NCBI GenBank assembly: GCA_947625205.1
Contig: CANQNN010000010.1
Coordinates: 1 to 64,000 of the forward strand
Reading direction: 5' to 3'
DNA length: 64,000 nucleotides
Source: an uncultured Lachnospiraceae bacterium
Lineage (GTDB): Bacteria > Bacillota > Clostridia > Lachnospirales > Lachnospiraceae
Shown here: positions 1 to 64,000 of the stretch, piece after piece
How positions within the stretch are numbered: the first letter of the stretch is position 1
Layout of the letters: the number at the start of each line of letters is the position of its first letter
The notes under the pieces: model-generated
Databases searched by the model: none
What the model was told of the DNA's origin: nothing
What the model saw: the letters and a program-made list of their open reading frames with translations, nothing else
Made by a program: the position numbers and the translations under genes

Positions 1-11
1 AGGAAAAGAAA

Positions 12-47
12 AGAGAAGTTAATATCACGAACAATACTAACTTCTCT
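12..47 (-). terminator. Rho-independent terminator of the R-M operon
   Basis: Perfect 10-bp inverted repeat agagaagtta (12-21) / taacttctct (38-47). Read on the minus strand it is followed by tttcttttcct, and it overlaps the endonuclease stop codon. Confidence 0.7.
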
Positions 48-759
48 ACTTTAAATCCCTTAACTTAATGCCATTGGACCTTATGATACGGGGGTTTTCT
101 GCGTTGCCAAAGATATATTTATTGAGGATCTGTGTCATATATGATGACTTCAGAGAATATGCTCTCTGTTTTGCTGGCACATTTGAAAACGGCTGCTGAC
201 GAACACTGGCCGCAGTTGCCCCTTTAGTACAAGCAGCGAGATAGAGCGTATCACCTTCGGAAAGTTCGTGTGCCTGTCCGGCACGGATCTTGTTTATAAT
301 AGTCTCCCAATCGTGCTCAATGATAACAAGGTCTTCTTCCGGGAAACTGAATAGAATGACCTCATCGATCCTAAAATCGCCCTTTGTCTTGCCGGCGAGA
401 TGTTCGTAGGACATTAGGAGCATAGTGTTGCACTTATGCCAGAAAGCACTGGTTTGAAAAGTTTTGTCATACTCTTCCATATAATTGATAATATTGCAAA
501 CAAGGCGTTCCTTCGCATGTATACCGTTTCGCCCTCTGGTATAAGGTGTGACTTTTAGTTCTACGCCGGCTTCGGGAAAATCGGGCTCAGATTCAGAATT
601 AGGGGTATAACCAAACCAGCTTTCTTCGATAAGGGTACCAATAGCACCCTTTCCTGTTGCTAAACGGCCTGTGGTATCGATATCGCGAAGCGGGATGCCC
701 TTAACTTCCTGTGCACGTCTTAAAACGGCTTCTTTCGTGGTGTATCTAGTGCCTTTCAT
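46..759 (-). CDS. MutH/Sau3AI-family type II restriction endonuclease, single domain (237 aa)
   Basis: Contains Sau3AI N-domain-like stretches: PDFPEAGVELKVTPY, KERLVCNIINY, AHELSEGDTLYLAACTKGA, QPFSNVPAKQRAYSLKSSYMTQIL. RBS aaaggaggg upstream of ATG. Confidence 0.9.
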   Translation of the reverse strand: MKGTRYTTKEAVLRRAQEVKGIPLRDIDTTGRLATGKGAIGTLIEESWFGYTPNSESEPDFPEAGVELKVTPYTRGRNGIHAKERLVCNIINYMEEYDKTFQTSAFWHKCNTMLLMSYEHLAGKTKGDFRIDEVILFSFPEEDLVIIEHDWETIINKIRAGQAHELSEGDTLYLAACTKGATAASVRQQPFSNVPAKQRAYSLKSSYMTQILNKYIFGNAENPRIIRSNGIKLRDLK

Positions 760-859
760 TAAAAATGGCCCTCCTTTGGTGGCATCATATCTGTACGATC
801 ACCATCAGGCCTTGTGCCTAAGCGTAAAGCCCGATGGTCTTGTTCTTTTTGAAGTTGTC

Positions 860-2077
860 TCATTTTTCATCGGCTATTATCTCATCAAGAACTTTTCCCA
901 TCCTTGTTATCATAGGGACGACCAATGCATTACCCATGCAGAAATAGCGCATACGGTCAGGCATCCCGGTATTTGTCCATTCATCATCAAATCCTTGGAG
1001 CCGCTCTGCTTCGACAGGAGTAAGGAGCCTTAATCTGCCAGTCCCTAAGTCTGATACAACATGTGTAGAACGGCTGAGCGTAGATTCGTTAGTCAACATT
1101 GTGCGCCCCGGTTTATTCCACGGGTCGGGAAAGGCAATAGGTCCTTCAGAAAATACATACTTATGGCCGGTGCTAGATGTTCTGGGGATTTTTTTAGCAC
1201 CTTTGAGATAGGTCCACTTTGGCATTTTATCGCCGGGTATGTAGTATTTTTCATCAACATTTTTCTGAAGGATGTCGCCTAATAAACATGGTTTTTCTTC
1301 ATCTTCTAAGACTTTGGAAGTGTATATGATGCCTTGATACATGTAGCCGGCGTTTTCAAACGAAAATGCAAAATTGTCACTGACATCAACGATATCATCA
1401 CTAATAGATGTTTTGAGAATAGGTCCCATTTCTTTAAGGGGAAATGCTTTTGCCATCAAGCCCTTGCTCTCAATAATTTCCTGCGCAGAAATATTCGCCA
1501 TCTTTTCCCGGTATATAGTGTCTTTATGGTAAGCAAATATGAATGTTCGACGTCTACGCTGCGCTGCACCATACTGGGCGGCGTTGACGATACGCCATTC
1601 TACACTATATCCAAGTGCAGATAAACATGCCAAAATAACACCAAAATCGCGACCGCGCTGTTTGGCAGGAGACTTCAAAAGTCTATCAACATTTTCGAAG
1701 ATGCAGAAAGGAGCTTTTTTTGCTATAAGTACATCCCGGATCTGCCACCACAGTACCCCTTTCTTACCTTCGATCCCTTGAGAGGAAGCAAGTGTGTGAG
1801 CTACACTGTAATCCTGGCAGGGAAAGCCTCCTACTAAAAGGGAGTGGTCAGGAATGGTCGACTTATCTACTGAGCCTATGTCTTCGCCTGTATGGTACTC
1901 TCCGTTCATGTCGACACTGTCTCCATAGTGTTGTACATAACATTGATGTGCCCATTGAGTTTTGGCACCAGGCTCCCATTGTGAGAACCATGTAGTTCTC
2001 CAGCCCGTTTCGAGTCGATCAAATCCCAAACGAAATCCACCGACCCCTGCGAAAAGTTCGCAAATCGTTTTTTGCAT
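860..2077 (-). CDS. DNA (cytosine-5-)-methyltransferase, M.Sau3AI-like
   Basis: ELFAGVGGFRLG, GGFPCQDYSVA, FENVDRLLKSPAKQRGRDF, QRRRRTFIF and LTPVEAERLQGF motifs. RBS aaaggagggcttt before ATG at 2077; the 2110 start is probably too long. Confidence 0.92.
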   Translation of the reverse strand: MQKTICELFAGVGGFRLGFDRLETGWRTTWFSQWEPGAKTQWAHQCYVQHYGDSVDMNGEYHTGEDIGSVDKSTIPDHSLLVGGFPCQDYSVAHTLASSQGIEGKKGVLWWQIRDVLIAKKAPFCIFENVDRLLKSPAKQRGRDFGVILACLSALGYSVEWRIVNAAQYGAAQRRRRTFIFAYHKDTIYREKMANISAQEIIESKGLMAKAFPLKEMGPILKTSISDDIVDVSDNFAFSFENAGYMYQGIIYTSKVLEDEEKPCLLGDILQKNVDEKYYIPGDKMPKWTYLKGAKKIPRTSSTGHKYVFSEGPIAFPDPWNKPGRTMLTNESTLSRSTHVVSDLGTGRLRLLTPVEAERLQGFDDEWTNTGMPDRMRYFCMGNALVVPMITRMGKVLDEIIADEK

Positions 2078-2122
2078 AAAGCCCTCCTTTGACTGATCAT
2101 CAGCCAGCACGCTTAGTATTTA

Positions 2123-2176
2123 TAGGCCGGGTCTGAGACCCGTATTAGCACCGGCAGACGCCGGATCGTTGGCCTA
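2123..2176 (-). promoter_or_regulatory. Three-stem structured leader upstream of the methyltransferase gene
   Basis: Outer arms taggcc (2123-2128) / ggccta (2171-2176) enclose two hairpins: cgggtc-tga-gacccg (2128-2142) and ccggc-agac-gccgg (2151-2164). Confidence 0.45.
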
Positions 2177-2377
2177 AATTTTTTAATGGATCAAACTGAC
2201 AGCCATTCTCTATATCTTCCGGGATACCTTAAAATTGTTTTTAGTATATCATGAAATCATGAAAAAAATCAATCCTATAGAGGTCGTTTCGCATATTTAA
2301 GATATATTAAAGTTATATTAGACAAGCCATATCTAATATGCTATTTATGAACAAGCTATATCAGGAGGGAAGTAACA

Positions 2378-2518
2378 TTGGAAATTACAAAAAAAGGATC
2401 CGCAAGCTACACTGTTGAAAGAAAGTTTTTAGCGAAGATCTCCGTCGCTGAGTTTGTTAGGCGCATTATTCAGTCCCATATAAAGTATGGAAGTAAGCTG
2501 GAGGATGCCGCCGTATGA
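2378..2518 (+). CDS. Small ORF (46 aa) preceding the recombinase: MEITKKGSASYTVERKFLAKISVAEFVRRIIQSHIKYGSKLEDAAV
   Basis: TTG start with strong RBS (aggaggga). The stop overlaps the next ATG (ATGA). Confidence 0.55.
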   Translation: MEITKKGSASYTVERKFLAKISVAEFVRRIIQSHIKYGSKLEDAAV

Positions 2519-2583
2519 AAAAGACATTGGAAAATTCCCCTGATCATAGTAAAATGTATTCAAGGGAAGTGGTTGAAAGGTAA
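2515..2583 (+). CDS. Small ORF (22 aa): MKKTLENSPDHSKMYSREVVER
   Basis: ATGA overlap with the preceding ORF; ends 6 nt before the recombinase ATG. Confidence 0.35.
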   Translation: MKKTLENSPDHSKMYSREVVER

Positions 2584-2589
2584 CGTACT

Positions 2590-4185
2590 ATGAAGAAACA
2601 ATTACTTTTCAATGTGGCAGAATATATTAGGTTATCCAGAGAGGACGGCGATAAAGCAGAGAGTGACAGTATCGGAAATCAAAGAAAGCTTATTGCGGAT
2701 TATTTAAAGGACAAAGACGATTTTGTTTTGTATGACACCTATGTTGATGACGGTTTTACAGGAACGAACTTTAAACGGCCTGCATTTATGAGAATGATAG
2801 AGGACATAGAGGCCGGGAATGTTAACTGCGTCATAGTGAAAGATCTATCCAGATTTGGACGTGACTATATCGACACGGGGAAGTATTTGGAACGATACTT
2901 TCCAGATCATGATATACGATTTATATCTATTACGGACAATATCGACAGCATGAAGCAGGCTTATGATATGCTGCTCCCGATAAAGAATATCTTTAACGAG
3001 CAATATGCGAGGGATATTTCAAAGAAAGTCCGTTCGTCCATGAAGGCGAAACAGAAAGCAGGGGAGTTTATCGGAGCTTTCACATCCTATGGATATAAGA
3101 AATCTCCTACAGATAAAAACAAGCTGGTAATTGATAAATATGCTGCCGGAGTCGTTCGTAGAATTTTCCGTATGTATATTAGCGGCCTCGGAAAGAGTAG
3201 CATCGCGTCAGCTTTGAATAAAGAGGGAATTGTCTGTCCTTCTGAATACAAGAAGATGAACGGAGAGAATTACAGAAACAGTCACAAGCTGGAAAGTACC
3301 TCTTACTGGACCTATTCAACGATCAATCGTTTACTGCAGAATGAAATGTATGTCGGAAACATGGTCCAAGGCAGAAAGACACAGCGCATGAGAGGCAAAC
3401 AATATGCGACAGATAAGGATGATTGGATCATTGTAAAAGGCACGCATGAAGCGATTATTGATGAAGATACATGGAACAAAGCGCAGGACTTATTAAAACG
3501 CCGGACGCGTGATCTTGATTTAAACACCAATATGTCGATTTTTGCAGGCTTTATAAAATGTGGAGATTGCGGCAGGTCTTTAGTTAAGAAAGTAGGCACA
3601 CCGGGACATGGCGAGGGGATCATCAACTATTATTGTGGGACTTATGTACGTTCCGGCAGACAGTATTGTACTCCGCACCCTATGCCACATCTGGTTTTGG
3701 AAAAGATCATCCTTGATGATTTGAAAACGATCATACAGAGCGTTGATGATCTTCGGGAGGTAGTCAGAGAGATCTACGCGGCAATAGGAGCAGCAAAGCG
3801 TGTTACAGTTGATGAGAAGAACTGGCTGAACACGGAACTGGAAAAGGTCAGGAAGTTGAAGAAAGCTATTTATGCTGACTACCGGGAAGGACTGATTTCT
3901 AAAGAGGAGTATGTTACATATCGACAGGATCATCTAAAGAAAGAGGAACAGCTGGAAAAGCAGCTTAAGAGTCTGGAGGAAAGACAAGAGTTAGAAACTA
4001 ATACAGATATTTTTGAAACACCGTGGATAAAGCGTTTGGTTGAACTTCGCAGCATAGAAAAGCTGGACAGGGATATTGTAGTGGAAATACTGCATGAAAT
4101 TAAAGTGTATGAGGACCATAAAATCGAGATTACTTACAACTTTTCTGATGAGCTGGCAGCTCTTTTCAAAAGTCAGGTCCCATAG
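2590..4185 (+). CDS. Large serine recombinase (resolvase/recombinase/zinc-ribbon domains)
   Basis: YIRLSREDGD...ESDSIGNQR resolvase N-terminus, VKDLSRFGRDY, recombinase domain, CGDCGRSL zinc-ribbon cysteines, C-terminal coiled coil; 531 aa. Confidence 0.95.
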   Translation: MKKQLLFNVAEYIRLSREDGDKAESDSIGNQRKLIADYLKDKDDFVLYDTYVDDGFTGTNFKRPAFMRMIEDIEAGNVNCVIVKDLSRFGRDYIDTGKYLERYFPDHDIRFISITDNIDSMKQAYDMLLPIKNIFNEQYARDISKKVRSSMKAKQKAGEFIGAFTSYGYKKSPTDKNKLVIDKYAAGVVRRIFRMYISGLGKSSIASALNKEGIVCPSEYKKMNGENYRNSHKLESTSYWTYSTINRLLQNEMYVGNMVQGRKTQRMRGKQYATDKDDWIIVKGTHEAIIDEDTWNKAQDLLKRRTRDLDLNTNMSIFAGFIKCGDCGRSLVKKVGTPGHGEGIINYYCGTYVRSGRQYCTPHPMPHLVLEKIILDDLKTIIQSVDDLREVVREIYAAIGAAKRVTVDEKNWLNTELEKVRKLKKAIYADYREGLISKEEYVTYRQDHLKKEEQLEKQLKSLEERQELETNTDIFETPWIKRLVELRSIEKLDRDIVVEILHEIKVYEDHKIEITYNFSDELAALFKSQVP

Positions 4186-4278
4186 GTATTTAACGGATAA
4201 TGCTGTTATGGCGCTATATATCATGGATATAGGCAGCTGAGAAAGACAATATATACAAGCAGAAAGGTGGTGTTAGGC

Positions 4279-4356
4279 ATGACGGCAATAGCAAAACAGA
4301 CAGTAGGATCGCCTGAAATGTTACCGCAACTAATTTCCGCCCCACGGCGGAGCTGA
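4279..4356 (+). CDS. Small ORF (25 aa) spanning the element/chromosome junction: MTAIAKQTVGSPEMLPQLISAPRRS
   Basis: RBS-like aaaggtggt 8 nt upstream. Runs across the junction in a frame different from the amidase. Confidence 0.3.
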   Translation: MTAIAKQTVGSPEMLPQLISAPRRS

Positions 4357-4891
4357 TCCCGGTAAAGTGGGTATAGACGGCAGTCTTGAGAAGGATATCA
4401 ACCTGCGGATAGCGCTGAAGCTGAAGAAATTACTGGAAATGCAGGATGTGGAGGTCGTTCTGACGCGGGATTCCGACAGCGGACTTTACGATGAGAATGC
4501 TTCCAACAAGAAGGTGCAGGACATGAAAAACCGCGTCGCCTTGATCGAGGAGCATCAGCCGTTGCTGACGGTCAGTATCCATCAGAACAGTTATCATGAG
4601 GAGTATGTTCACGGCGCGCAGGTTTTCTATTATGCAAACAGTGAGAAGAGCAAGGAACTGGCGCAGTGTATACAGCGGGTCATAGCGCAGGAAGTGGACC
4701 CGGACAACACCCGACAGGCGAAGGCAAACGACAGTTATTATCTGCTTAAAAAGACTTCTTCGCCCATCGTTATCGTGGAGTGCGGTTTTTTGTCCAATTA
4801 TGAGGAGGCACAGAAGCTGTCGTCGGATCTGTATCAGGAGAAAGTCGCATGGGCGATCCATCTGGCGGTATTGCAGTATCTGAACAGCTGA
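4334..4891 (+). pseudogene. cwlD: N-acetylmuramoyl-L-alanine amidase (CwlD-like), 5'-truncated at the element junction
   Basis: Frame reads (stop TAA 4331) FPP-HGGADPGKVGIDGSLEKDINLRIALKLKKLLE...VSIHQNS...VECGFLSN. The expected V(I/V)DPG preceding HGG and the N-terminus are absent. Confidence 0.8.
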
Positions 4892-4926
4892 GAGCCTGCT
4901 TTCAGAGAAAAGAGTAACGTTGCTTT

Positions 4927-5991
4927 ATGGAAACTATCGTTCAGAAAATACGGGGGGACGCATTGCCGTTTTCCGAACAGGAAGAAGAGACGCTTCGCCT
5001 TGCGGGCGATATCATACGCCGGGGCGGTCTGGTGGCGTTCCCCACGGAGACGGTTTACGGTCTGGGCGGCGATGCCCTGAATCCGGCGTCGTCCAGGAAG
5101 ATATATGCGGCGAAGGGCAGACCCTCGGACAATCCGCTTATCGTACATATCGCGGATAGGGAGGCGCTTGCTCAGATCGTGCGGAATATACCTGACAGTG
5201 CGGTAAGACTGGCTGAAGCGTTCTGGCCGGGCCCGCTGACTATGATTCTTGAGAAGGCGGATATTGTTCCTTATGAGACGACAGGCGGGCTGGATACAGT
5301 GGCGGTGCGTATGCCGTCCCATCCGGCAGCGCGGGAGTTCATACGGCGTGCGGGCGGTTATGTAGCGGCGCCCAGCGCGAATCTTTCCGGCAAACCGAGT
5401 CCCACGGTGGCAAAGTATGTGGTACAGGATATGGACGGAAGGATCGAGATGATCCTGGACGGCGGAAACGTGGAGATCGGTCTGGAATCCACGATCATTG
5501 ATCTTATCTCATACCCGCCTATGGTCCTTCGTCCGGGATATGTTACTGTTCAGATGCTGCGGGATGTGCTGGGCGATGTGCAGGAAGATTGCACGATAAT
5601 GCGGGATGACTCCGGACAGGCTCCCAAAGCGCCGGGTATGAAGTACAGACACTACGCTCCCAGAGGTGAGCTCACCATTGTGGACGGGGCGCAGGAAGAT
5701 GTGGTAAAATATATTAACAGCAGACTTGACCGGTTTCGGCAGCAGCACAAAAAAACAGGCGTTATAGCAACCGGCGCGAGTGTGCAGAAATACCGCGCCG
5801 ATTCCTGCAAGAGTGTGGGAGACCGAAACAATGAGGATACTGTGGCACGGGAATTGTACCGTGTTCTCAGGGAGTTTGACGATGAAAATGTTGAGATAAT
5901 ATATGCGGAGTCTTTTGACACTGACGGAATTGGACAGGCGATCATGAACCGGCTGCTTAAGGCAGCGGGTCATAGAGTGGTTTATATATAA
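4927..5991 (+). CDS. L-threonylcarbamoyladenylate synthase (Sua5/YwlC/YrdC family)
   Basis: GGLVAFPTETVYGLGGDA, KGRPSDNPLIVHI, SANLSGKPSPT, APGMKYRHYAP motifs plus a C-terminal Sua5 domain. Confidence 0.95.
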   Translation: METIVQKIRGDALPFSEQEEETLRLAGDIIRRGGLVAFPTETVYGLGGDALNPASSRKIYAAKGRPSDNPLIVHIADREALAQIVRNIPDSAVRLAEAFWPGPLTMILEKADIVPYETTGGLDTVAVRMPSHPAAREFIRRAGGYVAAPSANLSGKPSPTVAKYVVQDMDGRIEMILDGGNVEIGLESTIIDLISYPPMVLRPGYVTVQMLRDVLGDVQEDCTIMRDDSGQAPKAPGMKYRHYAPRGELTIVDGAQEDVVKYINSRLDRFRQQHKKTGVIATGASVQKYRADSCKSVGDRNNEDTVARELYRVLREFDDENVEIIYAESFDTDGIGQAIMNRLLKAAGHRVVYI

Positions 5992-6064
5992 AAGAAGATT
6001 TATGCATAAAGAAATGATGGATGTATCAGGAATGATCGATGGGTGAAGAAATGGAGGAATGATC

Positions 6065-6493
6065 ATGATAGCAATCGGAAGTGATCACGGCGGATTTGAC
6101 TTAAAAGAGGCGGTTATCGCACATTTAAAGGAGCGGGGCATCGCGTACAAAGATTACGGATGTTATGATAAGAGCTCCTGCGATTATCCGGTTTACGGAC
6201 ATGCCGTTGCGGAGGCAGTGGCAGGCGGAGAGTGCGAGAAGGGGATCGTTATCTGTACGACAGGCATCGGCATTTCGATTACCGCCAATAAGGTTAAGGG
6301 CATCCGGTGCGCTCTGTGCGCGGATACCTTAACGGCACAGATGACCAGACTTCACAATGATGCGAATGTGCTCGCCCTGGGCGGCGGTATCGTGGGTCCC
6401 AATCTGGGGATCAGCATTGTTGATGCTTTTCTGAATACGGAATTTTCCGGGGAAGAGAAGCATAGGAGAAGGATCGGACTGATCGAGCAGTAA
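6065..6493 (+). CDS. rpiB: Ribose-5-phosphate isomerase B
   Basis: MIAIGSDHGGFDLKEAV, ICTTGIGISITANKVKGIRCAL. Confidence 0.95.
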   Translation: MIAIGSDHGGFDLKEAVIAHLKERGIAYKDYGCYDKSSCDYPVYGHAVAEAVAGGECEKGIVICTTGIGISITANKVKGIRCALCADTLTAQMTRLHNDANVLALGGGIVGPNLGISIVDAFLNTEFSGEEKHRRRIGLIEQ

Positions 6494-6570
6494 GAGCCGT
6501 GTGAGGAATGCAGATACGCAGAGAGCCGGTCTGAACGGAAGCATAACAAGTGAGGGCATGGAGGAAGTTT

Positions 6571-7770
6571 ATGAGAGGCAAGCTGAAAGTCGCTGCCTGT
6601 ATGGTGCTTATACTGTTGCTTGGGTTTACGACCGTTACCGCACAGGCAACGGAGGAGACCCGTCAGCAGCTTGACCAGGCGGAACGGGATAAAGCGAATA
6701 CGCAGGAGCAGCTGGATCAGACGGAAGAAAATCTGGATGCGTTGAATCAGCAGAAGGATTCCCTGCAGAATGCTTTGACAGACTTAAATACAGAGCTTTC
6801 CCAGGTGAGCAGCAATCTAAGCGATCTGGAACAAAAGATTGACGCCAAAGAAGCGGAAATCGATGAGATGAACAAAAACATTGAACTTGTGCAGGCTGAG
6901 CTGGCGGAAGCGATACGTCTTAAAGATAATCAGTATGAGACGATGAAGAAGCAGATCAAGTTCATGTACGAGAAGAGCGACTATCTGTATCTGGAATTAT
7001 TTTTTTCGGCGGGAAGTCTGTCTGATTTTCTGAACAAGAATGATTATATTGAACAGCTGTCCGCATATCAGCGCAAGGTGTTGGATGACTATAAGGCTGC
7101 CCAGGCGATGATGGAGGCAAAAGAAGCTGAGCTGCAGCAGGATATGGCGCAGCTCGAGGCGGATAAAAAAGAGCTGGATGAATACAAGGTCCAGGTGGTT
7201 GCGGAGCAGAATCGTGTATCGGGACTGGTCAGCCAGACGTCCCAGTCGATAGACGCCACTGCCGGACAGATATCCGACGCGGAAGCGGCCGCGCTTGCTT
7301 ATGAGCAGCAGCTCAGGGAGCAGGAGGCTAACATTACTGCGCTGAAGGCCAAACTGGCCGAAGAAATTCGTATGGCGCAGCTGGCGGCACAGTCGAGTTG
7401 GCGTGATATATCCGAGGTAAGCTTTGCCGAGGGGGACAGGTATCTACTGGCCAATCTGATCTACTGTGAAGCGGGCGGAGAGCCTTATGTTGGCCAGGTG
7501 GCGGTGGGATCCGTCGTTATTAACAGAGTGCTCAGTTCCGTCTATCCCGATACGGTGACGGGAGTGATATACCAGTCGGGGCAGTTTTCCCCGGTGGCAA
7601 GCGGACGCCTGGCGCTGGCGCTGGCCGAGGGCAGGGCGACGGCAAGCTGTTACCAGGCTGCGGACGAGGTTATGAAAGGAACCACGACCGTGGGCAACTG
7701 CGTGTACTTCAGAACGCCGGTGGAAGGCATCACACCCAGATATACGATAGGCGGACATATATTCTACTGA
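6571..7770 (+). CDS. Secreted coiled-coil protein with C-terminal SleB-type cell wall hydrolase domain
   Basis: Signal peptide, long Gln/Glu-rich coiled coil, then LANLIYCEAGGEPYVGQVAVGSVVINRV..YPDTVTGVIYQSGQFSPV. ATG 6571 follows ggaggaag. Confidence 0.85.
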   Translation: MRGKLKVAACMVLILLLGFTTVTAQATEETRQQLDQAERDKANTQEQLDQTEENLDALNQQKDSLQNALTDLNTELSQVSSNLSDLEQKIDAKEAEIDEMNKNIELVQAELAEAIRLKDNQYETMKKQIKFMYEKSDYLYLELFFSAGSLSDFLNKNDYIEQLSAYQRKVLDDYKAAQAMMEAKEAELQQDMAQLEADKKELDEYKVQVVAEQNRVSGLVSQTSQSIDATAGQISDAEAAALAYEQQLREQEANITALKAKLAEEIRMAQLAAQSSWRDISEVSFAEGDRYLLANLIYCEAGGEPYVGQVAVGSVVINRVLSSVYPDTVTGVIYQSGQFSPVASGRLALALAEGRATASCYQAADEVMKGTTTVGNCVYFRTPVEGITPRYTIGGHIFY

Positions 7771-8249
7771 TGGCGGATCACTTCTTCTACCGGCTGCTGC
7801 AGTTTGTTAAAGTCGCCGGCATAAATGATCGTGAGCAGTGCGTTCAGATGAAAAAGGGAAGTCTTAAGTGTTTCTTCAGATATGAGTTTTTCGTTCAGCG
7901 CTGTGACTAACTCGTCTATGTCCACTACCTTGACGAAGCCGTCAGGGTAGACGATCACATCTGCAAGCAGATCCGTGACTATGTATGTATCGGTGTCAAC
8001 CTGATGTTCGTAGGAGACAATATCGCAGTACCAATAGAGCAGAGAGCCGTCCTCGCGGTAGAATTTGCTGACCTTGAAGCCATCCTTCAGGTAGTAGCAT
8101 GAGAATCCGTGATGCAGGTCTTTGCGCGGTTTTAAGGTGTTCCATCCCGTGATGATCTTGTCATCGTCGCGGTACAGGATGCGGTCGTCTTTCAGTAGAA
8201 CGCATTCTTCCGGAATCAGCCGTTTGCGGTATAAGATCGGATCTGCCAT
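7764..8249 (-). CDS. DUF402-like domain protein
   Basis: YYLKDGFKVSKFYREDGSLLYWYCDIVSYEH...YIVTDLLADVIVYPDGFVKVVDIDEL pattern. Confidence 0.75.
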   Translation of the reverse strand: MADPILYRKRLIPEECVLLKDDRILYRDDDKIITGWNTLKPRKDLHHGFSCYYLKDGFKVSKFYREDGSLLYWYCDIVSYEHQVDTDTYIVTDLLADVIVYPDGFVKVVDIDELVTALNEKLISEETLKTSLFHLNALLTIIYAGDFNKLQQPVEEVIRHQ

Positions 8250-8378
8250 AGTACCTCCTGTAATAAGGTGACAACTGGATTAATCTTTCATATACGTTAC
8301 GTTACACTGACCAGGGTGAAAAGTCAATGTGATTTGCGCTCAAATTTTTGTCATTTTATCGGTTTTTCACAATTTTAC

Positions 8379-8407
8379 TGGACATAAGTACCAGAAATGG
8401 GTATAAT
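8379..8407 (+). promoter_or_regulatory. Sigma-A type promoter for the atp operon
   Basis: TGGACA (8379-8384), 17-nt spacer, TATAAT (8402-8407). Confidence 0.6.
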
Positions 8408-8491
8408 TTTCACATGGGCTGTATTTGACGCTGTGTATCCGGAATGCAGACTGTTACAATTACATACACAAATATGAAGAAGGGATAGGCT

Positions 8492-8806
8492 GTGAAGTAT
8501 AATAGAAACGTTTACCATGCGCTTATGATGATAAGCCAGTTTGGTATTAATATGCTTGTTCCCATTTTTATTTGTACTTTTTTAGGAATATTTATTGACC
8601 GGCGTATGGGAACGTCCTTCTGGGCTGTGACGCTCTTCTTTGTGGGCGCCCTGGCGGGATTTACCAATGTGTTCCGGTTTGCGAAGAAGATCTATGAGAC
8701 GCCGGCGTCTGCGCGCAGGCGTGCCGGCAGGTCCGGACAGAGCGGTAAGGAAAGGGAGAAGACTGAGCGCACACAGATGACGGCAAGAGGGAAGACAAAT
8801 GGATAG
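8492..8806 (+). CDS. AtpZ/AtpI family protein
   Basis: Two TM helices, LGIFIDRRMGTSFWAVTLFFVGALAGFTNVFR; first gene of the F-ATPase operon. Confidence 0.8.
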   Translation: MKYNRNVYHALMMISQFGINMLVPIFICTFLGIFIDRRMGTSFWAVTLFFVGALAGFTNVFRFAKKIYETPASARRRAGRSGQSGKEREKTERTQMTARGKTNG

Positions 8807-9224
8807 AAAGAGAAAAATCGATCCTACTTTGTTTGATCTGTGTCTGGGCATCTTCCTGTACGGCGTTGTGTTTCAGGCGGTACTTTTGTTTTTCTCAGAA
8901 AATATATCTTACAGTATGGGGCTCTGGATCGGCGTGCTGTTGGCGATTGCGGGGGCTGTCCATATGTGGTGGTCTATAGACAGAGGGATGGACCAGGCGG
9001 CGAAACAGGCTGCTAAGACAGTGGGGACGAATAATCTTCTCCGTTATCTGGTACTGGTGGCCGTCATGCTTATACTGGTTTATACGGATTTCGCCAATCC
9101 GATCTTCGCATTCTGCGGTTATATGGGGATGAAGATATCAGCGTATCTTAATCCGTGGCTGAGTAAGATGCGTGCGAAGGTGCTTAAGCTGGAGAATGGC
9201 GGAAAAGATAGCGGCTGCGCGTAA
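8799..9224 (+). CDS. ATP synthase subunit I-like membrane protein
   Basis: Four hydrophobic segments, position between atpZ and atpB. Confidence 0.65.
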   Translation: MDRKRKIDPTLFDLCLGIFLYGVVFQAVLLFFSENISYSMGLWIGVLLAIAGAVHMWWSIDRGMDQAAKQAAKTVGTNNLLRYLVLVAVMLILVYTDFANPIFAFCGYMGMKISAYLNPWLSKMRAKVLKLENGGKDSGCA

Positions 9225-9270
9225 AGAGATGGATTTTATGGCAGAAAATATATCATGAGGAGGTGATAGC

Positions 9271-9993
9271 ATGGGACAGGGTGTTCTTCTGACGGCAGGA
9301 GCTGCCGATATTGATTTCATGGTTCACGGCGTTTTTTCCTATGAACTGTTTGGGCAGACTATTTGGATCACGACCACGCATGTGTGCGTGCTTATTGTCA
9401 TGCTGGTGATCATAGGTTTCTGCATCGCTGCAAACCGCGCTGTCAAACATGCGTCAGACGTACCGGGAACATTTCAGAATATTGCGGAAATGGTCGTGGA
9501 GATGCTGGACAATATGATCGGCGGAGTGATGGGCAGATTTAGTCCCAGGTTCCGTAATTATGTGGGCACCATCTTTATTTTTATCCTGCTCAGCAATATA
9601 TCGGGGCTGTTCGGACTAAGGCCGCCTACGGCGGATTATGGCGTAACGCTTGCGCTGGGCCTCATGACGTTTACGCTGATCCATTTTAACAAGTTTAAGC
9701 ATAAGAAGGTCAAGGGCGTTGTGGCGGAGCTGTGCGATCCGTGGCCGTTCTGGGCGCCGATCAATATCATCGGCTGGGTGGCTGTGCCGGTTTCGCTGTC
9801 ATTGCGTCTGTTCGCAAATGTGTTGTCAGGCACCGTTATGATGGCGCTTGTGTACGGGCTGCTTGCCAAGTTCGCAATCGTATGGCCGGCGGCGCTTCAC
9901 GTGTATTTTGACCTGTTTTCCGGCGCAATACAGACATATGTATTCTGTATGCTGACCATGACGTACATTACGGACGCATGTACAACGGAATAA
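9271..9993 (+). CDS. atpB: F0F1 ATP synthase subunit a
   Basis: LSLRLFANVLSGTVMMALVYGL and C-terminal IQTYVFCMLTMTYI motifs. Confidence 0.95.
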   Translation: MGQGVLLTAGAADIDFMVHGVFSYELFGQTIWITTTHVCVLIVMLVIIGFCIAANRAVKHASDVPGTFQNIAEMVVEMLDNMIGGVMGRFSPRFRNYVGTIFIFILLSNISGLFGLRPPTADYGVTLALGLMTFTLIHFNKFKHKKVKGVVAELCDPWPFWAPINIIGWVAVPVSLSLRLFANVLSGTVMMALVYGLLAKFAIVWPAALHVYFDLFSGAIQTYVFCMLTMTYITDACTTE

Positions 9994-10051
9994 CAAGGCC
10001 GGTATATTTGATCATTTTCCATTTTTTATATTAAATACCAAACAAGACTAA

Positions 10052-10324
<273 letters not shown>

Positions 10325-10460
10325 TAGGACGCAGAGCTTTGCCGGGACTGTGCGGGTACGGCCTGAGAAAATGCAGGAGTGCCCGTGAGTCAGACAGGTA
10401 ATTCCTTCGGAATTCACTGCAGAAGATCAACCGGCGGTTTTCAGAAAGGAGGAGAAAGGT

Positions 10461-11021
10461 TTGAGCATATTAGCAACACGGGCAATACTTGCGGCTGCAC
10501 AGATGGAACTGAGACTTTTTGATCTGGACTTTCAGCTGATACATGATGCCGTACTCATGATCATTGCCGTATTTGCATTGTTCCTGATCGCATCGCATCT
10601 GCTGTTTAATCCTGTAAGGAATATGATGCAGAACAGGCAGAACCGGATCAGGAATGAGCTGGACAGCGCGGCGGCCGATATGGAAGATGCGCGGGCATTG
10701 AAGGAAGAATATGAGGCCAGACTTAAGGATATCGACAAGGAAGCCGAGGCGATCCTGAGCGAAGCGCGCAAGAAAGCGCTTGCCAGCGAGAACAAGATCG
10801 TGGCGGATGCCAGGGAAGAGGCGGCCCGGATCATCGAGAGGGCAGGCGTGGAAGCCGAGCTTGAGAAGAGCAGGGCAGTCGATGAAGTGAAGCGCGAGAT
10901 GGTAGTGCTTGCGTCTCTTATGGCGGGCAAAGTCGTGAATGCGGCGATTGATACGACTGTTCAGGATAGTCTGATTGAAGAAACGTTGAAAGAAATAGGT
11001 GAGGGCACATGGCTAAGCTGA
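10461..11021 (+). CDS. atpF: F0F1 ATP synthase subunit b
   Basis: N-terminal TM, long charged helix; operon position. Confidence 0.92.
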   Translation: MSILATRAILAAAQMELRLFDLDFQLIHDAVLMIIAVFALFLIASHLLFNPVRNMMQNRQNRIRNELDSAAADMEDARALKEEYEARLKDIDKEAEAILSEARKKALASENKIVADAREEAARIIERAGVEAELEKSRAVDEVKREMVVLASLMAGKVVNAAIDTTVQDSLIEETLKEIGEGTWLS

Positions 11022-11554
11022 TTTCAAAGACATATGGCGATGCGTTGTTTGAGCTTGCGGTGGAACAGGACAAAGCGGATGTATTGCTGGAAGAAGTCGA
11101 GCAGCTGCGGAAAGTGCTTTCCGAAAACGAAGAGTTTGGTAAACTGATGAATCACCCCAAGATCATTAAAGAGGAGAAGATTCAGATTGCCAAAAACGTG
11201 TTTGAGGGAAGAATATCCGGCGAACTGCTCGGGTTTCTGACAATTATTATATCCAAGGACCGTTACAGGGACATTGACGCGATTCTTGCATATTTTACCG
11301 CACGGGTCAAAAAGTATAAAGGAATCGGCGCCGCAACGGTGACAACGGCGGTTCCCCTCAGGGAAGAACAATGCAAAAAGATAGAACAAAAGCTGCTTGA
11401 CACGACAGAGTATAAGAAGATGGAGATTCGGTATGAGCTGGATGAATCTCTGATCGGCGGTATGGTGATCCGTATCGGTGACAGGGTGGTGGACAGCAGT
11501 ATCAGGACTAAACTGAGCAAGCTGCAGAAAGAATTGTTGAAGGTTCAGCTCTGA
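11009..11554 (+). CDS. atpH: F0F1 ATP synthase subunit delta
   Basis: YGDALFELAVEQ... and DESLIGGMVIRIGDRVVDSSIRTKLSKL. Confidence 0.95.
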   Translation: MAKLISKTYGDALFELAVEQDKADVLLEEVEQLRKVLSENEEFGKLMNHPKIIKEEKIQIAKNVFEGRISGELLGFLTIIISKDRYRDIDAILAYFTARVKKYKGIGAATVTTAVPLREEQCKKIEQKLLDTTEYKKMEIRYELDESLIGGMVIRIGDRVVDSSIRTKLSKLQKELLKVQL

Positions 11555-11637
11555 TGATTGTTTAAGATATGATTGGGCACAAAATAATGCAGGTACATAA
11601 TATTGTGCGTATAAAATATAAAGAAAGGTGCGTATGA

Positions 11638-13146
<1,509 letters not shown>

Positions 13147-13171
13147 AGAGTAGAAAGAAGAAGGTGACGCT

Positions 13172-14035
13172 ATGGCCTCAATGAGAGACATTAAAAGGCG
13201 TAAAGGCAGTATACAGAGTACTCAGCAGATTACCAAAGCCATGAAACTTGTTTCTACCGTTAAGCTGCAGAGAGCAAAACAGCGTGCAGAGCAGTCGAAA
13301 GCGTATTTTAACTGTATGTATGAAACAGTGGCGTCAATGCTTGCCAAAGCGGGCGGACTGAATCATCCTTATCTTAAAACGGGAGATTCCGATAAGAAAG
13401 CTGTTATCGTGATCACTTCCAACAGGGGCCTTGCCGGCGGGTACAATTCCAACGTTGTCAAACTGGTCACCAGAGGCGGTTTTAAGAAAGAAGACCTGGA
13501 GATCTATGCGATCGGCAGGAAAGGCAAAGACACATTACAGCGTTACGGGTATACGATTAAATACGAGAATGCGGATATTATTGAGGAACCGTCTTATGTG
13601 GATGCTATGGAGATCAGCCGCAGGCTGCTTCAGTCCTTTGCGGAAGGTGAGATCGGGGAGATCTATCTTGCATATACCGGGTTTAAGAATACCGTAGTAC
13701 ATGAACCGACGCTTTTGAAACTGCTTCCCGTTGAAGCACCGGAAAGCGCGGCACAGAAACAGGAGACAGGCAGTAAGGCGATGATGAATTTTGAGCCCGA
13801 GGATGACGAGGCGCTTGACATGATCATTCCTAAATATGTTACCAGCCTGATCTACGGCGGTCTTGTGGAAGCGTGCGCCAGTGAGAACGGGGCGAGAATG
13901 CAGGCTATGGATTCCGCGACGACGAATGCTGAGGAAATGATAGATCATCTGTCGCTGATGTACAACAGAGCACGCCAGGGATCTATTACACAGGAATTAA
14001 CAGAAATAATTGCAGGCGCAAACGCGATCTCGTAA
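13172..14035 (+). CDS. atpG: F0F1 ATP synthase subunit gamma
   Basis: MASMRDIKRRKGSIQSTQQITKAMKLVSTVKLQRAK. Confidence 0.97.
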   Translation: MASMRDIKRRKGSIQSTQQITKAMKLVSTVKLQRAKQRAEQSKAYFNCMYETVASMLAKAGGLNHPYLKTGDSDKKAVIVITSNRGLAGGYNSNVVKLVTRGGFKKEDLEIYAIGRKGKDTLQRYGYTIKYENADIIEEPSYVDAMEISRRLLQSFAEGEIGEIYLAYTGFKNTVVHEPTLLKLLPVEAPESAAQKQETGSKAMMNFEPEDDEALDMIIPKYVTSLIYGGLVEACASENGARMQAMDSATTNAEEMIDHLSLMYNRARQGSITQELTEIIAGANAIS

Positions 14036-14072
14036 TGCCGGGACCGCGCTGCGCATGAATAAACATGGGTGA

Positions 14073-15491
<1,419 letters not shown>

Positions 15492-15502
15492 GGAGTTAGC
15501 AA

Positions 15503-15913
15503 ATGGCTGATGATAACAGAAACTTTATGTTAAAGATCATTACACCGGACAGAGTCTTCTATGAAGAAGAAGTGTCTATGGTGGAGTTCAATACGGTGGA
15601 GGGTGAAGTGGGTATCTATAAAGACCACATCCCGATGACCATGATCATAGCCCCCGGAATACTGACGATCACCAGAGGGGACGAAGTGAAAGAGGCGGCG
15701 CTGCATGCCGGATTCACGGAGGTTTTGCCGGATAAGGTTACTATTCTTGCAGAGATCATCGAATGGCCCTCGGAGATCGACGTGGGACGCGCCGAGGAAG
15801 CGAAAGCCCGCGCTGAAGAGAGGATTCGGGAGAATGCGCCCGGAACCGACCTGGCCAGGGCAGAGCTTGCGTTAAAGCGTGCCGTGGCAAGAATAGAGAG
15901 TGTCAGAGAATAA
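15503..15913 (+). CDS. atpC: F0F1 ATP synthase subunit epsilon
   Basis: LKIITPDRVFYEEEVSMVEFNTVEGEVGIYKDHIPM; C-terminal helical domain. Confidence 0.96.
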   Translation: MADDNRNFMLKIITPDRVFYEEEVSMVEFNTVEGEVGIYKDHIPMTMIIAPGILTITRGDEVKEAALHAGFTEVLPDKVTILAEIIEWPSEIDVGRAEEAKARAEERIRENAPGTDLARAELALKRAVARIESVRE

Positions 15914-15930
15914 TATGTAATAAGAGCGGC

Positions 15931-15960
15931 AGGGGGCGGTTCACAATCCGCCCCCTTTTT
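15931..15960 (+). terminator. Rho-independent terminator of the atp operon
   Basis: agggggcgg-ttcacaat-ccgccccct followed by a T run. Confidence 0.9.
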
Positions 15961-15996
15961 CATACGATAAAATAAAAGGCAACAGGTTGGTGTCAA

Positions 15997-16365
15997 ATGA
16001 ATCAATCCAGAATATTGCCGTTTTATATGGCATACCCGCTTCCGTTGTACTATCAGCCGGAGGACAGCGTCACCCGTGACCTGGAATATTTACAGCAGAT
16101 GTATCCGGCACAGGCCAAAAAATACCAGAAGATCATAGCCGAGACACTGGATCATATAGATTACGAGGGCAGCGTGATCTATGATGAGTATCCGGATAAA
16201 TGGCAGCTTTACAGACTGACCCGGACTATTATGGATAAGATAGAAAAATCGGAGAAAGCCGGTGATTCTGATCCGGACCGGACGGCCGCGTTTGTTCAGG
16301 TCCTGCTTTTTTATGAAATATACAAAAAGCGACACTTAAATCACAACGGAATCCTAAAATTTTAG
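15997..16365 (+). CDS. Conserved hypothetical protein (122 aa)
   Basis: Long ORF with coding-like composition, independent of neighbours; no recognised domain. Confidence 0.6.
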   Translation: MNQSRILPFYMAYPLPLYYQPEDSVTRDLEYLQQMYPAQAKKYQKIIAETLDHIDYEGSVIYDEYPDKWQLYRLTRTIMDKIEKSEKAGDSDPDRTAAFVQVLLFYEIYKKRHLNHNGILKF

Positions 16366-16446
16366 TTGAGGTTTTACGGTATTCTTATTAAAATAGAAAC
16401 GAGATGCAGGGGCAGATAAATCAGCGTTTTATAAACGAGGTACAGA

Positions 16447-17619
16447 ATGCAGGAACAGCTTGCGGAACTATTGGAAAACACTGTCAATGAAGGACTCTAC
16501 CAGATCATTCTCAGCAATCCCAGAACAAAAGGCGGTGTGTTTAAGATAAAGATCAGACCGGTCATGATGAAAAACGGGCTCTGTTTTCAGGTGACATCCT
16601 ATGAGGGCACGAAAGTTTTTCATGATAACTGCGAGCGTGGGGATGTCATTGACAGAGCAAAACGGCTGATCCTGCAGGATTTCAGGCAGTGTGAAATAGA
16701 ACATAAGCGGTGCAGAGCGATCGTTCTGGTCAGTAAAAAAGGAAAGCTCTTCTTTAAAACAAAGCGGACAGAGGATACCGGAGCGGAACGGGAAACGGAC
16801 AGGCGATTACAGCTTCCCCACAACAGGGTTAAAAAGTATATCCTTGAAGAAGGGATCCCGGTTCCGTTTCTGGTGGATCTGGGCGTGCAGACGAAGGAGG
16901 GCGCGGTTGTGCGCCCGCGCTATGACAAGTTTAAACAGATCAACCGATTTTTGGAATTTATCAGGGATATTTTGCCCACACTCTCAAAAGAAGGAACTTT
17001 GCATATTATAGATTTCGGATGCGGCAAATCATATCTGACCTTTGCCATCTACTATTATCTGCATGACCTGAACGGGTATGACGTGGAGATCACAGGGCTT
17101 GATCTGAAAGAGGATGTCATTGCGGACTGCAACCGCCTGAGTGAGAAATACGGCTATGAGAAGCTGCGTTTTATCAAAGGTGATATTGCGGAATATGAAG
17201 GACAAGGCAGGGTAGATATGGTGGTGACTCTGCATGCATGCGATACGGCTACAGATTATGCGCTTGCCCGAGCAGTAAAATGGGGTGCGAAGGTGATCCT
17301 GTCCGTGCCATGCTGTCAGCATGAGGTGAATAAACAAATACAAAGTGATGCGTTGTCGCCGCTTTTGAAATACGGCATTATTAAAGAGCGAATGTCGGCG
17401 CTTATCACTGACGCTATCCGGGCCAATCTGCTGGAGGCTGCCGGATATGAGACAAGCATTCTGGAATTTATAGATATGGAGCATACGCCGAAGAATCTTC
17501 TGATACGTGCTGTGAAGAAAGATACCGTGGATGAGGAGGCGTGCAGGCGCAGGAAGCAGGAAGTGGAGGAAATTACGGACTTATTACATATTAGTCCGAC
17601 TCTGAAAGGTTTGTTGTAG
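16447..17619 (+). CDS. Class I SAM-dependent methyltransferase
   Basis: HIIDFGCGKSYLTFAIYYYL, LDLKEDVIADC, MVVTLHACDTATDYAL, SVPCCQHE. Confidence 0.85.
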   Translation: MQEQLAELLENTVNEGLYQIILSNPRTKGGVFKIKIRPVMMKNGLCFQVTSYEGTKVFHDNCERGDVIDRAKRLILQDFRQCEIEHKRCRAIVLVSKKGKLFFKTKRTEDTGAERETDRRLQLPHNRVKKYILEEGIPVPFLVDLGVQTKEGAVVRPRYDKFKQINRFLEFIRDILPTLSKEGTLHIIDFGCGKSYLTFAIYYYLHDLNGYDVEITGLDLKEDVIADCNRLSEKYGYEKLRFIKGDIAEYEGQGRVDMVVTLHACDTATDYALARAVKWGAKVILSVPCCQHEVNKQIQSDALSPLLKYGIIKERMSALITDAIRANLLEAAGYETSILEFIDMEHTPKNLLIRAVKKDTVDEEACRRRKQEVEEITDLLHISPTLKGLL

Positions 17620-17629
17620 AAAGATCGTT

Positions 17630-20176
17630 ATGAAGAAAGCAATCATAAAAGGAATATTTCTCGGTATCATATTTGCGGCATCTCTGATGCTGATCAGTAT
17701 GATAATGAATCAGGGAAATACCGATATGACAACTGAAATGGCGCAATCGTCCTATCCTGTTATCACTCTGTTTGCGCAGGGGCACAGGGTCAATAGTCTG
17801 CACGGATATGCGGAGAGTATGGACTGCGCTCACCTGCGGGACACGGTGCAGCCGGTGGAAAGCGACAGAAAGATCGATGTAAGGCTGGACACATACGGGA
17901 CTGATATCTCGGAAATAGCTTTTGAAGTGAGAAGTATTAACGGAGCGCGTCTTGTGGAAAGTACCGCCGTCCAGGAATATACCAGCACCGATACGGCGAT
18001 AGATTTCAGCATCACGCTGAAGGATCTGATCGATTATGACACGGAGTATATGCTTGTGTTTTTGGTGACGCCCGGCGGCGGGACGCCGATACGGTATTAT
18101 ACGCGCATTGTGCAGAGCGATTCCATGCATGTGCGGGAAAAACTGGATTATATTAAGGATTTTCATGAGAGGACCTTTGATAAAGAGGCGGCGGTGGAAC
18201 TGACGAAATATCTGGAGTCCAACTCTGAAGATGACAACAGCACTTTTCATAAGGTTACGATCCACAGCAGCTTTGATCAGATCACATGGGGTAATCTGAC
18301 TGTCAACGTAATGGCCGAACCGGAAATCTATATCAGGGAATTAACGGAGCAGACAGGCTCTTTCTGCATGGAGTATCCGGCATTTGTCAGGGAGGGAGCA
18401 GAGACTCATTATTACAGAGTCAGCGAGTATTACCGCATCCGGTATACGCCTGACAGAATATATCTGTTGGATTATGAACGGGAGATGGACCAGATATTTG
18501 ACGAGGAGGCAAATGCGCTGATCAACGATAAGATCGTGCTCGGCATTGCCGGCGATGAGGTAACGCTTATGGAAAGCGACGGTGGCAATGTGTTTGCGTA
18601 TACTGTATCCGATAAGCTGTACAGCTATAATGTGACGGACAACAAGCTGATCCGCCTGTTTAGTTTTTACGGCAATACCGAAGACATGCGCGATGTGCGG
18701 AATGCATATGATAAACATGATATCCGTATCCTTTCCGTTGACGAGACCGGTAATGTGATGTTTCTTGTATATGGTTACATGAATAGGGGGCGCCACGAAG
18801 GAAGCGTGGGCGCGGTAGTATATTATTATAACAGTATGGCAAATTCGGTGGAAGAATTGGCCTATATACCCTATGACAGATCGTACGAATTGCTGGCGGC
18901 GGATATTGAGCGGCTTTCGTATGTCAATAAAAACGGCGTTTTCTATTTTATGCTCGAAGGGAGCGTCTATGCTGCTGACCTGCAATCGAAGTCCTGCGAG
19001 GTTGTAGTTTCGGGATTGCAGGAGGACGCCTGCCAGGTATCCGCTTCCAATAAAATGCTGGTATGGCAGAACGGCGGCGACCGGTATTCCGGCACAAGTC
19101 TGACGCTTATGAATCTGAGTACACAGCAGCAGACTACGATAAACGCAGGCCCGGGAGAATATATTTCGGCGCTTGGGTTTATGGAGGAAGATTTGATCTA
19201 TGGTTTGACACGGCAGAGGGATATCGTGGTGAACGGAGCCGGTATCATGACGTTTCCCATGTACTGCATTCGGATCCAGAGTGATACCGGAGGACTGTTG
19301 AAGACTTATCAGAAAGATAACGTATTTGTGACCGATAGCTCAATGGAGGATAATCAGATCACTCTGTCCAGGGTGACATGGAATGAGGAAAGCCAAAGCT
19401 ACGAGGCTGCGGCAGACGATCAGATCATGAGTACCGAACAGGTGAAAACGGGCGTTAATGTTCTGAGTTATGTTGTTACGGAAAATTATGAGACGATATG
19501 TGAGATCGATGTAAAAGATGAAATAGACAGTAAGGGCCTGAAGCTTCTGTCACCCAGGGAAGTGCTTTATGAAGGAAACCGGACGGTAAGCATTCCGGAG
19601 CCGGATCCGACAGGAGAAGCGCATTATTATGTGTATGGCAAACACGGCGTCGAGGACATCAGCGCCGATCCGGGGGAGGCGGTCGGACTCGCGTATCGCA
19701 TTTCGGGGGTCGTGGTGGACGATAACGGAGAATATGTCTGGAGAAGGGTGACCAGAAGCACAAGGAATCAGATCATGGCGATTGAGCCGGATCAGATGTC
19801 CGATGTAAGAAGCGCCCTGGCGGTCTGCCTCGACACCGTATTGAAATATGAAGGCGTATCCAGAAATACACAGCGTTTATTGAACAGCGGAGAATCGGTT
19901 TTTTCCATTTTGGGTTCGCATATGCAGAAGTGTACAATACTGGATCTGTCCGGATGCAATCTGGATTCCGTCTTATATTACGTCAATCAGGATATTCCTG
20001 TGCTGGCGCTGTTGGATGATGGCAGTGCAGTACTGATCGTTGGGTTCAACGAGTTAAATATCGTTGTGATGGACCCAACGACGGGTACACTGTATAAAAA
20101 GGGTATGAACGACTCCACAGAGTGGCTTAATGAGAACGGAAACCGCTTTATCACTTATGTGAGAAACGGTGATTGA
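17630..20176 (+). CDS. Membrane-anchored extracytoplasmic protein with C-terminal C39-peptidase-like domain
   Basis: N-terminal TM; C-terminus QMSDVRSALAVCLDTVLKYEG...GSAVLIVGFNELNIVVMDPTTG resembles a C39-like fold. Confidence 0.6.
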   Translation: MKKAIIKGIFLGIIFAASLMLISMIMNQGNTDMTTEMAQSSYPVITLFAQGHRVNSLHGYAESMDCAHLRDTVQPVESDRKIDVRLDTYGTDISEIAFEVRSINGARLVESTAVQEYTSTDTAIDFSITLKDLIDYDTEYMLVFLVTPGGGTPIRYYTRIVQSDSMHVREKLDYIKDFHERTFDKEAAVELTKYLESNSEDDNSTFHKVTIHSSFDQITWGNLTVNVMAEPEIYIRELTEQTGSFCMEYPAFVREGAETHYYRVSEYYRIRYTPDRIYLLDYEREMDQIFDEEANALINDKIVLGIAGDEVTLMESDGGNVFAYTVSDKLYSYNVTDNKLIRLFSFYGNTEDMRDVRNAYDKHDIRILSVDETGNVMFLVYGYMNRGRHEGSVGAVVYYYNSMANSVEELAYIPYDRSYELLAADIERLSYVNKNGVFYFMLEGSVYAADLQSKSCEVVVSGLQEDACQVSASNKMLVWQNGGDRYSGTSLTLMNLSTQQQTTINAGPGEYISALGFMEEDLIYGLTRQRDIVVNGAGIMTFPMYCIRIQSDTGGLLKTYQKDNVFVTDSSMEDNQITLSRVTWNEESQSYEAAADDQIMSTEQVKTGVNVLSYVVTENYETICEIDVKDEIDSKGLKLLSPREVLYEGNRTVSIPEPDPTGEAHYYVYGKHGVEDISADPGEAVGLAYRISGVVVDDNGEYVWRRVTRSTRNQIMAIEPDQMSDVRSALAVCLDTVLKYEGVSRNTQRLLNSGESVFSILGSHMQKCTILDLSGCNLDSVLYYVNQDIPVLALLDDGSAVLIVGFNELNIVVMDPTTGTLYKKGMNDSTEWLNENGNRFITYVRNGD

Positions 20177-20203
20177 TTCCTGATGGCACAGGATGGCGGA
20201 CAC

Positions 20204-20722
20204 TTAACCTGCCGGAAATAACTTCGTCCTGTATTTCTGAAGGGCAAAGAGAAGAATCATGCCAAGGATACCGCAGGAGATGACCTCGCCCGCGCCGACG
20301 GTCAGACAGTAGTATCCAAAGCATTGCAGGACGCTCATGCCTTCCATCATAAGACCGTAGCCGTAGATCAGGACAAGAGGTATGATGAGAGAGTTGGCAA
20401 TGATTGGACACACCGGCGCGCACCATTTCTGCCTGCGCAGCGTATAAGTGCCGAGAGCGCCGAGCAGTGTCGCAATGCTGCCAAAAACGATATCGGGCAG
20501 TGCGCAGCCTGTCAGAATATTGCTAAGCAAACATCCGATAAACAATCCGGGAACGGCGGCAGAAGTAAAATAAGGCAGAATCGTGAGGGCTTCCGAGAAA
20601 CGGACCTGGACCGCATAGTTGGCAAGTCCAAAAGCATTGGCGAGAAAAGTCAGTATAACATAGATGGCGGCGATCATAGCCGCCTGGGTGAGAAATAGTA
20701 CATTTCTTTTTTTCATATTCAT
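20204..20722 (-). CDS. queT: QueT-family queuosine precursor transporter
   Basis: Multi-TM; AAIYVILTFLANAFGLANYAVQVRFSEALTILPYF; preceded by a preQ1-I riboswitch. Confidence 0.9.
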   Translation of the reverse strand: MNMKKRNVLFLTQAAMIAAIYVILTFLANAFGLANYAVQVRFSEALTILPYFTSAAVPGLFIGCLLSNILTGCALPDIVFGSIATLLGALGTYTLRRQKWCAPVCPIIANSLIIPLVLIYGYGLMMEGMSVLQCFGYYCLTVGAGEVISCGILGMILLFALQKYRTKLFPAG

Positions 20723-20727
20723 TTGTC

Positions 20728-20770
20728 TCCTTTAGTTTTGTTTTACGTGAGGAAGGTCTCGAACTCACGG
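20728..20770 (-). promoter_or_regulatory. PreQ1-I riboswitch
   Basis: Minus strand CGTGAG-TTCGAGACCTTC-CTCACG-TAAAACAAAACTAA-AGGAG: P1 stem, UUCnAG loop, A-rich tail with AACUAA just before the SD. Confidence 0.85.
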
Positions 20771-20787
20771 GAGTCTGTCCAGAATTT

Positions 20788-20815
20788 ATTATACGGTAAA
20801 CGGTAAGATTGTCAA
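20788..20815 (-). promoter_or_regulatory. Promoter of queT
   Basis: Minus strand TTGACA, 16-nt spacer, TATAAT. Confidence 0.7.
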
Positions 20816-20837
20816 GAAAAGAAGAAAGGGAAACCGG

Positions 20838-22025
20838 TTAATCCGGTTCCCCTGCGCGGTATCTTGCCACACTCGACTGAATACGTTCCACAGGATTTAA
20901 AAGATCGCTGATGGACGAGTCGTGGTTTAAGGTGTCGATTATGTAAGCGATGTATTTGCTTAAGTCGCAGTCGATGTACCACTCGCGGCTGAGTAATTCC
21001 GGCGTCTGATAGATCAGGTTGGTAGTCAGTACCCGGGTGATCGTTCCATCGGCATATGCCTTATCGAATTTATCCAGTCCGGCAGTAAACAGACCGAAGG
21101 TGGAAAATACAAAAATCCTGTTTGCCTTACGTTCTTTTAAAGCGGATGCAACTTCAAGCACGCTATCGCCTGATGAGATCATATCATCAATGATGATCAT
21201 GTCCTTATCCTCTACGCTGGAACCTAGGAACTCATGCGCCACGATGGGGTTTCTTCCGTTTACGACCTGTGTATAATCCCGCCTCTTATAAAACATACCC
21301 ATATCAAGACCAAGCACGTTGGCGATATAGATCGCACGGCTCATACCGCCTTCATCCGGACTGATGACCATCATATGATCGGCGTCTATCTCCAGGCCTT
21401 TTACGTGGTTGAGAAGTCCCTTGACAAATTGATAGGCAGGCTGTATCGTCTCAAAACCGTGTAGGGGAATTGCGTTCTGTACACGGGGATCGTGCGCGTC
21501 AAAAGTAATGATGTTGTCTACACCCATATTTACCATTTCCTGCAGTGCGAGGGCACAGTCAAGAGATTCCCTTGCGGTCCGCTTGTGCTGTCGGCTTTCA
21601 TACAGATAGGGCATAATGACGGTGATGCGTCTCGCTTTACCGCCCACCGCTGCGATGATACGCTTCAGGTCCTGATAGTGATCGTCGGGCGACATGTGGT
21701 TCTCATGACCGCACAGCGAATATGTCAGACTGTAGTTTGCCACATCGACCAAAAGATACAGGTCAAAACCGCGGACGGACTGTTTGATCACGCCCTTTGC
21801 TTCACCGGAGCCGAACCGCGGCACGTCCGCTTTAAGTATATAAGAGTCCCGCTGGTAGCCGGAGAAGGCAAGCGAATCCTTGTGCTCGCTCTCCCGCTCG
21901 GTTCTCCATTTAACGAGATAGTAATCGACTTTTTCTCCAAGAGATTTACATCCCTCCATCGGAATGATCCCGAGAGAGCCCACCGGAATGGTTTCCAGAT
22001 TTCTTTTCTCTTCGCGTCTGGTCAT
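20838..22025 (-). CDS. prs: Ribose-phosphate pyrophosphokinase (long form)
   Basis: MPYLYESRQHKR, ITFDAHDPRVQNAIP, VISPDEGGMSRA, IIIDDMISSGDSVLEVASAL. Confidence 0.9.
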   Translation of the reverse strand: MTRREEKRNLETIPVGSLGIIPMEGCKSLGEKVDYYLVKWRTERESEHKDSLAFSGYQRDSYILKADVPRFGSGEAKGVIKQSVRGFDLYLLVDVANYSLTYSLCGHENHMSPDDHYQDLKRIIAAVGGKARRITVIMPYLYESRQHKRTARESLDCALALQEMVNMGVDNIITFDAHDPRVQNAIPLHGFETIQPAYQFVKGLLNHVKGLEIDADHMMVISPDEGGMSRAIYIANVLGLDMGMFYKRRDYTQVVNGRNPIVAHEFLGSSVEDKDMIIIDDMISSGDSVLEVASALKERKANRIFVFSTFGLFTAGLDKFDKAYADGTITRVLTTNLIYQTPELLSREWYIDCDLSKYIAYIIDTLNHDSSISDLLNPVERIQSSVARYRAGEPD

Positions 22026-22035
22026 GAGAGAGACC

Positions 22036-23007
22036 TCACTTTCTGTTCATCATTCTTTTTTTGTAAATGCGGATATCCGGTCCGGATAACTTGCATAGTA
22101 AATAATTGCTGGATATGCGTGAAAAGATACGCTCGGAATATCGGTTTCTCAATTCTTCCAGAGACAGATTCGTGGATATGACAGTTGATTTCTTGGCTAT
22201 GTGCCGCTCATTTAAAAGGGAAAAGAGCTGGGAGGTCACAAACTGGCTGGTCATTTCCGTTCCCAGATCATCCACAATGAGCAGATCGCACTGATACAAC
22301 TCGCTGTACGCTTCACGAAGCTCCTCTCTGTTCTTGTAATCAAAAGAATTCCTCGACAGTAAATCAAACAGACCGGTCGCGCTAAAGTAAATTACGGAAT
22401 GACCGCTCTCGATCAGTTCCTTGGCGACACAGCCGGATAAAAATGATTTACCCGTACCCACTGTACCATAAAAAAACAGATTATGGTAGTCAGAATTGAA
22501 ATTTTGAATAAATTTCCGGCAGGTATCCACTGCGCTCCTAAAACGCGACAGGTCTTCTCCCTCGTAATATTCATAGGAAAGCGTGTCAAAGTTCTCGGTA
22601 CGGAGCATCTCACGGATATTGGACTGTTCATAGAGGAGAGTGATCATGGCCTGCTTAAAACAATGGCATTTCTGTCCGTTGACATATCCGGTATCCTTGC
22701 AGTCCGGACATTCGTAGACCGGTTCAAGATAATCGGCGGGCAGACCGAAGTCCTCCAGAAGCTGTGCTTTGCGTCCTGACAGCTCGGCCAGGGAATCACG
22801 CAGATCCTCCAGGGCGTCCGAGTCGCCGGCAAGCATTTTTTTGCTCTGTGCAACGCAGACGGAAGCTACGGATTCGTCCAATTCACGGTAAGAAGGTATA
22901 TGGTCATAGACATATGCCAGCCTTTGTTCCGCATCGCGTCTGCTTTTCAGTTGCTTCATCTCATATTGATGGATGATCGTATCATATTGTGCATTTGTCA
23001 GTGACAC
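22036..23007 (-). CDS. DnaC/DnaI-like helicase loader ATPase
   Basis: YECPDCKDTGYV zinc motif, NLFFYGTVGTGKSFLSGCVAKELIE, LLIVDDLGTE. Confidence 0.9.
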   Translation of the reverse strand: MSLTNAQYDTIIHQYEMKQLKSRRDAEQRLAYVYDHIPSYRELDESVASVCVAQSKKMLAGDSDALEDLRDSLAELSGRKAQLLEDFGLPADYLEPVYECPDCKDTGYVNGQKCHCFKQAMITLLYEQSNIREMLRTENFDTLSYEYYEGEDLSRFRSAVDTCRKFIQNFNSDYHNLFFYGTVGTGKSFLSGCVAKELIESGHSVIYFSATGLFDLLSRNSFDYKNREELREAYSELYQCDLLIVDDLGTEMTSQFVTSQLFSLLNERHIAKKSTVISTNLSLEELRNRYSERIFSRISSNYLLCKLSGPDIRIYKKRMMNRK

Positions 23008-23030
23008 AGCAGCACTCCTTGTCTGTTCTT

Positions 23031-24083
23031 TCAGTTGCTTAACAGCTCCTGCTCTAAAACATCGAAATCATAAGTATTCTGCTTAAACTGGTTGAAGGCA
23101 TTATTGCCTGTCCCGGTTTTGGGAGACCTGGTTTTGCGGTAACGCTCGTCCAGAGGCTGAATATCGCTCTTGTGACGAACACCCGCCTTATACCAGCTGC
23201 TTAGAATACTGTCGGCGTATTCAAAACGGTGTTTATCCGTGGCGAGTACGGTGCGTTCGCAGGCGTCATAGATCACATCGGCGCTGAATCCGTATTCTTT
23301 CATCCAGCGGTTTATGTATGCGGCTTCTGTCCCGGTCGGCGAGCCGTTTTTGCCGAGCGCTTTCATGATATCGTATACGGCTTTGTCGTATTTGCCGGCA
23401 AGCCGTGCGGCCTGTTTGGGGGTGGTGATTCCCTGCTGCGCCCAGCTGATCGCCACTTTTTCTATGTACCGGAGGTCTTTCTTGTCGCGGTCCACACAGT
23501 ACTGGATCAGATAGTCGATCAGATCTTCGGAAAATTCCAGTTTGTCCGAGATAAACAGAATCGTGCGGACCTCATTCGGGCTCAAGGTTTTCTTTAAATA
23601 CTGTTCAGCCACAAAAAGAAGCCTGGCAGTTGCCTCGTTTGATTTAAAAGCCTTCAGTTCGTCCGTTGTATAGTTGGGCTTTACATAAGCGTTATCACTG
23701 GGGAAAATAGGAACCACCGATGCCAGCGGCACCGCGGCCGTCACGGACACTGTGGGAACAGGTACGGCTGCCGGAGCGACCGGAAGCGGTGCAAAGTCCA
23801 TCAGATGAATGCCGGTGACGCCTTTGTGCTCATCGTACTCCAGTGTCAGAAGCTTCTGCTTCTCCCAGTATTTGAGCGCACGCATAACATCCTTCTCGGT
23901 ATAGTTAAACTTGTCTGCAATATCGGAAATACTCGTGGAGAGTCTGGCGCTCATCATACGGATCAGGTATAAATAGATCTTGAGCTGCGCATCGTTGGCC
24001 GCATCCATATATTCATCGATAAAACGGTTGGAAATAACCGTAGAATTAACATAGTTATCCTGATAAATCGTCAAATTACTCAT
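23031..24083 (-). CDS. DnaD-domain replication protein
   Basis: N-terminal winged-helix region, ILSSWYKAGVRHKSDI DnaD C-terminal signature, adjacent to the helicase loader. Start MSNLTIYQDN at 24083 with RBS aggggtgg. Confidence 0.85.
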   Translation of the reverse strand: MSNLTIYQDNYVNSTVISNRFIDEYMDAANDAQLKIYLYLIRMMSARLSTSISDIADKFNYTEKDVMRALKYWEKQKLLTLEYDEHKGVTGIHLMDFAPLPVAPAAVPVPTVSVTAAVPLASVVPIFPSDNAYVKPNYTTDELKAFKSNEATARLLFVAEQYLKKTLSPNEVRTILFISDKLEFSEDLIDYLIQYCVDRDKKDLRYIEKVAISWAQQGITTPKQAARLAGKYDKAVYDIMKALGKNGSPTGTEAAYINRWMKEYGFSADVIYDACERTVLATDKHRFEYADSILSSWYKAGVRHKSDIQPLDERYRKTRSPKTGTGNNAFNQFKQNTYDFDVLEQELLSN

Positions 24084-24215
24084 ACTAAACCACCCCTGAT
24101 CCACAAAGGAACATAATATGTACTCAAGCGAGTACATGGTGCATTATAGCATAGTGATTTTTAAAATAAAATAGGCAAACTGCCATAAAACAAACAGGGA
24201 TAAAAGTGCGCCCGG

Positions 24216-24327
24216 TGTGGATAACATGAAGCGCGTGATCGGGCATTCCCTTAAATCCGCAAAAAAATTTTACACAGAAATATCCACAGAGCAATGGGGA
24301 TTCTTCCGGACATTGTCTGTGGATATT
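24216..24327. promoter_or_regulatory. DnaA-box-like cluster upstream of the dnaD/helicase-loader operon
   Basis: TGTGGATAA (24216-24224, perfect complement of TTATCCACA), ATATCCACA (24280-24288), TGTGGATAT (24319-24327). Confidence 0.5.
24279..24327 (-). terminator. Stem-loop downstream of murC (possible terminator)
   Basis: 12-bp perfect arms aatatccacaga (24279-24290) / tctgtggatatt (24316-24327). A U-rich run follows only after ~10 nt on the minus strand. Confidence 0.4.
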
Positions 24328-24335
24328 GTGAATAA

Positions 24336-25715
24336 TTATTTTTGGAGCAGATTTTCACCGATTTTTACTACGTCACCGGCTCCCATAGTTATCAACAGAT
24401 CACCCTTTGTGCAATTTGTCAGAACAAAATTTTGTATTTCTTCAAAAGACGGGAAGTAGTAACATTTATGTCCCAGCTTCTCTATTTCGGCCTGCAGCGT
24501 CTGTGAACTGATCCCCAGCGTATCGGTTTCCCTGGCGGCGTATATGTCGGCCAGAATGACTTCGTCCGCAAGGCAAAGCGCCTCTGCGAATCCGGTCATA
24601 AAGGTCTTTGTACGCGTGTAGGTGTGGGGCTGGAAAATGCACCACAAAGTGTTGTGAGGATAGTTCCTGGCCGCTGTGAGGGCCGCCCGTATCTCGCTGG
24701 GGTGATGCGCATAATCGTCAATGATCGTAAAGCCGTTTAATGTTCCTTTATACTCAAAACGTCTCTCTGTATTTTTGTAATGCTGCAGCGCGCCGGCGCT
24801 TACCCGGACGGGAATGTCCAGCAGATCCGCCAGGGCGATTGCCGCCGTGGCGTTATATACATTGTGTTCTCCGGGGATCTGCAAAGAAAATACTTCTTCT
24901 TTGCGGCCCTTGCGCATAAGATGAAAAGAGGGACAACCGAAGGCGTCACAGGTGATCCGGTCCGGACGGTAATCGCAGTCGTCGCCGCTTCCGAAAGTGA
25001 TGACTTTGCAGGAAAGGTCTGAGGTGATCTCTTTGTAATTATCAATATCGCCGTTAATGATCAACGCGCCGTCTTCCGGGATCAGACGGGCAAATTTATG
25101 AAAGGAATTGCGGATATCTTCAATGTCATGAAAGAAATCCATATGGTCTTCTTCTATATTTAAGATAATGCCGATCTTCGGAAAAAAATCCAAGAAGCTG
25201 TTTGTATATTCGCAGGCCTCCGTCACAAAGCGGTCGGACGAGCCGATACGGAAATTACCGCCGATAGGCTCATAGATCCCACCGATAGACAACGTGGGAT
25301 CATCGCCGCTGTCCAGCAGTATCTGTGATATCATGGAAGTTGTTGTGGTTTTGCCGTGAGTGCCGCTGACGGCAATGGGCATTTTATAATTCCTCATGAT
25401 CTGACCCAGAAGCTGGCCTCTGGTCAGCCTGGCTATGCCGAGCTTAACGGCTGCGATCATTTCCGGATTATCATTCCGTATGGCGCTTGTGTATACGACA
25501 AGATCGATGTCGGCGGTAAGATTATCTTCGCGCTGTCCGTAGTGAATAACGGCGCCCTTTTCCTCCAGCCGTTGAGTCAGCGCAGACGGCGCTCTGTCCG
25601 AGCCGGATATACGGAAGCCCTTGGAGAGCAGAATTTCGGCGAGACCGCTCATGCTGATTCCGCCGATACCTATAAAATATATATGAATCGGATCGTCAAA
25701 ATTGATTTGGTACAT
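24336..25715 (-). CDS. murC: UDP-N-acetylmuramate--L-alanine ligase
   Basis: HIYFIGIGGISMSGLAEILL, GTHGKTTTTSMI, DDYAHHPSEI, ITMGAGDVVKIGE. Start MYQINF at 25715 with RBS aaggaga. Confidence 0.97.
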   Translation of the reverse strand: MYQINFDDPIHIYFIGIGGISMSGLAEILLSKGFRISGSDRAPSALTQRLEEKGAVIHYGQREDNLTADIDLVVYTSAIRNDNPEMIAAVKLGIARLTRGQLLGQIMRNYKMPIAVSGTHGKTTTTSMISQILLDSGDDPTLSIGGIYEPIGGNFRIGSSDRFVTEACEYTNSFLDFFPKIGIILNIEEDHMDFFHDIEDIRNSFHKFARLIPEDGALIINGDIDNYKEITSDLSCKVITFGSGDDCDYRPDRITCDAFGCPSFHLMRKGRKEEVFSLQIPGEHNVYNATAAIALADLLDIPVRVSAGALQHYKNTERRFEYKGTLNGFTIIDDYAHHPSEIRAALTAARNYPHNTLWCIFQPHTYTRTKTFMTGFAEALCLADEVILADIYAARETDTLGISSQTLQAEIEKLGHKCYYFPSFEEIQNFVLTNCTKGDLLITMGAGDVVKIGENLLQK

Positions 25716-26073
25716 AAATAATGTCTCCTTGCTTTCATCTTTACCAATCAATAGTATTATACTCATTTCGCATGAAAAAACCAATCCTGTTTATTTAAAA
25801 AGGCGGGAAAACAGACCGGAAAGATGCGTTTCGTGACATCCTACAGAAAAAATATAGTTTCATATCATACAAAATATGTTAAATATTAACAAATATATTG
25901 AAAACAACAACAAAATATTGTATATTATTAACACAAGAAAGAGGATGGAAACGGAATAAATTTGTAAATAATATTCACTTTCCCGTTGGACTGTGATATA
26001 ATTATAGAACAAACTAATTATTGACTGTATTTATATTTCATATACAAATTTTTAGAAACAAGAGGTGATAAGG

Positions 26074-27348
26074 ATGGTCAAAAAAGAAATGATTGCCATG
26101 CTTCTGGCTGGCGGTCAGGGAAGCAGATTGGGTGTATTTACGTCGAAGGTTGCAAAACCTGCCGTATCCTTTGGCAGTAAATACAGGATCATCGACTTCC
26201 CGCTCAGTAACTGTATTAACTCGGGTGTGGACACCGTGGGCGTATTGACACAGTACCAGCCGCTTAGACTGAATACCCATATCGGGATCGGTATTCCGTG
26301 GGATCTGGATAGGAATATCGGCGGCGTAACGGTGCTTCCGCCCTACGAGAAGAGCGCTAACAGTGAGTGGTATACGGGTACAGCGAATGCAATCTATCAG
26401 AATCTGGATTATATGGAGAGCTTTAATCCCGAATATGTTCTGATCCTTTCGGGAGACCATATTTATAAGATGGATTATGAGGTAATGCTTGATTTCCACA
26501 AACAGAACGGCGCGGAAGTGACCATCGCGGTTATGCCCGTTCCTATGGAAGAAGCAAAGCGGTTCGGCATCATGATCACGGATAAAGACCATAAGATCGT
26601 TGACTTTGAAGAAAAGCCCGAGAATCCGAGAAGCAACCTCGCCTCAATGGGTATATATATTTTCAGCTGGAACACATTGAAGGAGGCGCTGCTCACAAAC
26701 GCCGAGCAGCCGGGCCTGGATTTCGGTAAACATATCATTCCGTATTGCCATGCACAAGGTTCACCTCTTTATGCCTATGAATTTAACGGTTACTGGAAGG
26801 ATGTCGGAACACTGAATTCTTACTGGGAAGCCAATATGGAGCTGATCGATCTCGTTCCGGAGTTTAATCTGTATGAGGAATACTGGAAGATCTATACCAG
26901 AAGTGAGATCCTGCCGCCCCAGTACCTGTCGTCCGACAGCGTTGTAGAGAAGAGCATCATCGGTGAGGGCTCTGAGATATACGGACAGGTATATAATTCC
27001 GTGATCGGCTGCGGCGTTACGATAGGAGCGGGAACTGTCGTGCGGGATTCCATCATTATGAATGAGACGAAGATCTGCGGCAACTGTGAAATAAATAAGT
27101 CGATCATCGCGGAGAATGTTCTGATCGAAGAGGATGTTAAGCTCGGCATCGGGGAAGAGATAGAGCATGAGACCGATCCTCATATTTATAATCATGGCAT
27201 TGTTGCCGTTGGAGAGAAGAGCGTTATTCCCAAGGGGATTACCGTCGGAAAGAATTCGGTTGTTTTCGGCGTGACAAGCGCGGAGGATTATGTGAACGGA
27301 AATCTTCCGGGCGGTAAATCTTTGATTAAGGCAGGTGATAAACAGTGA
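26074..27348 (+). CDS. glgC: Glucose-1-phosphate adenylyltransferase
   Basis: [39 protein letters not shown]; left-handed beta-helix repeats. Confidence 0.96.
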
Positions 27349-28463
27349 GAGCGATAGGAATTATATTGGCGGGTGGTAATAACCGGAGAATTAAGGAACT
27401 TACACAGAAACGTGCCGTGTGTGCGATGCCGATAGCGGGCAGCTACCGCAGTATCGATTTCGCGCTGAGTAATATGTCTAATTCACATATCAACAAAGTG
27501 GCTGTATTTACCCAGTACAATGCAGGCAGCTTAAACGAGCACCTCAGCTCGTCCAAATGGTGGGATTTCGGCCGTAAGCAGGGCGGACTGTTCGTGTTTA
27601 CGCCGGCAGTGACGGCAGAGAGCAGCGTGTGGTATCGCGGTACGGCGGATGCGATCGCTCAGAATCTGGCATTTTTAAAGAACAGCCACGAACCGTATGT
27701 GGTGATTTCTTCTGGCGACTGTGTATACAAGCTGGATTACAATAAGGTGCTGGAGTATCATATCGAGAAGAAGGCTGATATCACCGTAGTCTGCAAGGAT
27801 ATGGCTCCCGATGTCAATGTGGACAGATTTGGAACAATCAAGATGAACGAGGAATGCCGCATTGAAGAGTTTGAGGAGAAGCCCGTTGTAGCTAAATCCA
27901 ATACGATCTCCTGCGGTATCTATGTAGTCAGAAGACGTCAGCTGATCGAGATGATCGAGAAGTGTGCGGAGGAGGACAGATATGATTTTGTAAAGGATAT
28001 CCTGATCCGTTACAAGAGCATGAAGAGAATATACGGTTACAAGATCAAAGAATACTGGAGCAATATAGCATCAGTAGATGATTACTATAAGACCAATATG
28101 GATTTCCTGAATCCTGAGATCAGAAATTATTTCTTCAGACAGTATCCGGATATCTATTCCAAGGTGGACGATCTGCCGCCGGCTAAGTACAATATGGGCG
28201 CGAGCGTCAGGAACAGTCTGATTTCCAGCGGATGCATTGTAAACGGCAAGGTTGAGGATTCGGTGATCTTTAAGAAAACGTTTATCGGGAGCAACTGCTA
28301 TATTAAGAATTCCATCATTCTTAACGATGTGTATATAGGGGATAACACGCATATAGAGAATTGTATTGTAGAGAGCAGGGGAACGATACGGGCTAATTCT
28401 TACCACAAGGGAGAAAATGGAATTGAAATTGTGGTAGAACACAATGACAGATACGTGATTTAA
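27345..28463 (+). CDS. glgD: Glucose-1-phosphate adenylyltransferase subunit GlgD
   Basis: GlgC paralog with altered active-site region ([26 protein letters not shown]); overlaps glgC stop. Confidence 0.93.
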
Positions 28464-28638
28464 TGGTATGATGGAGGGGCGGTTGCTATTACCGATGACA
28501 AGATGTGTTAGAGGCATGAAGGTTTTTAATTAAATGTTTATTACAAGCTACGTGGCTTGATGAGTATGACTTGTGTGGAAAGCTTGTGAAAACCGGCAGT
28601 TTTCTGTCCGGTATCATATGATAAGGAGGCTGAGCTTC

Positions 28639-28911
28639 ATGAGAATTACTGATGTCCGCGTGCGTAAAATGACTCAAGACAGCAAAATGAAAGCAATCGT
28701 CTCGATTACCCTGGACGATGAATTCGTGGTTCATGACATTAAAGTGATTGAAGGTGAAAAAGGTCTTTTCATTGCAATGCCCAGCAAGAAGGCAAATGAC
28801 GGTGAGTACCGGGATATTGCTCATCCGATCAATTCAGAGACTCGTGATAAGATACAGACGATTATTCTGGACAGCTATGCGAAGGCGCTTTTGGAATCTG
28901 ATGATGAGTAA
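28639..28911 (+). CDS. spoVG: Septation/sporulation regulator SpoVG
   Basis: [11 protein letters not shown]...[31 protein letters not shown]...[11 protein letters not shown]. Confidence 0.97.
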
Positions 28912-28931
28912 CAGATGCATATTGTGGAAAG

Positions 28932-28958
28932 AAAAGGGACGCTTAAAGCGTCCTTTTT
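28932..28958 (+). terminator. Rho-independent terminator of spoVG
   Basis: ggacgct-taa-agcgtcc flanked by A and T runs. Confidence 0.85.
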
Positions 28959-29061
28959 CTTTCGCATTTGTCAGACTTTTATTCTTGTGGAAATACTGAA
29001 ATGTTGATAGAATGAAAAAGTATAATGCATTTATATAATTTCAGCATAAAGAGGACAAATC

Positions 29062-29643
29062 ATGTACATCATCGTTGGTCTGGGCAATCCGGGCAGACAA
29101 TATCAGAATACAAGACACAATACGGGTTTCGATGTGATCGATGTGATCGCGGGTAAGAATCATATCGCCGTGGAGGAGAAGAAATATAAGGCGCTTATAG
29201 GCAAAGGGATCATCGGAACTCACAAGGCCATATTGGTCAAACCGCAGACCTATATGAATCTGAGTGGTGAAAGCGTCAGAGAAGTCATAGACTTTTATAA
29301 AGCAGATGAAAAAAGTGAACTGATCGTGATCGTGGACGATGTCAGTCTTGATGTGGGACAGATCCGTATCCGGAAGAGAGGGAGCGCGGGCGGTCACAAC
29401 GGACTTAAGAATATCATCCAGCACCTTGGACATGACGAATTTCAGCGTGTGAAAATAGGCGTCGGATGCAAGCCTGACGGATATGATCTGGTGGACTATG
29501 TGCTGGGCCATTTTTCCGGAGAGGAAAGGGAGATCATGGATGAGAGCGTAAACCGTGCGGCGCAGGCCGTTGAGGTCATGATAACGCAGGGAGCGGACGC
29601 GGCAATGAACCTTTTTAATAAGAAGAACGAACAGAAATTGTAA
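29062..29643 (+). CDS. pth: Peptidyl-tRNA hydrolase
   Basis: MYIIVGLGNPGRQYQNTRHNTGFDVID; KPQTYMNLSGESV. Confidence 0.97.
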   Translation: MYIIVGLGNPGRQYQNTRHNTGFDVIDVIAGKNHIAVEEKKYKALIGKGIIGTHKAILVKPQTYMNLSGESVREVIDFYKADEKSELIVIVDDVSLDVGQIRIRKRGSAGGHNGLKNIIQHLGHDEFQRVKIGVGCKPDGYDLVDYVLGHFSGEEREIMDESVNRAAQAVEVMITQGADAAMNLFNKKNEQKL

Positions 29644-29661
29644 AGACGGCGGAGGTTGACA

Positions 29662-32600
29662 GTGAGGGCTTTACTTGCACCTTTGGAAGAGCTGGGAGAA
29701 TTTGAGGAAATTAAAAAAATGCTTAAGCGGGAATCTGTGACGGTGTCGTTGAGCGGCTGCGCGGATTCCCAGAAGCTTCATATGATATACGGACTTGCCG
29801 GGGACTTTCGCTATAAGATCATTGTGACCTTCAGCGAGCTTCGGGCGAAAGAGCTGTATGAGGACTACAAATTTTATGACAGGAACGTTATGCTTTTTCC
29901 GGCTAAGGATCTGATTTTTTTTCAGGCGGATGTCAATGGCAATCAGCTGACGACGGAGCGGATCAAGTGCTTCCGCAGACTGATGGAAGGCGGCCCGGTG
30001 ACGGTCATCACGACTTATGACGCCCTGATGGCGCCGCAGCCTCCGGCAGATGCTTGGAAGCGCCATATTATTCACATTGACGGGCAGAGCCATATCGAGG
30101 AGCAGGAGCTGGCAGTACGCCTGGTGGAGCTGGGCTACGAGAAAAATTACCAGGTGGAGGCGCCGGGGCAGTTCAGCATCCGCGGAGGTATCATCGATAT
30201 TTTTGACTTGACGGAGGAGAATCCGTACCGCATCGAATTGTGGGGAGAGGATGTGGAGTCCATTCGCAGTTTTGATATCTTAAGCCAGCGCTCCATAGAG
30301 AAACTGGAATCCGTCACGATCTATCCGGCTACGGAGCTTATTCTGTCGGATGACGAGCTGCGTGAAGGCATCAGAAAAATGCAGGCGGAATGTAGGACGC
30401 ATGCGACGAAGCTCAGAAAAGATATGAAAGCTGAGGAGGCGCACCGTATTGAGACGCAGATCGGGGAGCTGGCGGAGCAGCTTCTGGAACTGGGCCTGTC
30501 GCGCGGCGCGGTAAATCTGGAGAGCTATGTGAAATATTTTTATCCGGAGATGTCTGATTTTACAAACTGTTTTGATATGAGCCGGAGTTGTTTTTTTATA
30601 GAGGAGCCTCTGCGGGTCAAGGAGCACGCTGATGCTGTGGAGCTTGAATTTCGTGAGAGTATGACGCACCGTGTGGAGAAGGGATATATTCTGCCGGGGC
30701 AGATGGATATTTTGCGCGGCGCCGAACAGACTGCGGCCAGGATCTCCAGAGGCAGGATCGTGACGCTGTCCGTGATGGACGGGAAGATCCCGTATTTTAA
30801 ACCGGACAGGAAATTTGATATACAGACGAGGAGTCTTTCTTCCTATAATAACAGTTTTGACGCTCTGGTCAGAGACTTGCAGGGGTATAAGAGACAGGGA
30901 TACCGTATCCTTCTGCTTTCGGGTTCCAGAACAAGAGCCAGAAGACTTGCAGAAGATTTAAGAGATCAGGAGATCAGCGCTTTTTACAGTGAGGACCCGA
31001 TGCGCGAGGTCCAGCCCGGTGAGGTAATGACGTATTACGGCAGGGTGCTCAAAGGATTTGAGTATCCTCTTATTAAGTTCATTGTCATATCGGAGAGTGA
31101 TATCTTCGGGGCAGAAAAAAAGAAAAAGAAGAATAAAAAAATATATCAGGGTCAGAAGATCAATGATTTCAACGAGCTGAAAGTAGGGGACTATGTGGTG
31201 CACGAAAGCCACGGACTGGGTATCTATCAGGGTATCGAGAAGGTGGAAGTGGATAAGATCGTCAAAGACTATATGAAGATATCTTACCGCGACGGAGGTA
31301 TCCTGTATGTTCTTGCGACAGGACTCGATGTTATTCAGAAATATGCGTCCGCCGATTCCGGCAGTAAGCCGAAGCTCAACAAGCTTGGAACGCAGGAGTG
31401 GAATAAGACTAAATCAAAGGTGCGCTCGGCGGTGGACGAGGTCGCGCAGGATCTGGTGGAGCTGTATGCGGTCAGGCAGCAGAGCCAGGGCTACCGTTAC
31501 GGACCCGATACCGTGTGGCAGAAAGAATTTGAGGAAATGTTTCCTTTTGAGGAAACCGAGGATCAGATCAATGCGATCGCGGCGACCAAAGCGGATATGG
31601 AGAGCGGAAAGATCATGGACCGCCTGATCTGTGGCGACGTCGGATACGGCAAGACGGAGGTCGCGCTTCGCGCGGCGTTTAAGGCAGTGCAGGAAGGTAA
31701 ACAGGTGGTGTATCTTGTGCCGACGACGATTCTCGCGCAGCAGCATTACAATACCTTTGTACAGAGAATGAAAGATTTCCCGGTCCGGGTCGATCTTTTA
31801 TCCAGGTTCCGCACGGCGGCGGAACAGAAGAAGACCGTGTCGGATCTGCGGAAAGGAATGGTGGATATCGTGATCGGCACGCACCGCGTGCTCTCGGCCG
31901 ATGTGCAGTACAAGGATCTGGGACTGCTGATCATTGATGAGGAGCAGCGTTTCGGCGTGGCGCATAAAGAGAAGATCAAGAAGCTGAAGGAAAACGTAGA
32001 TGTCCTGACGCTGACGGCAACGCCGATCCCGCGAACCCTCCATATGAGTCTGATCGGGATACGCGATATGAGTGTGCTGGAGGAAGCGCCCGGGGACAGG
32101 CAGCCGATCCAGACTTTTGTCTGTGAATACAATGAGGAGCTGGTGAGGGAAGCCATAGTGAGGGAGCTGTCCAGAAAAGGACAGGTTTACTATGTGTATA
32201 ACAGAGTCAATAATATAGCGGATGTGAGCGCTGCGGTCCAGAAGCTGGTGCCGGAAGCGAATGTGGCTTTTGCGCACGGACAGATGAAAGAGAGCGAACT
32301 GGAACGCATCATGTATGACTTTATCGACGGGGAGATAGATGTGCTGGTGTCTACCACGATCATTGAGACAGGACTTGATATCTCCAATGTCAATACAATG
32401 ATCGTCCATGATTCTGATCAAATGGGACTGTCGCAGCTGTACCAGCTTCGGGGACGCGTAGGGCGGTCTAACCGCACGGCGTACGCTTTTCTGATGTATA
32501 AAAGGGATAAGATGCTCAGGGAAGTGGCGGAGAAGAGATTGGCGGCGATCAGGGAATTTACGGATCTGGGGAGCGGGTTTAAGATCGCCATGCGTGACCT

Positions 32601-33228
32601 GGAGATCCGGGGAGCCGGCAACCTTCTGGGAGCGAGGCAGCACGGACATATGCAGGCGGTAGGTTATGATCTGTACTGCAAGATGTTAAACGAGGCGGTT
32701 AAGAACTTAAAAGGAATGCCGGCGACAGAAGATTTCAACACAAGCGTCGATCTGGAGGCGGACGCTTATATCCCGCCCGCCTATATTGTCAATGAGGTGC
32801 AGAAGCTGGATATCTATAAGCGGATAGCCGGCATAGAAAACGAGAAAGAGTGCGATGATATGCGGGAGGAGCTTCTTGACCGTTTCGGTGAGATCCCAAA
32901 GTCTGCCGAAAATCTGCTGCGCATAGCGCTGATCCGTTCCGCCGCACACAGACTGTATATGCCGGAAGTGAAAGGCAAGGACGGAACGGTCAGGTTCTTG
33001 ATGCGCACGGATGCACCGGTCAGGGTGGAAAATATTCCGCACCTGCTTAAATTATACGGGGGTAAGATGACTTTCGACCCGAAGGGCGTGCCCGCGTTTT
33101 GTCTCCGCTACAGGAAATGCGGCGTGATAGAGATGGACGAGGAGACACTGCTGTCCCTGACCGAGACGGCTCTGAAAAATATGGAAGAACTGCTGCTTGA
33201 AAGGAGTACCCGGCATGATCTATCTTGA
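29662..33228 (+). CDS. mfd: Transcription-repair coupling factor
   Basis: CarD/RID domain GDYVVHESHGLGIYQG; LICGDVGYGKTEVALRAAF; IIDEEQRFGV; RGRVGRS. GTG start at 29662 after ggcggagg. Confidence 0.97.
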   Translation: MRALLAPLEELGEFEEIKKMLKRESVTVSLSGCADSQKLHMIYGLAGDFRYKIIVTFSELRAKELYEDYKFYDRNVMLFPAKDLIFFQADVNGNQLTTERIKCFRRLMEGGPVTVITTYDALMAPQPPADAWKRHIIHIDGQSHIEEQELAVRLVELGYEKNYQVEAPGQFSIRGGIIDIFDLTEENPYRIELWGEDVESIRSFDILSQRSIEKLESVTIYPATELILSDDELREGIRKMQAECRTHATKLRKDMKAEEAHRIETQIGELAEQLLELGLSRGAVNLESYVKYFYPEMSDFTNCFDMSRSCFFIEEPLRVKEHADAVELEFRESMTHRVEKGYILPGQMDILRGAEQTAARISRGRIVTLSVMDGKIPYFKPDRKFDIQTRSLSSYNNSFDALVRDLQGYKRQGYRILLLSGSRTRARRLAEDLRDQEISAFYSEDPMREVQPGEVMTYYGRVLKGFEYPLIKFIVISESDIFGAEKKKKKNKKIYQGQKINDFNELKVGDYVVHESHGLGIYQGIEKVEVDKIVKDYMKISYRDGGILYVLATGLDVIQKYASADSGSKPKLNKLGTQEWNKTKSKVRSAVDEVAQDLVELYAVRQQSQGYRYGPDTVWQKEFEEMFPFEETEDQINAIAATKADMESGKIMDRLICGDVGYGKTEVALRAAFKAVQEGKQVVYLVPTTILAQQHYNTFVQRMKDFPVRVDLLSRFRTAAEQKKTVSDLRKGMVDIVIGTHRVLSADVQYKDLGLLIIDEEQRFGVAHKEKIKKLKENVDVLTLTATPIPRTLHMSLIGIRDMSVLEEAPGDRQPIQTFVCEYNEELVREAIVRELSRKGQVYYVYNRVNNIADVSAAVQKLVPEANVAFAHGQMKESELERIMYDFIDGEIDVLVSTTIIETGLDISNVNTMIVHDSDQMGLSQLYQLRGRVGRSNRTAYAFLMYKRDKMLREVAEKRLAAIREFTDLGSGFKIAMRDLEIRGAGNLLGARQHGHMQAVGYDLYCKMLNEAVKNLKGMPATEDFNTSVDLEADAYIPPAYIVNEVQKLDIYKRIAGIENEKECDDMREELLDRFGEIPKSAENLLRIALIRSAAHRLYMPEVKGKDGTVRFLMRTDAPVRVENIPHLLKLYGGKMTFDPKGVPAFCLRYRKCGVIEMDEETLLSLTETALKNMEELLLERSTRHDLS

Positions 33229-34387
33229 CAATGCGGCAACCACGAGGACTGCGCCGGAAGTGGTGGAAGCCATGCTGCCGTATTTTACGGAATATTACGG
33301 GAACGCAGGAAGTATCTACAGACTGGGGACCAGAAGTAAAAAAGCGATCATACAGGCAAAAGAAACAATTGCGGAAACGCTTAATGCACAGCCCAATGAA
33401 ATTTACTTTACGGCGGGCGGTTCGGAATCGGATAATTGGGCGCTTAAAGCGGTTTATGAAGCATATGCGGACCGGGGCAGGCATATCATCACATCCAGAA
33501 TAGAGCATCATGCCGTTCTTAATACGTGCGAATATTTGGAAAAGCTTGGCGCTTCGGTCACTTATCTGGATGTGGATGAAAATGGGATAGTAGATGTGGA
33601 ACAGCTTACGAAAGCGATCCGGCCGGACACGATACTGATCAGCATCATGTACGCAAATAATGAGATCGGCACAATACAGCCGGTGAAAGAGATCGGTGAG
33701 ATCGCGGACAGGCACGGTATCCTGTTTCATACCGATGCGGTGCAGGTATACGGCCAGCTCCCGGTCGATGTGAAGGAGTGCCATATCGATCTGTTGTCCG
33801 CCAGCGGACACAAATTTAACGGACCTAAAGGGGTGGGCTTTCTCTATATCGGTAAGAAGGCTAAGATACGTTCTTTTATTCACGGAGGGCAGCAGGAGAG
33901 AGGCAGGCGCGCCGGAACGGAGAACGTGGCGGGGATAGTCGGCATGGAGACGGCGGTAAAACGCGCGTACCGGATCATGGAGGAAAAAACTGCAAAGGAG
34001 ACGGAGCTGAGAGATTATCTGACAGACCGTATCATACAGGAGATTCCGGGCGCGAGGCTCAACGGACATCCCGTAAAACGTCTGCCGGGCAATGTCAATA
34101 TCAGTTTCGAGTCGATAGAAGGGGAGACTGTTCTTATCATGCTGGATATGAAGGGGATCTGTGCGTCCGGAGGTTCTGCATGTACGACCGGAGCGCTCGA
34201 TCCGTCCCACGTACTGCTGGCGCTGGGGCAGCCGCCGGAGCTTGCGCGCGGTGCGCTGCGTATGACGCTGGGTGAGGAGAACACGAAAGAAGAGATGGAT
34301 ATTGTCGTGCAGGAGCTTAAACGCATCATCGGAAGTATCAGACAGCACAGAAGCGGTTACGGTGACAGCGAAGCCTGCGGTGTGTAA
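33215..34387 (+). CDS. Cysteine desulfurase (NifS/IscS family)
   Basis: MIYLDNAATTRTAPEVV; HHAVLNTCEYLEK; LLSASGHKFNGPKGVGFLY; ASGGSACTTG. Confidence 0.95.
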   Translation: MIYLDNAATTRTAPEVVEAMLPYFTEYYGNAGSIYRLGTRSKKAIIQAKETIAETLNAQPNEIYFTAGGSESDNWALKAVYEAYADRGRHIITSRIEHHAVLNTCEYLEKLGASVTYLDVDENGIVDVEQLTKAIRPDTILISIMYANNEIGTIQPVKEIGEIADRHGILFHTDAVQVYGQLPVDVKECHIDLLSASGHKFNGPKGVGFLYIGKKAKIRSFIHGGQQERGRRAGTENVAGIVGMETAVKRAYRIMEEKTAKETELRDYLTDRIIQEIPGARLNGHPVKRLPGNVNISFESIEGETVLIMLDMKGICASGGSACTTGALDPSHVLLALGQPPELARGALRMTLGEENTKEEMDIVVQELKRIIGSIRQHRSGYGDSEACGV

Positions 34388-34396
34388 GCACGGCGG

Positions 34397-35263
34397 TTAT
34401 TTCAGATAGTATTTGCGGTATTCACTTGGTGAACAGCCCCGGTACTGTCTGAAAACCCGGTTAAATGTGGAAATGCTTTTAAAACCGGCCTGATATGAGA
34501 TCTCCGTGATCGGCGTGTCAGAGTCGGACAGCATTAGCTGCGCGCGCTTGATTCTCTGCAGAGTCACATATTCCACAAAGTTATAGTTAGTTATCTGTTT
34601 GAAAATGCGTGAGAAGTACCATTCGCTGAACCCCGCAAGGCCGGCGACGGATTCCAGAGTGATCTCCTGGTCGCAGTGGTCTACGATATAACTGCACGCC
34701 GCGCTGATCTTCTCTATCGTACTGCTGCTTCCCGGCGGATGAAGTTCTTTGCCGCTTAAGAGCGAGTTCTTAATGTATAGTCCAAAGTCCATAAACATTT
34801 CATACAGACATATCACCGTTTCAACACCGGCAAAGGTGCCGTGACCATCCTGTACGGAGAGCATCTGCCGAATGTGCGAGAGCATCTGCTGCGCCAGACC
34901 GGGCGTCTGCGCCTGCCGGATGTGGTGGAAGGTGCGGAAGATATTGAAGAACGGCGCAAAATCCGGCAGCTCGCTCAGCATAGTGGCAGGAAACTGTATG
35001 CCGGTCAGTCTTCCGTCCCTGTTTTCAACGGTTTCATGCACTTCACCGGGCCAGATCAGAAGGATGTCGCCCGGATCTAACTGATACAGCGCATGGCCGA
35101 TGCGGATAGAAGGCGGCGTGTTTACTGCCGCGTCTTCCGCAAGCGCCGCGATTTCTACATATTTATGCCAGTGGAGCGGAAAGGTGCGCGGAAAGGATTC
35201 CGCCTCAATGACGTTTATCATATTGGAAAAATGTATGTTTTCATAAGTGTTATGCTGTTCCAT
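34397..35263 (-). CDS. AraC-family transcriptional regulator (cupin + HTH)
   Basis: C-terminal AraC HTH: ITLESVAGLAGFSEWYFSRIFKQITNYNFVEYVTLQRIKRAQLML...ISYQAGFKSISTFNRVFRQYRGCSPSEYRK. Confidence 0.93.
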   Translation of the reverse strand: MEQHNTYENIHFSNMINVIEAESFPRTFPLHWHKYVEIAALAEDAAVNTPPSIRIGHALYQLDPGDILLIWPGEVHETVENRDGRLTGIQFPATMLSELPDFAPFFNIFRTFHHIRQAQTPGLAQQMLSHIRQMLSVQDGHGTFAGVETVICLYEMFMDFGLYIKNSLLSGKELHPPGSSSTIEKISAACSYIVDHCDQEITLESVAGLAGFSEWYFSRIFKQITNYNFVEYVTLQRIKRAQLMLSDSDTPITEISYQAGFKSISTFNRVFRQYRGCSPSEYRKYYLK

Positions 35264-35522
35264 TGGTATCTCCCGCATCTTATGGTCTCTGTACCGTCCG
35301 AAATATTCTTCCTATTATGCCTGTCATATATCAGATTAACGAAATTAAAGAGAGAAATCAAGAATAAACAACAAAATATGAGAAATATGTCCTGCGCTGC
35401 GCGGATTTCTATGACAAAAAATAATAAGTTCACGACAAACTCTAGTTAGTATATTGTAAGATGTGTGTATATAATCTACTGTGAAATATGTAAAAACGGC
35501 GGATGCGCCGGAGGGAAATGTA

Positions 35523-36950
35523 ATGAACACAGGAAATATAACGGATATGACAACGGGCAGCCCGGCAAAGCACATATTAAAATTTGCGCTGCCGCTTCTT
35601 ATAGGAAACCTTTTTCAACAGTTGTACAACATGGTTGATTCCGTTGTCGTGGGTAATTTTGTGGGTAAAAATGCGCTGGCGGCGGTGGGCAGCTGCGGTT
35701 CCATGAACTTTCTGTTCTTTTCGCTCAGCTCCGGTCTTGCCATCGGTATCGGCATTATCGTTGCGCAGTATTTCGGCGCAAAAGATGAGAAGAATGTGCG
35801 AAGCACCATCGCCAATTCGTTCTATGTGCTTGTGACGGCGTCGCTGGTGGTCAGTATACTCGGAATTTTTGTGGCGCCGGGGCTTTTAAGGCTTCTTGCA
35901 ACGCCGGATAATATCATAGGCGATTCGATTACATATATGAGGACAACATGTACCGGTATAGCCGCAATCGCCCTGTACAATGGCATAGCCGCCATTCTGC
36001 GGGCGCTGGGGGACTCCAGAACGCCGCTGTATTTTCTGATCGTGTCCAGTATCGTCAATGTGATACTGGATCTGACCTTTGTCCTGGCGTTTGGCATGGG
36101 CGTGTTCGGTGTGGCGCTCGCAACGGTTATCTCACAGGCGGTATCGGCGGTCACATGTCTTGTCTATGCTTATCACAAGGTGCCGTATTTTCGGTTGGGC
36201 AGGGAAGAACTGAAACCGCATGTACCGATCATTGTCAAGTCGTTTCAGCTCGGTGTGCCGTTAGCACTGCAAAACTCCATGATAGCGATCTCGTGCATGG
36301 TGCTGCAGGGCGTGGTAAATACTTTCGGCGACACGGTTATGGCGGCGTATACCATTACGAACCGTATCGAGCAGATCGTACAGCAGCCCTTTGGTTCGCT
36401 GGGCGCCGCGCTCACGACATATTCGGGACAGAATATCGGCGCAGGCCGTCCGGAGCGTGTCAGAAAAGGATTCGCACAGTGCACTCTTATTGCGCTGATA
36501 TTCAGCGTTGTGCTGATACCGGTGGCATATTTGTTCGGAGAAAATATTGTGGGTATTTTTGTAAAAGAACAGGATGTTATCGATATCGGATACAGGGCGC
36601 TCCGGATAACCAGTCTTTGTTATTTCGGGCTTGGTATGATCTATGTGCCCAGATCTCTTCTGAACGGATGCGGCGATACGGGATTCTCCATGATAAACGG
36701 CTTTACGGAGGTTGCCTGCCGTATCATGTACTCGCAGATCTTTATCCGTATTCCCGTGCTGGGCTACTGGAGTATCTGGATCACTACGGGTGCAACATGG
36801 GTCACGACGGCTCTTGTGTGCGTTGCCAGGTATTTTCAGGGCAAGTGGAAAATGAAATCTATTGTGGCCCATCCCCGGACAACCGGAGAGGAAGCACAGG
36901 AGGCGGGGACGGAGCCGGCAGACGCACAGAAGACGGAAGAAAAACTTTAG
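35523..36950 (+). CDS. MATE family efflux transporter
   Basis: FALPLLIGNLFQQLYNMVDSVVVGNFVGKNALAAVG; 12-TM pattern. ATG 35523 with RBS ggaggg. Confidence 0.95.
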   Translation: MNTGNITDMTTGSPAKHILKFALPLLIGNLFQQLYNMVDSVVVGNFVGKNALAAVGSCGSMNFLFFSLSSGLAIGIGIIVAQYFGAKDEKNVRSTIANSFYVLVTASLVVSILGIFVAPGLLRLLATPDNIIGDSITYMRTTCTGIAAIALYNGIAAILRALGDSRTPLYFLIVSSIVNVILDLTFVLAFGMGVFGVALATVISQAVSAVTCLVYAYHKVPYFRLGREELKPHVPIIVKSFQLGVPLALQNSMIAISCMVLQGVVNTFGDTVMAAYTITNRIEQIVQQPFGSLGAALTTYSGQNIGAGRPERVRKGFAQCTLIALIFSVVLIPVAYLFGENIVGIFVKEQDVIDIGYRALRITSLCYFGLGMIYVPRSLLNGCGDTGFSMINGFTEVACRIMYSQIFIRIPVLGYWSIWITTGATWVTTALVCVARYFQGKWKMKSIVAHPRTTGEEAQEAGTEPADAQKTEEKL

Positions 36951-36966
36951 AATGTATAAAATATTT

Positions 36967-36996
36967 CAGAGTCCGGAATATCGGACTCTGTTTTTT
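36967..36996 (+). terminator. Rho-independent terminator
   Basis: cagagtccg-gaatat-cggactctg-tttttt. Confidence 0.92.
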
Positions 36997-37046
36997 GTAT
37001 CCTTATACCAGAACAGAAGTTCGATATGCTGAAAGGAGATAAGGAT

Positions 37047-37148
37047 ATGAAAGGTTATGCAGTGGAGAGCGGTTACATGGGATTTGTGAACGGAGAATAC
37101 AGGCTGTTTGCAACAGAGGCGGATTATCTGGATTATGTGGCGGGATAA
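37047..37148 (+). CDS. Small protein, 33 aa: MKGYAVESGYMGFVNGEYRLFATEADYLDYVAG
   Basis: Strong RBS aaaggagataagg before ATG, in-frame TAA, own intergenic location after a terminator; missing from the ORF track because of length. Confidence 0.6.
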   Translation: MKGYAVESGYMGFVNGEYRLFATEADYLDYVAG

Positions 37149-37254
37149 CGGCACGGTATGATACCTAAATCAAGAAAATCCGATTAATATATTGCGGTTG
37201 ATACCCTTTATAAAGTAAAATAATGACATAATGTTTTACAGAAAGGGGTAAATT

Positions 37255-38649
37255 ATGAAAAAGAGGATTCTGGCTTTATGTCTGATAGGGACTATGCTGG
37301 TTGTCGAAACGGGGTGCGGCGCAGAGAGTGACGGCGCAGCCGGCGCCGGAACAGGGAGCGAGCCGGCCGGACAGGAGACGGCGGCTGACGATACACTGGA
37401 TGTGAAGGAAAAGGGTGAAGTCGTTCAGGATGCAGGCGAGCAGACTGACGTACAGCCGGAGGAAGCGCAGACAGAGGATACCGGCGTGGAGGATGAAGAG
37501 GATGCCGCGCAGACTGCCACTGTGCCGGAGGTCAATATTGAAAAGCGTTTGCCGGATGAAGGCGCAGACACCTCTGCTATTGATTTTGTTGAGAATATGA
37601 AGGTCGGCTGGGTTCTGGGCAATACCTTTGATGCGTATACCGATGAGAACATGGCGGATGAAATGTCCTATGAATCCTATTGGTGTGGGGTCGAGACGAC
37701 AAAGGAGATGATCGATGCGGTCAAGGCTGCCGGATTTGAAACGCTGCGTATTCCGGTGTCATGGCATAACCATGTATCGGATGACGGGAATTATACCATT
37801 AGCGAAGCATGGCTGGACCGTGTTCAGGAAGTAGTAGATTATGCGATGGACAATGACATGTATGTTATCCTCAATATCCACCATGATAATTCTACCAAAT
37901 ATATGTATCCGTCACAGGAGTATGCGGAGCAGTCCAAGACATATATCAGAGCGATATGGACGCAGTTGGCACAGAGGTTTGCGGATTACGATGAGCATCT
38001 GATCATGGAATCGCTGAATGAGCCGCGCCTGACAGGTACCAGCTATGAATGGTGGCTTGATTTTAACAGCCAGGAATGTGTGGACGCGGTCAAGTATATC
38101 AATGAATATAATCAGGTGTTTGTGGATACGGTGCGCGCTTCGGGCGGTTACAATGCAGAGAGGTATCTGCTTGTGCCGGGATACGACGCATCGCTGCAGG
38201 GCGCTACCAATGAATATTTTGAACTGCCGAAGGATGCGGAAGGAAACGTTAATAAGATTCTTGTGGAGGTGCATGCGTATACGCCGTATAATTTTGCCCT
38301 GCAGGCGCCCGGTGAGAGCGGCAGCACTGACCAGTGGAGTATGAACAGTCCGGCGAGCACATCCGAGATCAACAATCTGATGGATACGTTGTTTGAGCAA
38401 TATGTAAAGAACGGCACCGGCGTGGTCATTGATGAGTTCGGGGCAAGGGACAAAGGCGGCAATATTCAGGCGAGAATAGATTTTATATCTTATTATATTG
38501 CAGCGGCGCGGGCCAGAAACATCACCTGCTGTCTGTGGGATAATAATTCTTTTTCGGGAACGGGAGAGAACTTCGGTATTTTCCAGAGGCGGGAGTGCTC
38601 ATTCCTGTATCCGGAACTGGTTGAGGGCATGATGAAGTACAGCGAGTGA
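37255..38649 (+). CDS. Glycoside hydrolase family 5 lipoprotein (endoglucanase-like)
   Basis: Lipobox-like VVETGC; KVGWVLGNTFDAY; LRIPVSWHNHV; YVILNIHHDN; LIMESLNEPR; VVIDEFGARDK. Confidence 0.9.
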   Translation: MKKRILALCLIGTMLVVETGCGAESDGAAGAGTGSEPAGQETAADDTLDVKEKGEVVQDAGEQTDVQPEEAQTEDTGVEDEEDAAQTATVPEVNIEKRLPDEGADTSAIDFVENMKVGWVLGNTFDAYTDENMADEMSYESYWCGVETTKEMIDAVKAAGFETLRIPVSWHNHVSDDGNYTISEAWLDRVQEVVDYAMDNDMYVILNIHHDNSTKYMYPSQEYAEQSKTYIRAIWTQLAQRFADYDEHLIMESLNEPRLTGTSYEWWLDFNSQECVDAVKYINEYNQVFVDTVRASGGYNAERYLLVPGYDASLQGATNEYFELPKDAEGNVNKILVEVHAYTPYNFALQAPGESGSTDQWSMNSPASTSEINNLMDTLFEQYVKNGTGVVIDEFGARDKGGNIQARIDFISYYIAAARARNITCCLWDNNSFSGTGENFGIFQRRECSFLYPELVEGMMKYSE

Positions 38650-38767
38650 GTCCGGAGAAAGTAAAACAGCCGTTTGGCGCCGTATGTGTAGAAACATAAT
38701 TGCCAAAACACGGGCATAGGTATATGATAGTAATTGCCTGATTTTTATTCAGTAATATGGTGGGACT

Positions 38768-39532
38768 GTGGTTAAAAAGATTGATTCGATAGCGGTTAAT
38801 TATATAGACGAGGGCGAAGGGGATGTTATTCTGCTTTTGCATGGCTGGGGAGCCAGTATTACGCTGTATGCGGGTATTATAGATGTGCTCTCCCGCGCAC
38901 ACAGGGTGATCGCCCTTGATATGCCGGGGTTCGGCAAGACGCCTGAACCGCCTGAACCGTGGTGCGTTGACGACTATGCAGACTTTGTGCTGAAGTTTAT
39001 AGCGTCCTTTGAGCTTATGAAGTTCAGCGTTGTGGTGCATTCCTTCGGCGGAAGAGTTTTTTTCAAGATGAATGCCAGGGAGGACCTTCCGTTTACGATA
39101 GAGAAGGCTGTTTTGATAGACAGCGCGGGAATTTTGCCTAAGAAGAGTTTCTGGCAGAAGGCGAGCCTGCGATGCTATAAGATCGGGCGCGCAGTCATGA
39201 GTACCAGGGTGTTACGCTTTCTCTATCCAGATGCGGTGGATAATATGCGGCGAAGGCGCGGCTCTGCGGATTATAACAGCGCCACTCCCACCATGCGGGC
39301 AACTTTGGTCAGGGTCGTGAATGAGGATCTGGAACCCCTGATACATCTGGTGAAGTGTCCTACCCTGCTTATTTGGGGAGACGCGGATACGGCGACGCCT
39401 ATATCCGATGCCAGGAGAATGGAAGAACTGATTGGGGATGCCGGTCTTGTCGTATGCGAGGGAGCGGGGCACTTTTCTTTTGCAGAGCAGGCGGGTAAGG
39501 TGAACGCTGCGCTGGAAACTTTTTTTGGATGA
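38768..39532 (+). CDS. Alpha/beta hydrolase
   Basis: VILLLHGWGASITLYAGII; VVVHSFGGRVFF; LLIWGDADTATPI; GAGHFSFAEQ. Confidence 0.9.
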   Translation: MVKKIDSIAVNYIDEGEGDVILLLHGWGASITLYAGIIDVLSRAHRVIALDMPGFGKTPEPPEPWCVDDYADFVLKFIASFELMKFSVVVHSFGGRVFFKMNAREDLPFTIEKAVLIDSAGILPKKSFWQKASLRCYKIGRAVMSTRVLRFLYPDAVDNMRRRRGSADYNSATPTMRATLVRVVNEDLEPLIHLVKCPTLLIWGDADTATPISDARRMEELIGDAGLVVCEGAGHFSFAEQAGKVNAALETFFG

Positions 39533-41115
39533 CGGGAAGATCATTTATGATATATGCGTTGATGCTGGTATGGGCTGTTACCTATGCGGTGGGTGCTGTC
39601 CTGTATGAACTTTATATAGTGCACATGTTTCAGCAGAACTCCTATAAGCCGGAAGAGTACAGGGAGTGGATGCGGGTGCACAGTAATGTGGGAAGACTGC
39701 TGGGCAGGAGTCTCTATGCGATCGTTTCCTTACCGTTCCTGCTGACAGGCAATACAGGCTGTGTCATATTTGCCTGTGTCATGAATATCATGACTGTATT
39801 TGTCAACAAGCCTCATCCGGCCAAAAAACCGCTTGTGTTTACCAGGAGGGTAGACCGTCTGCTTATTACGACGGCGGTGATATATGTGCTGGTGTTTGCG
39901 CTTTCCCTTTTTACAGGCGAATACAAGGTCCGTGTATGCGGCGCGGCGCTTCTGCTGTTGTTTATTCTGCAGCCGTTTCTGATTCTGTTTGCGAATCTGC
40001 TCAACAGACCCATTGAACAGGGGATCGACCGGTATTATATTAACGATGCGGCGCGTATTCTGCGTCAGATGCCGGATCTGAAGATTATCGGCGTTACCGG
40101 AAGCTACGGCAAAACCAGCGTAAAGTATTTTCTGAGCACGCTTCTGTCGGTACGTTACAATGTGCTTCATACACCGGGAAATTATAATACGACTCTTGGA
40201 GTTGTCAGAACCATAAGAGAGCAGATGAAGCCCTTCCATGAAGTTTTTGTCTGCGAGATGGGCGCCAGGGAAGTGGGCGATATTAAGGAAATCTGTGATC
40301 TGGTCCATCCCGGGTACGGAGTTATCACTTCCATCGGCCCGCAGCATTTGCAAAGTTTTCATACGATCGACAATATCATATCCACCAAATTTGAACTGGC
40401 GGATGCGATACCGGCGGACGGTAAAGTGTTCCTGAATTATGACAATGAGTATATCCGGTCTCATAAGACCGGTAAAAGTGTTGTGACCTACGGCATATCG
40501 GGAGATGATATTGATTACAGGGCGTATGATATTACAGTGTCTCCGGAAGGCTCCGCATTTAAAATGAAGGATGAAAACGGGGAGGAGTACGATTTCCATA
40601 CCCGTTTGGTGGGCAATCATAATGTGCAGAATATTGCCGGTGCGATAGCTGTGGCTCACACACTGGGAATCCCTATGGAGAAGCTGCGCTATCCCGTCAG
40701 GCAGTTGGAGAGCGTGCCGCACAGGCTGCAGCTTATCCGGCAGGGCGACCGCATCGTGCTGGACGATGCATACAATTCTAACAAGAGCGGCTTTATGGCG
40801 GCGCTGGATACGCTGGCGATGTTCAAAGAACTGCGTATTCTCATGACGCCGGGCATGGTGGAGCTGGGGGAACGGCAGTACGCCGAGAACAAGGAAGCAG
40901 GTATCTACGCGGCTGACAAATGTGATTATGCGGTGCTGATCGGTAAGGAGCAGACGAAGCCGATTCAGGACGGGCTTGCGGAAGCGGGATTTCCAGCCGG
41001 CAGAATGATTGTGGTGGATACATTGCAGGAGGCTTTTCAGATGGTGAATGCGATTCCCGGCGAAAAACAGAAGGTAGTGCTGATCGAGAACGATCTGCCG
41101 GACAATTACGCATAG
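39529..41115 (+). CDS. MurF-like Mur ligase with N-terminal membrane segment
   Basis: IGVTGSYGKTSVKYFLSTLLS; VCEMGAREVGDIKEIC; DDAYNSNKSGF; N-terminal ~140 aa hydrophobic; directly upstream of ddl. Confidence 0.85.
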   Translation: MTGRSFMIYALMLVWAVTYAVGAVLYELYIVHMFQQNSYKPEEYREWMRVHSNVGRLLGRSLYAIVSLPFLLTGNTGCVIFACVMNIMTVFVNKPHPAKKPLVFTRRVDRLLITTAVIYVLVFALSLFTGEYKVRVCGAALLLLFILQPFLILFANLLNRPIEQGIDRYYINDAARILRQMPDLKIIGVTGSYGKTSVKYFLSTLLSVRYNVLHTPGNYNTTLGVVRTIREQMKPFHEVFVCEMGAREVGDIKEICDLVHPGYGVITSIGPQHLQSFHTIDNIISTKFELADAIPADGKVFLNYDNEYIRSHKTGKSVVTYGISGDDIDYRAYDITVSPEGSAFKMKDENGEEYDFHTRLVGNHNVQNIAGAIAVAHTLGIPMEKLRYPVRQLESVPHRLQLIRQGDRIVLDDAYNSNKSGFMAALDTLAMFKELRILMTPGMVELGERQYAENKEAGIYAADKCDYAVLIGKEQTKPIQDGLAEAGFPAGRMIVVDTLQEAFQMVNAIPGEKQKVVLIENDLPDNYA

Positions 41116-41151
41116 ACTGAACTATAAAATATTAGATAGAGGACGATCATC

Positions 41152-42333
41152 ATGAAAATCAGAGTAGGTGTATTTTTTGGCGGCAAGAGTGTTGAGCATG
41201 AGGTATCTGTGATATCGGGACTGCAGGCGTACCGTTCGTTTGACCGGGATAAATATGAACCGGTGCCGATCTATATTACTAAGGACAATGAGTTTTATAC
41301 GGGGGAGGCTGTAGGCGAGATCTCCAATTACAAAGATATCCCGGCGCTGTTAAAGAAGAGCATAAGGGTTTTCTTTATGTATGATCAAAAACAGCTGAAG
41401 CTTATTCGCTATCCGGTCAAAAAGATAGGGAATTCCACGGTGGCGCAGATCGATGTAGCATTTCCGGTGGTGCACGGCGCGAATGTGGAGGACGGATCGC
41501 TGCAGGGCTTCCTGCGCCATTATGATATTCCTCTTGTGGGATGCGATGTGGCTGCCTCTGCGGTTACGATGGATAAGTACGTGATGAAGACCGTGCTTAA
41601 AGATAATGATATCCCTGTTTTGGATTGCGTCATGCTGAATGTCAGGGAGTATGAACGGGATGAAAATGCCGCGTATGCCAAAGTGGAGGCAAAGAACGTT
41701 TACCCTGTGATCGTTAAACCTGTAAATCTGGGTTCCAGTGTGGGGATCAGGATCGCCAGAGACAGAGCCGAATTGGGCGAAGCATTAGAGTATGCGTTTA
41801 CGTTCGGCGCGAGGGTTCTGGTAGAGCATGCCATTACAAACCTGCGCGAGATCAATTGTGCGGTTTTAGGCGACTATGATCAGGCGCAGGCATCGGAGTG
41901 CGAGGAACCGATATCAAGCGATGAGATTTTAAGCTATGAGGATAAATATGTTGCGGGCGGGAAAGGCGGTTCCGAGGGTATGCGTACCGCCAGAAGAGAA
42001 CTGCCGGCTGATCTGACAAGTGAAAAACGGGAAGAGATAAGACAGATGGCGGTGAAGACTTTTCAGACGCTCAACTGTAATGGCGTGTCCCGGATCGATT
42101 TTATGATCGACAGGGACACGGATCAGGTCTATGTTAATGAGATCAACCCTATTCCGGGGTCTCTTGCGTTCTATCTGTGGGAGGCGCTGGGCAAACCGTA
42201 TTCGGAGCTGCTTGACGATATGGTGAAGCTTGCGCTCAAGAGGGAGAGAGAGGAGAAGAGTATGCTTACCTCTTTTGACAGTAATATTCTGCAGAATGCG
42301 GATATGTCGGGCGCAAAAGGCGTTAAGAAATAG
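41152..42333 (+). CDS. ddl: D-alanine--D-alanine ligase
   Basis: VGVFFGGKSVEHEVSVISGLQ; GSSVGIRIARDR; YVNEINPIPGSLAFYLWEA. Confidence 0.95.
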   Translation: MKIRVGVFFGGKSVEHEVSVISGLQAYRSFDRDKYEPVPIYITKDNEFYTGEAVGEISNYKDIPALLKKSIRVFFMYDQKQLKLIRYPVKKIGNSTVAQIDVAFPVVHGANVEDGSLQGFLRHYDIPLVGCDVAASAVTMDKYVMKTVLKDNDIPVLDCVMLNVREYERDENAAYAKVEAKNVYPVIVKPVNLGSSVGIRIARDRAELGEALEYAFTFGARVLVEHAITNLREINCAVLGDYDQAQASECEEPISSDEILSYEDKYVAGGKGGSEGMRTARRELPADLTSEKREEIRQMAVKTFQTLNCNGVSRIDFMIDRDTDQVYVNEINPIPGSLAFYLWEALGKPYSELLDDMVKLALKREREEKSMLTSFDSNILQNADMSGAKGVKK

Positions 42334-42427
42334 AAAGAAAATCCGTCGGTTAAATTCAGTTTTTATATGCATATAATTTCCTGCTTTACAAATAATAGTA
42401 AAAGCATAATGAAAAATGATAAATTAA

Positions 42428-42445
42428 CGTAACTGTCCAGTTACG
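42428..42445. promoter_or_regulatory. Palindrome in the spoVT leader/promoter
   Basis: CGTAACTG-TC-CAGTTACG, perfect 8-bp arms, 23 nt before the spoVT ATG. Confidence 0.4.
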
Positions 42446-42468
42446 ATAGCAGATGGAGGTTATATGAT

Positions 42469-43011
42469 ATGAAAGCAACAGGTATTGTGAGACGGATAGA
42501 TGATCTGGGACGAATCGTTATTCCGAAAGAGATCCGCAGAACGTTGCGGATAAGGGAATCCGACCCGCTTGAGATTTTTACCGACAGAGAAGGGGAGATC
42601 ATACTCAAAAAATATTCGCCGATTGGAGAAATGGGAACGTTTGCGAAGCAGTATGCGGAAAGCATGGCGCAGGTTTCCGGTCATGTTGCGCTGATCTCGG
42701 ACAGGGATCAGTTTATTGCGGTAGCCGGCGGTATGAAAAATATGCTGGGAAAGTCTATCAGTAGAGAGCTGGAAGAAAAGATCAATCACCGTGAAAGCGT
42801 AGTTGCCGCCAAGGGTGACAGGAATTTTATCCAGGTAGGTAATGAAGATGATGATATACACCATGAAGCTATCAGTCCGATCATCTGTGAGGGTGATGTG
42901 ATCGGGTCGGTGCTTCTTCTCGAGACGGATCATAAATCGAAAATGGGCGAGGTGGAGCAGAAGCTGATCCAGTCCGCGGCAGGTTTTCTGGGGAGACAGA
43001 TGGAACAGTAA
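42469..43011 (+). CDS. spoVT: Stage V sporulation protein T
   Basis: MKATGIVRRIDDLGRIVIPKEIRRTLRIRESDPLEIFTDREGEIILKKYSPIGE AbrB domain plus C-terminal GAF-like domain. Confidence 0.96.
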   Translation: MKATGIVRRIDDLGRIVIPKEIRRTLRIRESDPLEIFTDREGEIILKKYSPIGEMGTFAKQYAESMAQVSGHVALISDRDQFIAVAGGMKNMLGKSISRELEEKINHRESVVAAKGDRNFIQVGNEDDDIHHEAISPIICEGDVIGSVLLLETDHKSKMGEVEQKLIQSAAGFLGRQMEQ

Positions 43012-43016
43012 TATGA

Positions 43017-43049
43017 CGGTGGGGCGGTGATGCTGACCCCGCCGTTTTT
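43017..43049 (+). terminator. Terminator downstream of spoVT
   Basis: cggtgggg ... ccccgccg stem (one G-U) followed by ttttt. Confidence 0.65.
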
Positions 43050-43087
43050 GCATCAGATACGGAGCGTTTTTGCATCAGATACGGAAC
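43044..43087 (+). repeat. Two tandem 22-bp direct repeats
   Basis: gtttttgcatcagatacggagc / gtttttgcatcagatacggaac, one mismatch. Confidence 0.9.
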
Positions 43088-43158
43088 GCAGATTGCTTTC
43101 CCGGATCGGATTATGCTATACTAAGGGCGGAAGTTTTAATAGAGGAGAGTATATACAA

Positions 43159-44817
43159 ATGATAGCAAAGAGATTTGCTTGTTTTTTGCTGGCGTTTTCT
43201 TTGGTCGGCGTGGCGACTGCGTGCGGCGTTTCAGCCGGTGAGGAGAGCAATGCGGACGGGAGTGCGATACTGCATGGCGGAATGCCGGAAGCGGATATCT
43301 CAGAAGGAGAGAAGATCATCAATGTAGGCGTGACCGATAGTCTGGGCAGTGTCAATCCATTTATGATCGATCAGACGGAGATAGGCAAGTATGCGATAGA
43401 CCTGGTTTTTCTTCCGCTGGTGGAGCTGGATCAGGATATGAATTTTCAAGGTATGCTGGCTGATTCCATTACCACGGAGGATAAGATACATTTTGTTGTG
43501 CACATTGATGACGATGCAGTGTGGTCGGACGGAACGCCGGTTACCGCGTACGATGTAGAGTATTCGGTGCTGCGCTATGCCAGCCCCGTTGTAGGCAATA
43601 CTACACTGTCGCTGCAGGCATTTGAAGGCACGGATGATGAGACCGGCTTTGTGAACGAAGGGGCTGTATCAATGGAAGGTCTTGAAGTGCTGGACGACAA
43701 GACGGTACAGTTTACCTGTAAGTATCCCATGACGCTATTGACTTTTCAGGACGCTTACGGAAGATATCTCCATGTTTTGCCAAAACATGTCATAGAGAAG
43801 TTTGCAGAAGATGAGCTGATAAGCAATGACTGGTTTAACCGGCCCGATGTCATCAGCGGACCCTATTTCCTGACAGAATATGACCCGGAGCATTATATTT
43901 CTTATACGGCAAATGTCAACTACTGGAAGGGTGCGCCTAAAATTGACAGGCTGAACATTGAGATCATGGACGGCAGTCAGATATATTCCGGCCTGCAGTC
44001 TGGCGCGGTCGATATCACACATCATACCCTGACTACGATCCCGCAGGAGGATTATGAGAGCATAGAGAGGCTTGATAATGTAAAGGTTACATACGGCGTT
44101 CCTGTAACGACGCAGTCTGCGTTTATTCAGACTGCCAATATACCGGATGCGAGAGTGCGCCAGGCGATGCTTTATGCTATTGACAGGCAGCAGCTTGTGG
44201 ATCGTCTTCTCAAAGGACACGGTGAAGTCTCGGACGGATTTCTGACTTCCGCAAGCCCATATTATGATGAATCTCTGCAGCCCGTAGAGTATGATCCGGA
44301 AAAAGCGCGGGCGCTTTTGGAGGATGCCGGCTGGGACAGTGCCAGGATACTCAGGTTCTATGTGAATTCGGACGATCACACGTTTGCGAGCGGTGTGAGG
44401 GCTATTGTGCAGCAATGGTCTGAGGTAGGAATCAATGCGCAGATCATAGAAGTTGATCTCGCTACGCTTATGGAGGTGGCGGGAACGGCCGATTATGACA
44501 TCATGGCGGTACAGTATTCTTATACGCCAGTTGATCCTTATCCGGATATAGAATGGCTTTTAAGCGGTGAGGGAAGCTGGACGGGCTATTACGATGAAGA
44601 GATTGCGGCAGATCTGGAAGCGATGCAGCAAACGGATGATATAGCACGGCTCAGAGATCTCTATTCCGGCATTGACAGAAAGATGCAGCAGGATGTGCCA
44701 ATGTTTTCCATCTATGTTACCAGCGGACAGGGCGCGGTAAATAAGCGTGTGAAAGGCGTTGAACCGTGCGCGTACGGGTTTTTTAACGACGTGCAGAACT
44801 GGGATGTGACGCAGTGA
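43159..44817 (+). CDS. Extracellular solute-binding lipoprotein, oligopeptide/SBP_bac_5 family
   Basis: Lipobox-like VATAC; VVHIDDDAVWSDGTPVTAYDVEYSVLRY; LLYAIDRQQLVDRLLKGHG; RALLEDAGWD. Start at 43159 with RBS gaggaga. Confidence 0.9.
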   Translation: MIAKRFACFLLAFSLVGVATACGVSAGEESNADGSAILHGGMPEADISEGEKIINVGVTDSLGSVNPFMIDQTEIGKYAIDLVFLPLVELDQDMNFQGMLADSITTEDKIHFVVHIDDDAVWSDGTPVTAYDVEYSVLRYASPVVGNTTLSLQAFEGTDDETGFVNEGAVSMEGLEVLDDKTVQFTCKYPMTLLTFQDAYGRYLHVLPKHVIEKFAEDELISNDWFNRPDVISGPYFLTEYDPEHYISYTANVNYWKGAPKIDRLNIEIMDGSQIYSGLQSGAVDITHHTLTTIPQEDYESIERLDNVKVTYGVPVTTQSAFIQTANIPDARVRQAMLYAIDRQQLVDRLLKGHGEVSDGFLTSASPYYDESLQPVEYDPEKARALLEDAGWDSARILRFYVNSDDHTFASGVRAIVQQWSEVGINAQIIEVDLATLMEVAGTADYDIMAVQYSYTPVDPYPDIEWLLSGEGSWTGYYDEEIAADLEAMQQTDDIARLRDLYSGIDRKMQQDVPMFSIYVTSGQGAVNKRVKGVEPCAYGFFNDVQNWDVTQ

Positions 44818-44846
44818 TATATAATATTCATTCTCTGGTATAATAC

Positions 44847-45737
44847 TTATTCTTTGGTAAAATATTTTGCGTATTTGCCGTCGTCTGCGTCAAAGAAGCA
44901 GAATCCCACAATGCCGCGTCCGGTATGGGCGCCGATGGCGCAGCCCACAACAGAGATAAGGGTTTCCTTCGGATGGAATGTTGTCTGTACAAGTTTGTTT
45001 ACAAAATCCAGAGACTCCCGGTCTTCGCCATGACAGAGCGCTATCGTCTGATTTTCCAGATGATACCCGGTCTCTTTGGCATATTCTATGAGATAACGCA
45101 GCGATTTTTTGCGGCCGCGGACGGTCTTGATAACGGACAGAGCACCGATGTCATTGACGATCAGGACGGGCTTCATATCCAGCGTTTCCGCCAGAGTACC
45201 CTTCAGTTTGGTGAGCCGGCCGCCCTTGATCAGATATGCGAGCGTCTGTACTGTAAAGACATGCTTAATGTGATATATATAATAGTCTGCAGCCTCGATC
45301 AGTTCTTCTTTTGACGCTCCCTTTTCCCACATAGTCACCAGCTTATATACCAGCAGACCGAACCCGGCGGACGCACATTTGGAATCAATGATGGTCAGAT
45401 CGAAGTCCGGATAATCTTCCCGCAGGTTAGAAAGAGCGATGTTGGCTGCATTAAAAGTGCCGGCTATACCCGTGGAAAAACACAGGTATATCACGCTGTC
45501 GCCTGCCTGTGCATACGGAAGAAATGCTTCCGTAAACATGGCGGGATTAATGTGATAAGTTGTGACATTGCGTTTAATGTCATCCAGTATGTTATAAAAT
45601 TCTCCGGTGTGGATCGTTGCGCCGTCAAAGTAGTCCACATCGTCTATTACCACCGGCGTCGGTATGACATGCAGATTGTGCTGTTCTATATAGGCCGCGG
45701 GCAGATCGCTCGCAGAGTCCGTAATGATGTGAAGCAT
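44847..45737 (-). CDS. DegV family fatty-acid-binding protein
   Basis: MLHIITDSASDLPAAYIEQHNLHVIPTPVVIDD; CFSTGIAGTFNAA; IDSKCASAGFGLLV. Confidence 0.94.
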   Translation of the reverse strand: MLHIITDSASDLPAAYIEQHNLHVIPTPVVIDDVDYFDGATIHTGEFYNILDDIKRNVTTYHINPAMFTEAFLPYAQAGDSVIYLCFSTGIAGTFNAANIALSNLREDYPDFDLTIIDSKCASAGFGLLVYKLVTMWEKGASKEELIEAADYYIYHIKHVFTVQTLAYLIKGGRLTKLKGTLAETLDMKPVLIVNDIGALSVIKTVRGRKKSLRYLIEYAKETGYHLENQTIALCHGEDRESLDFVNKLVQTTFHPKETLISVVGCAIGAHTGRGIVGFCFFDADDGKYAKYFTKE

Positions 45738-45845
45738 AAATATCCCCCTGTTTATTTAAACTATAAACGTATCTCCTGTATCTGCATATATGATAATAGA
45801 ATAAAAATCAATTTGCAAGATGAAAATATTCTATATTTTAATGAG

Positions 45846-45875
45846 TTGACATAACGAAATAATATATAGTATAGT
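45846..45875 (+). promoter_or_regulatory. Promoter upstream of the large surface protein
   Basis: TTGACA, 18-nt spacer, TATAGT. Confidence 0.5.
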
Positions 45876-45968
45876 TATGTTGACATAATGTGAAATTATG
45901 GTAAATCTATGATGATTAAATATCGGGTAAATTAAGAGCAGAACCGATTCGAAAGGATTTAGATACAA

Positions 45969-48900
45969 ATGAAAAGCAAACGGTTTAGAAACATCGGGAT
46001 AAAATTGCTGGCAGGGCTGACGGCGGCAAGCATATTGTGCAGCCAGCCGATGGTCGGCATAGCGTCGGGCGAGGCGGCAGAAATAAAATATATTGAGGAT
46101 ATTGCCGCACTGACAGAGGAAGAATCTCATATCGTTTACAAAGAGAAACCGCCGCTTGATAAGCTGGAGGGCGTTTTCCCTGAAACGCTTACGGTAATGC
46201 TGGAGGGCGATTCGGATGTGACGCTTCTGGATGTGGTATGGGAATGCGAGACGGATTATACAGCCCAGTGGTCGAGCGAAGGCAAAGAAACGTATGTCTT
46301 TAGTCCCAGGTGGGATGAGACTGCCTACGCGCTCAGGGAAGCCGCTGACAAAAACATAGAAATTCCGACGATTACGGTAGAGATCGATGCGGAAGATGTC
46401 TTGAAGCAGATAGATGATCTGGAGACGGCACAGGCCAAGTTACAGGAGATCACGGCAAAGAAAAGTATTCTTGCGGTTGTTTATCTGTGTGATACATACG
46501 ATGTCAAGGATGCCCCGGCGGCAGATGCCGGCACTGTAGCCACGGTGGCAAGCGGACAGTCCGTGCAGATCGAGGGCGTAGATCTGGATTCGGCGGGGAA
46601 TGCATGGTATAAGGCGCTGTTTTATCAGCAGGATAAACAGTATGAAGGTTATATTGAGAAGCGTTTTTTGGTAACATCGGATGAAGATTTTACCGAATGG
46701 GCGGATGAGAATGTGAAGGAACCGGCAGCGGCGCCGGCGAGAATAAGGATGATGGCAGTTAAGACGTTATCGTCTTATCCCGATATCAATCAGTTTCCGG
46801 CGTCCTATCAGAATGCGCTTCTTGCGCTCAAAAATAAGTATCCGAACTGGACTTTTGTTAAGATGGAGACGGGGCTGGACTTCGATACGGCGGTTGCAAA
46901 TGAGCTCGGGGACAAGAACTGGATCAGCAGCTCCAAGCCCGGGTCGTGGCAGAATGGACCGGCGGCGCAGACAGGATGGAGCTATGCCTCCAGAGGGATC
47001 CTCCGTTATTATATGGACCCGCGGAACTTCCTGACGGAAACTTCCGTATTTCAGTTTGAGCAATTGACATACAATGCGTCTTACCACACGGAAAGCGCCG
47101 TGCAGGGACTTTTGGCCAATTCTTTTATGAAAGGTAGTATTCCGGACGAGGATATGACTTATGCGCAGGCATTTACCGAGATCGGTGCGCAGTTGAAGGT
47201 AAGCCCGTTCCATTTGGCTTCTAGAGTGCTGCAGGAACAGGGAAAAGGAACCTCGCCGCTGATTTCGGGAACCTACGGCGGCATGGGCGGAACCTTAAAG
47301 GGATATTATAATTATTTTAATGTGGGAGCATACGGTAAAGATACCGAACTGATCAACAGAGGTCTAACCGAAGCAAAGAACAGGGGATGGGATACCAGAT
47401 ATAAGTCGTTACAAGGCGGCGCCTCGGTCATTGGCCAGAGTTATATCCTGAGAGGACAGGATACGCTGTATCTGCAGAAATTCAACGTATCCTCCAACAA
47501 TACATACAATCATCAGTATATGCAGAATGTTATGGCGCCTGAATCCGAGGCCGCCTCTATTAAGAAGGCATACACGGACACGAACTCTCTTAATCACAGT
47601 TTTGTGTTTAAGATCCCGGTATACAGCGGTATGCCCGCATCTGCATGCTCGAAACCCGATTCAACGGATACCATAACTTTAAACCAAACCTCGATTGACA
47701 ATCTGGCGGTGGATAAAACGGTAAAGCTGGTTCCCTATGTCAACAGCTCCAGGGTGGACAGCCTTGCAGAAATGACTTTTACCAGCAATGACCCCAAGGT
47801 TGCAACGGTGGATGCACAGGGGATCGTGCGGGCGCTTCTGCCGGGTACGGCAACCATTACATGCGCAAGGAGCGGTGCGACAAGCGCGTCCTGTACCGTA
47901 AAAGTAGTAAAGGCGGAACCGGTCGTGGATACGCCCGTCCTCTCTACGGTGGTTTATAAGCCGGGATTGAAGCTGGCGGATATCAGTCTTCCGGCGGGAT
48001 GGAGCTGGTCAGACGCAGATAAGCTTCTGCAGGCAGGAACCGCCTCTTATCCGGCGGTATATACGCCTGATGATACGGCCAAATATCTGACCGTGACAAG
48101 ACAGATCGGCATCAAGGTATCCCAGGCAGTCACGGGATACAGCGTACCGAAGGATCTGAAAGCTAAGATCGGAAGCAAACTGGGAAGCATTGCTCTGCCC
48201 GCCGGTTTTGTGTGGGAAAGCGACGCGGAAACGGTATTGGATAAGGCGGGAGAGCAGACATTTTATTTGTCATATTTTCCGGAAGATAAGAATTATTTTG
48301 ATGTGCTTCATATTCCGGTTATCGTGCAGGTAATAGATGATAAGGCGGGATTGGAGGATCCTGATGAGCCGGACGGTCCTTTACCTGATATCAGCGGCAG
48401 CAGTGGCGGCGGTAGCGGGGGCTCCGGTTCGGGCAGCGGTAGCGGTAGCGGAGGCTCCGGTTCGGGCAGCGGTAGCGGCAGCGGGGGTTCCAGCGCGGGC
48501 AGCGATACCGGCAATGGCTCCGGTTCCGGCAGCGCCGGCGGCAGTTCCGATGACAGCAGTAATGGCGCCGGCGGAGCAGACGGTGATCATTCTGCCCAGG
48601 GCACAACGCCAGGCAATTCCAATACAACGGCTACACCGGGCAATTCCACTATGCCGGACGGCAACGGTCCTGGTATTGAAGAAGAACCAGCGGCTCCAGG
48701 TGCGCAGACTCCGAAAAAGGATACGGCTGACACGACACCGGATACGACTGGTACGAATCCGGACAACGGTAATACAGGTAATGGCGGCAGTACACAAAAT
48801 ACAGGCGATACCGGTAATACAGGCAGCCGCACCGGCAGTACGGCACAGACAAACGCCGCCACACAGCCAGACTCCGGCGCACAGACGAGCAATACGGCAC

Positions 48901-50252
48901 AGACAAACGCCGCCACGCAGCCAGACCCCAGTGCACAGACGAGCAGTACGGCACAGACAAATGCCGCCACGCAGTCAGACCCTGGCGCACAGACGAGCAG
49001 TACGGCACAGACAAACACTGCCGCGCAGCCAGACTCCGGCGCACAGACGAGCAATACGGCACAGACAAACGCCGCCACGCAGACTGACCCTGGCGCACAG
49101 ACCGGCAGTACGGCGCAGCCAGGCCGTAATGTCGGCAGCCGGAGCAGTGGCCGGCCTGAGAGCGGCAACGCTCCGGATAACACAGCGCGGTCAGACCGTA
49201 TGGATGATACAGACAACGGCGCCGGGGCGAAGGATCGGGATGAGGCGTCCCCGGATTCGGCTCAGCCGGTATATGACAGACCGGCAGTATCCATAAATAT
49301 GGAAGACGACTCTGTACTGACGGAAGAAATGCTCCAGATGGGAAAAGAGCAGAATATTGATTTTATTCTTACGATGAATGACCGCGTGAAATGGTATATA
49401 AACGCGACGACGAAAACAGACCGCTTTATAGATACCGATATGGGAGTAACGTTTTCGGACGGAGTGGTTTCTAGGGAAATACTGAGCCGGATCGCCGGTG
49501 ATAATGAATATCTGGAATTTGATTTGGCGCACGACGGGCAGTTTGGCTTTGGGGCGGAACTGGAGATCGCGCTTGACCCGAAAGACTGCGGCCGCTATGC
49601 GAATCTGTTCTATTATGATTCTGAGACCGGGGAATTAGAGTTTATCTGCGCCAGCCTCATCGATGAAAACGGATATGCACGTTTTTCGATGGAACATGCA
49701 TCGCACTACGTTATCATCGTGAGTGATTCGCCTATGAACGGAGCCGTGTCCGCTGAAGGGAAATCCGCTTTCCCGCTGCGGCAGGTTGCCATCGGCTTTG
49801 TTGTCGCGGCCGCTCTGGCGGCGCTTGGAACAGGCGGTTATCTGTATTGGAGAAAGAAGCGTGAAGAGACCGGGGAGGATGAAGAGGATACGGAAGATAC
49901 AGAGGACACAGAGGATGCGGAAGATATAGAAGATGCGGAAGAGGAAAGCCAGGAAGCGGAGGGTATAGAGACGGACTTGGAAGCGCAAAGCGTTGAAGGG
50001 GAGAGCCTCGAGGCGGACGCTGCAGAGGATGACTGGATAGAGGACGCGGACTGGGAGGAGCCGGAAAGCGAGGATAAGGCTGATGCTTATGAGGATGATC
50101 ACGCGGAGAACGACTGGATAGAGGACGACGAGTGGGATATTTCCAATGACTGGATGGACGATGCAGAATGGGAAAAGAAATCCGGTATGAATAAAACGGA
50201 GGCGGATCAGTCCGGGCTGCAGGATACGAATGCAGAAAAAACAGTCGTTTAA
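45969..50252 (+). CDS. Large cell-surface protein: SH3-like, glucosaminidase-like and Ig-like (BIG2) domains, Gly/Ser linker, 18-aa repeats, TM helix, acidic C-terminal tail
   Basis: Signal peptide; SH3-like region; ...FHLASRVLQEQGKGTSPLISGTYGG...YNYFNVGAYG...GWDTRYKSLQGGASVIGQSYI glucosaminidase-type; BIG2-like NDPKVATVDAQGIVRALLPGTATITC; TM AIGFVVAAALAALGTGGYLYWRKKR. Confidence 0.88.
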   Translation: MKSKRFRNIGIKLLAGLTAASILCSQPMVGIASGEAAEIKYIEDIAALTEEESHIVYKEKPPLDKLEGVFPETLTVMLEGDSDVTLLDVVWECETDYTAQWSSEGKETYVFSPRWDETAYALREAADKNIEIPTITVEIDAEDVLKQIDDLETAQAKLQEITAKKSILAVVYLCDTYDVKDAPAADAGTVATVASGQSVQIEGVDLDSAGNAWYKALFYQQDKQYEGYIEKRFLVTSDEDFTEWADENVKEPAAAPARIRMMAVKTLSSYPDINQFPASYQNALLALKNKYPNWTFVKMETGLDFDTAVANELGDKNWISSSKPGSWQNGPAAQTGWSYASRGILRYYMDPRNFLTETSVFQFEQLTYNASYHTESAVQGLLANSFMKGSIPDEDMTYAQAFTEIGAQLKVSPFHLASRVLQEQGKGTSPLISGTYGGMGGTLKGYYNYFNVGAYGKDTELINRGLTEAKNRGWDTRYKSLQGGASVIGQSYILRGQDTLYLQKFNVSSNNTYNHQYMQNVMAPESEAASIKKAYTDTNSLNHSFVFKIPVYSGMPASACSKPDSTDTITLNQTSIDNLAVDKTVKLVPYVNSSRVDSLAEMTFTSNDPKVATVDAQGIVRALLPGTATITCARSGATSASCTVKVVKAEPVVDTPVLSTVVYKPGLKLADISLPAGWSWSDADKLLQAGTASYPAVYTPDDTAKYLTVTRQIGIKVSQAVTGYSVPKDLKAKIGSKLGSIALPAGFVWESDAETVLDKAGEQTFYLSYFPEDKNYFDVLHIPVIVQVIDDKAGLEDPDEPDGPLPDISGSSGGGSGGSGSGSGSGSGGSGSGSGSGSGGSSAGSDTGNGSGSGSAGGSSDDSSNGAGGADGDHSAQGTTPGNSNTTATPGNSTMPDGNGPGIEEEPAAPGAQTPKKDTADTTPDTTGTNPDNGNTGNGGSTQNTGDTGNTGSRTGSTAQTNAATQPDSGAQTSNTAQTNAATQPDPSAQTSSTAQTNAATQSDPGAQTSSTAQTNTAAQPDSGAQTSNTAQTNAATQTDPGAQTGSTAQPGRNVGSRSSGRPESGNAPDNTARSDRMDDTDNGAGAKDRDEASPDSAQPVYDRPAVSINMEDDSVLTEEMLQMGKEQNIDFILTMNDRVKWYINATTKTDRFIDTDMGVTFSDGVVSREILSRIAGDNEYLEFDLAHDGQFGFGAELEIALDPKDCGRYANLFYYDSETGELEFICASLIDENGYARFSMEHASHYVIIVSDSPMNGAVSAEGKSAFPLRQVAIGFVVAAALAALGTGGYLYWRKKREETGEDEEDTEDTEDTEDAEDIEDAEEESQEAEGIETDLEAQSVEGESLEADAAEDDWIEDADWEEPESEDKADAYEDDHAENDWIEDDEWDISNDWMDDAEWEKKSGMNKTEADQSGLQDTNAEKTVV
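48420..48485 (+). repeat. 33-bp tandem repeat encoding a Gly-Ser linker
   Basis: ggctccggttcgggcagcggtagcggtagcgga repeated with period 33 (starts 48420 and 48453). Confidence 0.8.
48840..49109 (+). repeat. Five tandem 54-bp (18-aa) repeats, consensus TAQTNAATQPDSGAQTSS
   Basis: Unit starts 48840, 48894, 48948, 49002, 49056; each encodes a TAQTN(A/T)A(T/A)Q-D--AQT-- variant. Confidence 0.95.
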
Positions 50253-50256
50253 CCTC

Positions 50257-50286
50257 TTGACAACTGTCTTTTTTCCACACTATAAT
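50257..50286 (+). promoter_or_regulatory. Promoter of the T-box/ileS unit
   Basis: TTGACA, 18-nt spacer, TATAAT. Confidence 0.65.
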
Positions 50287-50344
50287 ATAGCGTATCTTAC
50301 AACAATGCCAGCGGGTGGAGGATGCGGCCGCGGCACAATAAATA

Positions 50345-50634
50345 CAGACGTTGAAGAAGACAGTAGCCGATTTGTCAAAAGGCACAGCGAGCCGGTGCGG
50401 GTGGAAGACCGGTGCGAGTAGAAGATCGGGGAAGATCACTTCCGAGTTTCAGACTGAACATTTGCTTTCCGGCGGGATATTGGGACGACGGAGGCAGATA
50501 AGTAGGAACTGACGGCATTCCGCCGTTACCGGGAACCATATCGGTCATGAAGATAAAGATAAGTGATCTGTATGTCGTAACGGGTGGTAATCGAGCGCTT
50601 TGACCTCGTCCTATTACGGACGGGGTCTTTTTTA
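50345..50634 (+). promoter_or_regulatory. T-box leader (isoleucine)
   Basis: Conserved T-box motif gggtggtaatcgag (50582-50595), putative AUC specifier at 50435-50437, terminator gacctcgtcc-tatta-cggacggggtc-tttttt, immediately upstream of ileS. Confidence 0.88.
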
Positions 50635-50674
50635 TACGCAGAGCACACGGTAGCTCACGGGAAAGGAGAACATC

Positions 50675-53600
50675 ATGTATCAAAAAGTTGACACAAACCT
50701 GAATTTTGTTGACAGAGAGAAAGAAATCTGTAGCTTTTGGAAAGAAAACAATATTTTCAAAAAGAGTGTGGACAGCCGTAAGGACGGCCCGACTTATACT
50801 TTTTATGACGGCCCTCCGACTGCCAACGGGAAGCCGCACATCGGCCATGTGCTGACCCGCGTTATCAAGGATATGATTCCCAGATACCGCACGATGAAGG
50901 GATACATGGTGCCGCGTAAGGCAGGATGGGATACCCACGGACTCCCGGTAGAACTGGAAGTGGAGAAGATGCTTGGGCTGGACGGCAAGGAGCAGATCGA
51001 AGAGTACGGGTTAGACCCTTTTATCAATAAGTGTAAGGAGTCTGTCTGGAAATATAAGGGTATGTGGGAGAATTTCTCAGAGACGGTCGGTTTCTGGGCG
51101 GACATGGACGATCCCTATGTAACGTATCATGACAATTTTATCGAATCTGAATGGTGGGCGCTCAAACAGATCTGGGATAAGGGCCTTTTGTACAAGGGAT
51201 TCAAGATCGTTCCCTACTGCCCGCGGTGTGGGACGCCGTTATCTTCTCATGAGGTGGCGCAGGGATACAAGAGCGTAAAGGAACGTTCCGCTGTCGTGCG
51301 CTTTAAGGTTGTGGGTGAGGATGCTTATTTCCTCGCATGGACGACCACGCCGTGGACGCTGCCATCCAATGTTGCGCTTTGCGTGAATCCGGGTGAGACT
51401 TATGCCAGGGTAAAAGCGGCGGACGGTTATACCTATTATATGGCGCAGGCTCTTCTGGATACGGTGCTTGGCGGACTGTCGCAGGACGGTAAGCCGGCTT
51501 ATGAAGTTCTGGAGACCTATAAAGGGACGGACCTGGAGTACAAGGAGTATGAGCCTCTTTTCGCCTGTGCGGGTGTGGAGGCGGACAGACAGCATAAGAA
51601 GGCGCATTATGTGACATGCGATGATTATGTTACGATGACGGACGGTACGGGAATCGTGCACATTGCTCCGGCCTTCGGTGAGGACGATGCGCAGGTGGGA
51701 CGCAAATATGATCTGCCGCTCGTACAGTTTGTGGATGAAAAGGGCAATATGACGCAGCAGACGCCGTATGCGGGATTGTTCGTCAAGAAAGCTGACCCGG
51801 AGATCTTAAAGGATCTGGATAAAGAAGGAAAATTATTTGATGCGCCCAAGTTCGAGCATGACTATCCGTTCTGCTGGCGCTGTGATACGCCGCTGATCTA
51901 CTATGCAAGAGAGTCATGGTTTATCAGGATGACGGCGGTGCGGGACGATCTGGTGCGCAACAACAGGACGGTCAACTGGATCCCGGAATCCATCGGAGAG
52001 GGACGCTTCGGCAACTGGCTGGAGAATATTCAGGACTGGGGCATCTCCCGTAACCGTTACTGGGGTACGCCCTTGAATGTATGGGAGTGCGCGGAGTGCG
52101 GCCACATGGAATCCATCGGCTCCAGAGAGGAGCTTAGGACGCTGTCGGGCAATCCCGAAGCGGAGACGGTAGAGCTGCACAGACCGTATATCGATGGGAT
52201 CACGATCCCCTGTCCGAAGTGCGGCAGGACCATGAAACGTGTTCCCGAGGTGATAGACTGCTGGTTTGACTCAGGTGCGATGCCTTTCGCGCAGCACCAT
52301 TATCCTTTTGAAAATAAGGAGCTGTTTGAATCGCAGTTCCCGGCACAGTTTATCTCTGAGGCGGTGGATCAGACAAGAGGCTGGTTCTATTCTCTGATGG
52401 CGGAATCCACGCTTTTGTTTAACAAGTCTCCTTACGAGAATGTTATCGTGCTCGGTCTGGTACAGGATGAAAACGGTCAGAAAATGAGTAAATCCAAAGG
52501 CAATGCGGTGGATCCCTTTGAAGCGCTTGAAACTTATGGCGCAGATGCGATCCGCTGGTATTTCTATATCAATTCCGCACCGTGGCTGCCCAACCGTTTT
52601 CATGGCAAGGCGGTCCAGGAGGGACAGCGTAAATTCCTTGGAACGCTGTGGAATACTTATGCGTTCTTTGTGCTGTATGCAAACATTGATAACTTCGATG
52701 CAACGAAGTACAGTCTGGAATATGACAAGCTTCCGGTTATGGATAAGTGGCTCCTGTCCAGGCTCAACACGGTCGTCGGGGAGGTAGACGGTCATCTTGA
52801 CAAGTACAGGATACCGGAGGCGGCGCGCGCGCTGGATGAGTTCGTGGACGAGATGAGCAACTGGTATGTCAGGAGAAGCCGTGAACGTTTCTGGGCCAAA
52901 GGCATGGAGCAGGATAAGATCAATGCATATATGACGCTCTATACCGCACTGGTGACGATCTGTAAATGCGCGGCGCCGATGATCCCGTTCATGACGGAGG
53001 AGATCTATCTGAATCTCGTAAAGAGCATTGACAAGGATGCACCGGAAAGTATCCATCTGTGCGATTTCCCGACCGCAGACGAGGGGATGATCGACAAGAA
53101 GCTGGAAGCGGATATGGAAGAGGTATTGAAGATCGTTGTTATGGGACGCGCGGCGCGTAATGCGGCCAATATCAAGAACCGTCAGCCTGTCGGAATGATG
53201 TTTGTGAAGGCGGAAAACACACTTGATGATTTTTATCAGGAGATCGTCAGAGATGAGTTGAATGTGAAGAACATTACTTTTACAGACGATGTCAGAGAGT
53301 TCACGAGTTACAGCTTCAAGCCGCAGCTTAAGACGGTAGGTCCTAAATACGGCAAACAGCTGAACGGTATCAGGGAATATTTATCGTCCGCAGACGGCAA
53401 TGCCGCAATGGATGAGCTGCGCGCCAGGGGCGCCCTTGTATTTACCGTGGACGGTGCGCAGATCTCTCTGTCCGAGGAGGATCTTCTCATCGAGACGGCG
53501 CAGAAGGAAGGGTATGTATCGGAGGCGGATAACGGCGTGACCGTTGTGCTTGACACGAATCTGTCGGCGGAACTGATCGAGGAGGGATTCGTATATGAGG

Positions 53601-53830
53601 TGATCAGCAAGATTCAGACGATGCGTAAGGATGCTGATTTTGAAGTGATGGATCACATTAGAGTCACTGTGAACGGTAACGATAAGATCGCGCAGATCGC
53701 GCAGAAAAATGCGGCAGTGATCTCCGGAAAGGTTCTGGCAGATGCCATCGTGACGGGTGAGACTCTTTCCGTCCTGAAAGAGTGGAATGTCAACGGGGAG
53801 AAAGTCACTATCGGCGTTGAACGTGTGTAA
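50675..53830 (+). CDS. ileS: Isoleucyl-tRNA synthetase
   Basis: [55 protein letters not shown]. Confidence 0.97.
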   Translation: [1051 protein letters not shown]

Positions 53831-54031
53831 AGAATGCCTGACGCGGGATGAGGCCGTTTCAAGCAATTTGATGAGAAAAATACAAAAAGAGACTTTTTTT
53901 ACTAACAATTTAAGCACTTTGCTTATAGCCAAATATACGAATACCATATATAATAGAGTGAAATATGATATGGTGTTTTTCGGTTTTGGTATAAAGCCGG
54001 CGGCGTAAAAAGCGAACGAGGAGGCACATGC

Positions 54032-56539
54032 ATGGCAAAAAAGGCTGCAACGACAACATTTGATACAGAACTTTTTAAAAGAAGTGTTTTATATAATGTA
54101 AAGACACTTTACCGTAAGACCCTGGAAGAAGCGACGGACCAGCAGATCTTTCAGGCAGTATCCTATGCGATCAAAGACGCGGTTGTTGACCAGTGGATGA
54201 CGACACAGAAGGAGTTTGACAAGCAGGATTCCAAGATGGTGTATTATCTTTCTATGGAATTCCTGATGGGACGTGCTCTTGGCAATAACATTATCAATCT
54301 GCAGGCGTATAAGGCAGTGAAGGAGGCTCTTGAGGAGCTGGGGCTTGATATCAATATCGTGGAAGATCAGGAGCCGGATGCAGCACTTGGCAACGGCGGT
54401 CTGGGCCGTCTTGCGGCATGCTTCCTGGATTCCCTGGCAACGCTGGGATACGCCGCATACGGCTGCGGTATCCGTTACCGTTACGGTATGTTCAAGCAGG
54501 AGATCAAGAACGGTTATCAGGTGGAAGTGCCGGATAACTGGCTTAAGGACGGTAATCCTTTTGAACTCAGAAGACCCGAATATGCGAAAGAAGTCAGATT
54601 TGGCGGTTACGTTAACGTCTATGTGGATGAGAACGGCAGAAGCAATTTCAGACAGGAAGGATATCAGGCGGTCCGTGCGATCCCCTATGACTTGCCGGTA
54701 GTAGGTTACGGCAACGGCATTGTCAATACGCTCCGTATCTGGGATGCGGAACCCGTAGAGTGCTTCCAGCTTGATTCTTTTGATAAAGGGGATTATCAGA
54801 GAGCCGTTGAACAGGAGAATCTGGCAAGAAATATCGTCGAGGTGCTTTACCCTAACGATAATCATTATGCCGGCAAAGAGCTTCGTTTAAAACAACAGTA
54901 TTTCTTTATTTCGGCGTCCGTGCAGGAAGCGGTAGCCAAATATATGCGTAAGCATGACGACATCAGAAAATTTCATGAGAAAGTTACGTTCCAGCTCAAC
55001 GATACGCATCCCACAGTTGCCGTTGCTGAACTGATGCGTATTCTGATGGATGAGTATTATCTGACATGGGATGAAGCGTGGGAGGTTACGACTAAGACAT
55101 GCGCGTACACCAATCATACGATCATGTCGGAGGCGCTTGAAAAGTGGCCCATTGAGCTTTTCTCCAGACTGCTTCCCAGAGTGTATCAGATCGTGGAGGA
55201 GATCAACCGCAGATTTGTGGCGCAGATCGAGCAGAGATATCCGGGCAACCAGGATAAAGTACGTAAGATGGCGATCATTTACGACGGTCAGGTGAAGATG
55301 GCGCATCTTGCCATTGCAGCGGGCTATTCCGTAAACGGCGTGGCGAGATTACATACAGAGATCTTAAAGAACCAGGAGCTGAAGGACTTCTATGAAATGA
55401 TGCCCGAAAAGTTCAATAACAAGACGAACGGTATCACCCAGAGACGTTTCCTGCTCCATGCGAATCCGCTTCTGGCCGACTGGGTAACGGCCCATGTGGG
55501 AAGCGACTGGATCACCGATCTGCCTAAGATCAATAAGCTGAAGATCTATGCGGATGATGAGAAGGCACAGCAGGAGTTCATGAACATCAAGTACCAGAAT
55601 AAAGTCCGGCTTGCCAGATATATTCTTGAGCATAACAGTATTGAGGTAGATCCCCGCTCCATTTTTGATGTGCAGGTCAAGAGGCTTCATGAATACAAGC
55701 GTCAGCTTTTGAATATACTGCACGTTATGTATCTGTACAATGAATTAAAAGAACATCCGAATATAGATTTCTTCCCGAGAACATTTATCTTCGGCGCAAA
55801 AGCAGCAGCGGGTTATATGAATGCCAAGCTGACCATCAAGCTGATCAATTCCGTGGCGGATGTGATCAATAACGATCCGGCGATCAACGGTAAGATCAAG
55901 GTAGTGTTTATCGAGAACTACCGTGTGTCCAATGCGGAGATCATCTTTGCGGCGGCGGACGTATCGGAGCAGATCTCCACGGCGAGTAAAGAGGCGTCCG
56001 GCACGGGTAACATGAAGTTCATGTTAAACGGTGCGCTGACGATCGGAACGATGGACGGTGCGAATGTAGAGATCGTGGAAGAAGTAGGGGCGGAAAATGC
56101 GTTTATCTTCGGTTTAAGCTCGGATGAAGTCATCCGTTATGAGAACTATGGAGGTTACGATCCGACTGAGATTTTTAACAACGATCCCGATGTGAGAAAG
56201 GTCCTGATGCAGCTCATCAACGGCACGTATGCGCCTAACGATCCCGATCTGTTCAGACCGCTTTACAACTCGCTTCTGAATACACAGAGCACCGCGAAAG
56301 CGGATACGTACTTTATTCTGAAGGATTTTAAGGCATACGCGGAAGCGCAGCAGCGGGTGGAAGAGGCGTACAGAAACGAGAGCGGCTGGGCGAAAAGCGC
56401 GATCTTAAACGTGGCATGCTCTGGCAAGTTCACCTCCGACAGAACCATTCAGGAATATGTGGATGAGATTTGGAAGCTGGATAAGGTTGTGATCCCTAAG
56501 ACGCCGGTTGTAAGCGAGAAGAAATTGACGGGCAAATAA
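54032..56539 (+). CDS. glgP: Glycogen/starch/alpha-glucan phosphorylase
   Basis: YYLSMEFLMGRALGNNI; EASGTGNMKFMLNGALTIGTMDGANVEI. Confidence 0.97.
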   Translation: MAKKAATTTFDTELFKRSVLYNVKTLYRKTLEEATDQQIFQAVSYAIKDAVVDQWMTTQKEFDKQDSKMVYYLSMEFLMGRALGNNIINLQAYKAVKEALEELGLDINIVEDQEPDAALGNGGLGRLAACFLDSLATLGYAAYGCGIRYRYGMFKQEIKNGYQVEVPDNWLKDGNPFELRRPEYAKEVRFGGYVNVYVDENGRSNFRQEGYQAVRAIPYDLPVVGYGNGIVNTLRIWDAEPVECFQLDSFDKGDYQRAVEQENLARNIVEVLYPNDNHYAGKELRLKQQYFFISASVQEAVAKYMRKHDDIRKFHEKVTFQLNDTHPTVAVAELMRILMDEYYLTWDEAWEVTTKTCAYTNHTIMSEALEKWPIELFSRLLPRVYQIVEEINRRFVAQIEQRYPGNQDKVRKMAIIYDGQVKMAHLAIAAGYSVNGVARLHTEILKNQELKDFYEMMPEKFNNKTNGITQRRFLLHANPLLADWVTAHVGSDWITDLPKINKLKIYADDEKAQQEFMNIKYQNKVRLARYILEHNSIEVDPRSIFDVQVKRLHEYKRQLLNILHVMYLYNELKEHPNIDFFPRTFIFGAKAAAGYMNAKLTIKLINSVADVINNDPAINGKIKVVFIENYRVSNAEIIFAAADVSEQISTASKEASGTGNMKFMLNGALTIGTMDGANVEIVEEVGAENAFIFGLSSDEVIRYENYGGYDPTEIFNNDPDVRKVLMQLINGTYAPNDPDLFRPLYNSLLNTQSTAKADTYFILKDFKAYAEAQQRVEEAYRNESGWAKSAILNVACSGKFTSDRTIQEYVDEIWKLDKVVIPKTPVVSEKKLTGK

Positions 56540-56641
56540 TTGATGGCGAGGCTGTTGTCCAATGGGCAGCAGCCTTTTTATAGTTTGTGCGCAGGTAAAG
56601 CGTACGCCGCGTAAGCCTGCGCCGGACCACGGAGAAGAGGC

Positions 56642-57676
56642 ATGGATAAGGGGCACACTATATTATTTGAGGATAAAGCAGGATGTTTAAGGCTGGCGGA
56701 TCGGATACTAAAGTGTTATGAAGGCGCACTTGGAACAGGCTGCTTTCTGGAGCTGCTGCAGTTTTCCGAAAACCGGACTTATCTGGTCCGGGATCCTGCC
56801 AGGCATAAGCGCGCGGTTTTACGTCTTTGCCGGCCCGGTTATCACACAAAGGACGAACTGCAGGCGGAGATCGAATGGCTGTCTGCGCTTAGCCGGGACA
56901 CATCATCGCGCAGCTTAAAGCTGCCCGTACCGGTTGCGGACGGTGACGGCGGATATGTGCAGAGCGTGGATGCGGAAGACGGACTTATATATAACGGCGT
57001 AGTGTTCCGGTATCAGACAGGAAGACTTCTGGACACTTATACGCCGGAGGAGCAGCTGCCTTGGTTTGAGAAGTTAGGCGAGGTGACGGCAGTGCTGCAC
57101 AGACAGGTTCAGGGATGGAACGGATCGGGAAATATACAGCGCTTTCACTGGACTTATGAAACGATGCTGGGGAAGCGCGCCATATGGGGAGACTGGCGTG
57201 AGATCCCGCGGCTGACCCGGCAGATGTATGACATCCTTTCAGCGGCGGACAGGATGGTATGTAATAACTTGAAAGCGTATGGAATGGATAAGAGCAAATA
57301 TGGGCTGATTCATGCCGACCTGCGTGCTTCCAATCTCCTGACGGACGGTGACCGGCTCAGGATCATTGACTTTGATGATTGCGGGTATGGGTGGTTTTGG
57401 CAGGATCTTGCCGCATCGCTCAGCTTCATAGAGACGCTGGACATTGTGCAGTTGCTGATTGCCGAGTGGCTTAAGGGCTACGGCAGGATACTAGAACCGG
57501 GCGAAGAGGACAGGCGTATGATCCCGACCTTTATCATGATGAGACGGCTGCAGCTGCTGGCGTGGGTAACAAGCCGGCGCGGTTCAGGCGGGGCGCAGTT
57601 TTCGGAAGACGATTTTGCCGCCGGCACGGTGGAGCTGGCAGAACGATATTTAGGCGGCTGGCTGAGCGGTATCTGA
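56642..57676 (+). CDS. Phosphotransferase-family kinase-like protein (APH fold)
   Basis: YGLIHADLRASNLLTDGDRLRIIDFDDCGYGWFWQDLAASL. Confidence 0.88.
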   Translation: MDKGHTILFEDKAGCLRLADRILKCYEGALGTGCFLELLQFSENRTYLVRDPARHKRAVLRLCRPGYHTKDELQAEIEWLSALSRDTSSRSLKLPVPVADGDGGYVQSVDAEDGLIYNGVVFRYQTGRLLDTYTPEEQLPWFEKLGEVTAVLHRQVQGWNGSGNIQRFHWTYETMLGKRAIWGDWREIPRLTRQMYDILSAADRMVCNNLKAYGMDKSKYGLIHADLRASNLLTDGDRLRIIDFDDCGYGWFWQDLAASLSFIETLDIVQLLIAEWLKGYGRILEPGEEDRRMIPTFIMMRRLQLLAWVTSRRGSGGAQFSEDDFAAGTVELAERYLGGWLSGI

Positions 57677-57805
57677 GGATCAGGAGAACGGTACGGGGTA
57701 ATGACTGCAGAGAAGGTTTAGGCAGATATACATTGCACGCAGACCGGATATCTTATATAATAAAATTTGGTCAGGAAGTAAAACTGTACCAGCAAGGAGA
57801 TAAAT

Positions 57806-60106
57806 ATGATGATTAAATTATTGGAAGGCGGCGCGTATCTTGTAAACGGGACACAGATCATTCCCGACACTGCGGACGCGGCGGCACAGATCAAAAATAA
57901 GACGGGGCGGGATGTGTCCAGGAACGCGGCGGCACAGAATACGATGGCATACGGTATTCTGCGCGATCACAATACGTCGGGGAATATGGAGAAGCTGAAG
58001 ATCAGATTTGATAAACTGACCTCCCATGATATCACATTTGTAGGTATCATTCAGACCGCCAGGGCTTCGGGACTTAAGAAATTTCCCATCCCCTATGTGC
58101 TGACCAACTGCCATAATTCCCTATGTGCGGTAGGCGGTACGATCAATGAAGATGACCATATGTTTGGGCTGACTTGTGCGAAGAGGTACGGCGGCGTGTA
58201 TGTGCCTCCCCATCAGGCGGTCATTCATCAGTATGCCCGCGAGATGCTGGCTGGCGGCGGTAAGATGATTCTTGGCTCTGATTCCCATACCCGCTACGGT
58301 GCGCTTGGTACAATGGCGATGGGAGAGGGCGGCCCCGAGCTTGTAAAACAGCTTTTATCCCAGACGTACGATATCAATATGCCGGGGGTCGTGGGCGTGT
58401 ATCTGACAGGCGCTCCCATAAAAGGAGTAGGCCCCCAGGACGTTGCGCTTGCCATTATCGGGGCGGTGTTTGACAACGGATATGTCAAGAACAAGGTTAT
58501 GGAATTTGTGGGTCCCGGCGTAGCGTCCTTAAGCGCGGACTTCCGTATCGGCATAGACGTTATGACTACGGAGACCACCTGTCTGTCCTCTATCTGGCAG
58601 ACGGATGACCGGATCAAAGAATTTTATGATATTCACGGCAGGACGGAAGAGTATAAAGAGCTGAAACCGGGCGAAGTGGCTTATTATGACGGAATGATCG
58701 AAGTAGATCTGTCAAAGATCAGGCCGATGATCGCTATGCCGTTCCATCCAAGCAATACATATACCATTGATGAAGTGAATGCGAATCTGAAGGATGTGAT
58801 CCACGATGTGGAGGAACGCGCGAAGGTTAGTCTGGACGGTGCGGTCCCTTATTCCTTACAGGATAAGATCGCAGGTGGCAGGTTCCAGGTAGATCAGGGA
58901 ATCATAGCGGGCTGCGCGGGCGGCGGATTTGAAAATATATGCGCGGCGGCGGATATTCTGAAAGGCTCCTCTATAGGATCCGATGGATTTACATTAAGTG
59001 TATATCCCGCCTCCATGCCTGTATATATGGAACTGATCAAAAACGGCTGCGCGGCGACTATTCTGGAAACCGGCGCGGTCATGAAGACAGCCTTTTGCGG
59101 TCCCTGCTTCGGTGCGGGCGACACGCCGGCGAACAATGCGTTCAGTATCCGTCACTCGACAAGAAACTTCCCCAACAGGGAAGGTTCCAAGCTGCAGAAC
59201 GGGCAGATTTCCTCTGTGGCGCTTATGGATGCCCGCTCTATCGCGGCTACAGCAGCCAACAAAGGTGTGCTTACGCCTGCTACGGAATTTGACGGTGAGA
59301 TCGGCAGGTACAAATATCACTTTGATGCGAGCATATATAAGAACCGCGTGTTTGACTCTAAAGGCGTGGCCGATGAGAGCGTGGAGATTCAGTTCGGTCC
59401 CAATATCAAGGACTGGCCTGCTATGGGGGAACTGCCGGAGAACCTGGTGCTGCGTGTGGTGTCAGAGATACATGATCCCGTTACCACAACGGATGAATTG
59501 ATTCCTTCCGGAGAGACTTCATCCTATCGTTCCAATCCCTTAGGCCTTGCAGAGTTTACTTTGTCCAGGAAAGACCCTGAGTATGTGGGACGCGCAAAGG
59601 ATATTCAAAAAGCTGAGAAGGCGAGGATGCAAGGAGAGCATCCGTGTCAGGCTCATCCGGATGTAAAGCCGGTGATGAGTGTGATCAGGAAGACTTTTGC
59701 AGACGTATCTCATGTAAATACAGGCTTTGGTTCTACGATCTTTGCGGTGAAGCCGGGCGACGGCTCCGCGAGAGAGCAGGCGGCAAGCTGCCAGAAGGTT
59801 CTGGGCGGCTGGGCGAATATCGCAAATGAGTATGCTACCAAGCGTTACCGTTCCAATCTGATCAACTGGGGTATGCTGCCATTCCTGATCCCGGCGGGCG
59901 AGCTGCCGTTTAGGAATCTGGATTATCTGTTTTTCCCCGGAATCAGAAAGGCGGTCGGGGATAAGGCGGATGTGATCAAGGCGTACAAAGTATCCGTGGA
60001 AGAAGATAAACTTACGGAATTTGAACTTCGTCTGGGTGAATTGACGGACGAAGAGCGGCAGATCATTTTAAAAGGCTGTCTCATCAATTATAACAGAGTA
60101 GGCTAA
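57806..60106 (+). CDS. Aconitase-superfamily hydratase (YbhJ-like)
   Basis: [55 protein letters not shown]; single polypeptide of 766 aa. Confidence 0.8.
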
Positions 60107-60327
60107 ACTAAATCTGCATAACGGTCGATATATAGGATACAAGGGATGGCTGATCTTGGCCGGACGGCTGTCTTTTGAATCTGAATGCGTACAGACCACG
60201 GACGGTGTTTTCAAGGGAAAAGGATTTACTTTGAGGATGCCGTCCTTTCTATTTGCCATGCATCATGGAGGGTGTAGTCGGTGGCACAGACGGGCGTAGA
60301 CAGGGTTTGTACAAGAAGGAGGAAAAC

Positions 60328-61437
60328 GTGAGAATAGATTCCGCAGCAGTGGCGATGGAATCGACCAGAAGCTATGCTTCTGTGACGGGAAAATCGGTGA
60401 GCGCTTCCAAGGTACGGCGGGCGGGCGGTCCGAATGAAAGTCTCGAGAGTCTTTTCGGGGATCTGATAAACGCAGGCGGGAATACAGAGCAGGCGGAGCA
60501 GAGTGAAGAGAGTGACGGGGATATTGAAAACGCCGAATATGACGCCAGCCTGGAAGATATCACAGCGCACTTTAGAAACGTGTCCAATCCGGGAAGGATC
60601 ACGGCGGGAAGAACGCCGGAAGACGTACTGTACACCATCAGGCAGAGGTGCATCCAGTTTTTGATGGAGCTTTTATTTTCTTTCCGCGGCCAGCCGTTTG
60701 AAACCGGAATGTGGGATACGCAGAGTGTGAATCCGGGAAGCGGTATGGGGTCCGGCAAAACAGTTTATCAGGCGGGAATACTCACTAATCGGTATTATCA
60801 TATGGAGCAGGAGAATACGACATTCTCAACGACCGGAACGGTAAAAACGGCGGACGGAAGAGAGCTGTCATTTAATCTTGATCTTACCATGAGCCGACGG
60901 TTTGAAGAGTATTATGAGGAAACTTATGCCACCGAAAGACTGACATACTGTGATCCGCTTGTGATCAATCTGGATACGGATATCGCGGAAGTCTCGGATC
61001 AGAAGTTCTTCTTTGATCTGGACCAGGACGGCGAGGAGGAAGAAATATCTACATTAAAATCCGGCAGCGGTTATCTGGCGCTTGACCTGAACGGGGACGG
61101 GAAGGTCAACGACGGCGGCGAGCTTTTCGGCACGAAATCCGGAAACGGTTTTGCGGATCTGGCCGAATATGATTCGGACGGCAACGGATGGATCGATGAG
61201 GCGGACGACATATGGAATAAACTTCTCATATGGGTTAAGGACGATACGGGAAAAGACGTCCTGTACCACCTGTCTGACCTGGGTGTGGGAGCCATAGGGC
61301 TTGGCAACGTGTCCACGGAGTTCGCCCTTAATTCCGCACAGGATAACCATAATAATGCTATGGTCAGAAACACGGGCATATTCCTGTATGAGAACGGGAA
61401 CGTGTCCACCGTGCAGCATCTCGATCTTGCAAGATAA
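60328..61437 (+). CDS. Protein with EF-hand-like calcium-binding repeats
   Basis: FFDLDQDGEEEEIS, LDLNGDGKVNDGGELFG, YDSDGNGWIDEADD; GTG start with RBS aaggagg. Confidence 0.7.
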   Translation: MRIDSAAVAMESTRSYASVTGKSVSASKVRRAGGPNESLESLFGDLINAGGNTEQAEQSEESDGDIENAEYDASLEDITAHFRNVSNPGRITAGRTPEDVLYTIRQRCIQFLMELLFSFRGQPFETGMWDTQSVNPGSGMGSGKTVYQAGILTNRYYHMEQENTTFSTTGTVKTADGRELSFNLDLTMSRRFEEYYEETYATERLTYCDPLVINLDTDIAEVSDQKFFFDLDQDGEEEEISTLKSGSGYLALDLNGDGKVNDGGELFGTKSGNGFADLAEYDSDGNGWIDEADDIWNKLLIWVKDDTGKDVLYHLSDLGVGAIGLGNVSTEFALNSAQDNHNNAMVRNTGIFLYENGNVSTVQHLDLAR

Positions 61438-61458
61438 CAGATGCGTGCGGGAATATCA

Positions 61459-61501
61459 CATGAAACACCCGCATAGTATATTTTATGCGGGGTGTTTCAT
61501 G
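61459..61501 (+). promoter_or_regulatory. Long hairpin enclosing the spoIID-like start codon
   Basis: catgaaacacccgcat (61459-61474) / atgcggggtgtttcatg (61485-61501): 16 bp complementary with one bulged G, 10-nt loop; the ATG is at the 3' end of the right arm. Confidence 0.6.
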
Positions 61502-62482
61502 AAAGAAAATAGAATCGTCTTAAAAGGAACAAACAAAAGAGATGCCGGAGGCTTTCTTTTGTTTGTTTTTTTATTGCCGTATGTGTGTGCCTGCCTGTGG
61601 GGTCACGCGGGCGTTGAAAAAGAAGCGCTGCAAAGTAAATATAAGGAGGATGCCAACAGCCCGGCGCATTATGTGCAGGCACAGATGGAGTGGGGGCTGT
61701 GGGAAATACCGTTGGAAGAGTACATCGCCTATAAACTGGAATCAGTGATGCCGGAAGCCTGTGAACCTGAGGCAATAAAGGCACAGGCGGTGCTCTTACG
61801 GACAGAGATCGTAAAGATCATGAAGGAAGACGGAACAGGGACGCTGCGCGTATCAGGTGACGGTCTTGATAAATGGTATCGGGCAGGCGAGGAGGAATTG
61901 CAGAAGCTTACGCCGTACAGGCAGGCAGTGAAAGATACGGCGGGACTGTATCTGTGCTATCAGGGCGAACCGATCCAGGCGTCCTATTTTAAAATCAGCA
62001 ATGGACAGACAAGAGATGCGTCACAGGTATGGGGGACCCGCAAACTGCCCTATTTAAAGAGTGTACCGTGTGAGCAGGACAAGACGGCACAGGACTTTGA
62101 AAGCCGGGTGACTGTATCCAAAACAAATTTCATACATGAAATACAGACGTATATAGACGGTGAATATTCGGCAGAGCAGCTGTGGGAGGGTATGAACCTG
62201 ACCTATGATGATTCGCAGTATGTGACGAATGTATCGTTTGAACGAAACGGGGAGAAAACGGTCGATATAGACGGTGAGACGTTTCGTTATCTGTTTTCAC
62301 TGCCGTCGGCGTCCTTTGAGATCGAACAGACGCAGACCCAGATTATTTTTAACGTTACAGGCGTGGGACACGGTTTCGGTATGAGCCAGTATGCGGCTGG
62401 CTGTATGGCGTTAAACGGAAGCACTTACGATCAGATCCTGCAACAATTTTTTTTCGGGACCAGGTTAGCAAAAATTGAATAA
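61499..62482 (+). CDS. spoIID: SpoIID/LytB domain protein (stage II sporulation protein D)
   Basis: PLEEYIAYKLESVMPEACEPEAIKAQAVLLRTE; SNGQTRDASQVWG; GVGHGFGMSQYAAGCMALNGSTYDQILQQFF. Confidence 0.92.
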   Translation: MKENRIVLKGTNKRDAGGFLLFVFLLPYVCACLWGHAGVEKEALQSKYKEDANSPAHYVQAQMEWGLWEIPLEEYIAYKLESVMPEACEPEAIKAQAVLLRTEIVKIMKEDGTGTLRVSGDGLDKWYRAGEEELQKLTPYRQAVKDTAGLYLCYQGEPIQASYFKISNGQTRDASQVWGTRKLPYLKSVPCEQDKTAQDFESRVTVSKTNFIHEIQTYIDGEYSAEQLWEGMNLTYDDSQYVTNVSFERNGEKTVDIDGETFRYLFSLPSASFEIEQTQTQIIFNVTGVGHGFGMSQYAAGCMALNGSTYDQILQQFFFGTRLAKIE

Positions 62483-62569
62483 CCTGTCAAAAATGGGTAA
62501 GACTAACACCATGTAAACTTGTACAAAAAGCTTATGAACCAAACAATGAACAGTAGGAGGCAGGATTTC

Positions 62570-63556
62570 ATGGGAAGAAGAAATAGAAATGGTGTTAGAA
62601 AAGAGAGAATCATTATGCTGGCGACATCCGTACTTGTGCTGACAGTACTGACGGTGACAGGCGTTTTCGTGAAGAGAAGCAACACGGCGGAGCGGGAAGA
62701 TTATGTGGTAGATTTTGAAGCGATCGAACAGGGAGCGGATATGACGGCTGAAAACATGTTGTCCGGTGATGAACTGGATACCCTGTTTGCGGAGGTGGGA
62801 ACAGATGACCTTGATTATGATCCCGCCTTTCAGGAAGCCAATTCCCAGAATGTAGAGAATACCAACGGCAGCTTCGCCGCTGGACAGACAGCGGAAGAAA
62901 CCGATGGTGCAAACGCAGAATCGGCAGAGCAAAAGTCCGGGAGTGAGAACGGCGGGGAAACGGACCAGACGCCGCAGGAGGATACTTCAAAAGATACAAA
63001 AAAGAATACCAAAAAGGATACCGCGGTACAGACCGGGGAAGAACAGGAAGGTATGTTTGACGAGACGGTAGACACCGCTCGGGCAGCCGGAGAGCCGACA
63101 GCAGAGGAGGCAATTTCGACAACGGTACAGCCGGTCCTCGATTTTCATGAGGAAGACGGGCTGGTATGGCCGATCGTGGGAGATGTGCTGATCAATTACA
63201 GTATGGACAAGACTATCTATTTTCCGACGCTGCAGCAGTACAAATATAATCCCGCCATTGTCATAGCGGCTTCACAGGGCGCAGAAATCACAGCGGCAGC
63301 AGCCGGACGGGTAAATTCTGTGGGATACGACCGCGTGATCGGAAACAATGTGGTTATGGATCTGGGTAACGGTTACGAGCTGACATACGGACAGCTTGAA
63401 AATATCACAGTGTCCGAAGGAAGTTATGTGAGTGTGGGCGACATCATCGGCACCGTGGCGTCACCGACGAAGTATTACAGCCTGGAAGGAACAAACGTAT
63501 ATTTTAAGCTGACTAAGGACGGCGAGCCGGTCAACCCTATGAGCCAGCTGCAGTAA
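62570..63556 (+). CDS. spoIIQ: SpoIIQ-like M23/LytM-domain protein (degenerate active site)
   Basis: N-terminal TM, acidic linker, C-terminal LytM fold (PAIVIAASQGAEITAAAAGRVNSVGYDRVIGNNVVMDLGNGYELTYGQLENITVSEGSYVSVGDIIGTV); next to spoIID. Confidence 0.85.
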   Translation: MGRRNRNGVRKERIIMLATSVLVLTVLTVTGVFVKRSNTAEREDYVVDFEAIEQGADMTAENMLSGDELDTLFAEVGTDDLDYDPAFQEANSQNVENTNGSFAAGQTAEETDGANAESAEQKSGSENGGETDQTPQEDTSKDTKKNTKKDTAVQTGEEQEGMFDETVDTARAAGEPTAEEAISTTVQPVLDFHEEDGLVWPIVGDVLINYSMDKTIYFPTLQQYKYNPAIVIAASQGAEITAAAAGRVNSVGYDRVIGNNVVMDLGNGYELTYGQLENITVSEGSYVSVGDIIGTVASPTKYYSLEGTNVYFKLTKDGEPVNPMSQLQ

Positions 63557-63628
63557 TGAGCAGATGCAAACGGGCTGTAACGGTGCGGCTGCACAGAATA
63601 CGCAGCCGCAGACAGAATGGAGATAAAT

Positions 63629-64000
63629 ATGCTAGTTATCACACATGGCAATATTAAAACGATGGAAGACAGAAATTATGAGGACGGGTATATCCGGATC
63701 GAGGAAGGAAAGATCACGGCGATAGGAGACATGAGCGAATGTGATGCCGGCGCGCTTTTATCCGGCGACGGCACACAGGTGATCGATGCCAAAGGAAATC
63801 TTGTTATGCCCGGCATTATCGAGGCTCATTGCCATATGGGGATCACGGAGGAAAAGAAAGGGATGGAGGGGGACGACTGTAACGAGACGGTCGACCCCGT
63901 CACGCCTTATCTGCGCGCCGTCGATGCTATCAATCCAATGGACGATGCCTTTCACGATGCGTTAAAGGCGGGCATAACAGCGGCTATGATCGGACCGGGA
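63629..64000 (+). CDS. Amidohydrolase (imidazolonepropionase/dihydroorotase-like), truncated by window end
   Basis: VIDAKGNLVMPGIIEAHCHMG metal-binding motif; open to the last base. Confidence 0.88.
   Translation, partial: MLVITHGNIKTMEDRNYEDGYIRIEEGKITAIGDMSECDAGALLSGDGTQVIDAKGNLVMPGIIEAHCHMGITEEKKGMEGDDCNETVDPVTPYLRAVDAINPMDDAFHDALKAGITAAMIGPG

Follow-up and report, generated by a model that had tools for sequence, protein, structure and literature searches.

What is a large serine recombinase doing directly upstream of a sporulation amidase gene that has lost its beginning? The question is raised by the window analysed here, a stretch of 64,000 nucleotides at the start of contig C10 in the draft genome (2.9 Mb, 44 contigs) of an uncultured Lachnospiraceae bacterium. 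The original prediction, made from the letters of the window, held that an element with a serine recombinase interrupts a CwlD-like gene at its catalytic motif, that precise excision could restore the gene and that the arrangement is possibly a skin-like developmental switch. Our analysis favours, with a probability of about 0.85 for the explanation as a whole, a small integrative cassette that is driven by a large serine recombinase (LSR), carries restriction-modification cargo and has inserted site-specifically into cwlD.

A cwlD-like gene split between two contigs

The LSR gene (2590–4185, plus strand) is followed in the window by an amidase frame that a TAA at 4331–4333 closes. Past this codon the frame (FPPHGGADPGKVG...) is open as far as 4891, reading FPPHGGADPGKVGIDG... 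uninterrupted up to the stop at 4889–4891, exactly as had been described. The part from HGG to the stop (4343–4891, plus strand) matches Amidase_3 (E 3.6e-45), has CwlD (TIGR02883, 199.7 bits) as its best family and starts with the codon for the first zinc-ligand His, at 4343–4345. The missing 5' fragment had been predicted to lie to the left of the window; it exists, but the window begins at a contig end and the fragment is on another contig, C9 (3922–4104, minus strand, near the contig start), where it was located by searching the same genome with the N-terminus of a congener's CwlD. It is 72% identical to that N-terminus and ends in ...VVIDAGHGGGK-stop.

An 8-bp core, CACGGCGG, is common to both junctions, and counted up to this junction the 5' fragment (C9:3926–4104) ends in ...VVIDAGHGG. 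The attL site reads GATGCCGGG-CACGGCGG-CGGTAAATAGCGG (C9:3933–3926), while attR (4320–4350 of the window, plus strand) combines an element arm with the core at 4343–4350 and reads TTACCGCAACTAATTTCCGCCC-CACGGCGG-AGCTGATCC. Because both junctions carry the same core, the gene was split by site-specific recombination and chance juxtaposition is no explanation. On either side of the core, the attP arms are inverted repeats of each other (TTACCGCAA...CCGCC / GGCGGTAAAT.GCGGT) in the window genome (G000) and in a congener (G030), and the same repeat, slightly diverged, is present in the cassette of G061; such arms are what the attP of an LSR is expected to have.

Rejoining the flanks at the core gives one open frame, the ATG-started part of which encodes 239 amino acids and is collinear with the genes of intact congeners; with both halves undamaged, precise excision could restore cwlD, in keeping with the original prediction. 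CwlD is by far the best family of the rejoined protein, but its score of 211.1 bits for TIGR02883 is below the curated cut-off of 221.55, and we therefore call it CwlD-like. A Sua5 gene follows the cwlD-like gene of the window, and likewise a split cwlD-like gene in another genus. Among the other genomes of the genus, 35 of 36 have a cwlD-like gene (75–88% identity). The intact congener gene reads CVVIDAGHGGADPGKV, and nearly all congeners inspected have an intact gene with CVVIDAGHGG.DPGK, the gene of G030 being itself split. The attB site would correspond to the codons for D-A-G-H-G-G of cwlD. Estimates of dN/dS for the interrupted halves are ~0.07–0.10 in G000 as against ~0.03–0.09 for intact pairs, and neither the G000 nor the G030 halves show relaxation or a rate increase over intact orthologues; such values would be expected after a recent insertion as well as in a switch that is being maintained.

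The window genome contains no second CwlD-like gene that might serve as a back-up: the other two Amidase_3 genes, on contigs C2 and C40, are not CwlD-like, and a back-up cwlD was rejected. With the 5' fragment located and no second intact cwlD found, two of the grounds on which the original prediction could have fallen do not apply. The same lack of a back-up holds for the cwlD-interrupted genomes G000, G030, G061, G062, G069 and G071, where no second CwlD-like gene was found at or above ~50% identity. The host carries two sporulation markers, Spo0A and SpoIVA, which agrees with the earlier suggestion that it plausibly sporulates.

Anatomy and cargo of the element

The element appears to consist of C9:1–3933, an unassembled insertion sequence (IS) in the middle and C10:1–4350. 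Because of this gap its continuity is deduced, as is its length of some 8.3 kb without the IS. The window opens with the end of this multi-copy IS (1–76), including a terminal repeat, CTTAACTTAATGCCATTG, at 59–76, and the same repeat starts contigs C9, C10 and C35. The first 58 bp of C10 are also common to C35, which has the same start. Next to the IS end lies a 10-bp target duplication, GACCTTATGA, at 77–86, and the same 10 bp, TCATAAGGTC, flank the terminal repeat at both the C9 and the C10 breaks. These breaks fall within a gene of the element itself: the N-terminal half of a Sau3AI-family restriction endonuclease (NF040973, model residues 1–232) occupies 46–759 of the window on the minus strand, and the C-terminal half (residues 238–475) occupies C9:98–757, the two halves scoring 322 and 234 bits. 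A multi-copy IS inside the Sau3AI gene probably broke the assembly, and for this reason the other end of the element lies on C9.

The further cargo comprises a C5-cytosine DNA methyltransferase (860–2110, minus strand; PF00145, E 4.1e-56; TIGR00675), Vsr, a SAM methyltransferase, a 398-residue protein without assigned function and small open reading frames. No phage structural or lysis genes and no conjugation genes were seen in the assembled part of the element. Between the LSR gene and attR (4186–4330, plus strand) lies a degraded toxin-antitoxin remnant, recognizable from the frame remnants YLTDNAVMALYIMDIGS and MTAIAKQTV by comparison with the open reading frames of the closest relative, the element of G061, in which a toxin-antitoxin pair is intact at the equivalent place.

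The recombinase and a candidate directionality factor

The LSR is an intact protein of 531 residues with the catalytic-Ser motif YIRLSRED. Its Resolvase, Recombinase and Zn_ribbon_recom domains all exceed the Pfam cut-offs, and it matches the integrase family phrog_95 (E 3.2e-107). A second, distant LSR (32% identity) is encoded elsewhere in the same genome (C6:8116–9642).

Upstream of the LSR gene is an open reading frame for 46 residues (2378–2518, plus strand) with a TTG start preceded by AGGAGG. It matches no Pfam or PHROG family, yet most related loci have a homologue immediately ahead of the LSR gene; the motif Y.[IV]ER[EK]FL...RII..H was found in ~28 distinct loci and was not recognized at L045, L075, L084 and L086. 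Most recombination directionality factors (RDFs) that act with LSRs are small proteins with little sequence in common (PMC5025042), so the 46-residue protein, placed as it is, is named here only as a candidate RDF. Ahead of both genes, at 2314–2341, lies an imperfect palindrome (GCATATTGGATAAGCTGTATCTAATATGC in relatives) that an alignment of the upstream regions shows to be conserved throughout the family. It is a candidate operator or promoter and could carry control. No convincing sigma-E or sigma-K promoter was recognized by eye upstream of the small frame or the LSR, and the 8 sigma-70-type matches in the same regions are about as many as chance would give (6.2).

A family of elements with several targets

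Relatives of the LSR were gathered from congeners, from GTDB species genomes and from an even sample of 396 genomes of the family. They show 54–89% identity and adjoin genes of two kinds: those for CwlD or other amidases, interrupted at HGG, and those for PdaB-like deacetylases, interrupted at TFDAAWG. In the first group, LSRs of 59–89% identity have amidase fragments beginning with HGG ~20–560 bp away. The first sets yielded 15 loci of this kind, the window included, in which the LSR is followed by such a fragment, and in every one the amidase 3' half is open to its natural stop. About eight of these 15 targets are CwlD-like; others include amidase+SPOR proteins, one of which, in G066, has no signal peptide and presumably resembles CwlC of Bacillus subtilis. 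In the second group, two rejoined deacetylases score 216.7 and 217.2 bits for PdaB (TIGR02764) and 133–146 bits for PdaA; PdaB is their best family, but the scores are below its cut-off of 237.4 bits, and we therefore refer to them as PdaB-like. In the even sample, 15 of the 396 genomes had a close LSR, and an amidase or PdaB-like fragment lay beside it in 8 of the 14 sampled loci other than that of the window. Several related LSRs had no recognized target next to them.

Complete cassettes with both halves of the target measure 2.8–23 kb, and the rejoined genes are usually open. Those in cwlD include G030 (3.35 kb), G061 (9.5 kb) and G063 (23.2 kb), whose rejoined gene also best matches CwlD; the 2.8-kb cassette of G066 lies in an amidase+SPOR gene, and those of L065, L068, L070 and L071 lie in PdaB-like genes. 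In each of these eight the halves are in frame. In G070, from the Erysipelotrichaceae, both halves are present, though we do not count the gene as restored; it encodes a secreted amidase with no obvious tie to sporulation. The cargo, named by eye, is unrelated from one cassette to another: toxin-antitoxin genes only in G066, an Rpn-type nuclease in L070, an AAA ATPase in L071 and a protein of 1050 residues in G061. The cassette of L068 (571–5430) carries what by eye is metabolic cargo, with genes of a sugar phosphotransferase system (HPr, enzyme I, IIA, IIBC-like) and a NagB-like gene.

Neighbours in the LSR tree, and even near-identical LSRs, differ in the gene that they have entered and in the bacterial family of the host (L041 in a deacetylase gene and L063 in cwlD; L073 and L074). 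These are recently active mobile elements. The family is broadly mobile and not dedicated to cwlD, since its attB sites lie in the catalytic-motif DNA of several genes for amidases and deacetylases.

A few loci depart from the common arrangement. At the left end of L066 (~1600–1800) the deacetylase 3' half is shortened to a frame of 79 residues that excision can no longer repair, and in L075 (5025–7949) the deacetylase halves are oppositely oriented on the two sides of the LSR, as an inversion after insertion would have left them; these two are not restorable by simple excision, and at least one relative has thus decayed. In L062 (342–4550) two related LSRs stand in tandem around one deacetylase 3' fragment. 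A second, unrelated insertion in cwlD was seen in the Lachnospiraceae isolate 1xD8-48 (L118, G065:C82, 1866–10970), where the cwlD-like gene is cut near residue 205–220 by an element of ~8.2 kb with three serine recombinase genes.

Discussion

In the mechanism that we propose, the LSR cassette integrates at an attB made of the D-A-G-H-G-G codons of cwlD. Integration would leave CwlD switched off, since it severs the first zinc-ligand His from the remaining enzyme. The LSR, probably with the 46-residue protein as directionality factor, would excise the cassette and so restore the gene in at least some cells. The element is thus mobile, apparently reversible and directed at a catalytic motif. 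We saw no excised circle and no empty site from the same strain; attP was unmatched in viral contigs, a weak test, and the LSR relatives found there are only ~32% identical.

The same locus might be an ordinary recent insertion that inactivates cwlD, with excision rare or absent and the strain either impaired in germination or losing sporulation, and we give this account not far short of an even chance. According to a survey of LSRs, these enzymes generally need an RDF for excision and many are found inside genes (PMC10083194). The different targets and hosts of neighbours in the LSR tree make the insertions look recent, the IS has already entered the cargo of the window element, and L066 demonstrates that a 3' half can decay. 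Against this account, 15 of 15 amidase 3' halves in the first set have stayed open, and the halves in G000 and G030 have not accelerated, although a recent insertion predicts as much.

A true developmental switch would be a stronger form of our preferred explanation and does not exclude it: excision would be timed to the sporulating mother cell, CwlD would be made only then, and the element would be kept because it gates sporulation or does not harm it. In Clostridioides difficile (PMC3789822) and B. subtilis (PMC517825) cwlD is a sigma-E gene, while SpoIIID, a regulator of the mother cell, binds ybaN (pdaB), and cwlC has a role in mother-cell lysis (PMC3789822, PMC517825). Because model spore formers express cwlD and ybaN/pdaB as mother-cell (sigma-E) genes, the element could leave in that cell, which dies in any case, at no cost to itself or to the spore lineage. 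The dominant targets of the family (cwlD, PdaB-like and CwlC-like amidase+SPOR genes) would suit such timing, as would the two intact halves, the lack of a back-up CwlD-like gene in the genome, the sporulation markers, and a conserved small frame and palindrome that could carry control; skin, SPbeta, gin and yin act in this way (PMC5025042, PMC4191935, PMC5595907, PMC10747680). A skin-like function is plausible. Yet the conserved block upstream of the small frame and the LSR is a palindrome and not a recognizable sporulation-type promoter, the secreted amidase of G070 has no obvious link with sporulation, and the element looks recent and highly mobile across families, with L066 and L075 broken. 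Sporulation-timed excision is thus a tentative proposal, with the odds against it. What stands of the switch as originally predicted is the LSR element, the intact halves and the restorable frame; dedication to cwlD does not, given the several wall-enzyme genes that the family uses. It is unlikely, if conceivable, that gut Bacillota harbour a widespread cassette clade specialized on mother-cell spore-wall genes (cwlD, pdaB-like, cwlC-like), which would integrate at an attB in their catalytic motifs and leave again in the mother cell; this would amount to repeated, independently evolved excision switches in sporulation.

An assembly chimera or binning artefact that placed an unrelated element beside cwlD, as a junction near a contig end in a draft of 44 contigs might suggest, is very improbable, since the junction cores are identical on two contigs, the two parts of the amidase gene fit together in frame, those of the Sau3AI gene complement each other and the independent assemblies G030, G061, G062 and G071 have the same architecture.

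As a site-specifically inserted cassette, the window element resembles skin, SPbeta, gin and yin in its anatomy, and is nearest to gin, which is likewise non-phage. The gin element of Bacillus cereus ATCC 10987 also encodes a serine recombinase and interrupts a sporulation gene, gerE, that can be restored; its shared core is 9 bp, as against 8 bp here, and it has a small partner, GirX, where the window element has the candidate 46-residue frame (PMC5595907). It differs in host class, target and cargo, has three recombinases instead of one, and its sporulation-specific excision is proven (PMC5595907), whereas for the window element such excision is a hypothesis. In skin, too, a serine recombinase splits a mother-cell gene that precise excision restores (sigK, in B. 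subtilis and C. difficile), and in C. difficile the RDF decides when excision occurs; skin is phage-like, in contrast to a restriction-modification cassette in cwlD whose family moves among several wall-enzyme genes (PMC5025042). SPbeta in spsM and yin in yabG are also recombinase-bearing elements that split sporulation genes, but they are prophages or prophage-like and each has a single target gene, unlike the family described here (PMC4191935, PMC10747680). LSRs in the survey repeatedly use one conserved intragenic site, as in genes for Mg-chelatase and prolyl isomerase; amidases and deacetylases are named nowhere in its main text (PMC10083194). The present clade differs in that it uses the codons of catalytic motifs, and does so in two families of cell-wall enzymes that are unrelated to each other. 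The literature searched, which covered few subscription journals, describes no intervening element in cwlD or pdaB; it held no paper on cwlD with a serine recombinase and nothing relevant on cwlD with a prophage or insertion. Within those bounds the target genes and hosts are new, and so is an LSR clade that uses catalytic-motif codons.

Some two dozen related insertions reveal a recombinase clade that lands where a gene can change least, on the codons of its catalytic motif, which would explain how it finds targets in many hosts. As its att sites show, this LSR family has two target motifs in nature. If excision is not timed to sporulation, these elements would account for some of the patchiness of sporulation among the Lachnospiraceae. 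If it is, spore formation in common gut bacteria would be switchable by mobile DNA, and related elements at conserved sites of wall-enzyme genes may make spore formation reversible.
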